Origin: Phosphitispora fastidiosa
Lineage (GTDB): Bacteria; Bacillota; Thermincolia; Thermincolales; UBA2595
Direction: 5' to 3'
Length of the DNA stretch: 64,000 bases
NCBI RefSeq assembly: GCF_019008365.1
Contig: NZ_JAHHUL010000001.1
Span: 248,001 to 312,000 of the forward strand
A program made the translations under genes and the position numbers. Numbering within the stretch: the first letter of the stretch is position 1; each line of letters opens with the position of its first letter. Under the pieces are notes generated by a model, which was not told the origin of the DNA, ran no database searches, and worked only from the letters and a program-made list of their open reading frames with translations. This document shows, one piece after another, positions 1-64,000 of the stretch.

Positions 1-2300
1 TGCTTTATTTTGACCAAGGTTTTGCGCCCCAGCCTGACAGCACGTTCTACATCCATAATATCGTTTTTGACCAGAACCACGTCACCGGTTTCCTTGGCCA
101 CATCTGTCCCTGAGCCAATGGCAATACCTATATCAGCCTGGGCCAGAGCAGGAGCGTCATTGATGCCATCACCCACCATGGCAACCTTGAGTCCCATCTC
201 CTGATAGCGCTTGATATTTTCAATTTTATCCTGGGGCAGAACTTCTGCAACAACTTCATCGATACCAGCCTGTGCGCCGACAACTGAAGCCACCTTTTTA
301 TTGTCACCGGTAATCATAAAAGTCTTCAGACCCAGGTTATGAAGCCTTTTTACGGCCTCAGCCGCGTTTTCCTTGAGCACATCCGAAAGAGCGATAAGTC
401 CCGCAATCCTGCCATCATAAGCCAAAAACATGGTTGTCTTCCCTGACTCTGCCAGTCTGCTAAAATCCCTGTCGGCAGCTTCTGTGTCAATATTGTGTTT
501 CCGCATCAGTTTCAGATTGCCTATGAGCAGCTTTTTGCCCTCAAGGGTACAGATAATTCCATAACCGCTTTCTTCAGTGTAATCTTTAACCTCACTTATC
601 TCTACATCATCCCGGTTAGCTTTAGCAACTACAGCCTGGGCCAAAGGATGAATTGAAGGCGCCTCACCGGCTGCTGCAATTTTCAATACTTGAGCTTCGC
701 TATATGGTGGATAAGCTGCAATATCAGTTACTTCAGGGGCGCCCTTGGTAAGTGTCCCTGTTTTATCAAACCCAATAGCCTGCAAACCTGCAATACCTTC
801 AAGCACAGCCGCAGATTTAAATAATATCCCCCTATTTAAGCCGACTCCACTGCCAACCATTATGGCTGTAGGAGTCGCCAATCCCAGGGCACACGGACAG
901 GCAATTACGAGCACGGCTATAGTTGCCGTAAATGAGAAAACAAAATCGGCCTGCAGCAGAAAATACCACGTAACAAAGGTAACAACTCCAAGAGACACAA
1001 CTGTAGGCACAAAATAATTTGAGATGGTATCTGCAAGGCGCTGAATGGGCGGTTTGACACCCTGAGCGTCCTCCACCATCTTAATAATCCCTGCCAAAAC
1101 AGTATCCTTCCCGGTTTTTTCTATTTTAACTCTGATACTTCCTGACCTGTTAATTGTAGCCCCGATAACCTGGTCTCCCGGCCCCTTCTCTACCGGAATG
1201 GACTCTCCGGTGAGCATTGATTCATCTATACTTGCCTTGCCCTCGGTAATTTCGCCGTCAAGAGGGATCTTTTCCCCCGGTTTTACGATAACTGTATCTC
1301 CTGGCTGCACCTCAGATGCCGCAATTTCCCGTTCCACTCCGTCAACAAGAATACGCGCCCGGTCGGCCTGCAGTTCCAGAAGCTTTTTCAGGGCCTGTCC
1401 GGCCCTTCCCTTCGCCCTTGCCTCAAGAAACTTCCCAAAACGGATAAACATAATCAGCAGCATTGAGGTATCAAAAAAAGTAGGTCCATGAAAAAACACC
1501 TCCGGAAAGGTTGTCAGGACACTGTACCCGTAGGCCGAAGTTATCCCAATGGCCACCAGAACATCCATATTTGCAGACCTGTTCTTTAGGGAGTGGAAGG
1601 CACCCCGGTAAAAGGTCCAGCCAGCCGTAAACTGCACAACTGTGGCCATAACCAGGAGGGTGTACATTACTGTCGGCGTCATCTCTACAAGATACATCAG
1701 AGGCATCACCGGAAGCGCCAGGACTGCAGTGAATATCAGCCAGTTTCGCTCTCTCACTGTTGTCCGGTCATCTTCGCCGGCTCCATCTTTTTCTAGCGGA
1801 GTATAACCCGCATCCTTGACCCGGTCATATATTGAGTTAATATTTATCAGCTCAGGGTCATAGGCAACGGTTACCGACTCAGTGGCAAAGTTGACCGCAG
1901 CGTTGCTGACACCCGGAGCATTCCTGAGGGCCTTTTCTATGGAAAGGGCACAGTTAGCACAAGTCATGCCGCTTACTTTGAATTGCGTCTTGCCTTCATT
2001 TACTGCTGCTGTGTTTTGCAAATCAGACTCGTTATCCAATCCCGAAACCGGTTGTCTTTCATTACCGGAAACTTCTTTTTCCCCCACAGAATACCCAGCT
2101 TCTCTCACAGCATCTTTTACTTGGTCCAAATTGACCAATTCAGGGATGTATTTAAAAATTGCCTTAGATTCCTTCAGGTCAACTTGCACATCGGATATCC
2201 CGTTTAACCCTTCCAGGGCCTTTTCTACTCTTCTGACACAGTGCTGGCATGTCATCCCAGATACATCCAGCTCTATTTGTTTCATTTTCCTGCTGCTCAT
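1..2300 (-). CDS. copA: Copper-translocating P-type ATPase CopA (3' end cut off by window edge)
   Basis: P1B-type ATPase that exports Cu(I) across the cytoplasmic membrane at the cost of ATP. The reading frame runs leftward off the window, so about 766 N-terminal residues are present. Two N-terminal heavy-metal-binding domains are visible with GMTCQHC and GMTCANC motifs, followed by membrane helices, the metal-channel motif ACPCALG, the phosphorylation motif DKTGTLT and the hinge motif [10 protein letters not shown]. The ATG at 2300 is chosen because GGGAG lies 8 bases upstream; an internal ATG at 2285 is less well placed. A sigma-A promoter and a CsoR-like palindrome precede it. Copper specificity follows from CPC plus two CxxC domains. 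Only the last part of the protein is missing. Confidence 0.95.
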
Positions 2301-2314
2301 TGGTCTCACTCCCT

Positions 2315-2333
2315 CATACCCTTACCCGGTATG
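2315..2333. promoter_or_regulatory. CsoR-like operator upstream of copA
   Basis: Interrupted palindrome CATACC-cttac-CCGGTATG lying between the -10 box and the copA start, so a bound repressor would block transcription start. It resembles the pseudo-palindrome bound by the copper sensor CsoR upstream of copZA in Bacillus subtilis (ATACCC, G/C-rich centre, GGTATG). The match is by eye, and no csoR gene is in the window. Confidence 0.6.
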
Positions 2334-2341
2334 TTTTCTAA

Positions 2342-2370
2342 ATTTTACCGCCTTTTTTATTTAAAGTCAA
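2342..2370 (-). promoter_or_regulatory. Sigma-A promoter of copA
   Basis: On the minus strand, -35 TTGACT and -10 TAAAAT are separated by exactly 17 bases. The transcription start would fall about 2335, directly next to the CsoR-like palindrome. Confidence 0.75.
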
Positions 2371-2551
2371 CTTTATAAGGAAATACTTTCATTAAGTGTT
2401 TTTCCTGTTTTGCTTATTATGCACAATCCCCTTTTTTGTTATCAAGGCAATGGTTTTAATAGTAGTGCGTTTTTTTGCTAAAAGAGCTCAACGCATATAT
2501 CCCATCATGTGCGGAACAATAAAAGAAATAATATTCTTTGGAGGAGATAAT

Positions 2552-2722
2552 GTGGCAGAAAAAAAGAAAGAAGCACCTAAGGCCTCTTATGATGGGGTAC
2601 ACAATATGTATTCCGGTGTTTATGACACATATTCAGGAGTTCATGAGGATTATCCCGGTGTGGGTACAAATGGAGAGGCCGCAGAGACAGAAGAGCCTAA
2701 TCCCACAGAAGAAACCGTTTGA
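2552..2722 (+). CDS. Small protein with four tandem YxGV heptapeptide repeats
   Basis: A 56-residue protein of unknown function. The GTG start at 2552 is preceded by GGAGGAG at about 7 bases. The overlapping ATG at 2550 belongs to another frame, which shows no repeat. The protein has a lysine-rich start (AEKKKEAPK), then four heptads beginning YDGV, YSGV, YSGV and YPGV, and an acidic, Pro/Glu-rich tail. There is no signal peptide or membrane segment. An upstream in-frame GTG at 2396 would add a hydrophobic leader but has no ribosome site, so I do not use it. It is monocistronic and converges on the FmdE gene, the stops being 2 bases apart. I do not recognise the family. Confidence 0.6.
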   Translation: MAEKKKEAPKASYDGVHNMYSGVYDTYSGVHEDYPGVGTNGEAAETEEPNPTEETV

Positions 2723-2744
2723 AATTACGCTTCAAAAAACGGTT
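2713..2744. terminator. Convergent hairpin covering both stop codons
   Basis: Inverted repeat AACCG TTTGAA / TTCAAA (AAA bulge) CGGTT. It covers the stop of the heptad-repeat gene and the 3' end of the FmdE gene, and may end transcription from both sides. On the minus strand a T-run lies inside the stem instead of after it, so termination is only inferred. Confidence 0.4.
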
Positions 2745-3123
2745 CTGCCATGAACAGCAGGTTTCCCGGCAGTTCCATGATATATTTTTCGGCCTGTTCC
2801 TTATCTTTGGGGAGTTGAGATATAATAACCGGATTTAGCTTCAGGCTGATGCCTTCATCTTCATCATAGTTAAAAAATGACCAATATTGCCCCTTCCCCT
2901 CCCGAACCACAAGTCTGCCGTTTTCCGTGGTACAGTTGAGCAGGTAACTGACGGCATCATTGCCACACCCGCCTTTGTCTATGATTACTTTCATGTTTTC
3001 CGACATGCCGATTATATCAACAGCATACTTACATGCCCTATAGCCCAGCAGGACACCAAAGCAGAGATGCCCGTGGTGCTCCATAAGGCCCCTGATTTCT
3101 TCAGGAAGATCTTTGTATTCCAT
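2725..3123 (-). CDS. FmdE-domain protein
   Basis: A 132-residue protein resembling the N-terminal domain of subunit E of formylmethanofuran dehydrogenase (FmdE family). The visible family pattern is HGHLCFG near residue 20, GYRACKYA, and a GCGNDAVSYL segment with conserved Cys. In bacteria lacking methanofuran these proteins have no settled function; metal or cofactor handling is often suggested. The ATG at 3123 is chosen since GGAGG lies 6 bases upstream; the frame stays open to 3144. It is the last gene of a leftward cluster after the L,D-transpeptidase-like gene (40-base gap) and an ABC importer, so a link with the imported solute is possible but unproven. Confidence 0.75.
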   Translation of the reverse strand: MEYKDLPEEIRGLMEHHGHLCFGVLLGYRACKYAVDIIGMSENMKVIIDKGGCGNDAVSYLLNCTTENGRLVVREGKGQYWSFFNYDEDEGISLKLNPVIISQLPKDKEQAEKYIMELPGNLLFMAEPFFEA

Positions 3124-3163
3124 CATTATCCTCCATTCTTCCAACCCTTTGTCTTCATTCAGG

Positions 3164-3841
3164 TTATTGTTTTATAATAACTTCTGTCCCTTCATTGACA
3201 TACTCAAAAATTTCTTCGGCATCTTTTGAATAAAGTCCGATTGACCCTCCGGTCCAGGAATTGCCCATAAACGGCCCCCAACCGCCATGAATGGCTATGC
3301 CCCCGCCCATCTCGGTATCCTGTGGAGGGGTGACCCCTTTGTTTTCGGCATTTTCGATGGCCAGGAAGTCCTTGCTTGTTATCAGCCCCTGGTGTAAACC
3401 CTTTAGGGCATATTTTCTGTTGGGGTAATTCAACATCATTAGCCGTGAACCATAAAAACGTTTAGGGGGAGAATAACTGTCCTTTTCCGTGATTTTGAAC
3501 TCCCCCAGGGGTGTTTTGCCATCCCCGGCCTTCTCCTTATCTGCCAGAGGGTGTTTTCCCAGAGAGACCGGATATTTTTTCAGGACATCATTACCGGCAT
3601 ACAAAACCAATAAATACTCCGATTTAATTATTTCGACCCGGATGCCGGCATCCGGCACTGCCGCCAGGCCCTTTTCAGCTGCAATCGTGGTTACCGGCTT
3701 GTGAGGCTCCCCGGTTACTGTATCTTTTATAAAAGGGGACAACAGGGTTCCCTGGTAAGCCCATAAATTATATGCACTAATCACCAGAACAATTCCGGCC
3801 AGAGTAGATATAATTATTTTCTTCAGCCTGTTTTTCGACAA
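3164..3841 (-). CDS. L,D-transpeptidase-like (YkuD) protein with Ser in place of catalytic Cys
   Basis: A 225-residue protein with one N-terminal membrane anchor (KKIIISTLAGIVLVIS) and an extracytoplasmic YkuD domain, the fold that makes 3-3 peptidoglycan crosslinks or attaches proteins to the wall. The domain shows SLGKHPLADK, GDGKTPLGEF, IHGGWGP and SWTGGSIGLYSKDAEEIF. In active enzymes the last motif reads like TAGCIAL; here the nucleophilic Cys is Ser (TCA, 3242-3244) and the usual Arg/Ala is Gly. The TTG at 3841 is taken as start because AGGAGG lies 7 bases upstream; a longer frame to 3916 would overlap the permease gene. The domain is probably catalytically altered or serves only for binding. 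Confidence 0.8.
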   Translation of the reverse strand: MSKNRLKKIIISTLAGIVLVISAYNLWAYQGTLLSPFIKDTVTGEPHKPVTTIAAEKGLAAVPDAGIRVEIIKSEYLLVLYAGNDVLKKYPVSLGKHPLADKEKAGDGKTPLGEFKITEKDSYSPPKRFYGSRLMMLNYPNRKYALKGLHQGLITSKDFLAIENAENKGVTPPQDTEMGGGIAIHGGWGPFMGNSWTGGSIGLYSKDAEEIFEYVNEGTEVIIKQ

Positions 3842-3866
3842 GTAGAGACCTCCTGACAGCAGGTTT

Positions 3867-4622
3867 CTATAGGTACTGCCACCTGCACCATTTAGCTTCA
3901 AGCATATCCAGAACAATATACAGAATCAGGCCAAGAAAGCTCATCCCGATAATACCGGCAAACATTTGGCTGTACGCAGCCATGCTCCAGGCATCCATGA
4001 TAAAATAGCCCAGCCCCTCTGTAGTTGCAAATGATTCCACAAAAAACAGGACTGCAATTGCCGTGCCCAGGCTTATCCGCAGTGAAGTCAGTATCTTGGG
4101 CAGACATGCCGGCCATACAACATGGTAATAAATCTGCCACTTAGCAGCCCCCAGGGAGGTCATGGAATGGATATTCTGCACCGGTACTCCCTTTGAGGCA
4201 TCCCTGGTAGTAACCAGAATCTGAAAAAACACAATCAGCCCAATCATGAAAATCTTGGGTAAATTACCCAGCCCCATAAGCAGAAATACTACCGGTAAAA
4301 AGACAATTTTGGGAATCGGATAAATAAGATAAACCACCGGCGCAATATACCTGTCCAGTTTTTCTTCCCGTCCCAGAAGCAGTCCCAAGGGAACAGCAAG
4401 GAGCATAGCAGTGATAATACTGATGACAACCCTAAAAGCGCTGATATAAAAATGCTTCCAGAGAGTCCCGCTGAAAATCATAAAAAATTCACTCATGGCC
4501 TCCAAAGGGGTAGGCAGGATGTTGTTCTTCACGTATATTGCAAGTAAATACCAGAAAACCATGATAACCAGTGTAGCAGCAAATATTTCTATTGTTTTCT
4601 TCCAAAGGGAAATTCTTTTCAT
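3867..4622 (-). CDS. ABC transporter permease, TauC/SsuC type
   Basis: A 251-residue inner-membrane permease with about six helices and the cytoplasmic EAA-type loop (SLGAAKWQIYYHVVWPACLPKI shortened here as GAAKWQIYYH) that docks on the ATPase. Size and motifs match the nitrate/sulfonate/taurine importer class. The ATG at 4622 shares its A with the TAA stop of the upstream ATPase gene (TAATG), a translational-coupling arrangement; an upstream frame extension lies inside the ATPase gene and is ignored. It forms an importer with the ATPase and lipoprotein encoded just upstream. The substrate cannot be read from sequence. Confidence 0.88.
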   Translation of the reverse strand: MKRISLWKKTIEIFAATLVIMVFWYLLAIYVKNNILPTPLEAMSEFFMIFSGTLWKHFYISAFRVVISIITAMLLAVPLGLLLGREEKLDRYIAPVVYLIYPIPKIVFLPVVFLLMGLGNLPKIFMIGLIVFFQILVTTRDASKGVPVQNIHSMTSLGAAKWQIYYHVVWPACLPKILTSLRISLGTAIAVLFFVESFATTEGLGYFIMDAWSMAAYSQMFAGIIGMSFLGLILYIVLDMLEAKWCRWQYL

Positions 4623-5374
4623 TATTCTACTACCCCCAAAAGCCGCCGCAGCTTGGAACATAATTGGTGAAACTCCTGCTGCTGCCTGAACCCCGGCATT
4701 CCCATCATGGGGTTTGGGATCATCTCCTTAATCATACCGGGACGGTCTGACATGACACAGATTTTTTTTCCCAGAAACACAGCCTCTTCGATGCTGTGGG
4801 TTACCAGAACAAGGGTTAATTTATGCTCCCTCCAGATATCCAGAATAAAATGCTGCAAAGTCTCCCTGGTGAGAGCATCAAGTGATGACAGTGGTTCATC
4901 CATCAACAGAATTTTGGGTTTTAAAGCCAGAGACCTGGCTATCCCCACCCTTTGCCTCTGACCGCCGCTGAGCTGGGCCGGATAGCTGCTCATAAAATCG
5001 GCCAGGCCAAGCTTCTGGAGGATCGGAATTATTATATCCTGCTGTTCTTTTCTGTTATATCCTTTTACCTTTAACCCCAGGCCGGCATTCTCATAGACAG
5101 TCTTCCATGGAAACAGCCCGTAATCCTGAAGGATCAAGGCAGTTTCAGACCCGGGACCATCAGGTTCACAGCCATCAATTACCACCCGGCCGGAAGTTGG
5201 TTTTAAGAGCCCGGCAATGATAAAAAGAAGGGTGCTCTTACCACATCCCGATGGCCCGATAATTGACATGCTCTCCCCTTTTGCAAGGTTAAAGGTGACA
5301 TCTTTAAGGGCATCTACCTGATTTTCGGCCTGGTTATAAGTGAGGGAAAGCTCATAAGTATTAATCATCTGCAT
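4622..5374 (-). CDS. ABC transporter ATPase, SsuB/TauB type
   Basis: A 250-residue nucleotide-binding subunit. Walker A GPSGCGKST, Q-loop LILQDYGLFPW, signature LSGGQRQRVGIARSLAL, Walker B ILLMDEPLSSLDA and H-loop VTHSIEEA are all intact, so it should be active. It drives the permease encoded immediately downstream with an overlapping stop/start. The ATG at 5374 is used; a second ATG two codons later is equally possible given the AAGGA ribosome site. It belongs to the family serving nitrate, sulfonate, taurine or pyrimidine-precursor import. Confidence 0.9.
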   Translation of the reverse strand: MQMINTYELSLTYNQAENQVDALKDVTFNLAKGESMSIIGPSGCGKSTLLFIIAGLLKPTSGRVVIDGCEPDGPGSETALILQDYGLFPWKTVYENAGLGLKVKGYNRKEQQDIIIPILQKLGLADFMSSYPAQLSGGQRQRVGIARSLALKPKILLMDEPLSSLDALTRETLQHFILDIWREHKLTLVLVTHSIEEAVFLGKKICVMSDRPGMIKEMIPNPMMGMPGFRQQQEFHQLCSKLRRLLGVVE

Positions 5375-5396
5375 ATCTTCCTTTAGTTTCTGAACA

Positions 5397-6365
5397 CTAT
5401 ATCAGGGATTCGTCAACAAGTTCCTCATAGGTATATGGTTCTTTCAAAAGCTCTTTTTCTACCATCCAATCTACCACACTGAGCACATCTTCACGGGCCG
5501 GAACCTGAGGAGAAGAAAATGTAGGCGCTTTATAAGTATCCTTGACAGGTTCAGGTATTTTAGCCTTATCTATCAGCAGAGATCTGTATTTTTCAGGGTT
5601 CTGAGTTAGATCCTGCCCTGCGTCGCCATAAATCTGAATCAGCTTCCTGATGGCTTCCTTTTTGGTGTCAACAGATTCTTTACGGAACAGCAGCACAACC
5701 TGGGAAACGTTAATCCCGGAAAGGGTATCATCCAAAATCACTTTGGCGCCCTGTTTTTCAGCCAGTGAAGCCAGCGGGTCCGGAAGCAGGGCTGCCTTTA
5801 CCTGGTTGTTTGACAGCATTTGAACCCTGATAGGCATTTTGGGAATACTTATTTTTTTTATCTGGTCCTTTGCCAGTCCCTCGTTAGCCAGCAATTTATC
5901 AGTAACATATTCAATAATGGTGTTTTCTGAGATCGCTATTTCAACTCCGGCCAGGTCTTGAGGACTCTTAAAGTCTGAATCCGGCGAACCCAGCAGGGCA
6001 AATCTTCCTTCTTCAGGGGTCACCCCAAGGGTTAGCGAACTTATCCTGACATCGGTGCCTCCTTTTTTCAGGAGACATGCTGCAATAATATCAGCAGCCT
6101 CGCCGTCAATCTGACCTGCCTGCATGGCTGCATCCCGTTCAGCAGCGCTGGGAAAAGGAATAAGTTCTACATTAAGCCCAGCCTGTTTAAATTGGTTCTC
6201 GGAATCGGCCACAAACAGGGGCAGATTATCCTCTATGAACAGAACACCTATTTTCAGCGGCTGACTGTCAAGCGATGCGGAATCGGTTTCCTCCGGACCA
6301 CTGCAGCCTATCGCACTGCCAACCGCCAGAAGCAAAACCGCTCCTAAAATCAATATCTTTTTCAC
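5397..6365 (-). CDS. ABC transporter substrate-binding lipoprotein, NMT1/SsuA-like
   Basis: A 322-residue solute receptor. A GTG start at 6365 with GGGGA 7 bases upstream gives a lipoprotein signal peptide ending AIGC, with Cys at about residue 21. The mature part begins with the strand LKIGVLFIEDNLP and has features of the NMT1/SsuA fold: PQDLAGVEIAIS, and a central region predicting an effect of cofactor-like ligands only by family. It is the first gene of the leftward cluster SBP-ATPase-permease-LDT-FmdE. Substrate is unknown: candidates by family are sulfonates, taurine or hydroxymethylpyrimidine, and the FmdE neighbour gives only weak guidance. Confidence 0.85.
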   Translation of the reverse strand: MKKILILGAVLLLAVGSAIGCSGPEETDSASLDSQPLKIGVLFIEDNLPLFVADSENQFKQAGLNVELIPFPSAAERDAAMQAGQIDGEAADIIAACLLKKGGTDVRISSLTLGVTPEEGRFALLGSPDSDFKSPQDLAGVEIAISENTIIEYVTDKLLANEGLAKDQIKKISIPKMPIRVQMLSNNQVKAALLPDPLASLAEKQGAKVILDDTLSGINVSQVVLLFRKESVDTKKEAIRKLIQIYGDAGQDLTQNPEKYRSLLIDKAKIPEPVKDTYKAPTFSSPQVPAREDVLSVVDWMVEKELLKEPYTYEELVDESLI

Positions 6366-6530
6366 CGGTCTCTCCCCTTTTAACATTTATTTGTAGTTTT
6401 ACAGCTATTTTTATTGCATCTTAATTTTTCGACAGTTCCGGGCAAATACCCTTTGTCTTTTCGCGAAAAAAATATGAGCGGCTGATGAGTTCACTATTAG
6501 AGTATACTCATCTGACCGCCCAAATCACCC

Positions 6531-6695
6531 TTAGTCGGGTATGGCTAGATTTGAATCCGTATAAAGCTGCACCACTCTTTGTCCTGCCAGCAGCAATGCG
6601 CCGGCAGCGGCAACTACCAGAAGTCCGAGCACCAGGCCGTACTCTGTCAAACCCTGACCGCTGTTTTCAGTAACAAGTTTTGCCAATAACTTCAT
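6531..6695 (-). CDS. Orphan Flp/Fap-type pilin-like small protein
   Basis: A 54-residue protein beginning MKLLAKLVTE and containing GQGLTEYGLVLGLLVVAAAG. A polar start, then G(Q)xLTEYGL, then a hydrophobic helix is the hallmark of Flp family type IVb pilins, which are cut before the hydrophobic stretch by a TadV-type peptidase. The conserved Glu-Tyr pair is present. No tad secretion gene is near. The ATG at 6695 has a GGGTGGGAG stretch upstream. It is separated by about 165 bases from the ABC importer gene downstream and is likely monocistronic. The plus-strand frame across this region (6485-6673) looks like its shadow. Confidence 0.7.
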   Translation of the reverse strand: MKLLAKLVTENSGQGLTEYGLVLGLLVVAAAGALLLAGQRVVQLYTDSNLAIPD

Positions 6696-6915
6696 TGTCT
6701 CCCACCCTTCATGAAAAGCTTAAACCGGTTCGGAAACACAGTTATGATACCTTCTGTTTAAATATCGTTAATACTTCACTATTACTTTAGCATTCTTGGG
6801 TTAATACTTCCCGATGCCAAAAAGCAGGAACATTTTTACATCAAGGCAGGTAATATTAATATTTTGTAGAATTCTGTTAAATATTAAAGAACTTATTGTA
6901 GAAAAAGGTGGTAAT

Positions 6916-7860
6916 ATGTCAACTGCAGAGGTACTGCTTTCAACTGCAATTATTCCTGAACTAACCGGTATCTTTGAAGCCTCTCCTTCATGTGACTGGG
7001 GCGGCGTTCTTCTGGGTGAAATCAGTGAAAAAGACGGCATTGTTACTACCATTGTTTATGGCGCAGTCCCGGCAGCTTACAAAAAGTCTTTTCTGGACGA
7101 GTTCCGTACTAATTCCCAAATGTGGAAGGAGTTTTACACAGAACGGGACCGGCATTACCCAGACGCCAAAATAGTTGGCTGGTATTATTATTCACCAGCT
7201 TCCGGGCAGCCCCCGAAACAAAATATCGATATTCATAAAACATTCTTTGATACTCCCGGTCAGGTGTTTCTTTTCTTGGACCGTAACGGCACACCCCACT
7301 GCTATCAGAAAAGTGAATCCGGAGATAGTTTAATTCCGGTTATATCTTCTGAATTTACCGGACAATACAGCCCGGGGGGAAACTGCGATTCTGCCGGGGA
7401 CTCAAAACCGGAAGCAACATCCAACCTATGTCTGAAAATTGGGCTGAAAAAAGCCGGCCTGTTTTTGGTTTTTTTTGCAATATGCGTTTTAGGACTTATG
7501 TATAAAGACCTTACCAACCCCATTGTTGATAGTTCAAGGGCAACTCCCATACCGCCAGTGGAAACAGCTTCCTCCCCCGCTGACACGGCTCTGGTGTCCC
7601 CTTCGGAAGACAAATCCGCAGAGCCCGATATAGATATTCCCGCCATCCTGGTATCGGAAAATACTTCTCAACCGGAACCGATTTATTATATCGTACAAAA
7701 AGGCGATTCTCTGTGGGTTATTTCTGAAAAGTTCTACGGAACCGGATTCAAATTCTATAAAATTCTGGAGTCAAACAATATTTTTAATCCCAGAAACCTT
7801 TATGCCGGGCAGAAGCTTACTATTCAGCCGGAGTCCAAGGGGAGTGACTTACGGCCTTGA
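6916..7860 (+). CDS. Degenerate JAMM/MPN domain - membrane helix - LysM protein
   Basis: A 314-residue protein with three parts. Residues about 1-150 resemble an MPN/JAMM domain: DWGGVLLGE aligns with the first strand and its Glu region, IVGWYYYSPASG with the zinc motif GWYHSHPGFG, and NIDIHKTFF with the following Asp-containing segment. The two zinc His are Tyr and Ser, and the Glu position is Asp, so isopeptidase activity is unlikely. A helix (AGLFLVFFAICVLGLMY) spans the membrane near 215. A Pro/Ser-rich linker leads to a C-terminal LysM (YIVQKGDSLWVISEKFYG) that would bind glycan. The ATG at 6916 follows AGGTGG at 6 bases. Which side of the membrane each end faces is uncertain. Confidence 0.75.
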   Translation: MSTAEVLLSTAIIPELTGIFEASPSCDWGGVLLGEISEKDGIVTTIVYGAVPAAYKKSFLDEFRTNSQMWKEFYTERDRHYPDAKIVGWYYYSPASGQPPKQNIDIHKTFFDTPGQVFLFLDRNGTPHCYQKSESGDSLIPVISSEFTGQYSPGGNCDSAGDSKPEATSNLCLKIGLKKAGLFLVFFAICVLGLMYKDLTNPIVDSSRATPIPPVETASSPADTALVSPSEDKSAEPDIDIPAILVSENTSQPEPIYYIVQKGDSLWVISEKFYGTGFKFYKILESNNIFNPRNLYAGQKLTIQPESKGSDLRP

Positions 7861-7880
7861 CCACTCAGCGAATCCACACA

Positions 7881-7922
7881 CAGCAAATAAAATAACGCCC
7901 TAGGGCGTTATTTTATTTGCTG
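7881..7922. terminator. 42-bp perfect palindrome, bidirectional terminator
   Basis: Two 21-base arms pair without mismatch or loop, with a G+C centre (ACGCCCT/AGGGCGT) flanked by A+T-rich arms, so each strand ends the hairpin with a T-rich run. It ends the LysM gene on the plus strand and the small membrane protein gene on the minus strand. The last codons and stop of the minus-strand gene lie inside the palindrome. Confidence 0.85.
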
Positions 7923-8032
7923 CGTGATTTCACTGTTTTCAAGTCGGCCCTGGCAATGACGCTCGCTAAAACTCCGGTAAAAAACGTGGCAATAATTCCA
8001 AAAACAACTGCATCCACCCATGAAAGAAACAT
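7913..8032 (-). CDS. Small single-helix membrane protein (39 residues)
   Basis: A very short gene with a strong ribosome site (GGGGAGGGG, 7 bases before ATG 8032). The product starts MFLSWVDAVVFGIIATFF, continues TGVLASVIARADLK and ends in a basic tail KSRSK, which suggests one membrane helix with a positively charged cytoplasmic C-terminus. It has no recognised family. Support comes from the ribosome site, a clean hydrophobic segment and a terminator overlapping its stop codon. It may be a leader or a small regulatory membrane protein. Confidence 0.55.
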   Translation of the reverse strand: MFLSWVDAVVFGIIATFFTGVLASVIARADLKTVKSRSK

Positions 8033-8137
8033 CTTATTACCCCTCCCCCAAATAATTTATTTACTATAGACAAATTCTATTTAGGATTTTGCAAGAAATT
8101 ACACTAATATAAACTTATTCGTTATATTTTTAATGAA

Positions 8138-8305
8138 TTACATCGGTTTATGAGGTTTTTGACCCTCTTTGGCCTCGTGAAAGGTCCGGGCCATACAAAG
8201 GTTGCAAATATAAACGGCCTTAGGGTTTTTTTGCATCTTTCTGTAATCAACATGTTCCTCGGTAATGCCCTCTTTTCTCCCACACATCATACACTTGACT
8301 TGCAT
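8138..8305 (-). CDS. YlaI-type zinc-ribbon protein (DUF2197)
   Basis: A 55-residue protein starting MQVKCMMCGRKEGI and later carrying YICNLCMARTF, i.e. two CxxC knuckles that would hold one zinc. Start, spacing and the VKCMxC opening match the YlaI (DUF2197) family of small Firmicute proteins, whose role is unknown. ATG at 8305 with a G-rich ribosome site 5 to 6 bases upstream. It is transcribed leftward, about 80 bases after the comFB-like gene, and could share its transcript. Confidence 0.75.
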   Translation of the reverse strand: MQVKCMMCGRKEGITEEHVDYRKMQKNPKAVYICNLCMARTFHEAKEGQKPHKPM

Positions 8306-8383
8306 TCCTACCCCCCCTTTAAAGTGGCTCTTTTATTATTAATATATCATAATTATACCAAATTGGATACTTCTACAAGCTGC

Positions 8384-8662
8384 TCAAAAATCATGATGCG
8401 GCTCTTTTTGCACCTGAAGCAATGCTTTGGTAATCTCAGTAATCACCTTTATCCTGGTGTCCATGTATGATGCCAGAAGTTTGGAAAACACTTCACCCTT
8501 TTGAGATACATAATACTGTGGAGGGAGGTTGTTCAGCGCAATAGCCATTATATCCAAACGACACTGCTCACATTTGCACAAGCCCTCTTTCTTGTCAAGG
8601 ACTTCATCAAGCACCTCCCTGACTACTTTCTCTGTGTAGTTATGAAGTTCCAGAATAGCCAC
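8384..8662 (-). CDS. ComFB-family protein
   Basis: A 92-residue protein of the late-competence ComFB family. It shows the family pattern: an N-terminal NYTEKVVREVLDEVL helix, then CKCEQCRLDIMAIALNNLPP with zinc-type cysteines, and KGEVFSKL. Some family members bind cyclic di-GMP or similar nucleotides; the function of single ComFB genes outside the comF operon is unclear. GTG start at 8662 with GGAAGGGG upstream. No comFA or comFC gene is in the window. A diguanylate cyclase at 17863 is distant. Confidence 0.8.
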   Translation of the reverse strand: MAILELHNYTEKVVREVLDEVLDKKEGLCKCEQCRLDIMAIALNNLPPQYYVSQKGEVFSKLLASYMDTRIKVITEITKALLQVQKEPHHDF

Positions 8663-8771
8663 ACCCCTTCCGACCCAGGATCAGTTTCGGATGAAAAAAT
8701 TTTCACAACCAAAGAAATACGAATTTAGTCATTAGTTAATTATTCAGCAAATATTTTGAAATTCCTGCAAA

Positions 8772-9344
8772 TTATCTAATGACATTTTGGTAAAATTCAC
8801 TAAAAACGCCCGCCATTGCCCGGTAACCTGCTTTGCTGGGGTGAACCTCATCATTATAACACCCGTAATTTATCTGCCCCGAAAGGTCTGTCATAGCGGG
8901 AGAAAAATCCACAACCAAGACCCCGGACGTTTCCGAGTATTCTGTGAGCCACTGACGATATTTTTGCAGATTATTTTCCAGAAACCTGTCAGAACTTGGA
9001 ATAGGCAGTCCCAACACCGGTCGAATCTCTTTTTCCCAAGCTCCGGCAGTCATCTGTAAAATACTTCTCTTAAATTCCTCCAGGGAAACTCCGATGCTGG
9101 CATCATTAGTTCCCGCCATAATAAATACGTGGCTGGGAACGTTAGAAATAACGTCTCTGGCAAAACGACGCCACAAATCCAGGGCCGTCTCTCCGTTAAT
9201 ACCCTTATTAATCATCGGGGTCCCCAGCGCAGTTTCCGCCAAGGCCACCCACGAGTATTCGGGCCCGTAAGGATAACCCCATGTTATACTGTCACCTAAA
9301 CATACCATTTTATTGGAGTTCACAATCGTTTTATTGGAGTCCAT
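8772..9344 (-). CDS. SGNH/GDSL-family esterase or lipase
   Basis: A 190-residue hydrolase of the SGNH fold. Block I CLGDSITWG holds the nucleophilic Ser, block II has NKGINGETA, block III is AGTNDAS with the oxyanion Asn, and block V DEVHPSKAGY supplies the catalytic Asp and His, so the enzyme appears complete. There is no signal peptide, hence it is probably cytoplasmic. The ATG at 9344 (AAGGAAGG 8 bases upstream) overlaps the end of the upstream DUF1232 gene by 14 bases, pointing to translational coupling. Substrate unknown; acyl-CoA thioesters or acetylated sugars are possibilities. Confidence 0.85.
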   Translation of the reverse strand: MDSNKTIVNSNKMVCLGDSITWGYPYGPEYSWVALAETALGTPMINKGINGETALDLWRRFARDVISNVPSHVFIMAGTNDASIGVSLEEFKRSILQMTAGAWEKEIRPVLGLPIPSSDRFLENNLQKYRQWLTEYSETSGVLVVDFSPAMTDLSGQINYGCYNDEVHPSKAGYRAMAGVFSEFYQNVIR

Positions 9345-9759
9345 AATCGTTGCCTTCCTTAATTTCACCAGATTGCCTTTTTTGATCCACACACCATTGG
9401 GAAAATTCCCCGATGTCTTTTCGGATTGAATTGAATACAAAAGCTATCACTGTTACATCATCAAGAAACCCTAACCCAAGTAGGAAATCGGGAATCATAT
9501 CAATCGGGTTTACAAAATAAAGAAGCGCTGCCAGCCCTGTGATTATTGTTTTTAAGGGGACTCTTCTGTACTCTCCCCTTGCCCATGCTCCCACCATTTT
9601 TATTAACAAATCCATTTCATCACGGACTTTATCGATTTTCCCCTGTTGTTTCTCAGACTTGATTATCGCCCTGTTAATTATCTCTGTTGTCTTTTTGAGG
9701 TCACCGGCAAGATTTGCCGCCTTACGTCTGCTCGCTTCGAAACCGGCGGGCTTTTTCAA
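9331..9759 (-). CDS. YkvA-type membrane protein (DUF1232)
   Basis: A 142-residue protein with a helical, charged N-terminal half and a C-terminal DUF1232 segment, LYFVNPIDMIPDFLLGLGFLDD shortened here as NPIDMIPDFL and GFLDDVTVI, which is the family signature. Two short hydrophobic stretches surround it. The TTG at 9759 is the likely start, with GGAGA about 9 to 10 bases upstream; the nearby ATG runs into a stop after two codons. It overlaps the downstream SGNH hydrolase gene. Function of the family is unknown. Confidence 0.8.
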   Translation of the reverse strand: MKKPAGFEASRRKAANLAGDLKKTTEIINRAIIKSEKQQGKIDKVRDEMDLLIKMVGAWARGEYRRVPLKTIITGLAALLYFVNPIDMIPDFLLGLGFLDDVTVIAFVFNSIRKDIGEFSQWCVDQKRQSGEIKEGNDYGLQ

Positions 9760-9839
9760 AATAACATTCTCCTTTCACCAGGCATACTTCATGCCGCTGC
9801 ATTTTTCCACAAATGTGGGAAAATATAATTTCCTGAAGT

Positions 9840-9870
9840 AAAAAAAAAGCCTCAAGCTGACGCTTAAGGC
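9840..9870 (-). terminator. Terminator downstream of ddl
   Basis: On the minus strand GCCTTAAGC-GTCA-GCTTGAGGC is followed directly by a run of at least eight T. It would end transcripts coming from ddl. A second small hairpin, CACCTTA/TAAGGTG (9874-9893), sits just upstream of it. Confidence 0.85.
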
Positions 9871-10035
9871 AAACACCTTAAATATATAAGGTGAAGGCGG
9901 GCTTTTTGATAAAAACAACCACAGTTTGGTAAAAGTAACCAGTATTTACTGCGTGATTTAATTAATTCTACAATAATCTCTAAATTCCTGCAATACATTA
10001 TAATTTTTTAAATTACACATAGGAACTTAGCCTTT

Positions 10036-10971
10036 TTAGGTATTTGGGGCCTGGAAGGCGTAGTTAATGAGTCTTTCAATCAAGTCGGGAAAGCTTATCC
10101 CGGCCGCTCTGGCAGCGTCAGGAAAAAGGCTCGTAGCAGTCATTCCAGGGCTTGTATTAATTTCCAGGACATAAGGCTCATTATTTTCACTAAGCAGGAA
10201 ATCAACTCTGGACAAGCCCCTGCACCCAACAGCACGGTAAGCCCTGGCAGCAATTCCCCTGATTTCCTTGTTAATTGCCTCAGGAAGCTCTGCCGCAAAG
10301 TGGCTGCTGGCTCCGGTCGTATACTTAGCGTGGTAGTCATATAACCCGGACTGAGACACTATTTCAAGGATGGGAAGCACTACAGGGTCTGAATTACCCA
10401 TGACAGATACCGTCAGTTCACGGCCTTTAATAAACTGTTCCACAAGAATCTCATTATCATACTTAAGACACTCAACAATGCCTTCTTTTACTTCATCTTC
10501 CTGGAACGCAAAGCAGACCCCGATTGAGGAACCCTGACTGGCAGACTTTATCACAACAGGGAGTTTCATTTTATTTAATACAATTTGCGAGATTTCCACA
10601 GGCGAGGATCTTTTCCCATCAATTACCAAAAATTCCGGTGTGGGGATATTTTCGTAAATGAAAATTTTTTTGGTCATAATTTTATTCATTGCCAGAGAAC
10701 ACGCCATTACTCCCGGTCCTGTATAGGGTATGCCCAGAATTTCCAAAAGTCCCTGGACACAGCCATCCTCTCCGTATTTGCCATGAAGAGCAATAACTGC
10801 AACATCTGGCCCAATCTCCCGCAGTTTTTCACTGAGATCCCTTCCGGCATCAATAAGCACAGTATCAAAGTCTTTGTCTTTTAAGGCATCAAAGATGGAC
10901 TTCCCGGTATTCAGGGAAACTTCTCTCTCCGTTGACAGACCGCCATACAGTATAGCTACCTTTTTTGTCAT
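10036..10971 (-). CDS. ddl: D-alanine--D-alanine ligase
   Basis: Joins two D-alanines with ATP to make the dipeptide end of the peptidoglycan stem. The 311-residue protein has normal family length and carries LYGGLSTEREVSL at the start, ALHGKYGEDG, the ATP-grasp core KSASQGSSIGV, and the C-terminal metal and substrate motif EINTSPGMT. Tyr/Gly pattern suggests a D-Ala-D-Ala enzyme instead of D-Ala-D-lactate, but this is not certain by eye. ATG at 10971 with GGAGG upstream; it overlaps the stop of the PHP gene by 4 bases (ATGA), so the two are cotranscribed. A terminator follows at 9840-9870. Confidence 0.93.
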   Translation of the reverse strand: MTKKVAILYGGLSTEREVSLNTGKSIFDALKDKDFDTVLIDAGRDLSEKLREIGPDVAVIALHGKYGEDGCVQGLLEILGIPYTGPGVMACSLAMNKIMTKKIFIYENIPTPEFLVIDGKRSSPVEISQIVLNKMKLPVVIKSASQGSSIGVCFAFQEDEVKEGIVECLKYDNEILVEQFIKGRELTVSVMGNSDPVVLPILEIVSQSGLYDYHAKYTTGASSHFAAELPEAINKEIRGIAARAYRAVGCRGLSRVDFLLSENNEPYVLEINTSPGMTATSLFPDAARAAGISFPDLIERLINYAFQAPNT

Positions 10972-11825
10972 ATAACACCTCCGAAATTTATTCCAGATAT
11001 CCCAAAAAGGCTGAGAAATTCTGCGACCTCCGCATAGGGCACTGGGTTTTCACCCAGGATTACCGGTGTTATAGTACCGTGGTAGTCACTTCCCCCGGTT
11101 TTCAAAAGTCTGTGCTCCTGGGCTTTTTTATAATATCTGCAGACATATTCGTCTCTGTGTTCATCAAGATAGTAATAAAAAACCTCAACCCCGTCAATTT
11201 CTTTTAAGCACAGTTCCTCAACTATCCGGTCATCCCGGATTAATCCGGGATGGGCAAGAATAACAAGCCCTTCAGAGTCCTTGATAAAATTAACTGCTTC
11301 CTCAAAAGGATATGCGTAGTCAACATATGCTAGACCACCCCGCTGCAGATACTTTGTCAGAATTTCTATCGCAGCTTTCGGTTCTTTGATATGCCCGGCA
11401 TTATGCAATGCCCGCATAATATGTCCTTTACTGACAGGGCTGTCAGGATGAGCTATTTGTTTCACATCATCCCAGCATATTTTAAAGCCAAGCTCCCTTA
11501 ATTTCTCCACTGTTGCCCTGGCACACAGGGTTCTCCGATTGCGAAGCTCCGCAAGTCCCTGCTGCAGAAAGCTGTTATCCGGATCATTAAAGTATCCAAG
11601 CAGATGCACCTCTCTGCCCTGATACAGTGTCAGTATCTCAACGGCCGGGATCACCTTAACGCCATATACCACTCCTGCACGGCGTGCGGGATGATATCCT
11701 AAGGTACTTTCATGGTCTGCAAGAGCAATCGTTCTAAGACCTGCGTCAAAAGCCATTTTAACTACCGTCACCGGGTCAATGTTGCCATCTGACGCGGTTG
11801 TGTGAATATGCAAATCGATACACAT
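10968..11825 (-). CDS. PHP-domain phosphoesterase
   Basis: A 285-residue metal-dependent phosphoesterase of the PHP family, like the YciV/TrpH group that hydrolyses nucleotide 3',5'-bisphosphates or short RNA 5' ends. The metal-binding motifs are DLHIHTTASDG at the N-terminus, ALADHESTLG, PAVEI, LAHPGLI and GGSDYHG near the C-terminus. The ATG at 11825 is chosen because GGAGG lies 5 bases upstream (a frame-compatible ATG at 11837 lies on the ribosome site itself). It overlaps ddl by four bases. Its link to cell-wall synthesis is only positional. Confidence 0.88.
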   Translation of the reverse strand: MCIDLHIHTTASDGNIDPVTVVKMAFDAGLRTIALADHESTLGYHPARRAGVVYGVKVIPAVEILTLYQGREVHLLGYFNDPDNSFLQQGLAELRNRRTLCARATVEKLRELGFKICWDDVKQIAHPDSPVSKGHIMRALHNAGHIKEPKAAIEILTKYLQRGGLAYVDYAYPFEEAVNFIKDSEGLVILAHPGLIRDDRIVEELCLKEIDGVEVFYYYLDEHRDEYVCRYYKKAQEHRLLKTGGSDYHGTITPVILGENPVPYAEVAEFLSLFGISGINFGGVI

Positions 11826-11925
11826 TTTTACCTCCATAGAATATTATATTACCGGAAACCTCATTTTTTAAGTATATCATTAAATTTTTATAAAAATCCG
11901 CTACAATTTTACAAGACAGAATCAA

Positions 11926-11954
11926 TTGACAAATTAACGCATATCATTTATACT
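11926..11954 (+). promoter_or_regulatory. Sigma-A promoter of tRNA-Trp
   Basis: TTGACA and TATACT are separated by 17 bases, close to consensus as expected for a stable RNA gene. The start point would be near 11961, about 15 bases before the mature tRNA. Confidence 0.85.
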
Positions 11955-11975
11955 AAATGATGTTCTACGAATCGC

Positions 11976-12051
11976 AGGGGAGTAGCTCAATTGGTAGAGT
12001 AGCGGTCTCCAAAACCGTTGGTTGCAGGTTCGAGTCCTGTCTCCCCTGCCA
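11976..12051 (+). tRNA. trnW: tRNA-Trp (anticodon CCA)
   Basis: A 76-base cloverleaf. The acceptor stem AGGGGAG pairs with CTCCCCT, the D arm carries TAGCTC and GGTA, the anticodon loop CTCCAAA holds CCA, and the T arm has GGTTCGAGTCC. The 3' GCCA is encoded. It has its own promoter and a terminator 15 bases downstream. Confidence 0.96.
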
Positions 12052-12065
12052 TAAACACGATTTTT

Positions 12066-12093
12066 ACACTGTCAAAGTTACAGTGTTTTTTTT
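12066..12093 (+). terminator. Rho-independent terminator of tRNA-Trp
   Basis: ACACTGT-caaagtt-ACAGTGT followed by a run of T. It reaches the stop codon of the convergent acetyltransferase gene. Confidence 0.9.
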
Positions 12094-12637
12094 ATGTGAA
12101 AATCCGGTGTTTACCGAGAAACTCGTCCCTGAGAATTCCCATCAGAATAACATCATAATATCTCCCATTCCTGTATAACCCTTGTCGTTCCAGGCCTTCT
12201 ATACTGAAACCTATTTTTTCATAAACCTTTTTAGCCCTGACATTATATTCAAAAACTTCGAGTCCAACCCGGTGAAAATCCAATTCAAGAAACAGATGCC
12301 TCAGCAGGGTAACCAGTGCATCCGTGCCGTACCCCTGGTTCCACATCCGTTTCTCTCCTATGAGCATCCCCACTTCTGCCTTCCGGTTCTCTTTATCTAT
12401 AGATCCCAGTGATATAAACCCAATCGAACTGCCTGTCAGTGATTCAATAATCAGCCGTAAGGTATCATATTCACCCAGGCCCTTTTCATATCTCCGGCTC
12501 TCAATTTCAAATGTGGTGTTAATCGGCGCTCCCCTGACAAGATCCGCTATTTCCGGGTCGTTTTTCCATTTAACCAGCAGCGGAATATCTGCCCTGGTAA
12601 TGTTTCTTATCCTGACTTTGTTTCCTGCCAAGTTCAT
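12092..12637 (-). CDS. GNAT-family N-acetyltransferase, RimJ/RimL-like
   Basis: A 181-residue acetyltransferase. The N-terminal strand VRIRNITRADIPLLVKW, the acetyl-CoA loop EKRMWNQGYGTDALVTLL and the motif RAKKVYEKIGF are typical of the RimJ/RimL/SpeG-like branch, which acetylates ribosomal proteins, polyamines, antibiotics or other amines. ATG at 12637 with AGGAGG 10 bases upstream; the frame extends upstream to 12682 without a better ribosome site. It is convergent with tRNA-Trp. The substrate cannot be inferred. Confidence 0.85.
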   Translation of the reverse strand: MNLAGNKVRIRNITRADIPLLVKWKNDPEIADLVRGAPINTTFEIESRRYEKGLGEYDTLRLIIESLTGSSIGFISLGSIDKENRKAEVGMLIGEKRMWNQGYGTDALVTLLRHLFLELDFHRVGLEVFEYNVRAKKVYEKIGFSIEGLERQGLYRNGRYYDVILMGILRDEFLGKHRIFT

Positions 12638-12792
12638 GAAGCGGTATCCTCCTGTTCCTTTGTTGATATTATTATTAGACAATCGTCCACAGATTCCTCT
12701 TAATTAGCTGTGGGATAAAGCAATGATAAGACATAATCCAAGCCTGGATTAATAAATATTTAATTAAGCATAAACCATTCCGGAGGTCACCA

Positions 12793-14346
12793 ATGAAAAG
12801 GTCGTTCGTACACGGTGCTTTGGTACTAATGGCAGCAGCCACTGTAAACAGGGTAATCGGTTTTATTTATCAGGCAGCTATCTACCGGTTAATCGGGCCT
12901 GAAGGTGTGGGCCTGTATAATCTGGTATATCCCGTCTATATCCTGATTATTGTGCTCACAACAGCAGGTATCCCATTGGGGATATCCAAACTGGTCTCAG
13001 AAGCGGAAGTCACCGGCAACCGCAGGCTTAGTTACCAGGTGCTCTGGCTCTCTCTTATAATTCTGATAGTATCAGGAGGCTTTTTTACGGTAATTTCCTA
13101 TATGGCATCACCACTGCTGCTGAAACATGTTTTTGTTAATAAAATGGTATATCCGGTATTCAGGTGCCTGCTCCCGGGAATTTTTATCGTCTCGTTGAGT
13201 TCCGCATTTCGCGGTTTCTTCCAGGGCTTGATGGACATGAAGCCACCTGCTGTGAGTCAGGTTGTCGAACAGGTAATCAGGGTTTTTTTTGGAATAAGTC
13301 TGGCTGTTTACCTGCTTCCCCGGGGAATCCAGTGGGCAGCAGCCGGAATTGCCGGGGCCGGTGTTATCGGAGAGTTATTCGGTCTAACAGTCCTGATAAC
13401 CAGCTTTGTGCGCCGTAAGCCATTAAGTATTGTCCTATCCCTGCCAGGGATAACTGCATCATACAATATTTTACGAAAACTCTTTAAAATGTGTACCCCG
13501 ATAACCCTGGGACGAATTGCCGCAACTCTAATGCTGTCTATTGATTCAATGCTTATTCCCTATGTACTGAGGGAAGCCGGTCATTCGACATCAGCTGCGA
13601 CAGCAATTTACGGGCAGCTTACAGGTGTTGCTCTGACCTTACTTTCCGTACCCTCGGTTATCACAGTTTCCCTGGCAACAAGCCTGGTTCCCGCAATTTC
13701 CGAGGCAGTAGCGCAAAACAGGTGCTATGTGGTCAGTTCCAGAACCAGTGAAGCCATAAGGGTTACACTTCTGGCTGCGGTCCCCTTTGTTTCTGCATTT
13801 ATGATTCTCCCCGATGCCATAACTCAGGCTATTTTTGGTTCTTCTGAAGCTGGGCAGTTGCTGGCAATCCTTGCTTTTGGAGGACTCTTTGCCTACCTGC
13901 AGCAGACGACTACCGGGGTGCTTCAGGGGCTGGGTTACCCTGTAATACCTCTCAGAAATATGATTGTTGCCGGATTCGTCAAGATTCTCGGTATCTACAC
14001 AATTTCTTCTCGCCCGTCACTTGGGATAAATGCAATAGCTTATTGTTTTGATGTTTTTTTTATTCTGGCTGCCGGACTTAACATCCTGTCACTTTACCGG
14101 AAAACGGGTTGTCATATAAACATCAAAAATGACGTCTTCAAGCCTGTTACAGCCGGTCTGCTTACGGCCATGATTTACTCAGGATTATATAAGTTACTGC
14201 ATCAGGCGCTGGGACTAAACTTCCTGAGTGTGATTGTTTCCCTTGGCTGTGGATTTGTGTTTTACATTTTTGCTGTGGCCTTGATGGGGTCACTGAAAAA
14301 AAATGACCTCCGCAAGCTTCCATATATTAATAGACTGATCCGATAA
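12793..14346 (+). CDS. spoVB: Stage V sporulation protein B / polysaccharide flippase (MurJ-like, MOP superfamily)
   Basis: A 517-residue membrane protein with about fourteen helices and the MATE/MurJ-like fold. The N-terminus (KRSFVHGALVLMAAATVNRVIGFIYQ) is here represented by GFIYQAAIYRLIGPEGVG, which is characteristic of SpoVB-type lipid II or polysaccharide exporters needed for spore cortex synthesis. A strong ribosome site (CGGAGG) precedes ATG 12793. It stands alone on the plus strand. A related vegetative flippase (YtgP/MurJ) role is the main alternative. Confidence 0.85.
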   Translation: MKRSFVHGALVLMAAATVNRVIGFIYQAAIYRLIGPEGVGLYNLVYPVYILIIVLTTAGIPLGISKLVSEAEVTGNRRLSYQVLWLSLIILIVSGGFFTVISYMASPLLLKHVFVNKMVYPVFRCLLPGIFIVSLSSAFRGFFQGLMDMKPPAVSQVVEQVIRVFFGISLAVYLLPRGIQWAAAGIAGAGVIGELFGLTVLITSFVRRKPLSIVLSLPGITASYNILRKLFKMCTPITLGRIAATLMLSIDSMLIPYVLREAGHSTSAATAIYGQLTGVALTLLSVPSVITVSLATSLVPAISEAVAQNRCYVVSSRTSEAIRVTLLAAVPFVSAFMILPDAITQAIFGSSEAGQLLAILAFGGLFAYLQQTTTGVLQGLGYPVIPLRNMIVAGFVKILGIYTISSRPSLGINAIAYCFDVFFILAAGLNILSLYRKTGCHINIKNDVFKPVTAGLLTAMIYSGLYKLLHQALGLNFLSVIVSLGCGFVFYIFAVALMGSLKKNDLRKLPYINRLIR

Positions 14347-14412
14347 TTAACACCGCTCAGACATCAGCTTCTTCAAGCAGCACATCAGCGGCGCACGCCC
14401 CATTAAGCAGAA

Positions 14413-14445
14413 GCCGGGACGGGTACTGCTATAACCCATCCCGGC
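14413..14445. terminator. Hairpin between convergent spoVB and surE
   Basis: Twelve-base arms GCCGGGACGGGT / ACCCATCCCGGC with one mismatch and a 9-base loop, placed between two converging genes. Neither strand shows a strong T-run after the stem, so the terminator function is inferred from position. Confidence 0.5.
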
Positions 14446-14464
14446 CCCAAATAATCCGATTAGT

Positions 14465-15235
14465 TTATAAGATACTGCCTAAATTCCATTCCCTGACCAT
14501 GTTGATAAAGTCATTGCCTGTTACATCAAAACACAAGGGGGTGACCGATATTTCGCCATTCTTGACCGAGGCGATATCAGTACCCGGTTCAGCCATTATA
14601 TCCATAACCTCGCCGCCCATCCAGTAATATTCCTTGCCGCGGGGGTCACGTCTCTTTTCAAAAGTATTCTCATAACGCCTCTTACCCAGTCGGGTTACTG
14701 CGACTTTGGCAGGTTTTCTGCCATCCTTCAGGGCAGGCACATTTACATTGAGAAGCATTTCATCCGGCAGCCCATTACATACTACAACCTCTACAAGCCG
14801 CCGGGTAAACTCTGCCGCAAAATCAAAGTCCGCACTTTCCCACGAAGCCAGTGAGACAGCGATTGAAGGTACATCATTGATTACCCCTTCAAGTGCAGCT
14901 GAGACTGTTCCCGAATAAAGCACATCTGTACCCAGATTTGGCCCCAGATTAATTCCGGCCACCACAATATCAGGCCTGCGGGGCAGCAGCGCCTGGATGG
15001 CAAGTTTGACACAATCTGAAGGTGTTCCATTGACTGCATAGCCTTTAGAGCTGCTTCCGGAAAACTCAACTTGCTCAGCCCGCAGCGGTTTGTGGATGGT
15101 TATCCCCAGGCCGGAAGCGCTTCTCGGTCTGTCCGGTGCCACCACATAAACATCCCCCAGCTGTTCCAGGGTTGTTCTGAGTGCATTGATACCCGGGGCT
15201 TGTATGCCGTCATCATTACTAACAAGAATAAGCAT
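14465..15235 (-). CDS. surE: 5'-nucleotidase SurE
   Basis: Survival protein E, a metal-dependent nucleoside 5'-monophosphate phosphatase that acts in the cytoplasm. The 256-residue protein has the N-terminal metal site VSNDDGIQAPGI, NGTPSDCVKLAI, and the family block GINLGPNLGTDVLYSGTVSA. The ATG at 15235 has GGGAGGG 5 to 6 bases upstream. It follows the DUF4264 gene by about 40 bases on the same strand, so the two could be cotranscribed. Confidence 0.93.
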   Translation of the reverse strand: MLILVSNDDGIQAPGINALRTTLEQLGDVYVVAPDRPRSASGLGITIHKPLRAEQVEFSGSSSKGYAVNGTPSDCVKLAIQALLPRRPDIVVAGINLGPNLGTDVLYSGTVSAALEGVINDVPSIAVSLASWESADFDFAAEFTRRLVEVVVCNGLPDEMLLNVNVPALKDGRKPAKVAVTRLGKRRYENTFEKRRDPRGKEYYWMGGEVMDIMAEPGTDIASVKNGEISVTPLCFDVTGNDFINMVREWNLGSIL

Positions 15236-15275
15236 AAGTCCCTCCCTATGACTAAAAAAGCAGGCCAAACCTGCT

Positions 15276-15452
15276 TTATATTTCGTATATATTAATTGTC
15301 AGGGTTCCATCTTGATTCTTATTAAGCCCAAACATAACTTTTTTATGCTTCAAGGTCTTATTCAGATAATCAACAACCTTGTACATTTCATTATAACTTT
15401 TAAAATGCTTGGAAGCAATAAGCTCCAGCTTATCGGTTTCCTGCTCAGCCAT
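15276..15452 (-). CDS. YpmA-type small protein (DUF4264)
   Basis: A 58-residue soluble protein of the DUF4264 (YpmA) family, found in spore-forming Firmicutes and of unknown function. The recognisable pattern is LELIASKHFKSYNEMYKVVD, then KVMFGLNKNQDG and the C-terminal strand LTINIYEI. The ATG at 15452 is preceded by GGAAGGGG at about 10 bases. It is transcribed leftward just before surE. Confidence 0.7.
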   Translation of the reverse strand: MAEQETDKLELIASKHFKSYNEMYKVVDYLNKTLKHKKVMFGLNKNQDGTLTINIYEI

Positions 15453-15540
15453 GTTAAACAATCCCCTTCCGAAAATACAGCCTGAAACTATTGTAATCAG
15501 TTTTTACCAAGAAATCAAGTGGCCTGTACTCCGCGAATAA

Positions 15541-15580
15541 TAAAACACCGGCAATCCCAATGAACCAAAGGGATGCCGGC
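15541..15580 (-). terminator. Terminator downstream of folE
   Basis: On the minus strand GCCGGCATCCC pairs with GGGATTGCCGG around a loop and is followed by TTTTA. It lies 10 bases after the folE stop codon. Confidence 0.75.
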
Positions 15581-15590
15581 ATTTCTTTTC

Positions 15591-16154
15591 TTAGTGTTTC
15601 CTTATCAATGAAAAAGCCTCCGCACGGGTAGCCTGACTACTTTTAAACAAACCACGCACCGCTGAAGTAAGAGTCATTGACCCGGGTTTCTTCACACCCC
15701 TCATGGTCATACACATGTGTTCCGCTTCAACAACTACCAGCACACCAAGAGCATTAAGGGATTCCATAATCATATCGGCAATAGTACAGGTCAGCCGTTC
15801 CTGCAGCTGGGGCCTTTTGGCAATGGTCTCCACAGTACGGGCCAGTTTAGAAAGTCCGGTGATTTTTCCCTTTCTGGGTATATAAGCTACATGTGCCTGT
15901 CCAAAGAATGGCAGCAAGTGATGCTCACACATGGAATAGAAAGGGATATCTTTAATGAGCACCATTTCCTCATGGTCTTCAGTGAACATCACCTGCAGGT
16001 GCTTGCGCGGATCTTCATACATACCGCAAAATATCTCTTCATACATCCTGGCTACTCTTGAAGGGGTTGCCACCAAACCTTCCCTTTCCGGATCTTCACC
16101 GATAGCCTCAAGTATCATACGAACCGCTGTTTCAATTTTTTCCTTGTCAAACAT
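15591..16154 (-). CDS. folE: GTP cyclohydrolase I
   Basis: Converts GTP to 7,8-dihydroneopterin triphosphate, the first step toward folate and, through QueD, toward queuosine. The 187-residue protein has the zinc Cys and His in [13 protein letters not shown] and the second Cys in [12 protein letters not shown], as well as [14 protein letters not shown] at 16154 with AAGGAGG upstream. It follows queE by 13 bases, which suggests that here it feeds deazapurine synthesis, although a folate role is also possible; queC and queD are absent from the window. Confidence 0.95.
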
Positions 16155-16167
16155 ATTTTAGTCCTCC

Positions 16168-16914
16168 TTACAACTGCCCCATAAATTTGTGCACCTGGGG
16201 TATTACTCTGACATCTGAAATATACTGTAGCGCCTTCTCCTGCAATTCCATCAGTGCCACAATGCTCATGGGCCTAACCGGTAACCCTTGATGTGGTGTT
16301 ACAGGCTGTATAATAAGAGGTATCCTGTGGTCAACCTCTCTTATCAAATTACACGTTTTAATAAGCACTGAGTCTTTTGTCTCTGAAGATACTACAACCT
16401 TTACAAAAACTTCTTTCTCTGCACTCTTTTTAAGGAACTCGGCGTGTCTGTCCCATAAATCATCATAACCTGAAGTATCCGGTAGTTTTATGTCCATGCT
16501 TATTATGTCAATTACCGGCATAACTTCAGCCAACTCTTCCGGAAGAGTTCCATTGGTTTCCAGATAAATCCTGAATCCCTCGGCTTTCAAAACTGAACCT
16601 AACTGGCTAATGAATTCTGGCTGCAGAAGAGGCTCTCCCCCGGTAAGGCTGATACTGTGCACTGCTGCCGCCGAAACAGCGTCGGTGATTATCCCGGCGA
16701 CAGTATCTGTCTCTGCCGGATTTGGTAAACTGGTAAAACGTCCGCTGCCGGGACTGGTCTCCACGCGGAAGTATTGCCCGAAGGCGCAATCTGTATCACA
16801 ATAGCGACAACTCAGATTACATCCGGAAAGCCGAATAAAGACCTGTCTGACACCCGTATAGGGTCCTTCACCCTGAATGGAAGTAAAAACCTCGACCAGA
16901 TTTGCCGCCACCAC
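16168..16914 (-). CDS. queE: 7-carboxy-7-deazaguanine synthase QueE (radical SAM)
   Basis: Radical S-adenosylmethionine enzyme that contracts carboxytetrahydropterin to 7-carboxy-7-deazaguanine in preQ0/queuosine synthesis. The 248-residue protein begins LVEVFTSIQGEGPYTGVRQ and carries the cluster motif CNLSCRYC, then DTDCAFG and the SAM-binding SLTGGEPLLQPE. GTG start at 16914 with AAGGAG 8 bases upstream. folE follows directly, a common pairing. I looked for a preQ1 riboswitch upstream and did not see one, only an A+T-rich hairpin at 16943-16969. Confidence 0.92.
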   Translation of the reverse strand: MVAANLVEVFTSIQGEGPYTGVRQVFIRLSGCNLSCRYCDTDCAFGQYFRVETSPGSGRFTSLPNPAETDTVAGIITDAVSAAAVHSISLTGGEPLLQPEFISQLGSVLKAEGFRIYLETNGTLPEELAEVMPVIDIISMDIKLPDTSGYDDLWDRHAEFLKKSAEKEVFVKVVVSSETKDSVLIKTCNLIREVDHRIPLIIQPVTPHQGLPVRPMSIVALMELQEKALQYISDVRVIPQVHKFMGQL

Positions 16915-16942
16915 CGATTATGCTCCTTATCTGCCAGGATAT

Positions 16943-16969
16943 ATTTTGAATTGTTATGCAATTCAAAAT
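16943..16969. promoter_or_regulatory. A+T-rich hairpin in the queE leader
   Basis: Perfect 11-base arms ATTTTGAATTG / CAATTCAAAAT around a 5-base loop, about 30 bases before the queE start. It could be an operator palindrome or a leader structure. It is not a known preQ1 riboswitch by its sequence. Confidence 0.45.
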
Positions 16970-17135
16970 TCTATTCAGACTATATTCGAGATTTTAACCA
17001 AACCTCCTGCTAAATTTCGCGATTTTTTTTTAGTGCTATTTACGGCAGGATAATTAAGAATTATATCGAATACTGTTATATCTATTTAATTTGTTAGTTT
17101 TTTCCGGCTAATTTTTTTTGCAGCCTTTTAGTATG

Positions 17136-17780
17136 TCACAGCTCATTTTCCCTTAATTTGACAAGTTCAAGCTTCTGAAGTTCATTCAAAGAATTCTGCA
17201 GTGAAATAAAAGAGCGCTGCGCCTCTGAACTGTTAAAGTCAACCCCATCATTGGATAATACAGAATAACCCTGTGCCAGGCTGTCAAGCTGCTGAGCTGC
17301 GGCATTGATTATCTGCAATTCCTCGGTAGTGATGGGGTTACCCTTATCAAGGCTGTCCGAAAGCGGTTTAATTACTGCACTATATATATGGTTCAGTACT
17401 ATCCTGGTTTGAACGGTGATGTCAAGCATAGGCTGGCTGATGATTTCTTTACGCATCTCTGCCGATATGTTTTCCAACTGGGTAAACCGTTTTAATTCGT
17501 ACTCTTCGGGAAATACGGCAGCTTCCAGAGCGCCCATCACAGTCCCGAGGTATTTGGGGTTATCGGGGTTGACAATGTATTTGTTTAAGGCTCCGCGGAT
17601 TATGGAAATCCTGGTATAGTCTTCAGCATAAGCGCTTTGCAGACTTTTCCGGGCATCATTTTTGAGAAATCCACTGCTATCGGCCGCAGGTTTATCTCCA
17701 GTACCGCAACCGGGCAGCAGGATGATTAATAAGGCAAAGACAAACAATATAGCAATAACTCTGCTCTTCTTTTTCAACAT
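17136..17780 (-). CDS. Predicted lipoprotein of unknown function
   Basis: A 214-residue exported protein. ATG at 17780 (GGGGG 9 bases upstream) gives a basic start, a long hydrophobic stretch IAILFVFALLIILLPGC and a lipobox LPGC with Cys at about residue 25. The mature part is mostly helical with repeated short segments (SLQSAYAEDYTRI, LDSLAQGYSVL) but no family I recognise. It is divergent from the diguanylate cyclase gene with only 82 bases between starts, so the two may share a regulatory region. Confidence 0.65.
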   Translation of the reverse strand: MLKKKSRVIAILFVFALLIILLPGCGTGDKPAADSSGFLKNDARKSLQSAYAEDYTRISIIRGALNKYIVNPDNPKYLGTVMGALEAAVFPEEYELKRFTQLENISAEMRKEIISQPMLDITVQTRIVLNHIYSAVIKPLSDSLDKGNPITTEELQIINAAAQQLDSLAQGYSVLSNDGVDFNSSEAQRSFISLQNSLNELQKLELVKLRENEL

Positions 17781-17862
17781 TTGTGCAACCCCCTTTTTTA
17801 TACTTTTTCTCGAAATTATTGGTTTTTCCTCTTTTGAATCTAACCGGTTAAGGCGGTGTCTT

Positions 17863-18942
17863 ATGGAAAACCTTAACAGTGGCGCTAACGAACTATTCAT
17901 CTGCAAAGCACGCTGGTTGACCATATTTGGTTTCCCGGTACTTTTTTGGCTTTATAGCGGCAGGATTTCTACCGGGCTCCTTTTTGTTTCAGTTATTTTT
18001 ATCTTTTACAACTACCTGATAAGTTTTTACCATGAAAAACTTTCTCTCAACCGGTATTCTCTCTTTCTGTCTATAATAGACTCGCTTTACCTGATTTATA
18101 TCTTCACCCTGACATTTAATGAATCGGGAGGACTTCCCCAGGTATTCTATTTTCTCATGCTGGTTATGGGTATCAGGCACGGAATTTCCAAATACCCTCT
18201 GATTGTTTTGATTAACATACTGCTTTACCTCTGCACCTCTGTGGTAGGCTTTGTTTACCATAAAATTACTTTGAGCCCGGAATTACTCTTAATTCAGCTG
18301 ACTTTTACTGCATGCTTTGGGATTTTAAGTTCATTCATCTTCAAGCGAACTTACCAGCAGCAGTTGGAAAAAGAAGAATTAATAGCAGAGCTGCAGTCGG
18401 CCTACCAGCAGTTGTGCATCTATAACGCTCAAGTTGAGGAACTGGCCAATACAGACCCGCTTACAGGTTTATACAACTACCGCTTTTTCACCCAGCGCCT
18501 GGACAAGGAAATTGACCTTTCTAAAAGGTTTAACAGGCCTTTATCACTTATTATAATTGATATTGACCATTTTAAGGATTTTAATGATACCTATGGTCAC
18601 CCTTCTGGAGACATTGCCTTAAAAGAGGTAACTCTGATTTTTAAAAACAATATCCGGGATAAAGATGTATTATGCCGTTACGGTGGCGAGGAGTTTCTTA
18701 TCCTTCTTCCCTCAACGGGGATTGAGGAGGCATACACCTGTGCAGAACGAATCAGGATATCAGTGGAGCAGCATTGTCTAAATGTCCCCGATACTGCTAA
18801 CTCTGTTAATATTACTATCAGTGGAGGTGTCGCCTGCTTCCCCATTGATGCCAACAATGGGGAACAGCTGCTCAGGATTGCCGATGAAGTCCTGTATACT
18901 GCCAAGCACAAAGGGCGCAACAAGATACACCGGCGGAGATGA
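17863..18942 (+). CDS. Membrane diguanylate cyclase (GGDEF)
   Basis: A 359-residue protein with about six N-terminal helices (residues 20-160), a coiled linker and a C-terminal GGDEF domain. The active-site loop reads RYGGEEF and an RxxD inhibitory site (RDKD) stands five residues before it, so the enzyme should make cyclic di-GMP and be subject to product inhibition. DPLTGLYNYRFF and DIDHFKDFNDTYGH are intact. The ATG at 17863 follows AAGGCGG; an open frame upstream (to 17662) overlaps the divergent lipoprotein gene and is not used. Confidence 0.9.
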   Translation: MENLNSGANELFICKARWLTIFGFPVLFWLYSGRISTGLLFVSVIFIFYNYLISFYHEKLSLNRYSLFLSIIDSLYLIYIFTLTFNESGGLPQVFYFLMLVMGIRHGISKYPLIVLINILLYLCTSVVGFVYHKITLSPELLLIQLTFTACFGILSSFIFKRTYQQQLEKEELIAELQSAYQQLCIYNAQVEELANTDPLTGLYNYRFFTQRLDKEIDLSKRFNRPLSLIIIDIDHFKDFNDTYGHPSGDIALKEVTLIFKNNIRDKDVLCRYGGEEFLILLPSTGIEEAYTCAERIRISVEQHCLNVPDTANSVNITISGGVACFPIDANNGEQLLRIADEVLYTAKHKGRNKIHRRR

Positions 18943-18954
18943 TTCTTTTCACCG

Positions 18955-19014
18955 CAGCAAAAAAAGTTACCCGTCACACTGGTATTCCAGGTGACCGGTA
19001 ACTTTTTTTTGCTG
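18955..19014. terminator. Bidirectional terminator between GGDEF and TPR genes
   Basis: Long arms CAGCAAAAAAAGTTACC... and ...GGTAACTTTTTTTTGCTG with inner GTCAC/GTGAC pairing enclose a loop, so both strands end in T-runs. It lies between converging genes. Confidence 0.88.
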
Positions 19015-19059
19015 AGTCGGAATAGTATAAGGCTATTTGTTGCCACATATAACATCAGT

Positions 19060-20265
19060 TCAGTGCAGTCCGAGAGACCTGTTAAAACAGTAAACCGCAT
19101 CGTCATCATTTCCAATCTGCTCCATTAATGAAGCCTTGAAGCCCCATGCTTCACGATTATCCGGGTCATACTTTATAATCCGGTCATAACAGGCTTGCGC
19201 TTCCTGATATCTTTTGAGTTTAATCATACATCCGCCCTTGTTTAAACTAAGCATACTGTTTTTGGGGTCGGTTTTCAAGCCGGCATTATATACTGCCAGA
19301 GCCTCTAAATGTCTTCCCATAGCTTCAAGACACAAGGCTTTATTGTTTAGCAGGGTGACATCATTGGGGTATTTTCCCAAAGCCGTATCAAAACATTTTA
19401 TGGCTTCTGCATGCCTTCCGGCCTGACAGAGACAGGTGCCCTTGTTGCTCAGCAGTGTCAGGTCACTGGGGCTCCATTCCAGGGCTAAGTCATAACAAAG
19501 CAGTGATTTTTCATGATCCCCCAACTGGGCCAGGGAAAATCCCTTGTTATTCAGGAGTTCAACATTAATCAGCTTAAGCTCCTCTGCTTTTTCGTAGCAC
19601 TTTAGCGCCTTTTTATGCTCGCCCAGGTTGCTGAAACACAATCCCATGTTCACGTATACTGCCGGATTACCGGGTTGAATTTCGGCAGATCTTTTAAATC
19701 GTTCCAGCGCATCCTCATATTCACCGTCGGAACAGAGGCAAAGACCATAGTGGAGCAGAGCTTCCGTATTTTCCGGGTCAAAATCCAGAGCCTGACGGAA
19801 ACAGGACTTGGCTTCTTTGCTCAAATCGTTTTGGTAATAGTACTTGCCTTTGGCAATCATAGCTTCAACTGAGTTAGGCATATTTACCAATTGGCAGCTA
19901 ATGGCATCTGTATCAATAACCTCCGGAACACCATTCACTCCCCCTGCCTCTACCCAGAAAACCGGGGCCTCATTTATGCCTGAGTCTGCAGCTTTGCGAA
20001 ATGACTCCCCGGCTTCCTTCACCAGACCTTTCCGGTACTGTAGGTGGCCTATTCTGAAATGCAAATTTCCCTTCTGAGATGAGGTGTTAACAGCCTTTTC
20101 GTAATAATGAAGCGCCTTGTCCTCCTGTTTTGTTATCTCATAGAACCACCCGGTCAGTGAATAAACACTGGTGACGGTAAACAACTGCCTGAACAGCCTT
20201 TTCAGAGAATCAAATACCTGCTTAGCATTAGAAACCCTTTGATACTGGAAAACCATATTACTCAT
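19060..20265 (-). CDS. Tetratricopeptide-repeat protein
   Basis: A 401-residue soluble protein made of about ten TPR units, such as EALLHYGLCLCSDGEYEDAL, AVYVNMGLCFSNLGEHKKAL and LNNKGFSLAQLGDHEKSL, with spacing of 34 residues. TPR arrays act as protein-binding scaffolds. Many small Cys-containing turns (CLCQAGRH, CMIKLKRY) occur but no metal motif. ATG at 20265 with GGAGAGG upstream. The gene is monocistronic, downstream of the coo genes and their terminator. No partner can be named. Confidence 0.85.
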   Translation of the reverse strand: MSNMVFQYQRVSNAKQVFDSLKRLFRQLFTVTSVYSLTGWFYEITKQEDKALHYYEKAVNTSSQKGNLHFRIGHLQYRKGLVKEAGESFRKAADSGINEAPVFWVEAGGVNGVPEVIDTDAISCQLVNMPNSVEAMIAKGKYYYQNDLSKEAKSCFRQALDFDPENTEALLHYGLCLCSDGEYEDALERFKRSAEIQPGNPAVYVNMGLCFSNLGEHKKALKCYEKAEELKLINVELLNNKGFSLAQLGDHEKSLLCYDLALEWSPSDLTLLSNKGTCLCQAGRHAEAIKCFDTALGKYPNDVTLLNNKALCLEAMGRHLEALAVYNAGLKTDPKNSMLSLNKGGCMIKLKRYQEAQACYDRIIKYDPDNREAWGFKASLMEQIGNDDDAVYCFNRSLGLH

Positions 20266-20401
20266 TTCAGACCTCTCCTTTAATTTTTGTCTTTAACTTG
20301 TTTCCCTCAGTATTCATAATAAGGGTTTCAATTTGTTAAATTCCTTTCCCTGCTAGAAAGAGTAAGAATCGTACGTCAAATACCATCACAAAATGACAAC
20401 G

Positions 20402-20439
20402 AAAATCCCCGAAAAAATGCGAACATTTCCGGGGATTTC
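20402..20439 (-). terminator. Terminator of the coo operon
   Basis: AAATCCCCG and CGGGGATTT form the outer stem with an inner AATG/CATT pairing; on the minus strand it is followed by TTTTCGTTGTC. It lies 30 bases after the stop of the oxidoreductase gene. Confidence 0.7.
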
Positions 20440-20469
20440 CAGTTTAAATTTATGCAGTTTTCAGGCTTC

Positions 20470-21708
20470 TTAGTGATTCGGACCTGTAAGGGCAGTATAA
20501 GAAAAATCTCCTCGCAAAAGTTTAGCCTTTTGTGTCGGTGAGATGGTTTCATGTCTCAGTAAAGATGTTAAAACACCGGATTTTTCGGTTTTTCCCAACA
20601 AAATAAATCCTGCTAATTTTTCATTCCGGAATACAAGTTTTTCATATGTCGAATTATTATCAGAAACATAAAATGATTCATAGTCAGGAAGTTCGGAATT
20701 GGCAATTCCCGCACAAACCAACGGGATACCGCCTATATTAAGGGAATTCATATTGGCGCTGCCGCGGTACGGCGCTTTCCTTCCTGCCATATTCAGGGCG
20801 GCAAAACGCCCCTGCTCAACGGCATTGGGCCACAGTGGATTCCATACCGGCGCATTTCTGACAACATCGTAAGCCTGGACCACATCCCCTGCCGCATATA
20901 TTCCCGGAATACTTGTTTCCATGTATTCATCAACCAGAAGCCCGTTTTCTGCGGCAACCGCCGTTTCCCCGAAGAATTTTAATTCCGGTTTCACACCGGC
21001 GGCAACCAAAGCCATATCTGCCTCAAGGCTTGTACCGTCAGACAGGATAACACCATTGAGTCTGCCTTCGGTGTCACGATTCACCTCGTTAAAGGATTTC
21101 CCCAGGTAAAATCGGATACCGGTTTCGGCCAACCTGTCCTGAATCATTCCGGCAGCCCTGCTGTCAAGAAATCCCGCCAGAATATGTGGTGCAATCCCCA
21201 CCAGACTAACTCGCATCCCCCGTTTATTCAGGGCTATTGCTGCAGTTACCGCCACCAGTCCGTCCCCAAGAATAGCGACAGCTTTACTCTCTGTTATTTC
21301 AGCAATGATGCTGTCTGCATCTGCAATTGTTCTCAGAGTATATACTCCCTGCCCTATTATTCCTTTAATATCCGGGATTACCGGTGATGCTCCGGAGGCC
21401 GCCAGAAGCCTGTCATAGGAAATAACCGCAGAATCTGATAAGGTCATGTGTTTTTGCTCCGCATCCAGCCCTACAGCCTCTGTTGCGGCTATAAAGCGCA
21501 CTCCCAAGGCCTTTAACTGCTCACTGGTTCTGATGAAAACCGCATCCCTGTTGATTTGTCCTGAAATATAATAAGTTACCAGGCAGCGGGAATAGGCGAT
21601 ATCCTTTTCCCTGGAAACCACAGTAATTTCCGCATCAGGTTCAAGGCGGACCAAGGTCTCGGCCGCGCTTATCCCGGCTGCACTGGCTCCTATAATAACA
21701 TAATGCAC
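20470..21708 (-). CDS. CODH-associated FAD/NAD(P)-dependent oxidoreductase
   Basis: A 412-residue flavoprotein of the NADH oxidase / nitrite reductase large-subunit group, here acting as the likely NAD(P) reductase for electrons from CO. It has the FAD-binding VIIGASAAGISAAETL at the start, an NAD-binding AILGDGLVAVTAAIAL near 150, and SIPGIYAAGDVV. GTG start at 21708 with GGGGGTG upstream; it sits 37 bases after cooS. The order cooF-cooS-flavoprotein is a known arrangement in CO-utilising anaerobes that would couple CO oxidation to NAD(P)H formation. Confidence 0.88.
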   Translation of the reverse strand: MHYVIIGASAAGISAAETLVRLEPDAEITVVSREKDIAYSRCLVTYYISGQINRDAVFIRTSEQLKALGVRFIAATEAVGLDAEQKHMTLSDSAVISYDRLLAASGASPVIPDIKGIIGQGVYTLRTIADADSIIAEITESKAVAILGDGLVAVTAAIALNKRGMRVSLVGIAPHILAGFLDSRAAGMIQDRLAETGIRFYLGKSFNEVNRDTEGRLNGVILSDGTSLEADMALVAAGVKPELKFFGETAVAAENGLLVDEYMETSIPGIYAAGDVVQAYDVVRNAPVWNPLWPNAVEQGRFAALNMAGRKAPYRGSANMNSLNIGGIPLVCAGIANSELPDYESFYVSDNNSTYEKLVFRNEKLAGFILLGKTEKSGVLTSLLRHETISPTQKAKLLRGDFSYTALTGPNH

Positions 21709-21745
21709 GGTTACACCCCCGTAAGATACCAAGTTCTGGATTACT

Positions 21746-23611
21746 CTAAATTCCCAGCGCTGCCCTCTTCTTTTGGATATGCTGCAGTGCCAAGCCTGCG
21801 GCTGCCACCGGGTCTGTCTCAACAGCAAAGGCTGCTCCGACCACGTCTTCAGCTCCCTTAGTCAGCAGTTGAACCACATTCGGGCTTCCCAGAACGGGAG
21901 GTACGGTCCCCAGGATGGTATAGATTCCCGAACCAACCACATAGGCGCCAATGGAAACGGCTTTTTCAGACATCCATTCGGGAGCAGCCCCGGCCAGCGG
22001 CAGATCACTGATATCCACACCAAGGGCATTAGCCATGGCAGCAGCCACCGTAAGAATACGGCTGATATCCACACAAGACCCCATATGCAGCACAGGAGGG
22101 ACTCCCAGGCTTTCACAGACACTGCGAAGCCCGTGTCCCGCTTCCCCGGCAGCTTCAGGCAGGAGTAAACCCTGTTTGGCACAGGCAATCATAGCACACC
22201 CGGTACCTACCACCAGAATATCGTTTTTAATCAGTTCCCTGACAAACGTAATATGCCCTGAGTCCTGCTTAACTTTCGGATTATTGCACCCGACAACCCC
22301 CACTATCCCTTTAATGGCGCCGGACTTAACGGCATCAAGAAGAGGATTCAGGGAACCTCCCAAAGCAGCAAGAATGGCCTCAACGCTGAAACCCGCCATG
22401 TATTCCATTTTGTCATTTGGAATACTGACTTTCTCCGGCCTGCGGTTTTTAAAGTTGTCCACTGCTGTGAGGACAATTTTTTTGGCTGTTTCCAGGGCAT
22501 TGTGCTCTTCAAAGGGAATATGCTCAGCGCCGGGGAATTTTGCTTTTGGTGAAGTTGAAATAATCCTGGTATGATAGCAGCCGGCGACCTGGGTCAAGGC
22601 AGGCATGATACACTGGACATCAACTATCATGGCTTCCACAGCTCCAGTGATAATAGCCAGTTCCTGCTGCAGGAAATTCCCGGCAACAGGGACACCGTGG
22701 CGCATCAGAATCTCGTTTCCGGTGCAGCAGATGCCGCATACATTGATTCCTTTTGCCCCCAGCTTGGCGGCTTCAGCCAGGATCTGCTCATCACGGGCTG
22801 CAAAAACAATCATATCAGAAAGTGTCGGCTCATGACCATGGAGAATTATATTAACATAGTCTTCCTTAAGTACCCCCAGATTTGAAGACCCTCTAACCGG
22901 CTTGGGAACTCCGAACAGGACATCGGAAAGCTCAGTGGCAATATGGGAACCGCCCCACCCGTCACCCAGGGAGGTCCGCAGTCCATGCAAAACCAGGTTG
23001 ACATAATCATTGTCTACTCCAATATGAGTTCTGTGCAGGCATTCAACAATTTCCCTGTCAATACCTCTGGGCAGGATATCAAGTTTTTCCCAGAGCTGTC
23101 TCCTCTTTTCCGGAGCCCGGTTGATAAACTGAAGCTTCCCTTTGGTACTGCCAAACTCCTCCAGAATTGCTCCGGCCAGATCAAGCGCTATTTTATTGTT
23201 TTCTCTTCCCTCAGTTCCAATCCCGAACTCGCCGGCAAGTGCCTTCAGCTTAGCTTCGTCTTTGATGGTGTAGTCTGCAGCATCACCGGCGGCGGCCGCA
23301 TAAAACGTATTTGCTATGTCCCGGCCATGATCCGAATGTGCTGCCGCTCCGGCAGCTATAGCCCGCAGGAGATTCCTGGCTACAATAGTATCTGCAGTCG
23401 CCCCACAGACACCCCTGTCAGGGCCGTCTCCAAAAGGGTCAATCCGGCAAGGACCCATATTGCAGTTGCGGCAGCAAATTCCCAACAGGCCGAACCCGCA
23501 CTGCGGCTCCTGTGCCTTAAGCCGGTCCCAGACTGTCTCAATTCCTTCCTTTTCAGCCTTGCCCAGCATCTGTTGTGATGCCCGGTCAATGGTTATCTCA
23601 TCAAACTTCAT
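21746..23611 (-). CDS. cooS: Anaerobic Ni-containing carbon monoxide dehydrogenase catalytic subunit
   Basis: Catalyses CO + H2O to CO2 + 2H+ + 2e-. The 621-residue protein has the cluster-D/B cysteines C38, C46, C47, C50, C55 and C69 (motif GICCRNCNMGPC), and the Ni-Fe-S C-cluster ligands: His in LHGHEPTL, Cys in GICCTGNE, VQCIM, VGCNNPK, GTGCAMIAC and MGSCVDIS. All are present, so it should be active. Start ATG 23611 overlaps the cooF stop (TAATG). It lies between cooF and an FAD oxidoreductase, and lacks acetyl-CoA synthase neighbours, so a catabolic or redox role is more likely than acetogenesis. Confidence 0.96.
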   Translation of the reverse strand: MKFDEITIDRASQQMLGKAEKEGIETVWDRLKAQEPQCGFGLLGICCRNCNMGPCRIDPFGDGPDRGVCGATADTIVARNLLRAIAAGAAAHSDHGRDIANTFYAAAAGDAADYTIKDEAKLKALAGEFGIGTEGRENNKIALDLAGAILEEFGSTKGKLQFINRAPEKRRQLWEKLDILPRGIDREIVECLHRTHIGVDNDYVNLVLHGLRTSLGDGWGGSHIATELSDVLFGVPKPVRGSSNLGVLKEDYVNIILHGHEPTLSDMIVFAARDEQILAEAAKLGAKGINVCGICCTGNEILMRHGVPVAGNFLQQELAIITGAVEAMIVDVQCIMPALTQVAGCYHTRIISTSPKAKFPGAEHIPFEEHNALETAKKIVLTAVDNFKNRRPEKVSIPNDKMEYMAGFSVEAILAALGGSLNPLLDAVKSGAIKGIVGVVGCNNPKVKQDSGHITFVRELIKNDILVVGTGCAMIACAKQGLLLPEAAGEAGHGLRSVCESLGVPPVLHMGSCVDISRILTVAAAMANALGVDISDLPLAGAAPEWMSEKAVSIGAYVVGSGIYTILGTVPPVLGSPNVVQLLTKGAEDVVGAAFAVETDPVAAAGLALQHIQKKRAALGI

Positions 23612-24111
23612 TACTTACCCTCCTCCAAGAACCGAAAATTTGTCAGGTACTGGTTTCTTTTATCCCTACTGAAAGCATCTATTTCAATGAATTTTATCGC
23701 TTTTGTAGGACACGCCTGTACACATGCAGGAACATCCTCATTAATACAGCGGTCACATTTTATGGCTGTGTTTTCTTCCCTTTGCTGCAAAATTGCTCCA
23801 AAGGGACATACCATGACACACATCCAGCAGCCCACACACCTGTCAGGGTTTACTTGCACAGTCTGTGTTTCCGCATCCCTGAACATGGCGCCTGACATAC
23901 AGGCATCGATACACCTGGCATCCTCACAGTGCCGGCACTGCAGCGGAAAAGTTATCTTATCGCCAGTTTCAACACAGACCCGCCTTTTAGGCTTTTCCCC
24001 CTCAAATAACGCGCCTACAAGGCTTTTTGATTCTGAATGGGCAACTGCACAGGCAAGTTCACAGGATTTACACCCCAAACACCTGCTGATATCAATCATG
24101 ACCTGCTTCAT
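23611..24111 (-). CDS. cooF: CooF-type ferredoxin-like electron-transfer subunit
   Basis: A 166-residue iron-sulfur protein that takes electrons from CooS. Four [4Fe-4S] motifs are visible in sequence: CLGCKSCELAC, CRHCEDARCIDAC, CVGCWMCVMVC and CDRCINEDVPACVQAC. ATG 24111 with AGGAGGTGGAGG upstream; the longer frame to 24132 starts on the ribosome site. The stop overlaps the cooS start. The 214 bases before it contain no obvious CooA site, but carry a direct repeat AAAATAACAT.. and a GAGCGGAGCGAAGTGAAG-type sequence. Confidence 0.92.
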   Translation of the reverse strand: MKQVMIDISRCLGCKSCELACAVAHSESKSLVGALFEGEKPKRRVCVETGDKITFPLQCRHCEDARCIDACMSGAMFRDAETQTVQVNPDRCVGCWMCVMVCPFGAILQQREENTAIKCDRCINEDVPACVQACPTKAIKFIEIDAFSRDKRNQYLTNFRFLEEGK

Positions 24112-24325
24112 TCCTCCACCTCCTTTCTTCAAGATATCCCAGAAGTGTATATGAATTTTATGTTATTTTATATGTTATTTTCTGGCTTTTACCACTAATT
24201 TTCGCCACTTTTCAGAATTATCCTGCATAACATTTTCAATAATTAAAGGGACCGCCCCTCAGTCATTTAAGACTTTCGGGTCAGCCCCATGCTTCACTTC
24301 ACTTCGCTCCGCTCGTGGTACAATA

Positions 24326-25519
24326 TTATTCAGCCTTTACGGGCTTCTTGCCCATTTCCTGCAAAACCTCATTTAACAAATCAACCTGCACAAATTCATT
24401 TAAGGGTAAATCTTTAAAATGACCTTCCTTGCTCATATATTCATGCAACCCGGCAGCATAATTCATGCCGGGATCATAGCTAACCGCCGCCTCCTGCCAG
24501 GACTTTTCAAATTTATCCAAAGTATTTTGCTTTTCCAGGTCTTCTTTGGCAGCCCCTTTATCAGCAAACCATTTAATACGCAGTTCCCTGTTCAATGCAG
24601 GAAGTTCATCCCGTTGTTCCATGGCCTTGTCTGTTGACATTACATGAGCCTGCAAAAAGGCTTTAACCAAATCGGGGTTATTATTAATCAGCTCTTTTTG
24701 TGCCGCCAGCCAGACCCGGGGCTGAATTTCGCCGAACAAGCCATCCGGGTTAAGTGAAAAGACATGACTGCCTGACACCTTACTCAAAGCTGTGGGAAGG
24801 TTATTGGCATTATCAAAGTTAACAATAGCGGCATATTCCCCGTCTGCATAATTCTGCCAGAGGTTACTGATTATGTTGTCCCAGACCACTTCTACAGTAC
24901 CTCCATATGTACTGGTCCCCAGCCCCACACCTGCTAAAACCCTGTTCAGTTGAAAATCATCGGCATACCTAAGATTTGCTATCCCCACTTTTTTCCCATC
25001 CAGATCTTTAAGAGATTTTATTTCGGGCCTTGCAACAAGATTTACGTCATTGGACTGGACGCTTCCGGCAATAACCGTATATTTGTCACTACCGCCGTAC
25101 TTTGATTTTCCGGTGTTATAAGTTGTAAAAGCGGTATGAGGAATATAAATGAATTCCGGAGCCCCTTTTTTCCTGTCCAACATGGGATATACTTCCTGAA
25201 GGCCGTGGGCATCGATGAATTCAACCCTTTTTCCTATCTTCTCCATTTCCTCAGCAAAGATTGGGTACTTCTGATTAATAAAAACCTGGGCTGAGCCATT
25301 GGTCATGGCTACATAGGCAATGCTCAGCAAATCTTTGTCTTTGATAACATCCCGGCCAATTTCAGCATTTGTCTCAACTTCTACAACTTCCGGCTGGGTC
25401 CCCTGGGTTTCCGGACTGCCGGGCCCACTTTGGGTTCCCGATTCGTTTTTACTGCCGCATCCAACGGCGCCAATGGCAATCACCAGGATTAAAATCATTA
25501 CTAAACTTTTCTTATACAA
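24326..25519 (-). CDS. Orphan solute-binding lipoprotein (periplasmic-binding fold)
   Basis: A 397-residue protein of the type-II periplasmic binding class, close to ABC nitrate/taurine/phosphonate receptors (PhnD/NMT1-like), e.g. LKDLDGKKVGIANLRYADD. TTG 25519 (GGGG 9 bases upstream) gives a hydrophobic signal and a lipobox AVGCG with Cys at about residue 19. No permease or ATPase gene is adjacent. It lies directly downstream of the multiheme cytochrome gene on the same strand, with a long hairpin between. It could be a sensor or share a transporter encoded elsewhere. Confidence 0.78.
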   Translation of the reverse strand: MYKKSLVMILILVIAIGAVGCGSKNESGTQSGPGSPETQGTQPEVVEVETNAEIGRDVIKDKDLLSIAYVAMTNGSAQVFINQKYPIFAEEMEKIGKRVEFIDAHGLQEVYPMLDRKKGAPEFIYIPHTAFTTYNTGKSKYGGSDKYTVIAGSVQSNDVNLVARPEIKSLKDLDGKKVGIANLRYADDFQLNRVLAGVGLGTSTYGGTVEVVWDNIISNLWQNYADGEYAAIVNFDNANNLPTALSKVSGSHVFSLNPDGLFGEIQPRVWLAAQKELINNNPDLVKAFLQAHVMSTDKAMEQRDELPALNRELRIKWFADKGAAKEDLEKQNTLDKFEKSWQEAAVSYDPGMNYAAGLHEYMSKEGHFKDLPLNEFVQVDLLNEVLQEMGKKPVKAE

Positions 25520-25547
25520 GAGTAAATTCCCCTTTCTTTTTATCAAG

Positions 25548-25591
25548 AGACCACGCCAAGGCGCGGTCTAAACGTGGTCTTGGTGTGGTCT
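25548..25591 (-). terminator. Hairpin between cytochrome gene and solute-binding lipoprotein gene
   Basis: Thirteen-base arms AGACCACGCCAAG / CTTGGTGTGGTCT (one G-U pair) enclose an 18-base loop with a further GACC-type repeat. No T-run follows on the minus strand, so it may be a processing site or weak attenuator that lets some transcripts through to the lipoprotein gene. Confidence 0.5.
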
Positions 25592-25596
25592 GTCTG

Positions 25597-28500
25597 CTAC
25601 TTATACCATATTTCGGTCCGGTAACCGAGGTTTCCGGGTCCTGTGCCATCAGCTAAGACCGTGTTAAAACATCTGATGGTAATAAATCTGCCTTCCTTCT
25701 CAAACTCCTCAGAGAAGTAAACTGCTGTGTCTGACGGCATTCCTGACTTAAGTATCCAGCCATCGGCCTTTAATTGGTTATAGTAATAATTCCATACTGT
25801 GTCCGGAGTAATATCAGCTCTTCTGGACGATATAACCACCTGTCCGCTGCCGTAACCCACCGGAGTCGCAGATTCCCCGGCGAAAATGGATGCTTCCATT
25901 GGAGTACTCCACAGGAAGTTGTCATTAAGAGGAATGTCTCCCGGGAACTTATCAGCAAAGACCATGTTATGCCCCTGCCTGTGGCATCCTGCACATTCCA
26001 GGCTGTCACGGGCAACGGTTCTCTTAACGTCATTTAGGGAGCTGGTGTGGCAGGTATCACAGCTGTAATTCCTGCCTGCAGTTGTTGTATTGCTTATATG
26101 CTCTGATGTAAGTTCTGCCTTGTGGCAGGTCTGGCAGTTGCTGTCAAGGCTGCTTGTATGTACTGTTCCATGGTCAGCGTTCTCATGACAGGAAAGGCAG
26201 TTCTTGTCATTATTTGCAATAGCGCTCTTTACCATGGTATCAGTGCTCATATGGCACGTGTTACAGGTTATCGGATTCCCGCTGCCGTCAACCCTGCCAT
26301 CTCTGGCATGCTCCCTGGTAAGAGAAGTCGAGTGGCATTTGGCGCAGTCTGAGTCAGACACTTTATGAAGGTCAGGGATATCGTGGTTATCCATAACCAT
26401 GGTAGCCTTATACAGGTAGCCCACATGTGCCTTGGCCTGGGAACCGGGCTGGTGACAGATCACACAGTCAAAGATCTCCCGATTCTGTTTTACCCTGATA
26501 GGGAACATGGTATCGTAACCGGCAGCGCTATATTCAATATTTTTAGTGTAACCATGGCCCTCTCCCCAGTCCTCTGCTTCATCAGGGTCACCATGGCACT
26601 GGGCACAACCTGCATATGCTGTAATATAATCGTGGCACTCCCCGCAATTGGCGCTGTGACTGCCGGAAAACTGCAGTTTCCGGTGCATGGAGCTTTCAAT
26701 GGGAATGCTGGTATTGCTGACATCGTGGCAGGCCATGCAGTTGGTATAATTGGCATCAGCCATATCAGGATACCGGTTAGAATTGGTGTAGAACTTCCAT
26801 GTCTTTGTGGTAACCAGTCCCTGGTCGTCAACCGCAGTAAGGACAACAGTATGGTAGCTTTCATCACTCAGCGGCTGGGATGGTTTATATGATACCTTCC
26901 CCGAAACCGGGTCAAAGCTGTGGTTTACTATAACCCCGTCCAGTTTCATATCTATTGATCCAATAGTTCCATTGGGATCCCTGACCACTGCCGATATTTC
27001 CGGTTCCAGACACTCAATGCCATATTCAAGTGGTGCGAATCCTGTGATAACCGGCGGTGATACTACAGTAAAGGTTACCGGATATTCTTTCGAGTTACCC
27101 AGCTCATCAGTGTAGTTGAGGGTCATTATATATTCACCGTCTCTGATTACACTTTCGTGACTCAGATAAGCTTCAGTCCTGTCTGTGATAATGTAGTCCC
27201 CTGTACAGGAATCATTATAACCACGGTAACGCAGGCCAAGATTCATAGCATCCAGTGACACGATACTGCCATTTAGGGTTTCAGTTCCCCTTAAGTTTGC
27301 CGAAGCGCCCTGGATATTAATCAGGTCATGTAACTGTGCGGTAAATTTGAGGATTCCGTTGGTAATCACCAGGCCGTTATCAAATGATTTTGCAGTACCG
27401 GCAACACCGGTATTATCAGTCCGGTAAAGGAAGAACTTCATTTCCGGAGGTGTGGAGTCTTTGATGAAATTCCACGTCTGTGAACCGGTATTGCCCAGAA
27501 TATCCTTAACCTCAACATATACCGAGGTATTCCCGTCCGGAATGCTTCCGGCAAAAGAAACCGTTCCGGCAGCAGGATCAACCACCGGGTCCACTGGCTG
27601 TCCGTTTACCTGCATCAAAGCACTGGCCCAGTTTATCCCATTCCCGTCACTTGCGGTGACCGAAATACCGTTGCCCTTGTTTTTACTGCCGGCAGCCGGA
27701 GAAATAGCGGTAAATTTTGGGGCCACCCCAACAGTAAAGGACCATGTTTCGGTCATTACATTGCCTTTGGTATCAGCTATGCTGACCTCTGCAGTGTGAG
27801 TCCCGTCTGCCAGCCCTGAAGCCGGAACACTAACCGTTCCTTCCCTGTAGCTGTCAACTACCCAGACCGTCTCAGTCCAGCTGCTGCAGGAATCTCCATA
27901 AGTCCTGGTCTCACTGTGGCCCTTAAATTGAAATACCGGGGCAGCCGGAACACCGTCAATTTTGGCCCGGACGCTGGCCTTATCAAGGTTATCCTGGGTA
28001 TCTCTAACCAATAATGACACATCCGGATTTGAGACTCTTACGGTTCCCCCTTTTTCAGGGGTCCAGGCAACAGGCTCAGGTGAAGAGGTATCTGTATTAA
28101 ACTGCCAGGCAGTGGTACCCAGGTTCCCTGAAGTGTCACTCACTTCCAGATATGCCTGATAACTTCCGCTGGGGAAACTGCCGTCATAATAAACCGTGTT
28201 TGTCATGCTGTCAACAGTATGTGATACAAGTGTCCCGTTTATCTTCATAACCACCGTATCCCAGTCAATGGCATTTGAATCCTGAATCACTGCAGAAACC
28301 CTGGTCACCCCGCCCTTACTGCTCCCTGCAGCAGGTACAAACCCGCTGAACGAAGGCGGTGTGCCTATATTAAATGCCCATGTTTCAGTCATGGTATTTC
28401 CTTTTGTATCAGCTATACTCATTTCCACAGTATGGCTGCCATCCTTAAGGCCGGAAGCCGTAAAGCTTATTGTTCCCTCCCTGTAGGTATCAACTACCCA

Positions 28501-29769
28501 TACGGTCTCAGTCCAGCTGCTGCAGGAGTCGCCAAAGGTCTGTGTTTCATGATGTCCTTTAAACTTAAATACCGGCGTTACCGCAACACCGTCCAGCTTG
28601 GCCCTGGCGCTGGCCTGATTCAGATTGTCCAGGGTGTCCCTGACCACGAGAGAAACCTGCTGGCCGGCGCTCTCTACAGAGCTGCCCTGTTCCGGAGTCC
28701 GGGCAACCGGCTCAGGAGAACCGGTATCTGTAGTAAACTGCCAGGTCTTTGTGCCCAGGTTTCCATCTGAATCTGCGGCCTCCAGATGAACATCATAACT
28801 GCCGGTGGGAAAACTGCCGTCAAAATAAACTGTATTTGCTGCTGCATCAACAGTATGTGCTGCCGTTTCCCCGTCTATCTTCATGACCACAGTATCCCAG
28901 TCAACCGGATTGGTATCAGTTATCACGGCAGAAACCCGGGATACTGTTCCCTGAAAGCTGCCGGCCCCGGGTACCAGTCCGCTGAACGATGGCGGCGTGC
29001 CTACTGTGAATGACCATGTTTCGGTCATCGCATTCCCTTTTACATCAGCTATGCTTACTTCCACAGCATGCAGTCCATCTGCAAGTCCGTCGGCTGAAAA
29101 GTTTACCGTTCCTTCTTGGTAGCTGTCCACAACCCATACTGTCTGGGTCCATGTACCGCAGGAATCACTATATATCCTGGTTTCATTATGTCCTTTAAAT
29201 TTAAACACCGGTGTTACTGCTTTACCGTCAATTTTTACTTTAAGAGCAGCTTTGTCAAGGTTGTCCAGCCTGTCACTGATGCTCATGGAAACCTGCTGAC
29301 TGGCTGAAGAGATAACAGCATCTCTGGCAGGAACCAGGTTTGCCAGGTCAGGTGCGGCATCAACCGTAAAAGTCCAGGAATCGGTTTCATCACTGCCTTT
29401 TATGGAATCATAAACACTGACATTAACCGTGTAATCCCCGTCTGCCAGCATTTCCTGAGGAGTATAAGACACCAGAGCGCTTCCCGCTGATATATCAATT
29501 AAAGGCTGCACAGGTTGGGAATTAAGTGTCATGCTTACAGTATCAGCAGAAACCATTCCTTCGGTAAAGGAAATTTTGACCCCGATATCGGGTGCTGCAT
29601 TGCCGACAGTACTTCCTCCCGCCGGATACCGATCGCTGTACGAAACCCCGCCGGCAGCAGCAGCTGCAGCGACATAACCGGAGACAGCCACAGCAAGAAT
29701 AAGTAAAATCAGTATAATCCTTTTTGGAAGGCTCATCAAACGATAAGCATTAACAATTTTTTCTGTCAA
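25597..29769 (-). CDS. Secreted ten-heme cytochrome c with Ig-like repeats
   Basis: A 1390-residue exported protein. TTG 29769 follows GGGAGGG and gives a signal sequence (IILILLILAVAVSGYVAA). Most of the N-terminal two thirds is built from bacterial Ig-like domains, including about three near-identical units of roughly 212 residues (637 bases), each ending SFTVG-type and containing a lone conserved Cys (SDSCGTW, GDSCSSW). A fourth, divergent copy follows. Then ten CxxCH heme motifs (CMACH, CGECH, CAQCH, CVICH, CAKCH, CNTCH, CLSCH, CQTCH, CDTCH, CAGCH) sit between about residues 1030 and 1300. Such proteins carry electrons outside the cell in metal-reducing Clostridia. Confidence 0.9.
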   Translation of the reverse strand: MTEKIVNAYRLMSLPKRIILILLILAVAVSGYVAAAAAAGGVSYSDRYPAGGSTVGNAAPDIGVKISFTEGMVSADTVSMTLNSQPVQPLIDISAGSALVSYTPQEMLADGDYTVNVSVYDSIKGSDETDSWTFTVDAAPDLANLVPARDAVISSASQQVSMSISDRLDNLDKAALKVKIDGKAVTPVFKFKGHNETRIYSDSCGTWTQTVWVVDSYQEGTVNFSADGLADGLHAVEVSIADVKGNAMTETWSFTVGTPPSFSGLVPGAGSFQGTVSRVSAVITDTNPVDWDTVVMKIDGETAAHTVDAAANTVYFDGSFPTGSYDVHLEAADSDGNLGTKTWQFTTDTGSPEPVARTPEQGSSVESAGQQVSLVVRDTLDNLNQASARAKLDGVAVTPVFKFKGHHETQTFGDSCSSWTETVWVVDTYREGTISFTASGLKDGSHTVEMSIADTKGNTMTETWAFNIGTPPSFSGFVPAAGSSKGGVTRVSAVIQDSNAIDWDTVVMKINGTLVSHTVDSMTNTVYYDGSFPSGSYQAYLEVSDTSGNLGTTAWQFNTDTSSPEPVAWTPEKGGTVRVSNPDVSLLVRDTQDNLDKASVRAKIDGVPAAPVFQFKGHSETRTYGDSCSSWTETVWVVDSYREGTVSVPASGLADGTHTAEVSIADTKGNVMTETWSFTVGVAPKFTAISPAAGSKNKGNGISVTASDGNGINWASALMQVNGQPVDPVVDPAAGTVSFAGSIPDGNTSVYVEVKDILGNTGSQTWNFIKDSTPPEMKFFLYRTDNTGVAGTAKSFDNGLVITNGILKFTAQLHDLINIQGASANLRGTETLNGSIVSLDAMNLGLRYRGYNDSCTGDYIITDRTEAYLSHESVIRDGEYIMTLNYTDELGNSKEYPVTFTVVSPPVITGFAPLEYGIECLEPEISAVVRDPNGTIGSIDMKLDGVIVNHSFDPVSGKVSYKPSQPLSDESYHTVVLTAVDDQGLVTTKTWKFYTNSNRYPDMADANYTNCMACHDVSNTSIPIESSMHRKLQFSGSHSANCGECHDYITAYAGCAQCHGDPDEAEDWGEGHGYTKNIEYSAAGYDTMFPIRVKQNREIFDCVICHQPGSQAKAHVGYLYKATMVMDNHDIPDLHKVSDSDCAKCHSTSLTREHARDGRVDGSGNPITCNTCHMSTDTMVKSAIANNDKNCLSCHENADHGTVHTSSLDSNCQTCHKAELTSEHISNTTTAGRNYSCDTCHTSSLNDVKRTVARDSLECAGCHRQGHNMVFADKFPGDIPLNDNFLWSTPMEASIFAGESATPVGYGSGQVVISSRRADITPDTVWNYYYNQLKADGWILKSGMPSDTAVYFSEEFEKEGRFITIRCFNTVLADGTGPGNLGYRTEIWYK

Positions 29770-29827
29770 GACATTTCCCTCCCTATTCGCCTTCGCTGTG
29801 TCCTGTCGTTTTCTACGGTTTTGTATG

Positions 29828-29861
29828 TACTATTGAAAATAGTATTTTATCAATAATAGTA
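29828..29861. repeat. Inverted and direct AATAGTAT repeats upstream of the cytochrome gene
   Basis: A 17-base hairpin TACTATT-GAA-AATAGTA is followed 16 bases after its right arm start by a second AATAGTAT. The block lies about 60 to 90 bases before the cytochrome start, where a regulator might bind. Confidence 0.35.
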
Positions 29862-29933
29862 TACAATAATATTGGTAATTTTTCTACCTCTTTCCCTTAT
29901 TTTCTTCCCAAGCTTTGCCTCTATTAATATACC

Positions 29934-29957
29934 AAAAAGACCGGCAAATTGCCGGTC
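29934..29957 (-). terminator. Terminator downstream of the second TPR gene
   Basis: On the minus strand GACCGGCAATTTGCCGGTC is followed by a T-run (TTTTT). It lies 2 bases after the stop codon at 29960. Confidence 0.9.
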
Positions 29958-29959
29958 AA

Positions 29960-31045
29960 TCATTTGCAGGGAGTATTATCCCGCCACTTTTCCTTAAGCT
30001 GAAGTAACTTTTCATCCATTGAAACCCTGCTGTTTTCGTCCCCTGTTTTGCTTTCGCCCACTATTTGGTTTTCCCCGCTTCTCACCGCGGTTTTTTCCTG
30101 CAGCATTTCACCGGATTCATCCATTTCCTGCAGAATCATTCTGGCCTTCTGGTGATTTGGCAACTGCCTCAGAGTTTCCCGGAAATGTTTTATGCAGAGT
30201 TCTTTTTCTCCCAGACTCCTATATGAACATCCCAGATAGTAATGGGCTGTCCCGTTATTTTTATTAATATCAAGTGATTTATTCAGACTTGCAATTGCCT
30301 CCCAGTATTTTTTCTCTCTTAAATAAGCCACGCCAAGGTTTTTCCACAGATGTGCCAATTTAGGCGCTATTTCTACCGCCTTCTGGTGCATCAAAACAGC
30401 ATCCCCGCCGCGCCTGATTTTAAGATAAATCCGGCCCATCTGGTCATATACATATTCCAGCCTGGGGTTTATCTCAGCCACCTTCTGAAGTGTTTCCAAT
30501 GCCTTGTGAAAGTGTTTCTTGCCTGTATAAGCAAGACTTAACTGATACCAGGCAAACTCAAAGTTAGGGTTAAGTTCCAGGGCTCTATTCAGGGCTGCGA
30601 TGGCTGCATCCCAGTTTCCCAGCGAATTATAGGCTTTACCCAGGCAAAAGTATCCTTTCCCGTGCTTTTCTTCCAGGTTAACCAGTCTGTGCAAATAAGC
30701 AACCGCATCTTCATACCGCTGCTGTTCACAGGCTATATATCCCAGCCGGTACAGCGCCTGGACATAATTTGGATTGTAGTGCAGGGCATTCTCAAAAGAC
30801 CTGATAGCCTCTTCAATCCGCTTTGACTTCATATAGGAATAACCGAGCCCGTAATGTGCCAGGTACATGGAGGGGTCAAGTGCAATCGCTTTCATGTATG
30901 CCGCGACTGCCTCCCTGAACATTTCAGCCCGGGTATAGGTATAGCCCAGCCTTAATAATGACCAAATATCCTGGGGATTGTTTTCTACTGCCTTCAGGTA
31001 TACTTCTATTTGTTCATGTATACTGCTGAAATCATCTTTTTTCAA
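29960..31045 (-). CDS. Tetratricopeptide-repeat protein
   Basis: A 361-residue protein with eight or nine TPR units at 34-residue spacing, for example YLAHYGLGYSYMKSKRIEEAI, shortened here as AHYGLGYSYMKSKRIEEA, and AWYQLSLAYTGKKHFHKAL. The last 60 residues are charged and non-repetitive. TTG at 31045 with GGGAGGG 6 bases upstream; a TTG two codons earlier lies on the ribosome site. It is separated from the sbcC stop by 120 bases and is likely independent. It has no membrane anchor; whether it interacts with the cytochrome gene product encoded downstream is unknown. Confidence 0.82.
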   Translation of the reverse strand: MKKDDFSSIHEQIEVYLKAVENNPQDIWSLLRLGYTYTRAEMFREAVAAYMKAIALDPSMYLAHYGLGYSYMKSKRIEEAIRSFENALHYNPNYVQALYRLGYIACEQQRYEDAVAYLHRLVNLEEKHGKGYFCLGKAYNSLGNWDAAIAALNRALELNPNFEFAWYQLSLAYTGKKHFHKALETLQKVAEINPRLEYVYDQMGRIYLKIRRGGDAVLMHQKAVEIAPKLAHLWKNLGVAYLREKKYWEAIASLNKSLDINKNNGTAHYYLGCSYRSLGEKELCIKHFRETLRQLPNHQKARMILQEMDESGEMLQEKTAVRSGENQIVGESKTGDENSRVSMDEKLLQLKEKWRDNTPCK

Positions 31046-31167
31046 AAACAACCCTCCCGCAAACTAAACCATTTACTTTTAAACTTATGATGTAATCTTA
31101 TATTTATGACTACATCTGTAACTTGGTCAATCTGCGCCGGGCTCGAAAATCCTAAATTTGATCGATT

Positions 31168-34100
31168 TTAATTTGCCTTAATCTCAACCCTGCTTCCTGT
31201 CCCGTCCTGCTGTGCCGGGATTACTTCCAGACTGCGGGGCAGCCTGTTTCTTAGTTCAGGCACATGAGTTATCACACCTACCATCCGGCTGCCATCATGA
31301 AGCCTTTCCAGAGTACCCATGACAATCTCCAGCTTTTCCTGGTCAAGGGTGCCAAAGCCTTCGTCAAGGAAGAAGAAACCCAGTGGGTATTGCCCCTTTA
31401 GCTGAATCTTTGATGAGAGGGCCAGAGCCAGGGCCAGTGAAGTGAGGAAGGTCTCCCCTCCTGACAGGGTATTGACAGGCCTCCTCTGTGAACCGCTGTA
31501 ATCATCCCGCATCACGAAATTACCGCTTTCGTCAAGTTCCAGGCTGTATCTCTGTCCGGTAAGGGCCCCCAGCCTGAGGGAGGCTTCAGCAGCCATATCT
31601 CTCAAATGTTCTTCAGCGAGAAACTGAACGTATTTTCTTCCTTTGAGCAGACTTATCAGTTTACCCGCCAGTTCCCTCCTGCGCAGGAGATACTTCTTTT
31701 CCTCCCTGAGCTGATTCCAGATGCTGTGTTTTTCCTTTAGCACTGCCAGTTGGTTTTTCAGCACACCTTCTGTCCTCACGGCTTCAGCATATTCAACGGC
31801 CAGTTTCTCGAGGCTTTCCCTGGCCAGCTCCAGTTTTTCGCAGTCAAATTCCGCGGCCCCAATTTTGTTCTGCAGTCCCCTGATGCCTTTATCCAGGTGA
31901 TCCAACTGGTTATCATACTCATTGATTGTGTTTTGTATCCCACTCCGCTCGCCAGGTTCAATAAGGGCCTGCCTGAGGTCTGTAATGCTGTCAAATCCCT
32001 CATTGGCAACCTGAGCCCGAAGCTCGCTGCGCAGCCGGTCCAGGCTCTCACTTAACCCGCTCATACCCGCAGCAGCTACAGCCAAATCCCGGGATATTTC
32101 CTGTTTCTCGTGCTGCAGCGATTCCCATGTTTTGCGGGCCTCGGTAAGCTCTCTCTGGAGTAAAGCAATTTGGTCCCTGACCTCTTTCTCAAAAGCGCGG
32201 GCAGTTTTCCCGCCGGTTATTTCAGTTAACCCGGCTTGCTGCTCCAACAGACTTTTGCTTGCCGCATTCTGCGAGTTTTCCAGTCCGGCTTTTTCAGCAG
32301 CCAATTCCCTGTACCTGGTCCTCAATTCGAAGAGTTCTGCTTCAGCAGCCCTGATGTTTTCTTCAGATACCCTGATTTGGTCCTCCAGGGACTTAACATT
32401 GTTTTCTGCATTTACCAGGGTGTTTCTGGCTTCACGGACCTTTCCCCGGTCCCGGCAGGGGTCCCAGGGCAATCCGAGTATATCGCCAGTCTCAGTTTTA
32501 GCGGCAGCCTCAGCCAGCAGTGCTAAGGCTGTGGTAAACTTCGCCGCTGCTGCTTCTACAGCCAGGGTCTTTGTTTCGCGGTTAGGCAGGTATTCTGTTT
32601 TAATATCTGCCAGGATGTTTTTGTAGGTATTATATTCTATCCCCGTTTCGCGCTGCCATACCAGCAGTTGTTCCAGTCTCTGCCCGGCCTCTGCAGCCCT
32701 GGACCTGGCATCTTCCAGCCCACTATCTCCCCCGTGAGCTTCTGCCGCAAGCTGGGGATGATTTAATGACCCACATACCGGGCAGGGCGCTCCGGTCCGC
32801 AGCCGGTTTGCCAATGCCCCGGCCATGTTCCCTGCAATTACTCCTTCCAGGATTTGAGCCTGAAGCCGCTTAGTGTCGGTAGCCTGACTGACAACAGCGG
32901 CAGCCTTATTCATCAGGTCTGCTAAACCATTTTCACCCGGTTTTGCGTGCTTGACTTCCATGTTTTCAGACAGCATTTGTAATACTTTTTCTTCCTGGGC
33001 AGAAAGCGCCTTTTGTTTTCCCGCCAGCGCATTTTTTACTTCAGTTTCCTGTTTTTCGGCTCCTTCGAGTTCAGCCAGGGCAGACAGACATCTTTCCATT
33101 GCGCCGCGGCACTCAAGAACCCGTAACAGGGCTTCACGTTTTTTCTTTTGGGAAGCACTTTCCTTACCGGTCTTTTCCAACAGCGCACCCTGTTTTTTAC
33201 CTTGATCAAAAGCCATTGCCATCTGGCTGGTTTTCTCTTCAAGATCTTTTCTTATTCGACCGGTTTCTGCCTCCAACACCAAGACCTGTTTTTCAAATTC
33301 CGCTGCCAGGGCCGCCCGTGGCAGTTCTTTTTCCTTTAGGTCATCAATTAACGGCGCTTTTTTTTCTGCAGACTGCAGCCGGATTAAAACTTCTGCTTCC
33401 CTCTGCCCGGCATCTGCCTGTTTTTCTTCCAGTCGCTTTAAAACCATACCGGCATCTGTGGCTTTGCGAACATTTTCTGCCTCCTGCTCCAGGAGCCTGC
33501 GCAAAGGCTCAGCTTTGAGAGCCCTTTCGAGCCGCTCCCGCTGTTTATCCATGACCGGCCTCTCCGCATCCAGCCGCTGTTTTTCCTTTACCATTATCTC
33601 TAACTCGCTGTAAAGCCCGGCGGTTTTCTCCAATTCCCTGAATTCAATTTCAGCCTGCTTTCTTAACAGATCCTGGTGCATTACTGCCTGTACCTGTTTT
33701 CCCAGGTCAGCCTCAGCTGTGGCAATTACTTCCTCGGAAGCCTCACCGAGTTGGGCCAGGAGCCCATTATTAGTTTCCAGCCTGTTTTTCAAATCATTTT
33801 CCAGATCAGTTACCTTTTTTGATAACTGCTCCCCATATCTCTCTAGCCTCAATATGTTCTCCAGCATCCGTGCCCGCTCGCCGCCGGTTAGTTTGAGAAA
33901 CTGGTCAAATTTCCCCTGAGGCAGGATTACTGCCCTCGAAAAGTCCTCATAAGACATCCCCAAAAGTTCCGCTACTCTGGCATCCACGTCACTCGCCTTA
34001 TCTGCCAGGACAGAATCCGAAGAGGTTTGCACCAGCCTGGCATTCTTTATTTTGACAGAATCAGGGTCATGCCTGTCCCTGTGATAAAGCCGCTCGGTAA

Positions 34101-34362
34101 GATATCTTTCCCCACCCAGAGAAAACTCAAAAGAAACAGCAAGCTTATCCTCGTACTGATTCATTATGCCGCGGGTCCCGCTTTTGGCCCGGGTCACCTT
34201 TCCGAAAAGGGCCAGGGTAATCCCGTCAAGAATGGTGGATTTTCCCGCTCCTGTCGGGCCAAATACCCCAAAAATACCGGCGGCGCCTAACTGCCCAAAG
34301 TCAATTACCTGTTCATCGCGGTAGCTCTGCAGTCCTCTGAACTTAAGCATCACCGGCTGCAT
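31168..34362 (-). CDS. sbcC: Exonuclease subunit SbcC (SMC-like ATPase)
   Basis: ATPase partner of SbcD that cuts hairpins and processes DNA ends. The 1064-residue protein has an N-terminal Walker A GPTGAGKSTILDG, two long coiled coils flanking a zinc-hook CPVCGSLNHPQ near residue 520, and a C-terminal signature LSGGETFLTSLALALA with Walker B FFLDEGFGTLDQE. Its ATG (34362) lies inside sbcD and overlaps it by 20 bases; GGGAGG is 7 bases upstream. The frame is open further upstream, but that stretch is sbcD coding sequence. Normal family length. Confidence 0.94.
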   Translation of the reverse strand: MQPVMLKFRGLQSYRDEQVIDFGQLGAAGIFGVFGPTGAGKSTILDGITLALFGKVTRAKSGTRGIMNQYEDKLAVSFEFSLGGERYLTERLYHRDRHDPDSVKIKNARLVQTSSDSVLADKASDVDARVAELLGMSYEDFSRAVILPQGKFDQFLKLTGGERARMLENILRLERYGEQLSKKVTDLENDLKNRLETNNGLLAQLGEASEEVIATAEADLGKQVQAVMHQDLLRKQAEIEFRELEKTAGLYSELEIMVKEKQRLDAERPVMDKQRERLERALKAEPLRRLLEQEAENVRKATDAGMVLKRLEEKQADAGQREAEVLIRLQSAEKKAPLIDDLKEKELPRAALAAEFEKQVLVLEAETGRIRKDLEEKTSQMAMAFDQGKKQGALLEKTGKESASQKKKREALLRVLECRGAMERCLSALAELEGAEKQETEVKNALAGKQKALSAQEEKVLQMLSENMEVKHAKPGENGLADLMNKAAAVVSQATDTKRLQAQILEGVIAGNMAGALANRLRTGAPCPVCGSLNHPQLAAEAHGGDSGLEDARSRAAEAGQRLEQLLVWQRETGIEYNTYKNILADIKTEYLPNRETKTLAVEAAAAKFTTALALLAEAAAKTETGDILGLPWDPCRDRGKVREARNTLVNAENNVKSLEDQIRVSEENIRAAEAELFELRTRYRELAAEKAGLENSQNAASKSLLEQQAGLTEITGGKTARAFEKEVRDQIALLQRELTEARKTWESLQHEKQEISRDLAVAAAGMSGLSESLDRLRSELRAQVANEGFDSITDLRQALIEPGERSGIQNTINEYDNQLDHLDKGIRGLQNKIGAAEFDCEKLELARESLEKLAVEYAEAVRTEGVLKNQLAVLKEKHSIWNQLREEKKYLLRRRELAGKLISLLKGRKYVQFLAEEHLRDMAAEASLRLGALTGQRYSLELDESGNFVMRDDYSGSQRRPVNTLSGGETFLTSLALALALSSKIQLKGQYPLGFFFLDEGFGTLDQEKLEIVMGTLERLHDGSRMVGVITHVPELRNRLPRSLEVIPAQQDGTGSRVEIKAN

Positions 34363-35560
34363 CGGCATCACCTCCCTCAAGGAGTTCCAGGAACATCTCC
34401 ACCAATTCCTGTTCAGGGAATGCACCTGTTTCCCTGGCAGCGAACCGCCTGAACTTTTCTTCTGCCGAAAGCTCCGAGAGCCGCCGGACGTTACCGGTTT
34501 CTTCTTCACTGACCCCTGGAAGCAGAACCCGGATACTGATTACACCCGGGTGCAATTTCCTTATATCAACCACCTGTGAGGCAGTCAGCGGTTCCGCGCT
34601 GGCGATTTCCATATCGGCCCACAAATGTCGGTTTTCCTCAGATTCACACCAGCTATAAGCCTCCTGATAGCAGGAAAACCTGAGAGAGCGCAGGGGCTTT
34701 CCGCTGGTAAGGCATAAAGTGCCCACCTCTGCTATTTTTCCCGGAAATGCATCAATAATGACAACCTCCTTTTGCCTGTCAGCCTCTGAAAAGCTATAAC
34801 AGAGAGGTGATCCCGAATAACGGCTGGGTACCGGGCTGCCGCCAACCTTCTGGGGGCGGTGCAGGTGGCCCAGGGCTACATAGTGGGCATTAGCCGGCAG
34901 AGCGGCGGGTTCCACCACATAGGCTCCGCCCAACTGGATTTCCCGTTCTGACTCCGAGGCCCTGCCGCCAAGAACAAACAGGTGACTCACAGCAAGGTTT
35001 ACTGTATCATCCCGGAAGTGAGCCGCTCCTTCACTGAAGGCCAGTTTGACCCTTTCCGAATAGGCTAGCTGCATGTCCTTATCCTCAAGGGATCCGGACA
35101 ATATCTCATTGAGCCTCTGTTCAGAGGGATATGGCAGGACAACTACCAAGGCATGCTCACTGCAGCCGGGAACCGCAATTTCCGCCCAGCCGGGCCCGCC
35201 TTTTACCATAGCGCTCCCTGTTAGCTCTTCACCCGGATAACCGTAAAGATAGATGCCGTGCTTTTGTGCTATGGGATTGGCGGCATGAAGCCGGTCCGGA
35301 CTGTCATGATTTCCGGCGATGGCAACAACGCCCCTGAGACCGTTTCCGGCAAGCCGTTCTACAGCCTCATAAAACAATGCCTCGGCCTCCGCCGGCGGGT
35401 TATAGGTGTCAAACACATCTCCGGCAATTAAAATCAGATTAATCCCGTTTTCGTCAACAATGGCACAGAGTTCATCAATAAACAGGCGCTGCTCCGGTAT
35501 CCTGCTCCTGCCTTCCAGGGTGCGGCCGAGATGCCAGTCTGATGTATGTAGAATTTTCAT
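34343..35560 (-). CDS. sbcD: Exonuclease subunit SbcD (Mre11-like nuclease)
   Basis: A 405-residue metallophosphoesterase nuclease that acts with SbcC on double-strand ends and hairpins. Metal motifs are SDWHLGR at the start, AGDVFDTYNP, AGNHDSPDRL, and the later GHLHRP. ATG 35560 has GGGGAG about 11 bases upstream. It overlaps sbcC and is 16 bases from addA, so all four nuclease genes are probably one transcript. Confidence 0.94.
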   Translation of the reverse strand: MKILHTSDWHLGRTLEGRSRIPEQRLFIDELCAIVDENGINLILIAGDVFDTYNPPAEAEALFYEAVERLAGNGLRGVVAIAGNHDSPDRLHAANPIAQKHGIYLYGYPGEELTGSAMVKGGPGWAEIAVPGCSEHALVVVLPYPSEQRLNEILSGSLEDKDMQLAYSERVKLAFSEGAAHFRDDTVNLAVSHLFVLGGRASESEREIQLGGAYVVEPAALPANAHYVALGHLHRPQKVGGSPVPSRYSGSPLCYSFSEADRQKEVVIIDAFPGKIAEVGTLCLTSGKPLRSLRFSCYQEAYSWCESEENRHLWADMEIASAEPLTASQVVDIRKLHPGVISIRVLLPGVSEEETGNVRRLSELSAEEKFRRFAARETGAFPEQELVEMFLELLEGGDADAAGDA

Positions 35561-35576
35561 TGTTTAAACATCTCCC

Positions 35577-38500
35577 CTAACACTTTACTTCACTGCCGGC
35601 TGCAAAAAAGTACAGGTATTTCTCCTTCACCGGTCTCTTGAGTATCCGTTCCACCGCCATGCCGTATAGACGCAATTGGCCCTGGTATTTCTTTGCGGTT
35701 TCTGCTATTCCTCCAGGTGGAATGTAGTCGGTCTTGTAATCAATAAGGCTATATCCATCAGCATCTTCAATCAGGCAGTCAATGACACCCTGAACTATCA
35801 CCTTTTCCTCTCCGCTGCCGCCTAGCACACCTGCAGCGTCACTATCACCTGTGGCAAAATATATTTCGGATACCGGCACAGCCATAGTGAATGCCAGTTC
35901 CCGTTTAACTCTAAGGGCAGATTTCATCTTGTGCCCCAGAGGCCCGTTAAAGAACTTCAGCACAGCAGTGATGTTGACGGCTGCCGCCTGTTCAGCTGTA
36001 AGCATCCCGGCTGTCTGCATGCTCTGTACCTGCCGGACGATAGTGTCATGATCCATCTCTTCTGCCAGTGTCAGATGCTGCATCACCAGGTGCATGGCCG
36101 AGCCTTTTTCCGCTGCCGACAAACCGGATACCCTTTGCAGGAATTTGGGCCTGACACCTTGGATAGCTGTGGTTTTCTCTGTTTCTTTATCTGTTGCTGA
36201 GCCTGCTTCCACTGCTTCATTTACTTCGTCTACTTCCACTGCTTCCTCTGCCGCTTCAGCAAATCTTTGCTTCATTTCCGTTACCGAAGCCTTGGCAGGG
36301 ATACCGGCAGATTCTGTGCAGGGATATTTCCAGTTAAGGCTGTTTTCCAGGAATTCACCATAGCGGTCTTCAACTGCAACCGGTTCCAGGTGTCTTACCT
36401 GTGCCATAAATTGCTCATGCTCACAGCCCGTCTCAGGCAATACAGCTAGGGATGCCCGTGGCTCAGGGATGATTATTTCCCACCTCGTAATATCAGCCAG
36501 GACCGCCCAATCATCCCCTGTTTCGGGGGATATTTTTCTCAGGGCGGCGCCGTCGGGATGTCTTGACAAAGCAGGACCTATCCAATCCAGGTAACTCCTT
36601 GCCGACATCAGCGCGGTTTCTGGCAGAAAGCGCTGTTCCGGGTCGGCTCTGCGACCTGTTTCACACCACCCGAGAGCTGCCCTGGCCAGGTTTGGCACTG
36701 TTCCTACCAGGACCAGCTTTTCCCTGGCCCTTGTAAGCGCTACATACAGTATGCGCAGCTCCTCGGCCAGGAGTTCCTTTTTCAGGCATAGCTTAATGGC
36801 ATGCTGAGCAATAGTCGGATAGGTCAGGCGCAGCTCTGGGTCCACAACCGGCAGCCCCAGGCCCATTTTCTTATGCAGCAGTGATTTTTTACTGAGATCT
36901 GCGGTATTAAACTGTTTACCCAGTCCGGCAGCAAAAACCACCGGAAATTCAAGCCCCTTGCTCTTATGAATGCTGATAATCCGGACCACATCTTCATTCT
37001 CACCCAGCGCCCCGGCAGTTCCCATGTCACTGCCTGTTTCCCGGAATCTTTCGATAAACCTGAGAAACCTGAACAGACCCCGGAAACTGGTTGCCTCAAA
37101 CTGGCGGGACCGGTCATATAAGGCACGCAGGTTCGCCTGGCGCTGGGCGCCCCCGGGCATGCCGCCCACATAGGCGAAATACCCGGTTTCATTCAGCAGC
37201 CTCCAAATAAGGTCTGAAAGGGGTCCCCTTCTTGCCAGGGTCCGCCAGGTTTCCAACCGCTCCAAAAATGCCCCCAGTTTGATACCGATACCTGTACTGG
37301 AGGCAGCACACTTCTGCACCGCATCATAATAATCACCTTTACTGTCATGGGTGCGGACAAAAGCCAGTTCATCGGCGCTGAGCCCAACCACCGGAGAGCG
37401 CATGACTGCGGCCAGCGGGATATCCTGTCTCGGATTGTCTATCACCCTCAGGAGTGACATCATTGTCTCTACTTCAACAGCTTCAAAATATCCTGTGCCC
37501 AGATCGGCATAAGCCGGAATTCCCATAACCCTGAATTCCTCCAGAAATACATTTGCCGTATTCCTGGTTGTCCTGAGCAGAACAACAATATCGCGATACC
37601 TGACCGGCCGGTAATCCCCGGATTTCCCGTCAAACACAAAAAGACCCGGAGTGTCGTCATCTTTTTTCCCTAACACCATTTCCCTTATTCTCTTTGCAGT
37701 CACCCGCGCCTCCCGCTGAGTGGCATCCAGGTCTTCCGGTTCATACTCCATGCCGGAGTCAGAATCCCCGTCCTGGGGCAGCCCTTCGGACTGCGGCAGT
37801 TCTTCAGCCTGCGGCAGATCTCCATCACCGGAAACATTATCCTTTTCCAGCAGATATACTTCAATAGGGGTATCGGCCGCACTATAAACACCGGCTGCAC
37901 AGTCAGGGTACTGCGCCCCGGGGACTAATTCCGCCTTTTGATCATAGACCAGTCTATCAAGGGTTCCGCTCATTAGCTGCCTGAATATATAGTTAACAGC
38001 AGCCACAACTTCACAACGGCTGCGGAAATTCCGGGTCAGATCAATTCCCCTCTCAGGCCCCCCCTGGGAGCGTGGGTATTGGTGATACTTTTCCAGAAAC
38101 AAATCAGGCTCTGCCAGCCGGAACCGGTAGATACACTGTTTGACATCCCCAACCATAAACCGGTTGGTGGCATTCTCCCCTGTTCCGGAAACGAGATTCA
38201 GAATTGTTTCCTGGACCTCATTTGTATCCTGATACTCATCGACAAAGACCTCCGTAAAATACTCCTGCATTTCACAGGCTGCATCTGAGGGGATTATCCT
38301 GCCGGGAACTGAGGCCGGGTCCATCAGTATTTTCAGGCAGTAATGCTCCAGGTCTGAAAAGTCAACCAAGGAGCGGTCATTCTTGGCTTTGGCATATCTT
38401 TCCCTGAATTCCATGGTCAGACAGGACAACCGCTTCACCAGAGGCGCCATCAATACAAGGTCTGCAGTCAGGTCTGCCGCCGGTCGGGAGAAAAAATCGG

Positions 38501-39449
38501 CCCTGATTCTATTAACCGTCTTCTTCACTTCATCCCGGCTGTGCTTTACTTTGTCCCGGGCATATTCGTCTATATCACTGCCTTTGCAAGGCTTCAGCTT
38601 ACTAAACAGAGCGCTGTTAATTACGCTGTACAGGGCATCCCAGGAGCTTGAAGCAGCCTTCAGCAAATCGTCAACCAGAAGGATGTCATCATTGAGGTTC
38701 TGCAGGTAGACAGCAGGACCGCCAGGTCTGGATGCTGTCCGCACGGCGTCAGCCAGGATGTCACCGCATCCCTTAAGAAGCAGCTGCACTGATTCCTTTA
38801 TGGAACGGCCCCAGTCAAGGGCCTCAGGGGCTCCCCCCCCCGCAGCCAAGTACTTATCATAAATACCTTCCAGCCACTCTTCAGGCCACGGATTGCTGTG
38901 AGAAAACTCATAGAGTTTCAGGACCATGTCCTGAAGAAAGCTGTCATCCCGTAAGCCGCCATATGCATCCACCAGCTTAAGGAACTCCTCATCTCTGTTC
39001 TCATAACAGTCTTCGAATAACTCCCCCAATACCTCCAGGCGCAGCAGGGCAGCCTCATTATCATCAGCTATCCTGAAGGCAGGGTCCAGGTCTGTTTTAT
39101 AAAAATACCGGCGCAGAATGTCGAGGCAGAAGGAGTGCAGGGTAGTTACCGAAGCCCTGTTTAGCAGGGTCAACTGGCGCCTTAAGTGCAGGGAATCGGG
39201 GTTATTGTTGAGTTCCCGGGCAATAGCGGCGCTTATCCGCTCCCGCATTTCAGCAGCCGCTGCCTTAGTAAAAGTCACCACCAGCAGCTTGTCCACATCA
39301 ATAGGGTTGTAGATATCAGTAACCTGCCTGATAATCCGTTCCACGAGCACGGCGGTTTTTCCGGCGCCTGCCGCCGCAGAAACCAGGAGGTTACAGCCTC
39401 GTGCAGTTATGGCATCACGCTGTTCCGGTGTCCATTTCGGAGCGCTCAT
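35577..39449 (-). CDS. addA: ATP-dependent helicase/nuclease subunit A
   Basis: A UvrD-like helicase with a RecB-type nuclease domain, which with AddB resects double-strand breaks for RecA. The 1290-residue protein has Q-motif PKWTPEQRDAI, Walker A AAAGAGKTAVL, the Walker B/motif II VDEYQDTNEVQ, motif VI-type YVALTRAREKLVL and nuclease motif LIDYKTDYI near the end. A linker rich in Glu/Ala/Val (EEAVEVDEVNEAVEAG) lies before the nuclease domain and is probably unstructured. Its ATG overlaps the addB stop by 4 bases (ATGA), typical of addBA operons in Firmicutes. Confidence 0.95.
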   Translation of the reverse strand: MSAPKWTPEQRDAITARGCNLLVSAAAGAGKTAVLVERIIRQVTDIYNPIDVDKLLVVTFTKAAAAEMRERISAAIARELNNNPDSLHLRRQLTLLNRASVTTLHSFCLDILRRYFYKTDLDPAFRIADDNEAALLRLEVLGELFEDCYENRDEEFLKLVDAYGGLRDDSFLQDMVLKLYEFSHSNPWPEEWLEGIYDKYLAAGGGAPEALDWGRSIKESVQLLLKGCGDILADAVRTASRPGGPAVYLQNLNDDILLVDDLLKAASSSWDALYSVINSALFSKLKPCKGSDIDEYARDKVKHSRDEVKKTVNRIRADFFSRPAADLTADLVLMAPLVKRLSCLTMEFRERYAKAKNDRSLVDFSDLEHYCLKILMDPASVPGRIIPSDAACEMQEYFTEVFVDEYQDTNEVQETILNLVSGTGENATNRFMVGDVKQCIYRFRLAEPDLFLEKYHQYPRSQGGPERGIDLTRNFRSRCEVVAAVNYIFRQLMSGTLDRLVYDQKAELVPGAQYPDCAAGVYSAADTPIEVYLLEKDNVSGDGDLPQAEELPQSEGLPQDGDSDSGMEYEPEDLDATQREARVTAKRIREMVLGKKDDDTPGLFVFDGKSGDYRPVRYRDIVVLLRTTRNTANVFLEEFRVMGIPAYADLGTGYFEAVEVETMMSLLRVIDNPRQDIPLAAVMRSPVVGLSADELAFVRTHDSKGDYYDAVQKCAASSTGIGIKLGAFLERLETWRTLARRGPLSDLIWRLLNETGYFAYVGGMPGGAQRQANLRALYDRSRQFEATSFRGLFRFLRFIERFRETGSDMGTAGALGENEDVVRIISIHKSKGLEFPVVFAAGLGKQFNTADLSKKSLLHKKMGLGLPVVDPELRLTYPTIAQHAIKLCLKKELLAEELRILYVALTRAREKLVLVGTVPNLARAALGWCETGRRADPEQRFLPETALMSARSYLDWIGPALSRHPDGAALRKISPETGDDWAVLADITRWEIIIPEPRASLAVLPETGCEHEQFMAQVRHLEPVAVEDRYGEFLENSLNWKYPCTESAGIPAKASVTEMKQRFAEAAEEAVEVDEVNEAVEAGSATDKETEKTTAIQGVRPKFLQRVSGLSAAEKGSAMHLVMQHLTLAEEMDHDTIVRQVQSMQTAGMLTAEQAAAVNITAVLKFFNGPLGHKMKSALRVKRELAFTMAVPVSEIYFATGDSDAAGVLGGSGEEKVIVQGVIDCLIEDADGYSLIDYKTDYIPPGGIAETAKKYQGQLRLYGMAVERILKRPVKEKYLYFFAAGSEVKC

Positions 39450-42400
39450 GATTTACCTCCTTCCCCGGCAGCTGTCATTGATATCCTCTGCCAAAGCTCA
39501 TTTTCCGGGACAGGACGCAGGACCCTGAAAAGATTGCCTTCCATGAGGGTATCAAAACTGCATACAGGTTTGAACCGGCAGTATTGGCAGGCATTTTGAT
39601 GCCGCATTTTATAAGGACTGATATTGACATTGCCACCAAGAACTCCCTTTCCGTAATCCTGAAAAATCGTCTCCACAAAACGGCACAGCAGTTCAAACTG
39701 CTTTTCTCCAATGACCGGTGCGCTGCTGTAAAAAGTCCCGTCATTCTTTATCCCGACCGGAAATAGATCAGAATAGCCTGTCTCAGTCCAGGCATCCATT
39801 AACCGGAATACAGCCCGGTTATCTAACAGCAGTCCCTTCATCTTCAATTTTAGAGCAACTGCTCTCTCAGCCTCTGCGGCTGTCATTGGTCCAGGGACCG
39901 GCAGCAGAGGATCGGTAACAGTGAAGTAGAGAATCCCGGCAGGCTTTACCAGGCAGCCTTGGGCCTGGGCTTTAGCGAAATACTCCAGAGCAACATGAAG
40001 ATATGTAATCAACTGCAGGCTCAGCCCGTAATAAACCTCTTCAAGGTTTAAGCGGCGGTCTCCTGATTTATAGTCAATAACCCTCAGATAAATGCTGTTT
40101 TCAGAAACAGCCTGGTCAAGCCTGTCAATACGCCCGGCCAGTTCCAGGGTTTCACCCCCCGGAAGCTGAATAATCTTTGCCGGCATCAGACCTCCCGGCC
40201 CAAAGGATATTTCCAGCCCACACGGCCTGAAGCTGCTGCGGCGCGCATGGTCGGTAAGTATCAGGGCAGCCCTGTTAACCGCCCTTTTAAGTTTCCCGGC
40301 CAAGTGCCGGTATCTGGCGCTGCTCAATAGAATTTGGTTCTGCAGTCCCGGTATCAGCTCATCAACTGTCTGTTCACTCAGCCGGAGACATTCCTCCCTG
40401 CTCAGGTTACCCCAGTCGTCCCCCTTCCGCTCCACCGCCTGGGCAAACCCCTTCAGAGCGGCATGGAAAAGTTCCCCCATATCGGGGGCTTCCAGACGAA
40501 ACGTATTCCTTTCTTTCAGCTTTAACCCGTAAGAAGAAAAATGCGCAAAAGGGCAGGATACAAAACGCTCTATCCTGGAAACACTGGCCTTGATGTTTTT
40601 CCCGTAAAGCATACTGCTGGTACTTCTTGAGAGGTTTTTTTCGGTATTGTCTCCAAATACCGCATTCATGACCTGTCCGGCCTTACCCGAACCATCCCTT
40701 AAGATAAACCGGTTATAAAGCTCCCACCAGATACCGTGAACCGGCCTTCCCGTTCTGGCATCGCGAAGCCTTCCAGCCAGGTATGACAGTGCTCTCCCCG
40801 GATGAACCAGGAATTCAATGCCCTCAGCCTCACTACCGGTAAAGGGCTCTACCTGAAAACCGTCTTCCCTGACCCCAGGAAGCAGTTCCCTGATCCTGGA
40901 TATCACCGGTGATACTCCAATGGCCCTGCCCTCGTCATCAGCCAGCGGGTAACTAACCCACAACCGCTCACTGGCCCTGGTGAGGGCAGTATAAACCAGG
41001 AACTGTTCCTCAAAAGACTTTTTCCGGCTTCCCGGCGCTAAACTTATTCCCGCCAGTTCCAGCCTTTCCCTTTCAGTATCATTAAATATCCCGTCATCAG
41101 AAAGCCTGGCCGGAAACACCCCATCACTGGCTCCCAGGATAAATACGTTTTTAACATCCGGGTTGCGGGAGCGGTCAAGGGATCCCACCACCACCTGGTC
41201 AAGCCCGGGAGGTATCATGCCAAGTGTCAGGCCGGCAAAACCTGCTTCCAGGATTCCGGCATATGTAGGCAAATCTGTCTGCTCATCTCCCAGGGCTTCG
41301 ACCACCTCATCAAATAAATCAATAACACTTTTCCAGACCTGGGTATGCTCCCTGGCAGATACTATATTACCTGCACAATGATCGGTTTCGCGCCACCTTT
41401 TAATTGTATTCCAGGCCCCCAGGTCTTCCAGCAGTTCATACAGAATAGCTGTCATCTCCCGAACATTCCCGGCAGTATCAATTTTACGGCAAAAATCCGT
41501 CAGCGCCCCGGCTGCCCTTCTCCTGGTATCGTTAATCTGTGCCAGCCCGGCCCTTTCTTCTTCAGTTAATTCCCGGTCATCTCCCAGGGTATTCTGTTTC
41601 CGGTAAGACCAATCCCGGTCGTCTGTCCACCGAAATCCCTTGATGCCGTTCGCTAACACGTAGTTTTCCAGCATATAGATACTTTCCCGGTCAACCGGAA
41701 CCAGATCTGTTTTCAGATAGCGGAATACCGGCTCATAAGCCCAGTTCTTCACAGATGTTTCCAGTGCGGAACGAATCAGTTCAATCAAGGGATGGTGCAT
41801 TACCTTTCGTTTGTGATCAATAAAAAATGGTATCTGGTGGTCTGTGAAAATACCGGTAATCAAGTCATGGTACATTTCCAGTTCCCGCAGCAAAACTGTG
41901 AAATCACGCCACCTCCTGCCTTCATCTCTGGCCTGGCGGATGATTTCCCGGGCACATGCCTCTACTTCAGCCCTTCTGTTGGCAGCAGCAGCAATTCTGA
42001 CATTTCCCGGGTTTGGCGGATATTGCGGGGCCGGATAGCTGAAAAAGTATTTCTCCAGATGAGCCAGATCGCCTGCCGAACAGAAACGCCGGGGCGGCTC
42101 ATCAGAGAATGTGACCGGGCTGGCAATTTTCACCTGCAGCCTATCCCCGATCCCTTTCAGTTTGTTATAAGTCTCCCATACAGGGTAAAATACATCGTTC
42201 TCGGTAAGGTTTTCCGCCACACTTGTGGAATCAATACAAAGAGATATGTTTACTGCACCGGTTGACTGCACGATGGCCTCAATTACCTTCAGTTCCTGTG
42301 GCGTAAATCCTTTAAAACCGTCTATCCAGAATTCGGCCTGATTAAAGGTCTCGGCCTTGGGCATTTGTTCTGCCAGAAGGTTCAGGTAATCATCCGGATC

Positions 42401-42931
42401 TGTATAACTGTCTTCAAGTTGTTTTTCTAACTCTTTATACAAAAAAGCCATATCAGTTAATTTATCTGTCAGCAGCCGTCCGTTTTCTGCCAGCAGCGAT
42501 GCCGCATTTTCCAGCTTCTCCGGTGATATCAGGTAAGTCTTCATTTCCCCGATACTCCTGGCAAGGCAGTCCGGAAAGCCGGGGCGTCCGGCAGTACTTC
42601 CAAACAATCTTAATTCATGCTTGTGCTTTTCCAGAAGGCGGCGCAAAATCATCCTTTTACCAAGTTCACCCACCGGTGTTCGTGCCGCTCCTCCGGTCTC
42701 CAGCAACACTCTGAAAGCAAGCCTGCGGAAGCTCAGGACCTGTGCCCTCACAGACCCCTCCAGGCCAAGCTTTGCTGACAGGTAATATTCCATCTGGAAG
42801 GTCGCCTGTTCCGGTACTAATATTATTATGGGGGACCCGTCCGGATTTCGCTCAAGCTCCTCCTGAACATATTTAAATATATATCCCGTCTTCCCGGCGC
42901 CGGCGCGCCCCAGTATAAACCGCAGTTCCAA
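39446..42931 (-). CDS. addB: ATP-dependent helicase/deoxyribonuclease subunit B
   Basis: Partner of AddA. A 1161-residue protein with the Walker A-like FILGRAGAGKTGYI at the start, a nuclease motif DYKSGDRRL region near 940, and the iron-sulfur cysteines: one in VSCPFAH near 790 and three in ACQYCRFKPVC near the C-terminus. These four Cys support a [4Fe-4S]-dependent nuclease domain as in Bacillus AddB. I place the start at TTG 42931 because AGGTGG lies 5 bases upstream; the frame continues to 42976. It is first of a four-gene block addB-addA-sbcD-sbcC. Confidence 0.93.
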   Translation of the reverse strand: MELRFILGRAGAGKTGYIFKYVQEELERNPDGSPIIILVPEQATFQMEYYLSAKLGLEGSVRAQVLSFRRLAFRVLLETGGAARTPVGELGKRMILRRLLEKHKHELRLFGSTAGRPGFPDCLARSIGEMKTYLISPEKLENAASLLAENGRLLTDKLTDMAFLYKELEKQLEDSYTDPDDYLNLLAEQMPKAETFNQAEFWIDGFKGFTPQELKVIEAIVQSTGAVNISLCIDSTSVAENLTENDVFYPVWETYNKLKGIGDRLQVKIASPVTFSDEPPRRFCSAGDLAHLEKYFFSYPAPQYPPNPGNVRIAAAANRRAEVEACAREIIRQARDEGRRWRDFTVLLRELEMYHDLITGIFTDHQIPFFIDHKRKVMHHPLIELIRSALETSVKNWAYEPVFRYLKTDLVPVDRESIYMLENYVLANGIKGFRWTDDRDWSYRKQNTLGDDRELTEEERAGLAQINDTRRRAAGALTDFCRKIDTAGNVREMTAILYELLEDLGAWNTIKRWRETDHCAGNIVSAREHTQVWKSVIDLFDEVVEALGDEQTDLPTYAGILEAGFAGLTLGMIPPGLDQVVVGSLDRSRNPDVKNVFILGASDGVFPARLSDDGIFNDTERERLELAGISLAPGSRKKSFEEQFLVYTALTRASERLWVSYPLADDEGRAIGVSPVISRIRELLPGVREDGFQVEPFTGSEAEGIEFLVHPGRALSYLAGRLRDARTGRPVHGIWWELYNRFILRDGSGKAGQVMNAVFGDNTEKNLSRSTSSMLYGKNIKASVSRIERFVSCPFAHFSSYGLKLKERNTFRLEAPDMGELFHAALKGFAQAVERKGDDWGNLSREECLRLSEQTVDELIPGLQNQILLSSARYRHLAGKLKRAVNRAALILTDHARRSSFRPCGLEISFGPGGLMPAKIIQLPGGETLELAGRIDRLDQAVSENSIYLRVIDYKSGDRRLNLEEVYYGLSLQLITYLHVALEYFAKAQAQGCLVKPAGILYFTVTDPLLPVPGPMTAAEAERAVALKLKMKGLLLDNRAVFRLMDAWTETGYSDLFPVGIKNDGTFYSSAPVIGEKQFELLCRFVETIFQDYGKGVLGGNVNISPYKMRHQNACQYCRFKPVCSFDTLMEGNLFRVLRPVPENELWQRISMTAAGEGGKS

Positions 42932-43074
42932 GCCTTCCACCTCGCTTTGTCTGGTTCTAGGAACAATTCGCCACATTATTTAATTATTCCTTTACTATGG
43001 AAGTCAGGTAATGCTTTCCTGCCTCTTCAAACGCAAAAAAAATTGCCCCTCTTTAGTCAGGACAGTTATGCCGT

Positions 43075-43677
43075 TTATGGAATTATATTGAACATTTCCC
43101 TGCGAAAATAGTTTTCCAGAGATCCAAAGTGTTCTATCTTACCCCTGCTGGTAAAACCGTAAAATGATTTTCTTCTGATGCCAAACTCATTGTTGCACAG
43201 CGCTTTTTTCAGTTCCAGGGGACCAATCCCCAAAATTAGGTCACTGCCTGTATCAGGTTTTTTATTTGCGGCAGCAGGAGAAACACGCGCCAGACCAATC
43301 CTTTTTTCAAATGCATACCTTACGGCGCCTCTGTTGAAAGGATACCTTGAGGTAATGAATATTTTTCTGATATTATGCTCAGAAAAGTGTCTCAGACTGA
43401 CTAAAAATCTTTTCAGGGTATCAACTGTAACAATCTCAGCATCATCGCAGTTGATGAACCAGTGCTTATAGTCTGCCAAGCCATTCCTGTAATTGTAGCG
43501 AAGCTCTGCCACTACATTAAACTGCCTACTGCCTGACAACCCCATTTCATAAATGGAGAAAACAACAGGTGATGCCATAAGTGACCTATCAAACAACCGG
43601 GCTTCACAAACCACTTTCAGCGCTGATAATACTTTTACCTTTAAGTCCCCTGAGGTCAATGACTTTTCCATAATCAT
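43075..43677 (-). CDS. Unassigned protein, possible degenerate restriction-endonuclease fold
   Basis: A 200-residue soluble protein of unknown function. The middle shows FNVVAELRYNY, then HWFINCDDAEIVTVDTLKRF, then RKIFITSRYPFNRGAVRYA. The order Glu-containing strand, strand-loop, helix and FITSxxF..gA resembles Mrr/restriction-endonuclease-like (PD-(D/E)xK) domains, but the position of the usual ECK reads NCD. So any nuclease activity would be lost. This reading is inference. ATG 43677 has no clear ribosome site. It is 11 bases from the gene upstream and lies just upstream of addB. Confidence 0.55.
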   Translation of the reverse strand: MIMEKSLTSGDLKVKVLSALKVVCEARLFDRSLMASPVVFSIYEMGLSGSRQFNVVAELRYNYRNGLADYKHWFINCDDAEIVTVDTLKRFLVSLRHFSEHNIRKIFITSRYPFNRGAVRYAFEKRIGLARVSPAAANKKPDTGSDLILGIGPLELKKALCNNEFGIRRKSFYGFTSRGKIEHFGSLENYFRREMFNIIP

Positions 43678-43688
43678 AGCTGACTGGT

Positions 43689-44189
43689 TTATTTACCCAC
43701 CTTTGAGCAAATACAGTCATAAATCTCCTTAGTTTCTTCTTGGTTGTCAGCAAACATTTTGCTTGTTTCCGCAGTAAAATAATGTTTCTCGCTGCCATCA
43801 CCCACCACTAACCAGTGCCGTGAGCTTAAAGGCCTGACTTTCCCGAGCCAGACTGCTTCAAGTCTGGCTGCATCAATCGAAATATTCAAGGGGATTTCCC
43901 TACCTTTGTAGCCAAAATATTGAACCCCCTCCTGGGCTACTGTCAATATTCCGCTTCCGCTGATTCCGGTCAAGCCCGCAATAAGTGATACACTTCTCTT
44001 ATGCCTGGCTGGAAAGGTTATGTTAGAAATAAGACACGGATTTTGAATCAACACCTTTTTTTGAACATCTCGGATAAGATTTCGTTTGCTTCTGATGTAT
44101 ACAAACACCAAAAAGATTGCAATAATGATTATAGATGGTATAATTGCTGTATCAGATAAAAGAAATGTATTGTGGCCGGAAATGTTCAA
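43689..44189 (-). CDS. Unassigned membrane-anchored protein
   Basis: A 166-residue protein with one N-terminal helix (IIPSIIIIAIFLVFVYI, about residues 16-32) followed by a basic stretch (RSKRNLIRDVQKK), so the rest is probably cytoplasmic. The C-terminal 100 residues are strand-rich (SLIAGLTGISGSGILTVAQ, REIPLNISIDA) and could be a PH- or GRAM-like fold, but no family is recognised. It is cotranscribed with the gene at 43075 (11-base gap). The pair may work together: a membrane anchor with a soluble partner. Confidence 0.55.
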   Translation of the reverse strand: MNISGHNTFLLSDTAIIPSIIIIAIFLVFVYIRSKRNLIRDVQKKVLIQNPCLISNITFPARHKRSVSLIAGLTGISGSGILTVAQEGVQYFGYKGREIPLNISIDAARLEAVWLGKVRPLSSRHWLVVGDGSEKHYFTAETSKMFADNQEETKEIYDCICSKVGK

Positions 44190-44268
44190 ATCTCCTCAAC
44201 TCCATCGCATTTAGTTTCGTTATCTGATGATATTATTACATATATTTCGGTTCGTTTCCTGTCATATG

Positions 44269-44331
44269 GGTTTGAAATGCAGGTTTCAAGGTCTGAAATG
44301 CGGTTTTCGTGGAATGAAATACGGTGAGGTG
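44269..44331 (+). repeat. Three tandem 21-bp repeats
   Basis: Units start GGTTTGAAATGCAGG, GGTCTGAAATGCGG and GGAATGAAATACGG, each 21 bases long, with TGAAATGC as the common core. The last unit runs into the left end of the adjacent 269-bp element. A reading frame through them gives an imperfect GLKC repeat, but no ribosome site supports a gene. Confidence 0.55.
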
Positions 44332-44588
44332 TTGTCCCGATGTTCCGCACTGATGCCGGAGAAATCTACCCTTGTTCCTGACGAAGTCCGGGAGCACCGC
44401 CAATTCGCCATCCGTACCCGCAAGGGGTAGGCCGGAAGCCGTAAGCCGCTAAAGCGGCAACGGCTCCGCACTGGTCAGTGGCGGCGCGGGCCTTCCGTGG
44501 CCCGCGTCCCGTACTTCGCTTAGCGGAACTGCGGTAATATTTCTCACGGCATCAGTGCTAGGAAAATCTTGGACAACACCTCACCGTA
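44320..44588. mobile_element. MITE-like element of 269 bp with terminal inverted repeats
   Basis: The outer 18 bases are exact inverted repeats (TACGGTGAGGTGTTGTCC and its complement), and a second pair GCACTGATGCCG / CGGCATCAGTGC follows inside each end, with a short unequal stretch between. The interior is richer in G+C than the flanks and contains nested hairpins such as AAGCCGC/GCGGC and GGGCC...GGCCC. No transposase is encoded; a short open frame (to 44430) is shadow-like. The ends read TA...TA, compatible with a TA target-site family such as IS630/mariner. It sits between divergent genes. Confidence 0.75.
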
Positions 44589-44625
44589 CTGCAAAGTCAT
44601 TTTAATAGCAGCTTAGAGGAAAAAA

Positions 44626-44648
44626 GTTCAAGGCGCAAAACCTTGAAC
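44626..44648 (-). terminator. Hairpin upstream of the hemerythrin-like gene
   Basis: GTTCAAGG / CCTTGAAC with a 7-base loop. On the minus strand it is followed by TTTTTT, a terminator shape for leftward transcripts. On the plus strand it would be in the 5' leader of the hemerythrin gene. Confidence 0.5.
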
Positions 44649-44697
44649 ATAAAAAACCCCTATTCCCAAGAAACTTAAAAACTAAGGAGGAGATAAT

Positions 44698-45105
44698 ATG
44701 GACTGGATGAAAACATATCATGAGGACCACAAATCAGTAATGATTCTGCTGGCCAAGTTTACCGGCAACGTAATGGACCTGAAGGCTGGGATGTCAACAC
44801 CCAATACATTTGTTGAATTCAGAGAATTTGCCGATATTATCAACAATGTCATTATCCCTCATTTTAAAAGTGAAGAAACCAATATCTATGTTGAAATTAA
44901 AAAAAAGAGTCCTGCAGGGTCGGATTTCATTGATGATATGCTGCAGGAGCACGAAGAACTTTATTCTCTTTTTGATGCGTACATCACAGCTGTTGAGGCA
45001 CAGGACACTGCAATAATCGTTGATATCAGCACGCGGCTTGAGCATGTTCTAAGACACCATATAATCAAAGAGGAAGACCAACTGCCATCTTTCCTAAATA
45101 ACTAA
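44698..45105 (+). CDS. Hemerythrin-like (HHE) domain protein
   Basis: A 135-residue, all-helical protein binding a non-heme diiron site. Ligand-type residues are HEDH near residue 9, PHFKSEE near 54, QEHEEL near 82 and RHHIIKEED near 118, spaced as in hemerythrin/HHE proteins. Such proteins sense or store O2 or NO and protect anaerobes. ATG 44698 with AAGGAGGAG upstream. It is monocistronic, converging on the ABC-2 permease gene. The upstream 350 bases hold the 269-bp element. Confidence 0.85.
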   Translation: MDWMKTYHEDHKSVMILLAKFTGNVMDLKAGMSTPNTFVEFREFADIINNVIIPHFKSEETNIYVEIKKKSPAGSDFIDDMLQEHEELYSLFDAYITAVEAQDTAIIVDISTRLEHVLRHHIIKEEDQLPSFLNN

Positions 45106-45136
45106 TGCTGTCAGTGGGCTTAAATTAGCGCCGTGA

Positions 45137-46270
45137 TCAGTCAAGTCGTTTGTTGAGTCTGATTACTGACAGGACAAGTATAATTATAACAAATGCAGTT
45201 AACATCATGATATCTTTCCACAGGAAGGTGAAGCCAACCCCTTTTAATATAATTCCCCGTAATATCTGCAGAAAATAGGTCAGGGGCAGAGCATAACCAA
45301 TCGCCTGGATTACCTGGGGCATCGATTCTCTGGGAAACATAAACCCTGACAGGAGTACACTGGGCAGTATGATAGCAAATCCTATCTGCATGGCCTGAAG
45401 CTGAGTTTTGGCAATTGTGGAAACAAACAGGCCCAGCCCCAGGGCGCCCATTAAAAATAGTAAAGAAAAAAACAACAGTTGGACGATACTCCCATTTACC
45501 GGCACATTAAACCAAAACACACCGAAACCTAAAATGATTAATACATCAACAAAACCTATCACTGTATATGGTATCAGCTTGCCGATTATGAGTTCTGCAG
45601 GCCTGACCGGAGTTATCAGCAGCTGTTCGAGTGTCCCCCTCTCCCGTTCCCGGACCAGGGCAAAAGCTGTCAGCAGAATTGTAATGTTCTGCAGTATCAG
45701 ACCCACCAGGCCCGGGATATTAAACTTCATGCTCTCCATATCGGGGTTATACCAGACCCTGTATCTCAGATCCACCGCGGGCTGAAAATCACCGCCGGCA
45801 CCTGCCTGCCTGATTGTTTTCACCTTTATATCATAGGACTCTTTCTGTGTGATTACCTGGGCTGTAGATAGCGCGGTGCGGGCTACCAGAGGGTCTGACC
45901 CGTCAACCAAAAGCTGCAGCGCTGCCTGTTCGCCCCGGTGCAGCTTAACCGCATAATCCGGGGGAATGATAAGCCCCACCTTGGCTTGCCCGCTATCAAG
46001 AAGACGGGTCATTTCACCGGTGCTTTCAACATACAGGTCAGGGTCAAAATATCCGGTGTTTCTGAAAACACTAATCATCTGCCTGCTTTGCTGGCTCTTG
46101 GACATATCCATGACAGCAGTTTTTATATGTTCCACATCTGTAGTTACTGCATAACCAAATATCAACAGCATCATTACCGGCACCACAAAAGCCATAACCA
46201 GACTGGGTGGGTCTCTTCTAATCTGAATTATCTCTTTTTTAACAATTGACAGTATCCTGCGTATGTTCAT
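45137..46270 (-). CDS. ABC-2 type permease, drug/multidrug exporter
   Basis: A 377-residue permease of the YhhJ/YbhR group: one N-terminal helix, a large extracytoplasmic domain of about 170 residues (with ALSTAQVITQKESYD), then five C-terminal helices, and ERERGTLEQLLITPVRPAE, the conserved cytoplasmic motif before the helices. It works with the ATPase encoded 14 bases upstream. It is the last gene of the TetR-HlyD-ATPase-permease operon. It resembles exporters for drugs, dyes or detergents. Confidence 0.88.
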   Translation of the reverse strand: MNIRRILSIVKKEIIQIRRDPPSLVMAFVVPVMMLLIFGYAVTTDVEHIKTAVMDMSKSQQSRQMISVFRNTGYFDPDLYVESTGEMTRLLDSGQAKVGLIIPPDYAVKLHRGEQAALQLLVDGSDPLVARTALSTAQVITQKESYDIKVKTIRQAGAGGDFQPAVDLRYRVWYNPDMESMKFNIPGLVGLILQNITILLTAFALVRERERGTLEQLLITPVRPAELIIGKLIPYTVIGFVDVLIILGFGVFWFNVPVNGSIVQLLFFSLLFLMGALGLGLFVSTIAKTQLQAMQIGFAIILPSVLLSGFMFPRESMPQVIQAIGYALPLTYFLQILRGIILKGVGFTFLWKDIMMLTAFVIIILVLSVIRLNKRLD

Positions 46271-46283
46271 TATTTCCCTCCCC

Positions 46284-47057
46284 TTATGGGATTAAGGTCT
46301 CCCTTTCAAATAATTCCCTGACCCTGTTCAGCTCCTCGCTCCCCACTAACGCAATAAACACGTCCTCAAGGGTTTTATACCCATATTCCTTCTTAAGGTT
46401 TTCCGGTGTTCCATAAGCTGTTAATATTCCATTATGGATAAAGCCGATAGAATCACATAGTTCAGCCTCATCCATGTAATGGGTTGTCACAAATACTGTA
46501 ATCCCGGAATTTGCAAGATACCTAATAATTTCCCAAAAAATCCTTCTGGAAACCGGGTCAACACCTGCGGTAGGTTCGTCCAGGAACAGCAGGGGCGGCC
46601 TGTGAAGCAAAGCACACCCCAAAGCCAGTCTCTGTTTCCAGCCCCCTGACAGCATCCGTGCCTGAAAACCCTCTCTGCCTTCAAGGCTGGCCAGTTCAAT
46701 CACCTGAGAAATGCGCTGTTTCTGCTGTGAACGGTTCAGGCCGTAAATTCCCGCATAAAACTCCAAGTTTTCCATAACTGTAAGTTCCTCGTACAAACTA
46801 AACCTCTGTGACATGTATCCGATATTTTGTTTAATTTTCTCTGCCTGGGAGTATATATCATAGCCTAATACCTGTCCACTTCCAGAGGTCGGGGTCAGAA
46901 TTCCGCAAAGCATCCGGATTGTGGTAGACTTCCCTGAGCCGTTGGAACCCAGAAACCCGAATATCTCACCCTTTTTTACTGCAAAGGAAACCTGACTAAC
47001 CGCGACATGGTCTCCGAAGCTTTTGGTCAATTCCTTCACCTGAGCTGCAGTCTGCAC
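46284..47057 (-). CDS. ABC exporter ATPase
   Basis: A 257-residue nucleotide-binding subunit with Walker A GSNGSGKSTTI, Q-loop region IGYMSQRFSLYEELT, a variant signature LSGGWKQRLALGCAL, Walker B LLFLDEPTAGVDP and H-loop TTHYMDEAEL. The domain is single, unlike the fused YbhF enzyme of enterics. GTG start at 47057 with GGAGG upstream. It pairs with the ABC-2 permease downstream and the HlyD-type fusion protein upstream. Confidence 0.9.
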   Translation of the reverse strand: MQTAAQVKELTKSFGDHVAVSQVSFAVKKGEIFGFLGSNGSGKSTTIRMLCGILTPTSGSGQVLGYDIYSQAEKIKQNIGYMSQRFSLYEELTVMENLEFYAGIYGLNRSQQKQRISQVIELASLEGREGFQARMLSGGWKQRLALGCALLHRPPLLFLDEPTAGVDPVSRRIFWEIIRYLANSGITVFVTTHYMDEAELCDSIGFIHNGILTAYGTPENLKKEYGYKTLEDVFIALVGSEELNRVRELFERETLIP

Positions 47058-47059
47058 TG

Positions 47060-48124
47060 TTATTCCTCCTGACTGGTCAGAATCCTGACATCTGCCGGAA
47101 GCCCCGGCTTAAAAATATCGTTTCCGTCAGTCACCATAATTTTTACTGCAAAAACCATGTTTACCCTTTCATCTTTTGTCTGAAGGTTTTTGGGAGTAAA
47201 CTCGGCTTCAGGGGAAATAAAGGCTGCCCGGCCATGAAATATTTTCTCAGGAAAAGCATCAATACTGATTTCCGCCTGCTGCCCCAGTTTTATATGCGGC
47301 AATTCGGTCTCGCTCACGTAAACATCAATCCACAGGTCTCTGTTCACCAGCACGCTTACCAATCCGGCACCAGGTGCAACCACTTCCCCATTATTGAAGT
47401 TCACTGAACTTATAATCCCATCAACCGGGGCACAGAGAATCGTTTTTTCCAGGTTTGCCCTGGCTATTTCCAGCTCTGCCTGGGCCAACTCTACCCCGGC
47501 ATCAGCGATATTGACCGTCTCCTTGGTCGCCCCGTTTTTCAACAGCTCAAGCTGCTTCTCTGCTGACCCTTTTTGCGAGGCAAAAGACTCATATTGAGCC
47601 TTTGCCGCTGCCAAACCTGTTTCAGCATCAGACAACTGCTGCTGGGTGGCCCCCCCCTCTGCAAACAGCCGTTTCAACCGCTCCAGGGTCTCGCCGGCAT
47701 TTTGCATAGTATGCCTGGCTCCCTGCTGAAGAGAATCAAACTGGTTGACAGTGAACTCTGCCTGGGCTATCAATTGTTCTCTGCTTCCTGATTTGGTCTC
47801 CCTGGCTTTCTCAACGGCTGCCCGCAGCCCGGCCTCGGCCTTATTTACCTGGAGAGCCTGGACTTTAGAGTCAAGCCGCCCTAAAACCTCTCCCCTTTTT
47901 ACATAAACACCCTCTTGAACAGTTATATCAGTAATCCTTCCCCCGGTTTCAGCGCTAACAGTCACCTCTGCGGCAGAGACAGTACCGGAAACATGGATTC
48001 CGTCATCAGTCTTGCTGCCACAGCCTGATGCTGTAAACAGAAATGATACCAGGACCGATAATGCGGCGCCTGTTAATAATATACCTGTCCTTTTTTTTGC
48101 AAAACTGCCATATAGTGTTATCAT
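47060..48124 (-). CDS. HlyD-family membrane-fusion lipoprotein
   Basis: A 354-residue periplasmic-adaptor-type subunit with a signal and lipobox TASGC (Cys about residue 35), lipoyl half-motifs VSAETGGRITDITVQEG and APVDGIISSVNFNNGEVV on each side of a long coiled coil (residues about 85-210), then a beta-barrel segment. It would link the permease to the outside. Its ATG overlaps the TetR gene stop (ATGA). Lipoprotein anchoring is unusual for an adaptor but known in Gram-positives. Confidence 0.85.
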   Translation of the reverse strand: MITLYGSFAKKRTGILLTGAALSVLVSFLFTASGCGSKTDDGIHVSGTVSAAEVTVSAETGGRITDITVQEGVYVKRGEVLGRLDSKVQALQVNKAEAGLRAAVEKARETKSGSREQLIAQAEFTVNQFDSLQQGARHTMQNAGETLERLKRLFAEGGATQQQLSDAETGLAAAKAQYESFASQKGSAEKQLELLKNGATKETVNIADAGVELAQAELEIARANLEKTILCAPVDGIISSVNFNNGEVVAPGAGLVSVLVNRDLWIDVYVSETELPHIKLGQQAEISIDAFPEKIFHGRAAFISPEAEFTPKNLQTKDERVNMVFAVKIMVTDGNDIFKPGLPADVRILTSQEE

Positions 48125-48738
48125 CCCTGTACACTCCCTCCTCCAGACCTCTTCCTGATTCCGTTTAAGTATATGTCTGCAATTGCATCGACAACTTTTT
48201 CGTCTTCAAAGGCAATGTATTTTTCACCCGCCAAATACTCTCTCCACAGCACAAAAATTCCTGTCATTCCGGCAAGAGCGCGTACCGCAATAGCAGGTTC
48301 GATATCTTTGTACTCCCCGTCTTCGATCTTTTGCGCAATATACCTTTCCAGCAAGCCCGCTGCCTCCATTACGATTTTAGCTACAAACAGTTCCCTTAAT
48401 TCGGGGTGAAACTGAGATTCGGCAAGCAGCAGCCTGACAAGATCAATGTTTTTATTGATAATTTTTAACCTGTTCCGAAGAATTGCTTTTAAAACCGTTT
48501 CGTCATCTTCACCGCAAACCTCTTCAAGGGTATCGGCAAGGCTTTGAACAACATATGGGCTCACCAGGCTTAACAAAAGGTCCTTTTTAGTTTTAAAATA
48601 GCGAAAAATAGTTCCTTCAGCAATCCCGGCCTCCCTTGCTATCTCCCTTGTTGTTGTACCGTTAAATCCTTTTTTTGCAAATACTTTTATAGCAGCATCC
48701 ATTATCTGCTGCCGTCTTTTTGAGGTTTGTTCCCCCAA
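48121..48738 (-). CDS. TetR-family transcriptional regulator
   Basis: A 205-residue repressor with the N-terminal helix-turn-helix RREIAREAGIAEGTIFRYFKTK (represented by EIAREAGIAEGTIFRYFK) and a ligand-binding C-terminal domain. It is the first gene of the exporter operon and lies directly beneath a palindromic operator, so it most likely represses itself and the HlyD/ABC genes. I chose TTG 48738 (AAGGGG 9 bases upstream); the frame runs on to 48786 across the operator. Confidence 0.86.
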   Translation of the reverse strand: MGEQTSKRRQQIMDAAIKVFAKKGFNGTTTREIAREAGIAEGTIFRYFKTKKDLLLSLVSPYVVQSLADTLEEVCGEDDETVLKAILRNRLKIINKNIDLVRLLLAESQFHPELRELFVAKIVMEAAGLLERYIAQKIEDGEYKDIEPAIAVRALAGMTGIFVLWREYLAGEKYIAFEDEKVVDAIADIYLNGIRKRSGGGSVQG

Positions 48739-48770
48739 AAGCAAACATCCCCTTCCAAAACCGCATTCAT

Positions 48771-48790
48771 ATGAGTGAGTACTCACTCAT
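48771..48790. promoter_or_regulatory. TetR-family operator, perfect 20-bp palindrome
   Basis: ATGAGTGAGT and its exact complement ACTCACTCAT abut without a spacer. The palindrome starts one base after the -10 box and covers the likely start point, so binding would block transcription of the exporter operon and of the regulator itself. GAGTGAGT/ACTCACTC half-sites are common for AcrR/QacR-like TetR repressors. Confidence 0.85.
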
Positions 48791-48791
48791 A

Positions 48792-48820
48792 ATTTTATTC
48801 CTGTTTTGGCTCTGTGTCAA
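48792..48820 (-). promoter_or_regulatory. Sigma-A promoter of the tetR-exporter operon
   Basis: On the minus strand TTGACA and TAAAAT are separated by exactly 17 bases. The operator is immediately downstream. Confidence 0.85.
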
Positions 48821-48897
48821 CTTTTTTAATATAAGTAATATTTCCGGAGATTCGGTAATATTTTTGTACAAACAATTGAATTTTGGGAGGTGATTAA

Positions 48898-49293
48898 GTG
48901 AGCTTTAAGCTGACCACTACAGTAAAACCACAGGGAAATATTAACTTCACAGCAATTCTTTATGGTTCTCTGCTCGCGGTTATAGCATCGGTGATTCTTA
49001 TGACAATAAGCGGTACGGTAATGTTTTACACCATTTTCAATGAACGGCTGGTCCCTGTCATCGGGTTGGCAATATTGTTTGTCAGTATCTTCCTGGGTGG
49101 TCTGGTTTCGGCACGAAGGGCCGGTAAGATGGGCTGGCTGCACGGTTTGGGAGTCGGATTAATCTTCCTGGTCCTGGCAACAGTATTCAGTACTGTATTC
49201 CCTCATGGGGTTTTGGGGTTTGCGGTCCTGAAAAAAATCCTGGCTGCTGTAATAGCCGGGTGTCTGGGCGGTATCTGGGGTGTTGGCGAATAA
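48898..49293 (+). CDS. TIGR04086-type membrane protein
   Basis: A 131-residue integral membrane protein with four helices (NFTAILYGSLLAVIASVI, IGLAILFVSIFLGGLVSA, GLGVGLIFLVLATVF and the C-terminal KKILAAVIAGCLGG). Spacing and the GG-rich motifs match the Firmicute TIGR04086 family of unknown function. GTG 48898 with GGGAGG upstream. It is a single gene diverging from the tetR operon. Confidence 0.8.
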   Translation: MSFKLTTTVKPQGNINFTAILYGSLLAVIASVILMTISGTVMFYTIFNERLVPVIGLAILFVSIFLGGLVSARRAGKMGWLHGLGVGLIFLVLATVFSTVFPHGVLGFAVLKKILAAVIAGCLGGIWGVGE

Positions 49294-49342
49294 TTACCGG
49301 ATTTTTGGATCTCAGGTGAAGTTTGAACTCCATCTGACGCAA

Positions 49343-49413
49343 GGAGGAGACAAATTAATTCCGAGCGGACCGCTGCATTTGCAGATCCCTTCTGGAATGA
49401 ACATGTCTCCTCC
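49343..49413. repeat. 71-base imperfect inverted repeat between convergent genes
   Basis: Outer arms GGAGGAGACA and TGTCTCCTCC pair exactly, a second pair ATTCC/GGAAT lies inside, and a third, CTGC..GCAG, forms the centre. The layers suggest an RNA structure or a remnant of a palindromic element between TIGR04086 and the kinase gene. No T-run follows. Confidence 0.5.
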
Positions 49414-49444
49414 AACTGTTAGTTCTGAAAAGAACCGGATTCAA

Positions 49445-50530
49445 TTATTGTTTGTTTACCGGAATGGTGACAATAAAGCTGGTTCCTTCTCCCAGCCTGC
49501 TGTGAACTTCTATTTTACCACCATGATTTTCTATAATCCGGTACGATACTGTAAGACCAAGGCCTGTCCCCTCCTCCTTGGTGGTAAAAAAGGGGTCAAA
49601 AATACTGCCCAGGTGAGAAGGGTCTATACCAATTCCAGTATCGGTAAAATAAATCCTGACTGCATTCTCAAATCTGTCATATGCCGTTTTTATGGTAAGC
49701 CTGCCCTTATTAGGCATTGCCGCAGTGGCATTGGTAACCAAATTTAAAAATACCTGTTTTATCTGTTCCACATCAATTGTAACTGTCGGACAGCTATTAT
49801 CATACTCCCTTATTAAATGGATATTTTTTATATATAATTCTCCCTCAGTTAAAAGGACAATTTCGTCAAGAATACCATGGATTCCGGTAACCTTTTTGAT
49901 AGGGACCGTCGGTCTCGCCAGGAGCAAAAATTCGGAGATGATATTATTGATTCTCCGGATCTCATCAAGCATTATACTTATATACTGCTGAACCTGGTCG
50001 TTCTTGTGAAATCGCTGTGCCAACAACTGCAGAAACCCCTTGATAGATGTCAGGGGATTTCTCACCTCATGGGCAATACCTGCCGCAAGTTCCCCGATAA
50101 CAGAGAACTTTTCTGCTTTCACAACTTTTTCTTCAAGCTGTTTCTGACCGGTGACATCCCGTATGCTCAAAATCCCGCCAATTACATTGTCATTTTCATC
50201 TTTCACCAGGGTAGTATAGGCCATTACATTCATGATTCCCAATGGTGTTTCGATATTAGCCTCAACATGACTGTATGGCCTCCCGATTCGCAGAGTGTTT
50301 AGCAAGATACTGTCCTGTGTTCCTGTTTTTCGGTCCTGAAGTTCGCAAAAAGGCCTTCCCAGAATCTCATCTGCCGGTATACCCATTATATCTTCAGCAG
50401 CCTGATTGAAAATGACCACTTTTTCTTCTATGTCTATTGCAATAATGGCAGATGCAGAATTGTCTACATATTGTTCAGCAAAGTATTTCTTTTTATTCAA
50501 GCAACAGTTCTGCGATATCATAGAGGCCAT
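49445..50530 (-). CDS. PAS sensor histidine kinase
   Basis: A 361-residue soluble kinase with an N-terminal PAS domain (residues about 20-130, including VDNSASAIIAID), then HisKA with phospho-acceptor GIAHEVRNPLTSIKGF, and a HATPase with NLVTNATAAMP, DTGIGIDPSHL, TTKEEGTGLGL. It lacks membrane helices, a layout seen in sporulation kinases (KinA/KinE-like) and in NtrB-type sensors. No response regulator is adjacent, supporting an orphan kinase that might act on the phosphorelay. ATG 50530 with GGAGG upstream. Confidence 0.9.
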   Translation of the reverse strand: MASMISQNCCLNKKKYFAEQYVDNSASAIIAIDIEEKVVIFNQAAEDIMGIPADEILGRPFCELQDRKTGTQDSILLNTLRIGRPYSHVEANIETPLGIMNVMAYTTLVKDENDNVIGGILSIRDVTGQKQLEEKVVKAEKFSVIGELAAGIAHEVRNPLTSIKGFLQLLAQRFHKNDQVQQYISIMLDEIRRINNIISEFLLLARPTVPIKKVTGIHGILDEIVLLTEGELYIKNIHLIREYDNSCPTVTIDVEQIKQVFLNLVTNATAAMPNKGRLTIKTAYDRFENAVRIYFTDTGIGIDPSHLGSIFDPFFTTKEEGTGLGLTVSYRIIENHGGKIEVHSRLGEGTSFIVTIPVNKQ

Positions 50531-50621
50531 TAAGTTACCTCCGGAAATTTTTTCTAATACATTGATTTTTCGACTCTCTGCGAGAATTTTCCTTCTGCAT
50601 TATACAAATTTTTAATACATT

Positions 50622-50777
50622 TTATATGCCTCCCGAAATAATTCCAGCTACTGTTATGACCACTCCTGCGATAAATAGACCTGTTCCGAAGAAAAGCCTA
50701 AAACTCATCCTTCTGTTCCCCCTGCGGGCAGGAGAATCTAACCCCTTTGTTAAGGCCCGTGCAATTACATTACCCAT
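50622..50777 (-). CDS. Small single-helix membrane protein
   Basis: A 51-residue protein with an N-terminal polar, basic half (MGNVIARALTKGLDSPARRG) and a C-terminal helix RLFFGTGLFIAGVVITVAG. ATG 50777 lies 8 bases after GGAGG; an upstream frame to 50882 has no ribosome site. No family is recognised. It lies between the kinase gene and the Hdr-Flx operon on the same strand. Confidence 0.55.
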   Translation of the reverse strand: MGNVIARALTKGLDSPARRGNRRMSFRLFFGTGLFIAGVVITVAGIISGGI

Positions 50778-50944
50778 TTGTGCAACCTCCGCCATTAGTT
50801 TTCGTACTAATATATATGCGTCAGGCAGCTTCCCAAGAACCGGACCGGCTGCAGCATACAGACACCGCCTTCCGGAACACATCTACCCCTGTCAATATTA
50901 CAATTTAAGGCTCAAAAAATACATGGTCTATGGCAATAAAGCAG

Positions 50945-50970
50945 AGAGTGTCCCGTTTACGGGACACTCT
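50945..50970 (-). terminator. Terminator candidate for the Hdr-Flx operon
   Basis: Perfect 11-base arms AGAGTGTCCCG / CGGGACACTCT with a 4-base loop, 80 bases downstream of the flxA stop. The following minus-strand bases CTGCTTTATTG hold only a weak T-run. Confidence 0.55.
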
Positions 50971-51046
50971 CATTATAAAACACACATATTTACATCCTGG
51001 TAACTCTCAATACATCCTATGAATCTCAATAGGCTAACCTGGAGAA

Positions 51047-51907
51047 TTAATACTCAGGTGGCAGCTGGTTAATCTGGGCCACGTTAAATACAGGTCCGTC
51101 AACACAGATATACTTTTCACCAATGTTGCAGCGACCGCATTTACCAACACCGCATCTCATGTTCATTTCCAGGGTGGTAATAATCTGTTCGGGCTTCCAG
51201 CCCATTTTTTGGAAGTTGCCGAGCTGTATTTTAATCATAATTGGCGGTCCACAGGTTACCGGAACGGTGTTTTCAATATTGGGTATAATTTCCTGTAACC
51301 AGTCCTGGGTAATAAATCCTATGCGTCCATCCCATTTAGGATCTTCAGCATCCAGGGTAATGTGGATATGGGTATCCTTGATTTTGGGCCACTTGTCAAA
51401 GATGTCATACTTGAAACACAACAGGTCATAAGTCCTGGCGCCATAGACGATGTCAACACGACCATAGTCATCACGGTTATCCAGAACATAGTCAATCAGA
51501 GAACGGAGCGGCGCTAGACCAATACCACCGGCCACGAAGAGGCAGTTCTTGCCCTTCATCTCTTCAAAGGGGAAGTTGTTGCCATATGGGCCGCGGATAG
51601 CTATCTTTTCACCAACATCTAATTGGTGGATAACATTGGTCACCCTTCCAACATTGGCAATAGAGAACTCCAAAAAGCCTTTTCTGGTCGGTGAAGAAGT
51701 AATGGAAATCATGACCTCGCCAACTCCCAGGATGGACAGCATCCCACAGTTGCCCGGCAGGTTCCCGAAGTTTTCTAAAACTCCCTCTTCATCAAAAGTA
51801 ACCTGGAATGTTTTAATATTATCATTCTCATCGATTATCTTTTGTATAGTTGCTATTTTGGGTAACAACGGGGCTTTTATTTCCCTAGTATTGCAGTTAC
51901 AGGACAT
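51047..51907 (-). CDS. flxA: FAD/NAD(P)-binding subunit FlxA-like
   Basis: A 286-residue flavoprotein of the ferredoxin-NADP reductase/PyrK group, with FAD motif RGPYGNNFPFE, NAD motif LFVAGGIGLAPLRSL, and a C-terminal [2Fe-2S] motif CGVGKCGRCNIGEKYIC. In Flx-Hdr complexes this subunit exchanges electrons with NAD(P)H. ATG 51907 with GGAGG 9 bases upstream; it overlaps no gene but follows flxB by one base. It is the last gene of the operon. Similar proteins occur as sulfite reductase subunit B. Confidence 0.87.
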   Translation of the reverse strand: MSCNCNTREIKAPLLPKIATIQKIIDENDNIKTFQVTFDEEGVLENFGNLPGNCGMLSILGVGEVMISITSSPTRKGFLEFSIANVGRVTNVIHQLDVGEKIAIRGPYGNNFPFEEMKGKNCLFVAGGIGLAPLRSLIDYVLDNRDDYGRVDIVYGARTYDLLCFKYDIFDKWPKIKDTHIHITLDAEDPKWDGRIGFITQDWLQEIIPNIENTVPVTCGPPIMIKIQLGNFQKMGWKPEQIITTLEMNMRCGVGKCGRCNIGEKYICVDGPVFNVAQINQLPPEY

Positions 51908-51908
51908 A

Positions 51909-52931
51909 TTAGCCAACCTCCTTTACTTTGTTGATGATTTGTGCAATGTCGAGGTTGACAGGGCATTTCTCAACGCAACGGCCACAGCCTACACAGCCAA
52001 AATCGCCGTAACGGTCAACAAAATACCTCAGCTTGTGCATAAAACGCTGGCGGGTCCGCTCCTTCTTACTGGGGCGCGGTTGATGCCCGCCGGCAGCCCT
52101 GGTGAAGTTGGCAAACTGACAGGAGTCTGCACAGCGATACCGGTATCCAATTGAACTCTGGTTGTTGAAGTCAACAATATCAAAGCAGTGGCAGGTCGGA
52201 CATACAAAAGTGCAGGTCCCGCACCCGATACACCTGAGAGATTCAGTATCCCAAATGGGATGGTCAAACATGTTATCCAGTTTTTCCTTAACCCCTTCAA
52301 GGCTTATCTGCATCTGTTTTTCTTTGGCAGGAGCCACTGCCTTTTCCTTGGCAGCCGGCCCATTACCGTCATCGTCGGTAAACAGGCTGCTGCAAGAAGA
52401 GACCAAAGCCTCACCCTTTTCAGTCAGCACTTCTGCCAGGTATCTGTCACCAAGGTCGGTCAGCAGGATATCTGCTCCTTCAGCCTCACCCGGTGAGATC
52501 CCAAATGCGCCGCAGAAGCAGGTATGCCTGGCATCATTGCAGCTTAGAGCCACAATGGTGGTTTTGTTACGCTTATCAAGGTAATAGTCATCTCTGAACT
52601 CGGCATCAAATACCTTGTCGAGAAGCAGGATGCTCTTAACATCACAGGGCCTGGCCCCAAACAAAACCCTATTGGGGACTCCATCTACAGGTGTAATAGC
52701 CCATGACGGGTCAGTAGTATCGTATGTGAACATCTTCTCACTCTGAGGGAAGAAAAAGTCCTTTGGCGGCACCAGAGCATTCTGGTAATCCAGCACTACG
52801 CCTTCACCTGATTTAACAGGTTTAAATAAGGTAATCCCTTCACTTTGGATGGGGGCGATGAGCTGGTTGCTCTGAGCGAGCTTATCAAGCAGGCTTTTCA
52901 CCTGGTCCTTTTTAATGGATTTATTCGCCAT
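51909..52931 (-). CDS. flxB: Iron-sulfur subunit FlxB-like (AsrA-type)
   Basis: A 340-residue iron-sulfur protein resembling anaerobic sulfite reductase subunit A. Two C-terminal [4Fe-4S] motifs are visible: CIGCGTCTFVCPTCHC near residue 235 and CVGCGRCVEKCP near 320, with other Cys (CNDARHTCFC). In the Flx-Hdr complex it carries electrons between FlxA and the core. Its ATG 52931 follows GGAGAGGTG; flxC ends 20 bases upstream. Subunit naming follows gene order and similarity by eye. Confidence 0.8.
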   Translation of the reverse strand: MANKSIKKDQVKSLLDKLAQSNQLIAPIQSEGITLFKPVKSGEGVVLDYQNALVPPKDFFFPQSEKMFTYDTTDPSWAITPVDGVPNRVLFGARPCDVKSILLLDKVFDAEFRDDYYLDKRNKTTIVALSCNDARHTCFCGAFGISPGEAEGADILLTDLGDRYLAEVLTEKGEALVSSCSSLFTDDDGNGPAAKEKAVAPAKEKQMQISLEGVKEKLDNMFDHPIWDTESLRCIGCGTCTFVCPTCHCFDIVDFNNQSSIGYRYRCADSCQFANFTRAAGGHQPRPSKKERTRQRFMHKLRYFVDRYGDFGCVGCGRCVEKCPVNLDIAQIINKVKEVG

Positions 52932-52951
52932 CTGTTAATCACCTCTCCATC

Positions 52952-53914
52952 CTACATGAATTCTTCGGGGTCTTCCAGGCGGTACTGTCCAAGTACGGAG
53001 CCGCCTTCTTCGGATGAACCCGGAGTAGCCATTTCAAATAATTCCTTGCAATCCTTGAGCAGTTTCTTGTTTAACAGTCTGATAGGGATATCCATGGGGC
53101 ATACCCGGTCACACTCGCCGCAGTCAACACAGCGACCGGCAAGGTGCATGGCCCTGGTCAGGTGGAAAAGTTCATTTTCGGAAACATTCAGTTCCTTGCC
53201 AACCCAGTCAGGCTTAATAGCATCAAACACACATTCCCTGCAGGTACATCCCGGACAGGTATTCCGGCATGCATAGCAGCGGATGCAGCGTTCAAAGTGA
53301 GACAGCCAGAACTTGGCTTTCTCTTCAACTGACAAAGCTTCATATTTCTTAATCTCTTCGTAATCCTCCGGCTTAGGCGCTATCTCTATCTTATCACCCA
53401 GCAGATGGTCGGCAATAACCGGGTTATGGTTCTCACAGAGGGCACACTTGTCAAGCAAAACTTCACTCTTCTTGACAGTGAAATTACCCTTTGTCGTCTT
53501 AAGCTCCAGGTTATCACCTTTTTCATCCACATCAGTAAGCTGACCGGAAACATCGATTTTGGCTGCCAGTTTCTGATATGACATCTGTCCCGCACAGGGA
53601 ATACCAAGGACAACAACTTTATCCCGCGGGATGATATTGTCCTGGGTCAGCCTGAATATACCGCGGGAATCACAGCCTTTAACCACAACGGCAATTTTGC
53701 CGTCAAAACCCTTTAAATCTGACAGGTATTTGGTCAGACCATTAACACAGAATGGGTTCCAAACTAATTTTTCAGCATCTTCGGGGGATGTTATAAATAC
53801 CGGCTGGGTCCGCCCGGCCTCTGAACCGGTGCCGTACCCAATAACCATTTTAACTTCCTGGTCCTGTAATAACTTGGCCGCTGTTTTTCTAAGATTTTCA
53901 GTTACCTTGTTCAT
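52952..53914 (-). CDS. flxC: Iron-sulfur subunit FlxC-like
   Basis: A 320-residue protein with an N-terminal F420-hydrogenase/FdhB-like part (VVVKGCDSRGIFRLTQDN, VLGIPCAGQMSY) and C-terminal [4Fe-4S] motifs CIRCYACRNTCPGCTCREC and CVDCGECDRVCPMDIP. It would pass electrons between the flavin subunit and HdrA. ATG 53914 has AGGTG about 5 bases upstream. It begins 17 bases after the flxD stop codon, within the same operon. Confidence 0.8.
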   Translation of the reverse strand: MNKVTENLRKTAAKLLQDQEVKMVIGYGTGSEAGRTQPVFITSPEDAEKLVWNPFCVNGLTKYLSDLKGFDGKIAVVVKGCDSRGIFRLTQDNIIPRDKVVVLGIPCAGQMSYQKLAAKIDVSGQLTDVDEKGDNLELKTTKGNFTVKKSEVLLDKCALCENHNPVIADHLLGDKIEIAPKPEDYEEIKKYEALSVEEKAKFWLSHFERCIRCYACRNTCPGCTCRECVFDAIKPDWVGKELNVSENELFHLTRAMHLAGRCVDCGECDRVCPMDIPIRLLNKKLLKDCKELFEMATPGSSEEGGSVLGQYRLEDPEEFM

Positions 53915-53931
53915 ATGCACACCTCAACTCC

Positions 53932-54369
53932 CTATTCTTTTGCAAATCTCTTGTTCGGACCCAGGGCTTTAATCTGTTCTGTCATTTCCTTGGTGGTATC
54001 AGCCCATTTTTGGCCTTCCGAACCAGAGATCCAGCGTGCGTTAAAACGGCCAGGTTCATATCCAACATACTCCAGGAGTCGTTTCAGGACCAGAAACCTT
54101 CTCCTGGTATAATAATTACCACTAACATAGTGGCAGTCTCCCGGGTGTCAGCCACCTACGAGGACACCATCAATCCCCCTCTGAAATGCCCTCAGTACAA
54201 AGTGCGGGTTAACCCGCCCGGAACAGGGAACGCGGACAACCCTCATGGTTGAAGGATGCTGAAAACGGCTTACCCCGCATACGTCCGCACCTGCATAGCT
54301 GCACCAGTTGCATGCAAAACCGAGTATCTTTGGCTGCCAGTTTGACAGGTCTTTTTCGTTTACAGACAT
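53932..54369 (-). CDS. flxD: FlxD/MvhD-like subunit, predicted selenoprotein (in-frame TGA)
   Basis: A predicted 145-residue [2Fe-2S] protein read through TGA at 54148-54150 as selenocysteine 74. Before the TGA it shows [15 protein letters not shown] and [12 protein letters not shown]; after it, [17 protein letters not shown], then an open frame to TAG at 53932. Together these match MvhD/VhuD, where the same position is Cys (or Sec in VhuD) within GG[C/U]HxGDCHY. Reading as a stop would remove half the protein including the cluster Cys. A hairpin (54119-54133) lies 14 bases downstream. ATG 54369 overlaps hdrA by 10 bases. It links HdrA to the Flx module. Confidence 0.85.
54119..54133 (-). promoter_or_regulatory. 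Candidate bacterial SECIS hairpin of flxD
   Basis: On the coding strand CCACTA-TGT-TAGTGG, extended by a G-U and a U-A pair, begins 14 bases after the TGA; the apical loop lies 20 bases from it. Loop distance and a G near the start of the loop fit the bacterial SECIS model (16-37 bases). Confidence 0.55.
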
Positions 54370-56348
54370 GCAGCATCCACCTCCGCAAGTAATTGTAGGT
54401 TGGTGAAGCCTTTAAGGTTAATGGAACCGGAACGGCATTCAGCGGTACAGGCCCCGCATCCCTGACAGAGACCGGAGTTTACGCTGGCAACCGTACGGGT
54501 AACAGTTTCACCATGAACTCTTTCTTGAATTTCCTTAGCCTCAATAGCCTTATATGGGCAAATTGGTTTACAGAGCAGACACCCGACACAGGTTGCCTCA
54601 TTAACTGCTGCAATCTGCGGGTTGGTAGCCATCTGGTCTTTGGAGAACATGCCAACAACCTTGACAGCCGCAGCGCTGGCCTGGGATACAGTGTCAGGAA
54701 CATCCTTTGGTCCCTGACAGCATCCGGCAAGGAACACACCTCCGGTATTTGTCTCCACCGGACGGAGTTTCGGGTGGGCTTCCGTGAACCAACCATCCTT
54801 GTCATATGAGAAACCAACCGTTTGAGCCACCTGAACGGCATCCGGACGGGACACCATAGCAGTCTCTACAACTACCATATCTGCCTCAACCTCAACACTC
54901 TTGCCAACCAGGGTGTCTTCACTACGGACAATAAGCTTACTGCCATCCTGATATATCTTGGATACCTGGCCGCGGATATACTTGGCTCCGTCCTGCTCCC
55001 TGGTCCGCATGTAGAATTCGTCATACAGCTTACCCGGAGTACGTACATCCATGTAGAAGACGTACACATCGGAGCCTTTGATTTTCTCGCGCACCTGGTG
55101 GGCATGCTTGGCAGTATACATACAGCAAGCTCTGGAACAGTATGACTTGGCTTTAAGGGTATCCCTTGAGCCAACACACTTAATAAATACAACTGTCTGA
55201 GGAGTCTCGCCATCTGAGGGACGCTTGATTTTGCCTCCGGTGGGACCACCAGCATTGACCAGACGCTCAAACTGCAGGCCGTCAATAACATCAGTAATGG
55301 TTCCCCCGCCATATTCAGGATAGTAATCTCCCCATTTAATCAGGTCAAAACCGGTGGCCATAACAATAGCCCCGAATTTTTCGGTTATCAGTTCGTCCTG
55401 GTCTTCATAATTGATTGCCCCGGCAGGGCAAACCTTGGCACAAACCCCGCATTTACCTTCGAGTAATTTCTTGCAGGATTTGTTGTCTATGACCGGCTTG
55501 TTAGGAACTGACTGGGCAAAGGGCTTGTAAATGGCAGTCCGCTGACCCATACCCTCATCAAACTCACTGGTTACCTTTTTGGTGGGACACTTGGTTTCAC
55601 ACATACCACAACCGGTACACTTGGAGTAATCAACATACTTAGCTCTCTTTTTAATGGTTACATCAAAATTGCCAATATAGCCGCCTACCGCATTAACTTC
55701 AGAGTAGGTGTAAAGCGTAATGTTCGGATGCTGCGCCGCAGCAACCATCTTTGGTGTGAGAATTCAGGCGCCGCAGTCAAGGGTCGGGAAGGTCTTGTCA
55801 AGCTGTGCCATCCTCCCGCCGATGGTGGCTTCCTTCTCCACAATAACAACCTGGTGGCCGGCATCAGCAATATCCAGAGCAGCCTGGATACCGGCAATAC
55901 CGCCGCCGATAACAAGCGCACGCTTGGTTACCGGGATAAAGCTCTCATAGAGCGGTTCCAATTTGGCTACCTTAGCCACAGCCTTACGAACCAGATCCAT
56001 AGCCTTCTGGGTTGCCCTCTCCGGTTCAGCAGAATGTACCCAGGCACAATGCTCCCTGAGGTTCGCCATTTCAACCAGATACGGGTTCAAGCCTGCAGTT
56101 TCAACAGCCTTCTGAAAGGTTGGCAGGTGCATCCGCGGTGAGCAGGAAGCAACTACCACTGCATCAATTTTGTGTTCTTTGATTGCCTGGATCATGGCTG
56201 CCTGTCCGGGTTCAGAACAAGTATACTTGTTCTCCTGGACGAAGGCTACACCGGGCAGGGTTCTGACAAATTCCGCCACTTTAGGAACCTCAACTACTCC
56301 CCCGATGTTGGAGCCGCACCAGCAAAGAAACACCCCTATTCTCTTCAT
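54360..56348 (-). CDS. hdrA: Heterodisulfide reductase subunit A, predicted selenoprotein (in-frame TGA)
   Basis: Electron-bifurcating flavin and iron-sulfur core subunit. Read through TGA (55764-55766) it is a 662-residue protein with Sec195. The motif across it is DCGAUILTPK, where family members have DCSACILTPK, so Sec replaces the second Cys of a CxxC. Before it lie [21 protein letters not shown] and the FAD site [16 protein letters not shown]; after it, four ferredoxin-type clusters ([41 protein letters not shown]). No frame change occurs. Ordinary gene calling splits it in two. ATG 56348 with GGGGAG 8 bases upstream. Confidence 0.9.
55726..55746 (-). promoter_or_regulatory. Candidate bacterial SECIS hairpin of hdrA
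   Basis: On the coding strand, GG-TT-GCTGC-GGC-GCAGC-AT-CC begins 17 bases after the TGA. The apical loop GGC starts 26 bases after it and opens with GG, which fits bacterial SECIS rules. The UU/AU internal loop breaks the lower stem. Confidence 0.55.
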
Positions 56349-56389
56349 TTGCATCGCTCCCCATAAAATAAGATTTTATTAGTTAAAAT

Positions 56390-57253
56390 CTAGCTGATTT
56401 TAGCCATCAATAATTGGGTGTCGGTACAATGTCCGCTGTCAAGACCGATTTCCTGCGGCATCGACCCCATGGCATAAGCCATTAACTCTGTAAAATAAAC
56501 CACCGGAATCTTATAATTGGTCTTAAACTTCTTGTTAATCTGTTCCATCCTCATATCAAGATTCATCTCACATACCGGACAGGCGGTAACAATCACATCT
56601 GCACCGGCCTTATAAGCCATCTCAACAACTTTTTTGCTCATTGACACCGTAGTGTCCACATCCTGGAAGATCATTGAGGCGCCGCAGCATTCGGTTTTGA
56701 ACGGCCAGTCAACAGCCTCAGCGCCCAGAGCCTTCATCATGTCATCCATTAAATGCGGGTTTTCCGAATCATCAACATGAGCAACTTTTGGCGGTTTAAC
56801 ATAGTAACAGCCATAATATGAAGCTACCTTCAAGCCTTTTAAGGGTTTCTTCACCGTCTGGGCTATCTTATCCATACCAATAGCGGCAAGGAAGTCAATT
56901 ATGGAAAATATTTTGCTGGTACCATTAATTTCTTCCTCAATAGCCCTGCTTATCTTGTCTTTCATTTCCGGACTGTTGTTGATTTCGTGGTTAACCCAGA
57001 CCATCCTCTGCCAGCAGGCGGCACAAGGGGCCAAAACATCAAGGCCCTCTTTTTCAGCCTTGACCAGAGTTTTAGCCGGAATAGCCAGGCCGACAAGATG
57101 GCCCATACTATGGCCCGAACTGGCGCCGCAGCAAACCCAGTCCGGAATTTCCCATAATTCGACTCCCAGGTGCTTGCAAACCGCTTTCACGGAAAGGTCA
57201 TAGGACGTTTCCATTGAATGGAGGGAACATCCTGGATAATAAGCGTATCGCAT
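56390..57253 (-). CDS. hdrB: Heterodisulfide reductase subunit B
   Basis: A 287-residue catalytic subunit that carries the noncubane [4Fe-4S] clusters for disulfide reduction. Both CCG motifs are present: YPGCSLHS then WVCCGASSGH and CAACW, and later YYGCYYVKPP, ECCGASMIF and CPVCEMN. Its ATG shares bases with the hdrC stop (TAATG). Physiological disulfide is unknown in a bacterium (DsrC-like proteins are a candidate). Confidence 0.92.
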   Translation of the reverse strand: MRYAYYPGCSLHSMETSYDLSVKAVCKHLGVELWEIPDWVCCGASSGHSMGHLVGLAIPAKTLVKAEKEGLDVLAPCAACWQRMVWVNHEINNSPEMKDKISRAIEEEINGTSKIFSIIDFLAAIGMDKIAQTVKKPLKGLKVASYYGCYYVKPPKVAHVDDSENPHLMDDMMKALGAEAVDWPFKTECCGASMIFQDVDTTVSMSKKVVEMAYKAGADVIVTACPVCEMNLDMRMEQINKKFKTNYKIPVVYFTELMAYAMGSMPQEIGLDSGHCTDTQLLMAKIS

Positions 57254-57843
57254 TAGTTCTCACCTTCAATCTTTTTGCAATTTTCGACAACTTTACGGAT
57301 CTGGTCCGAATTCTTCATCTTCGGCGGAAATTTTGGCATTCTGAAAACAGCGCTTATCATCGCCGGAACACCGATGGCCAGGTCGGCAAACATAGTACCT
57401 GACTGCTTTAATTTCAGGGTTACAAATAATCCGGCCTCATATACGCGGCCATACTTTATAATGGAATTCATGAAGATATCGTGGAACACATTAGCATTAT
57501 TAAAGCCCTCGGTAATACCGCGCTTTTTGGCCATAATACGGATTGTGTCCATAACTCTGGGGATATCAATATCCCTGGGACAGCGAGCTGTACATGTGGA
57601 ACACAGGACACACGCCCAGATGGTCCTTGTCCTCATGACCTCTTCTTCCATCCCGAGCTGTACCATACGCATAACACGGTTTGGGGAAATATCCATGCCG
57701 CCGCAGATATGAACAGAACATCCGGCAGAACACTTCCCACACTGGTAGCACTTACGGACATCTACGCCGCATTCCTCAAAAACCCTGTCAGCGAAGTCGC
57801 CGTGTTCTCTTTGTTGTGCAGATAAATTTAACATAGAACTCAT
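57253..57843 (-). CDS. hdrC: Heterodisulfide reductase subunit C
   Basis: A 196-residue iron-sulfur subunit with two [4Fe-4S] motifs, CYQCGKCSAGC near residue 32 and CVLCSTCTARCP near 82, passing electrons from HdrA to HdrB. It is the first gene of hdrCBA-flxDCBA. ATG 57843 with GAGGGG upstream. An inverted repeat lies about 125-155 bases upstream. Confidence 0.92.
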   Translation of the reverse strand: MSSMLNLSAQQREHGDFADRVFEECGVDVRKCYQCGKCSAGCSVHICGGMDISPNRVMRMVQLGMEEEVMRTRTIWACVLCSTCTARCPRDIDIPRVMDTIRIMAKKRGITEGFNNANVFHDIFMNSIIKYGRVYEAGLFVTLKLKQSGTMFADLAIGVPAMISAVFRMPKFPPKMKNSDQIRKVVENCKKIEGEN

Positions 57844-58206
57844 TACTCAACCCCTCTTTGTCAGAAGTAAATACCCGAATATCAGTGATGGACGGTTCCA
57901 ACACCTCCTTAAAAAGGTTATAAAATGAATAAATTTCCATGTGAAAACTATAACAAAATTAAGTGATAAAATTACACAGTATGTCCTGTATAATTTTATT
58001 CTATGCGGGCCTTATAATTCCTTTTTCCATTTAAAAATTTTTCCGAAAATTAAATAAAATTGTAGACCCGCGTAATTCGTGCGTTCGCAATTAAAAAAAA
58101 GAGACCTGAAACATCTCTCTGAAGAACTTTTGAATTGGACAGTCACCATTCTGCCGGTCTCCCATAATATATATACAGATTCGGAATTATAAAGGGGTGA
58201 GAGGTC
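57844..58206. other. Noncoding region between hdrC and spoVM
   Basis: About 363 bases with divergent starts at both ends. It holds the palindrome at 57966-57999 and an A+T-rich stretch with possible TATAGT/TATAAT boxes. A leftward open frame from 58356 runs across spoVM and into this region; it has no ribosome site and I treat it as a shadow. Confidence 0.6.
57966..57999. promoter_or_regulatory. Near-perfect 34-bp palindrome upstream of the Hdr-Flx operon
   Basis: Arms ATAAAATTACACAG and CTGTATAATTTTAT (one mismatch in 14) are separated by TATGTC. The size, symmetry and place 123-156 bases before hdrC suggest an operator for a dimeric regulator. It does not match the Rex consensus TTGTGA-N6-TCACAA well. 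Confidence 0.55.
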
Positions 58207-58272
58207 TTGCGAGTTTACTTTATCAGACTTCCGCAATTTGTCAGAAAAGCATTGATTAAAATATTTAATTAG
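58207..58272 (+). CDS. spoVM: Stage V sporulation protein M (SpoVM-like, 21 residues)
   Basis: A 21-residue peptide starting MRVYFIRLPQFVRKA and ending KIFN. Bacillus SpoVM (MKFYTIKLPKFLGG...) has the same start pattern: basic residue 2, Y4, I6, basic 7, L8, P9 and F11. SpoVM is a curved-membrane-binding amphipathic helix that guides coat assembly on the forespore, and its Pro9 is needed for function. TTG 58207 is preceded by GGGGTGAGAGG. Being below usual length limits it is easily missed. A hairpin follows at 58364. Confidence 0.8.
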   Translation: MRVYFIRLPQFVRKALIKIFN

Positions 58273-58336
58273 CAATGATTTCGACACAAATCGCCACAAC
58301 ACCATCCGCAAACACATGCGGATAACAATCAATAAG

Positions 58337-58354
58337 GCGGGAAACGTTTCCCGC
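58337..58354. repeat. 18-bp perfect palindrome
   Basis: GCGGGAAAC and its exact complement GTTTCCCGC abut, 65 bases after spoVM. It could be an operator or part of a terminator together with the hairpin that follows. Confidence 0.4.
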
Positions 58355-58363
58355 AACCTTCAG

Positions 58364-58405
58364 GGCTGTTAAAACCGTTATCACCTCAGACGGTTTTCAA
58401 CAGCC
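58364..58405. terminator. Hairpin between spoVM and pssA
   Basis: GGCTGTTAAAACCG and CGGTTTTCAACAGCC pair with one bulge and a 13-base loop. It lies between convergent spoVM and pssA and would stop transcripts of either strand; T-runs are weak (TCATTATTTTG on the plus strand). Confidence 0.6.
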
Positions 58406-58429
58406 TCATTATTTTGTATCCAAATTGTC

Positions 58430-58939
58430 TCAGTATTTCCGCACCTTAATATTGCTTACCATCAGGTAAGATAAGACAACCATGAGTACAGGATAAACCA
58501 TTGGCGGTATAAATACTCTGTGTCCAATCAGTACAATAAGAGCCACCAAGCTTCCGGCAGCAGTTATGGGAACACCTATAAAATAGTCTGAAACATTTAA
58601 TACATTAAACCTGGCCAGCCTGATAGCGCCGCAAAGGGCAAAGGCTATGCATACTATGAGTCCTGCAGGCCCAAAGGACTTCAGTTCAAGAGCATAGACC
58701 AGTATAGCCGGCGCAACACCGAAGGAAACCAGGTCAGCCAGAGAATCCAATTCCTTCCCGAAAGTAGAAGTTGCATCAAGTCGCCTGGCTACCCGCCCGT
58801 CCATGGCATCAAGAATCATAGCAAGCAAAATCATGGATGCTGATATGATATACTCGTCCTCCATGGTAAAAATCAGTGAGGTTATTCCCAGCAGCAGGTT
58901 GGATAAAGTAAACAGGCTCGGAATAAATTTAATGTTCAT
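58430..58939 (-). CDS. pssA: CDP-diacylglycerol--serine O-phosphatidyltransferase
   Basis: Makes phosphatidylserine from CDP-diacylglycerol and serine at the inner membrane. The 169-residue membrane protein has the CDP-alcohol phosphotransferase motif DAMDGRVARR..FGKELDSLAD with all Asp residues, and about five helices. ATG 58939 has GGGAGG 8 bases upstream and overlaps the psd stop; the frame runs on to 59020 without a better site. It forms an operon with psd for phosphatidylethanolamine. Confidence 0.93.
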   Translation of the reverse strand: MNIKFIPSLFTLSNLLLGITSLIFTMEDEYIISASMILLAMILDAMDGRVARRLDATSTFGKELDSLADLVSFGVAPAILVYALELKSFGPAGLIVCIAFALCGAIRLARFNVLNVSDYFIGVPITAAGSLVALIVLIGHRVFIPPMVYPVLMVVLSYLMVSNIKVRKY

Positions 58940-59573
58940 CTGTAAGCCTCCCAATAACTGTTTCCCCTCCAACAACTTTCTGTCCTTTTGCCACCAAAAT
59001 ATGGACATCTGTCGGGACAATCAACTCCGTACAAGAACCGAATTTGATGAGACCAAAGAGATCTCCCCTTGACAAGGTGTCATTATTTTCCACACAACAC
59101 ACGATGCGCCGGGCAATAAACCCCGTTATTTGGATAACCATTACCTTAAGAATATCATTTTCTATACCGACATAGTTCCTTTCATTAATTTCCGAAGCAT
59201 GACTCTTGAAAGCAGGAATCATCTTGCCTGGCCTGTAACTGCGGTATTTGACAGTTCCGCTGATAGGAGACCGATTAAGGTGAACATTAAAAATCGACAG
59301 GAAAATAGTTACTTTTACAGCCCTGCTTTTCAGAAACCTGTCCTCATAAATCTCTGAAATATCCATGACGGTCCCATCAGCAGGTGACACCAAGACCCCT
59401 TCATCTGAAGGTATCCGCCTTTTGGGATTCCTGAAGAAGAAGGCCACAAACAAAAGTAAAATTCCCGGAAGCAACGCAACAGGTGGAAAAACATAAAGGG
59501 CAATTGCTGTCAAAATCCCCAAAACGGCAAGATACGGTGCGGCATCGCTTGCAATAATAAAGCTCTGTTTCAT
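58929..59573 (-). CDS. psd: Phosphatidylserine decarboxylase, short (archaeal-type) form
   Basis: A 214-residue pyruvoyl enzyme making phosphatidylethanolamine. Two N-terminal helices are followed by the domain with PADGTVMDI, FNVHLNRSPISG and the self-cleavage motif GLIKFGSCTE, in which Ser becomes the pyruvoyl group. Its length matches the short clostridial/archaeal class. Start is ambiguous: ATG 59573 lies 12 bases from AGGAGG, while TTG 59582 lies 3 bases from it. Confidence 0.92.
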   Translation of the reverse strand: MKQSFIIASDAAPYLAVLGILTAIALYVFPPVALLPGILLLFVAFFFRNPKRRIPSDEGVLVSPADGTVMDISEIYEDRFLKSRAVKVTIFLSIFNVHLNRSPISGTVKYRSYRPGKMIPAFKSHASEINERNYVGIENDILKVMVIQITGFIARRIVCCVENNDTLSRGDLFGLIKFGSCTELIVPTDVHILVAKGQKVVGGETVIGRLTDEH

Positions 59574-59643
59574 GTGACCCAAAGACCTCCTGAAAAATCA
59601 ACTCATTACATTTTACCACCTTTTTATAAATAATAAAAGGGTT

Positions 59644-62600
59644 TTATGTCGTATCAGCATCCTCTGTTCTTTTCCTGCGCCATGATTCAAGCTGTTTCTC
59701 AATATCACCGGCATTTTCCAAAAGATTCCGAACCCTGAAGCCTGCGCGCTCACCGGTATGCCAGTCTGAGACTTTCTGCAGTACCGTCGGAGTGTCTCCT
59801 TTTATATGGGTCTTTATTGGCAGAGAACTCAGGAATTTCCGCCCATACCTTCTTGTCACCAGCCTGCAATCAAGAACAACCACAACGCCCTCATCCTCCT
59901 CGGTCCTGATAAGCCGTCCGAATCCCTGTTTAAGCTGAATAACGGCCTCAGGAACAGTAAACCCGAAAAAAGGGTCCCTGTTTTCCCTGGCAATCTTTTC
60001 CGTCCGGGCCTCAATAACCGGCGTATTTGGCGGTAAAAAAGGGAGCCTGACAATAATAACACACTGCAGCATGTCTCCCGGCAGGTCTATTCCTTCCCAG
60101 AAACTGCTGGAACCGTACAGGACACAGCACGGGTTTTTCCTAAACTCATTTGCCAGTCTGGTCCGCCCGCCATCAATGCGGTGCCCCAGAATAGTGATTC
60201 CTTCGGGCTCCAATTCCGGTCGCAGTTTGTGATAGGATTCCCGGAGCATTTTATGTGAAGTAAACAGGACTAGGGTCCGACCCCGAAATATCCGGGCAAT
60301 ATCCCTGATAACCGGGTTAATGAATTGGACGTATTCGGCTTCACATACAGAGGACGGGTCAGGAATGTCCCTGACAATACACAGGAGGGATTGACGCTCA
60401 TAGGAAAATGGAGACTCAATAAGACGGGTAACTACCTTTTCTTCCGGGATCAGGGAAAGTCCCGTCCGTTCCATAAAATGATCAAATTTTCCGTCAACAC
60501 TTATTGTTGCCGAGGTTAAAAGTATGCTCTTCTTGGTCAGAAAAAGGTTCTCACTCAATAACCTGCTGACCGTAACCGGGGCGCTGCGGAACTTCACCTC
60601 CGGTTTTTCTCCCCTTTGTACTTCCATCCAGTGCACGGAGTTTAATTCACCATCACAAAACAGATTCAGCTGAGAAATAACTTCCCTCAGGAAACCGCGC
60701 TGATATTCAATATCTTTGATGAGGGAGATGAACTCCTTGTGTTCACCTTCTTCGTCTTCCTTCTGCAGTAACCCAGCGATTTTCCCCAGTATCTTTTCCA
60801 GCAGAGACGCCCGGTAGGTGTAATTCTCCTTAATACTTGCATAAGCCTTCCATGACGCATCCTGTCTATGATGTTCCCGTATTCTGAGAACAGAGCAGTT
60901 ATTATCAAAATTTTCATTACAATTACAGTCTACCCATTCTATGAAAAATTCTTCCGTTTCATTAACCGAGTCACAGTTCTTGCTGACCCGGTCCACGGCC
61001 TCATCGATAAACCCTCCGAGTTTCTCAGCAGAATCACTGAGTTTCCAGGTATAATTTTTTAATATCTGCCTCAGCAGAAATAACAGGCCAGGTCCCCCGC
61101 CCTTTCTAAAACTTCTATTCATTGATAACAGAAAGACCCTTAGAGCCGCGAGGCTGATTGTCCACCCCAGCTGCTGTGTAGCGCTGTCTTCCAGGTGGTG
61201 GGCTTCATCGATGACGAGATAATCGTAAGGAGGCAGCAGCTTATTCTGGACCTTGATATCAGCCAGCAGCAGTGAATGATTGACTACCAGCAGGTCTGCC
61301 GTTTCAGCCTGTCTTCTGGCCTTGTTTACGAAACACTGCCTGGCAAACCAGCGGCAGCCGGGACCAATACAGTGATCCTGCTCTGAATTTATCTCACTCC
61401 AGTACCTGGTCTGGTCAGGGGAGATGTTTAGTTCTGACCGTTCACCTGAAACTGTCATGGTCAGCCATACCAGTACTTTAAGGCAGAAAACGGTTTCCCG
61501 GTGATGGTATTTGTTATCACTGCCGGTATCACGTGGCTCTGCAGCATTTTTCAGCATCTCTTCCCAGCGCCTCAGGCAGATATAATTGTTCCGGCCTTTA
61601 ACGAGCGCTGCTTTGAAATCGATTCCTGCAATGTCCCTTATTTGGGGAAGGTCCTTATTGAGCAGCTGCTCCTGTAAGTTAATAGTATGTGTGGAGACAA
61701 CTACCTTGGTCCGGTCAGTTAAGGCCCAGACAACTGCAGGCAGCAGGTATGCCAGGGATTTGCCGATACCGGTGCCGGCTTCGACCAGAATGTGCCTGCC
61801 TTCCCGAAACCCGGCGGAAACTGTTCTCAGCATATCCACCTGGCCCTGCCGGTATTTGTATTTGGGATCATTCTTTGCAAAAATACCTTCAGGTCCCAGA
61901 TATTCTTCCAGTCCTGCAAAAGCCGGTCCACGATATTTGCCTCCGGCTTTATCAGTAAACAGGCGGTCTGAACCCGGGTCGCCGGGATTCCTGTTTCCCG
62001 ATCCGGAATCACTCATATAGGCATAGGGAACTCCTCTTTTCCGGTCCGAAAAACGAGTCGCAGTTTCGGTTAAATGCCTGCCCAAGATTTCCGCAAAGGT
62101 CGTTTGACAATTTCCGAGTACTTGAACAGCCCGAAACAGGATCTCATTGTCAAAGTGATCAAATAATTCTATACACTTTTTAAACGTTTCCCATGCTGCT
62201 TCGGCATCATCCAATGCCCTGTGAGAAACGGCGCTGCCTACCCCCAGAATCTGCCTGACAGTTTCCAAACGGTAACTTTCAGCCCTCGGCAGCACTGCCT
62301 GAACCAGGTCCAGGGTATCAAAGCTGGGGTTTAACAGCAAATACCCTGTCTTCTGCTGCAGGAAATTAATATCAAAGGATATATTATGTCCAAAGATTGG
62401 GCAGTCGCCGATGAAGTTCCACAACTTTCCGGCTTCCCCGGAAAGCGCCGGGGCATCTCTTAACATGTCATCTGTCAGGCCTGTCAGGGTCACAATCTGA
62501 ACGGGAAGCTTTCTCCCGGGATTCAGCAGGGTATGAAACCTGTCAACAACCTCACCCTTCCTGACAGCTATGACCCCAATTTCAATAATTTCATCAGATT

Positions 62601-62652
62601 CAGGATTAAGTCCGGTTGTTTCAATATCCAAAAAAACGTAAGTATCTGCCAT
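59644..62652 (-). CDS. dinG: DnaQ-like exonuclease/DinG-type helicase fusion
   Basis: A 1002-residue fusion. The N-terminal DEDD exonuclease has DIETTGLNPESDE, HNISFDINFL and a later HRALDDAEAA. The helicase part has Walker A EAGTGIGKSLAYL, DEAHHLEDSA and GSSSFWEGIDLPG, plus four Cys near an XPD-like cluster: C in YICLRRW, CIGPGC and RQCFVNKA. Such DinG proteins repair or unwind DNA, likely R-loops and forks. ATG 62652 with AGGGAG upstream. Single gene. Confidence 0.92.
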   Translation of the reverse strand: MADTYVFLDIETTGLNPESDEIIEIGVIAVRKGEVVDRFHTLLNPGRKLPVQIVTLTGLTDDMLRDAPALSGEAGKLWNFIGDCPIFGHNISFDINFLQQKTGYLLLNPSFDTLDLVQAVLPRAESYRLETVRQILGVGSAVSHRALDDAEAAWETFKKCIELFDHFDNEILFRAVQVLGNCQTTFAEILGRHLTETATRFSDRKRGVPYAYMSDSGSGNRNPGDPGSDRLFTDKAGGKYRGPAFAGLEEYLGPEGIFAKNDPKYKYRQGQVDMLRTVSAGFREGRHILVEAGTGIGKSLAYLLPAVVWALTDRTKVVVSTHTINLQEQLLNKDLPQIRDIAGIDFKAALVKGRNNYICLRRWEEMLKNAAEPRDTGSDNKYHHRETVFCLKVLVWLTMTVSGERSELNISPDQTRYWSEINSEQDHCIGPGCRWFARQCFVNKARRQAETADLLVVNHSLLLADIKVQNKLLPPYDYLVIDEAHHLEDSATQQLGWTISLAALRVFLLSMNRSFRKGGGPGLLFLLRQILKNYTWKLSDSAEKLGGFIDEAVDRVSKNCDSVNETEEFFIEWVDCNCNENFDNNCSVLRIREHHRQDASWKAYASIKENYTYRASLLEKILGKIAGLLQKEDEEGEHKEFISLIKDIEYQRGFLREVISQLNLFCDGELNSVHWMEVQRGEKPEVKFRSAPVTVSRLLSENLFLTKKSILLTSATISVDGKFDHFMERTGLSLIPEEKVVTRLIESPFSYERQSLLCIVRDIPDPSSVCEAEYVQFINPVIRDIARIFRGRTLVLFTSHKMLRESYHKLRPELEPEGITILGHRIDGGRTRLANEFRKNPCCVLYGSSSFWEGIDLPGDMLQCVIIVRLPFLPPNTPVIEARTEKIARENRDPFFGFTVPEAVIQLKQGFGRLIRTEEDEGVVVVLDCRLVTRRYGRKFLSSLPIKTHIKGDTPTVLQKVSDWHTGERAGFRVRNLLENAGDIEKQLESWRRKRTEDADTT

Positions 62653-62797
62653 TAATTGTTTTCTCCCTGCTTCACTTTATATATTAGATTTTAACCCATT
62701 ACCCGTATCAATGGCAACACTGACCCGGCTGAAACATTCGCAAGGGATAAATTTAGCTCTCCAGTCCGGTAAAAAATTTATACTTTCCTATACGTCC

Positions 62798-62831
62798 AGA
62801 AAAAAAATGACAGGTATATACCTGTCATTTT
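62798..62831 (-). terminator. Terminator downstream of the universal stress protein gene
   Basis: A perfect 28-bp palindrome (AAAATGACAGGTA and its complement, TATACCTGTCATTTT) is followed on the minus strand by a run of about eight T. Confidence 0.9.
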
Positions 62832-62841
62832 GTTAGAATTT

Positions 62842-63351
62842 CTATTTTTCTGTGCTGTCACGTGCTATGAGCACTGAACATGGCGCCAGCCTCATAACTG
62901 TCTCAGATACAGAACCAAGGGATATGCGGGACAAATCGGTTCTCCCGGATTCACCCAATACTATCAAGTCAACATTGTCCGCAATCGCAGCCTTGACAAT
63001 ATTCCTGGGTACACTTCCCCTCAGAATGGTGGTGTTTACCGTCACCCCGTTCTCCTGACCAAAGGCCTTGGCAACAGCAAGCCCTGCCTCACACGGGTGT
63101 ACACCCCCAAAAAACTTTTTGCCCTTTAGTTCCTTAGGGATTTCAAAACTATCTTCGTTTCCCGATACATATACAGCCAGGATTTCAGCATTTACCTTTC
63201 TTGCCAGCCCAATAGAGAATTTAGTAGCTTTTATTGCTGATACCGACCCGTCAGTAGCCAGTAAAATCTTTTTAACAGGTTGGGGAACAGCGGTTATTTC
63301 ATCCATGGTCATCCATTCTGCGCTTTTTTCCCTAACTTCATTCGTCTCCAT
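62842..63351 (-). CDS. Universal stress protein (UspA family)
   Basis: A 169-residue cytoplasmic protein with the nucleotide-binding fold. It begins after a 25-residue extension with KKILLATDGSVSAIKATK, and has the ATP-binding VLGESGRTDLSRISLGSVSE and SVLIARD at the end. The G-2X-G-9X-G(S/T) region reads GESGRTDLSRISLGS. It is a single gene with a clear ribosome site (AGGGGGAG). Confidence 0.9.
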   Translation of the reverse strand: METNEVREKSAEWMTMDEITAVPQPVKKILLATDGSVSAIKATKFSIGLARKVNAEILAVYVSGNEDSFEIPKELKGKKFFGGVHPCEAGLAVAKAFGQENGVTVNTTILRGSVPRNIVKAAIADNVDLIVLGESGRTDLSRISLGSVSETVMRLAPCSVLIARDSTEK

Positions 63352-63806
63352 TGTAACTCCCCCTTAACCCCATTCCCTTACCTTGCCCAGCCAGCTTCCT
63401 AAGAATATTTTAATTAATATACCTATGAATTTGAAAGGGTTTTCCGGCTAACCTGCAAAAATAAAAGGTGAACTGCCGTTTTGTTGCCTTATCTCCAAAA
63501 TTAAACTAAGACTTTTTACTGGTAACCGGACAATAAATATGTGTAAAAGGTTATATGCCAGGTTAAATGGGTGTTTTGAGGGCTTAATATCACCTACATA
63601 TGTAATATCAACACAATAAAAAGACATGCAGCAGCTAAATTCTCCATAGTTTACTGAAATGAAACCGTTAACCTTTGACTTTTTACAATTAAGAGAGTAA
63701 CTATAGAAAATTTTTCAGTAAAGGTTTAGTATTTAAACATAATCAATGTCAAATACATGCTAAAACTCCTCTCCCTATTCTCTGCGGCTGTATCCTTGCG
63801 ATACAG
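63352..63806. other. A+T-rich intergenic region of about 455 bases
   Basis: It lies upstream of the stress-protein gene and downstream of a leftward kinase gene. A hairpin CTGTATC-CTTGC-GATACAG (63788-63806) touches the kinase stop and may be its terminator. I see no gene, strong promoter or repeat in the remainder. Confidence 0.55.
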
Positions 63807-64000
63807 TCATATTTTTTTGCTTACCCCTTCATCATATATGTTCAGGCTGACTTTAAAAGTAGTCCCTCGCTCCGGTTCGCTGGTCACACTTACACTGCCC
63901 CGGTGAGCCTGAATAATATTTTTTACTATGGCCAACCCCAGACCCGTCCCCCCTGCCTCGTCCCTGGTTCTGGCCTTATCGGCCTTATAGAAGCGTTCCC
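63807..64000 (-). CDS. Sensor histidine kinase, C-terminal fragment (5' end beyond window)
   Basis: About 63 C-terminal residues of a HATPase domain: [22 protein letters not shown] with the G2 box (shown here as [15 protein letters not shown]), then a final GTTFKVSL. This is typical of PhoR/WalK-like two-component kinases. The rest lies beyond the window edge. Confidence 0.85.

Follow-up and report, generated by a model that had tools for sequence, protein, structure and literature searches.

JAMM domains are regarded as enzymes that act inside the cell on ubiquitin-like proteins, and the change from MPN+ to MPN- has been seen in the proteasome lid, the COP9 signalosome and eIF3. Like the protein described here, Rpn8, CSN6, eIF3f/h and KIAA0157/Abro1 have an MPN fold without the zinc motif, but they are soluble, reside in large PCI-MPN or BRISC complexes and possess neither a membrane helix nor a LysM domain. 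The bacterial membrane or spore LysM proteins YneA, SafA and SpoVID resemble it in joining LysM to a non-enzymatic part, although to our knowledge none of them has an MPN domain. The bacterial JAB/JAMM isopeptidases have an MPN domain homologous to the one studied here and belong to operons of a ubiquitin-like protein (Ubl), E1, E2 and JAB (Iyer et al. 2006, PMC1779556); unlike our protein, they lack a membrane helix and LysM.

The protein is encoded in a 64,000-nucleotide stretch of the Phosphitispora fastidiosa genome, the whole of which is referred to as the window. The open reading frame at 6916-7860 on the forward strand encodes 314 amino acids, with coordinates and start codon as in the original prediction. 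The window genome (G000) is 4.09 Mb in size, and a close relative is a Thermincola ferriacetica MAG (G001, locus L034), whose orthologue is 64% identical at the protein level. A Shine-Dalgarno-like sequence, AAAGGTGG, read directly at 6904-6911 on the forward strand, lies 5' of the ATG at 6916, and a likely intrinsic terminator, a palindromic sequence of which one arm is T-rich, follows directly 3' of the gene at 7884-7921. Given these two flanking signals, the gene is probably a single-gene unit.

Against Pfam JAB (PF01398) the window protein scores 14.6 bits (E 0.03), below the cut-off of 22.5, and an intact relative, G029, passes with 36.8 bits. Homology to MPN domains was therefore tested by other means. 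Eight intact relatives, all from outside the Thermincola clade, were used to build a profile; its sole match among the 507 window ORFs is 6916-7860 (E 1.6e-15), with 55.3 bits versus 8.4 for the best of 5000 shuffled copies. Profile-profile comparison of the domain with hhalign gave a probability of 98.9% (E 2.8e-17). The family profile also matches Rpn11 chains at about 1e-11 to 1e-13, and a phmmer search of the PDB with the single MPN sequence returned nothing meaningful. An AF2 model of residues 1-147 from six aligned sequences (pLDDT 81.9, pTM 0.80) shows the MPN fold that had been anticipated, and the top of the VIA list is Rpn11 (4owp_B; Z 16.7, rmsd 2.5 over 140 residues). The matches listed by Foldseek and VIA-align all contain MPN domains, and the dead MPN- subunits CSN6, eIF3h and Mov34/Rpn8 are among the structural matches listed. 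AF2 from the two Thermincola sequences alone was uninformative (pLDDT 41), and the fold assignment therefore leans on the intact JAMM relatives in the alignment. As modeled, the N-terminal domain (aa 1-147; 6916-7356, forward strand) has the MPN/JAMM fold, an assignment that is not independent of those relatives.

The JAMM (MPN+) motif, E-x(n)-H-x-H-x(7)-S-x(2)-D, is lost from the window protein at all five positions by alignment (Glu to D27, His to Y91, His to S93, Ser to P100 and Asp to N103). On the forward strand, D27 takes the place of the catalytic Glu at 6994-6996, Y91-Y92-S93 that of the zinc motif H-x-H at 7186-7194, and P100-K101-Q102-N103 that of S-x-x-D at 7213-7224, where a one-residue gap just before the S-x-x-D position makes the Asp column less certain than the His columns. 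The loss of both zinc His residues and the change of Glu to Asp had been foreseen; the motif Ser and Asp are gone as well. Homologs with an intact HxH do exist, and since they align cleanly, the loss in the window clade is real and not a misalignment. The same five positions read D, Y, S, S and N in G001 and V, L, S, S and E in G009, a genome of the same order. Thermincola, G009 and G097 form one supported clade (96/91) in which all members are dead. The motif pattern was read over 31 relatives. On the tree, the dead label requires about six changes, and well-supported branches force two or more of these.

The rest of the protein follows the predicted order of a membrane helix and then a C-terminal LysM domain. 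Its one hydrophobic stretch (Kyte-Doolittle maximum 2.09) corresponds to a single membrane helix at about aa 177-195 (7444-7500, forward strand), predicted to be N-in from the flanking charges. The LysM domain (aa 258-303; 7687-7824, forward strand), predicted to lie outside the membrane, matches PF01476 with 38.3 bits versus a cut-off of 20.9; the NCBIfam SafA and YneA models match this part below cut-off. No signal peptide was recognizable in the window protein sequence. Summed over 21 members, the N side has 77 K and R within 15 residues of the helix and the C side has 48, although the bias is reversed in G391 and in Carboxydocella (G013), and topology is thus not uniform over members. The charge bias, which holds for most members but not all, together with the lack of a recognizable signal peptide, favors a type II (N-in) arrangement, in which the MPN domain is cytoplasmic and LysM lies outside the membrane, where it would bind peptidoglycan. 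The original suggestion of a wall-bound sensor fits the predicted position of LysM but not that of the MPN domain, which is predicted to be cytoplasmic.

The combination of domains is not peculiar to the window protein, but occurs in a scattered Bacillota family. In a 398-genome draw of the phylum, the MPN profile matches in 33 genomes, and when Carboxydocella is added, about 22 proteins share the order of MPN, one membrane helix and LysM. The JAMM motif is intact in nine of these, from all eight genomes of family f22 (8/8) and from G165; those of G352 and G227 keep the zinc ligands and have lost the Glu. About eleven are dead (G000, G001, G009, G013, G107, G176, G193, G309, G330, G391 and G372). 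In G372 the helix and LysM are in another frame than MPN; there, a frame change before the helix splits the gene (L149, about 7500-8200), and could be either a sequencing error or a pseudogene. Four genomes of family f51 have JAMM and a C-terminal helix without LysM, and G097 has a dead MPN domain and a helix with no LysM within 1.2 kb downstream. The family profile has three further weak matches (G008, G217 and G235). A contig scan by LysM pattern added little breadth: most of its 80 loci, which include Thermincola ferriacetica, Carboxydocella and three Bacillota MAGs, are LysM-only, as is the one match among plasmids. In the literature we found no paper describing a JAMM-TM-LysM protein, with subscription journals thinly covered. 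A HEPN-domain neighbor of the MPN gene is common to G097 and Carboxydocella (loci L160 and L168), and suggests that the two MPN genes are orthologous.

Loss of every active-site residue in the Thermincola-type clade, and a Carboxydocella copy that is even shorter, could mean that the MPN part is a decaying, functionless remnant and that LysM alone does the work. We estimated dN/dS by NG86 between two Thermincola species at unsaturated dS (0.5-1.2) and obtained values of 0.17 (MPN), 0.09 (helix) and 0.07 (LysM); the fast-evolving linker gave 0.59, and the stretch just before the helix 1.7. In this comparison purifying selection acts on the dead domain, and because its dN/dS is far below that of the linkers, it is not behaving as a decaying remnant. 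The frame is also open in ten of the dead MPN-helix-LysM members, and we regard decay as very improbable.

Several MPN relatives are found next to genes of ubiquitin-like conjugation. The relatives in G243 and G095 adjoin genes for a YukD-type Ubl and an E1-like ThiF protein, those in G109 and G243 an E2 gene; in all three genomes the relative has an intact motif and neither a helix nor LysM. This adjacency is what could be said for a receptor that binds a Ubl tail at the membrane and still acts in conjugation. However, searches for YukD and UQ_con (E2) had no match in the window genome, and the same searches do match in G243 and G095 (both) and in G109 (E2). Among the 31 family-bearing genomes, YukD was found only in G243, G095 and G097, and E2 only in G109, G243 and G095. 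G097, whose degenerate MPN protein has no LysM, has one YukD match; apart from it, YukD and E2 are confined to the three genomes whose JAMM protein lacks the helix and LysM. The MPN-helix-LysM form, active-looking or dead, therefore lives without detectable YukD or E2. The receptor is accordingly quite unlikely, and the ubiquitin-like partner first suggested finds no support in the window genome as far as the searches for YukD and E2 reach. The domain probably descends from an active JAMM isopeptidase akin to those of the bacterial ubiquitin-like operons.

Two further observations concern JAB domains. Family f21 (L143, 2713-7954, and L142) has a YukD-E1-JAMM-E2 operon that goes on with genes for a trypsin-like serine protease and for a protein in which an FHA-like (Yop-YscD_cpl) domain is weakly matched. 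Elsewhere in the window genome (G000:C1:79028; L169, 1276-3135), an HflX-type GTPase ORF has an N-terminal extension that weakly matches JAB (Prok-JAB E 6.6e-4, below cut-off) with the motif HTHPGG...SDVD; a JAB-HflX fusion is possible.

The spore is another setting in which the protein could act. It could be made in the mother cell and inserted in the outer forespore membrane, LysM reaching into the cortex and MPN facing the coat, and could link coat and cortex as the LysM proteins SpoVID and SafA do; we consider both the location and the link rather doubtful. SpoIVA occurs in 33 of the 33 family-bearing genomes and in 336 of 398 overall (hypergeometric p 0.003 if independent, about 0.02 counted by family), but spore formers make up most of the phylum's genomes in any case, and the counts are not independent. 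The co-occurrence (also counted as 31/31) is less striking because the SpoIVA background is 84%, and is suggestive only. Most sporulating genomes lack the MPN family, and no sporulation gene was recognized beside the MPN-TM-LysM gene. Comparison of the upstream regions of G000, G001 and G009 revealed conserved blocks, but by eye no sporulation-type promoter was recognized in the region shared with G001.

We consider it reasonably probable that the window protein is a type II membrane pseudo-JAMM scaffold, in which a cytoplasmic MPN domain binds a partner and LysM holds the protein to peptidoglycan. Such a protein would cross the membrane once, with its N-terminus in the cytoplasm and its LysM domain bound to peptidoglycan outside. 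The pseudo-JAMM domain would serve as a protein-binding module, as in the MPN- subunits Rpn8, CSN6 and eIF3 f/h, and may hold a cytosolic or mother-cell partner at a place on the membrane marked by peptidoglycan. This scaffold step is inferred, and against it stands that no neighboring gene is conserved across families. The membrane form would have kept or lost its active site lineage by lineage. More broadly, and tentatively, the proteins may represent an undescribed transmembrane JAMM/pseudo-JAMM family of spore-forming Bacillota that joins a cytoplasmic MPN domain to a peptidoglycan-binding LysM, was freed from Ubl conjugation, has repeatedly exchanged catalysis for scaffolding, and perhaps anchors a cytosolic assembly, such as the spore coat, to the wall. 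A membrane- and wall-coupled MPN family, present in genomes without detectable YukD-type Ubl or E2, in which several lineages turned an enzyme into a pseudoenzyme would offer a bacterial setting for how MPN+ became MPN-. It also brings to light members, those of family f22, whose active site is intact.

Synteny, which had been proposed as a check, is conserved within the Thermincola order, where the neighbors kept (in G001 and G009) are genes for ComFB, a GDSL hydrolase and a pilin-like protein; no neighbor is conserved across families. In the window, the ComFB and GDSL hydrolase genes are at 8384-8662 and 8772-9440, both on the reverse strand, and they adjoin the gene in G001 and G009 too. 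The 54-aa ORF at 6531-6695 on the reverse strand, divergent from the MPN-TM-LysM gene, is Flp-type pilin-like (GQGLTEYGLVLGLL), and G001 and G009 keep a similar stretch at the corresponding position; we noticed no tad cluster among the ORFs of the window. Farther along the window, at 25597-29769 on the reverse strand, lies the gene for a large multihaem cytochrome-like protein of 1390 aa, which has repeated domains of extracellular type and, at its C-terminus, a series of CxxCH heme-binding motifs.
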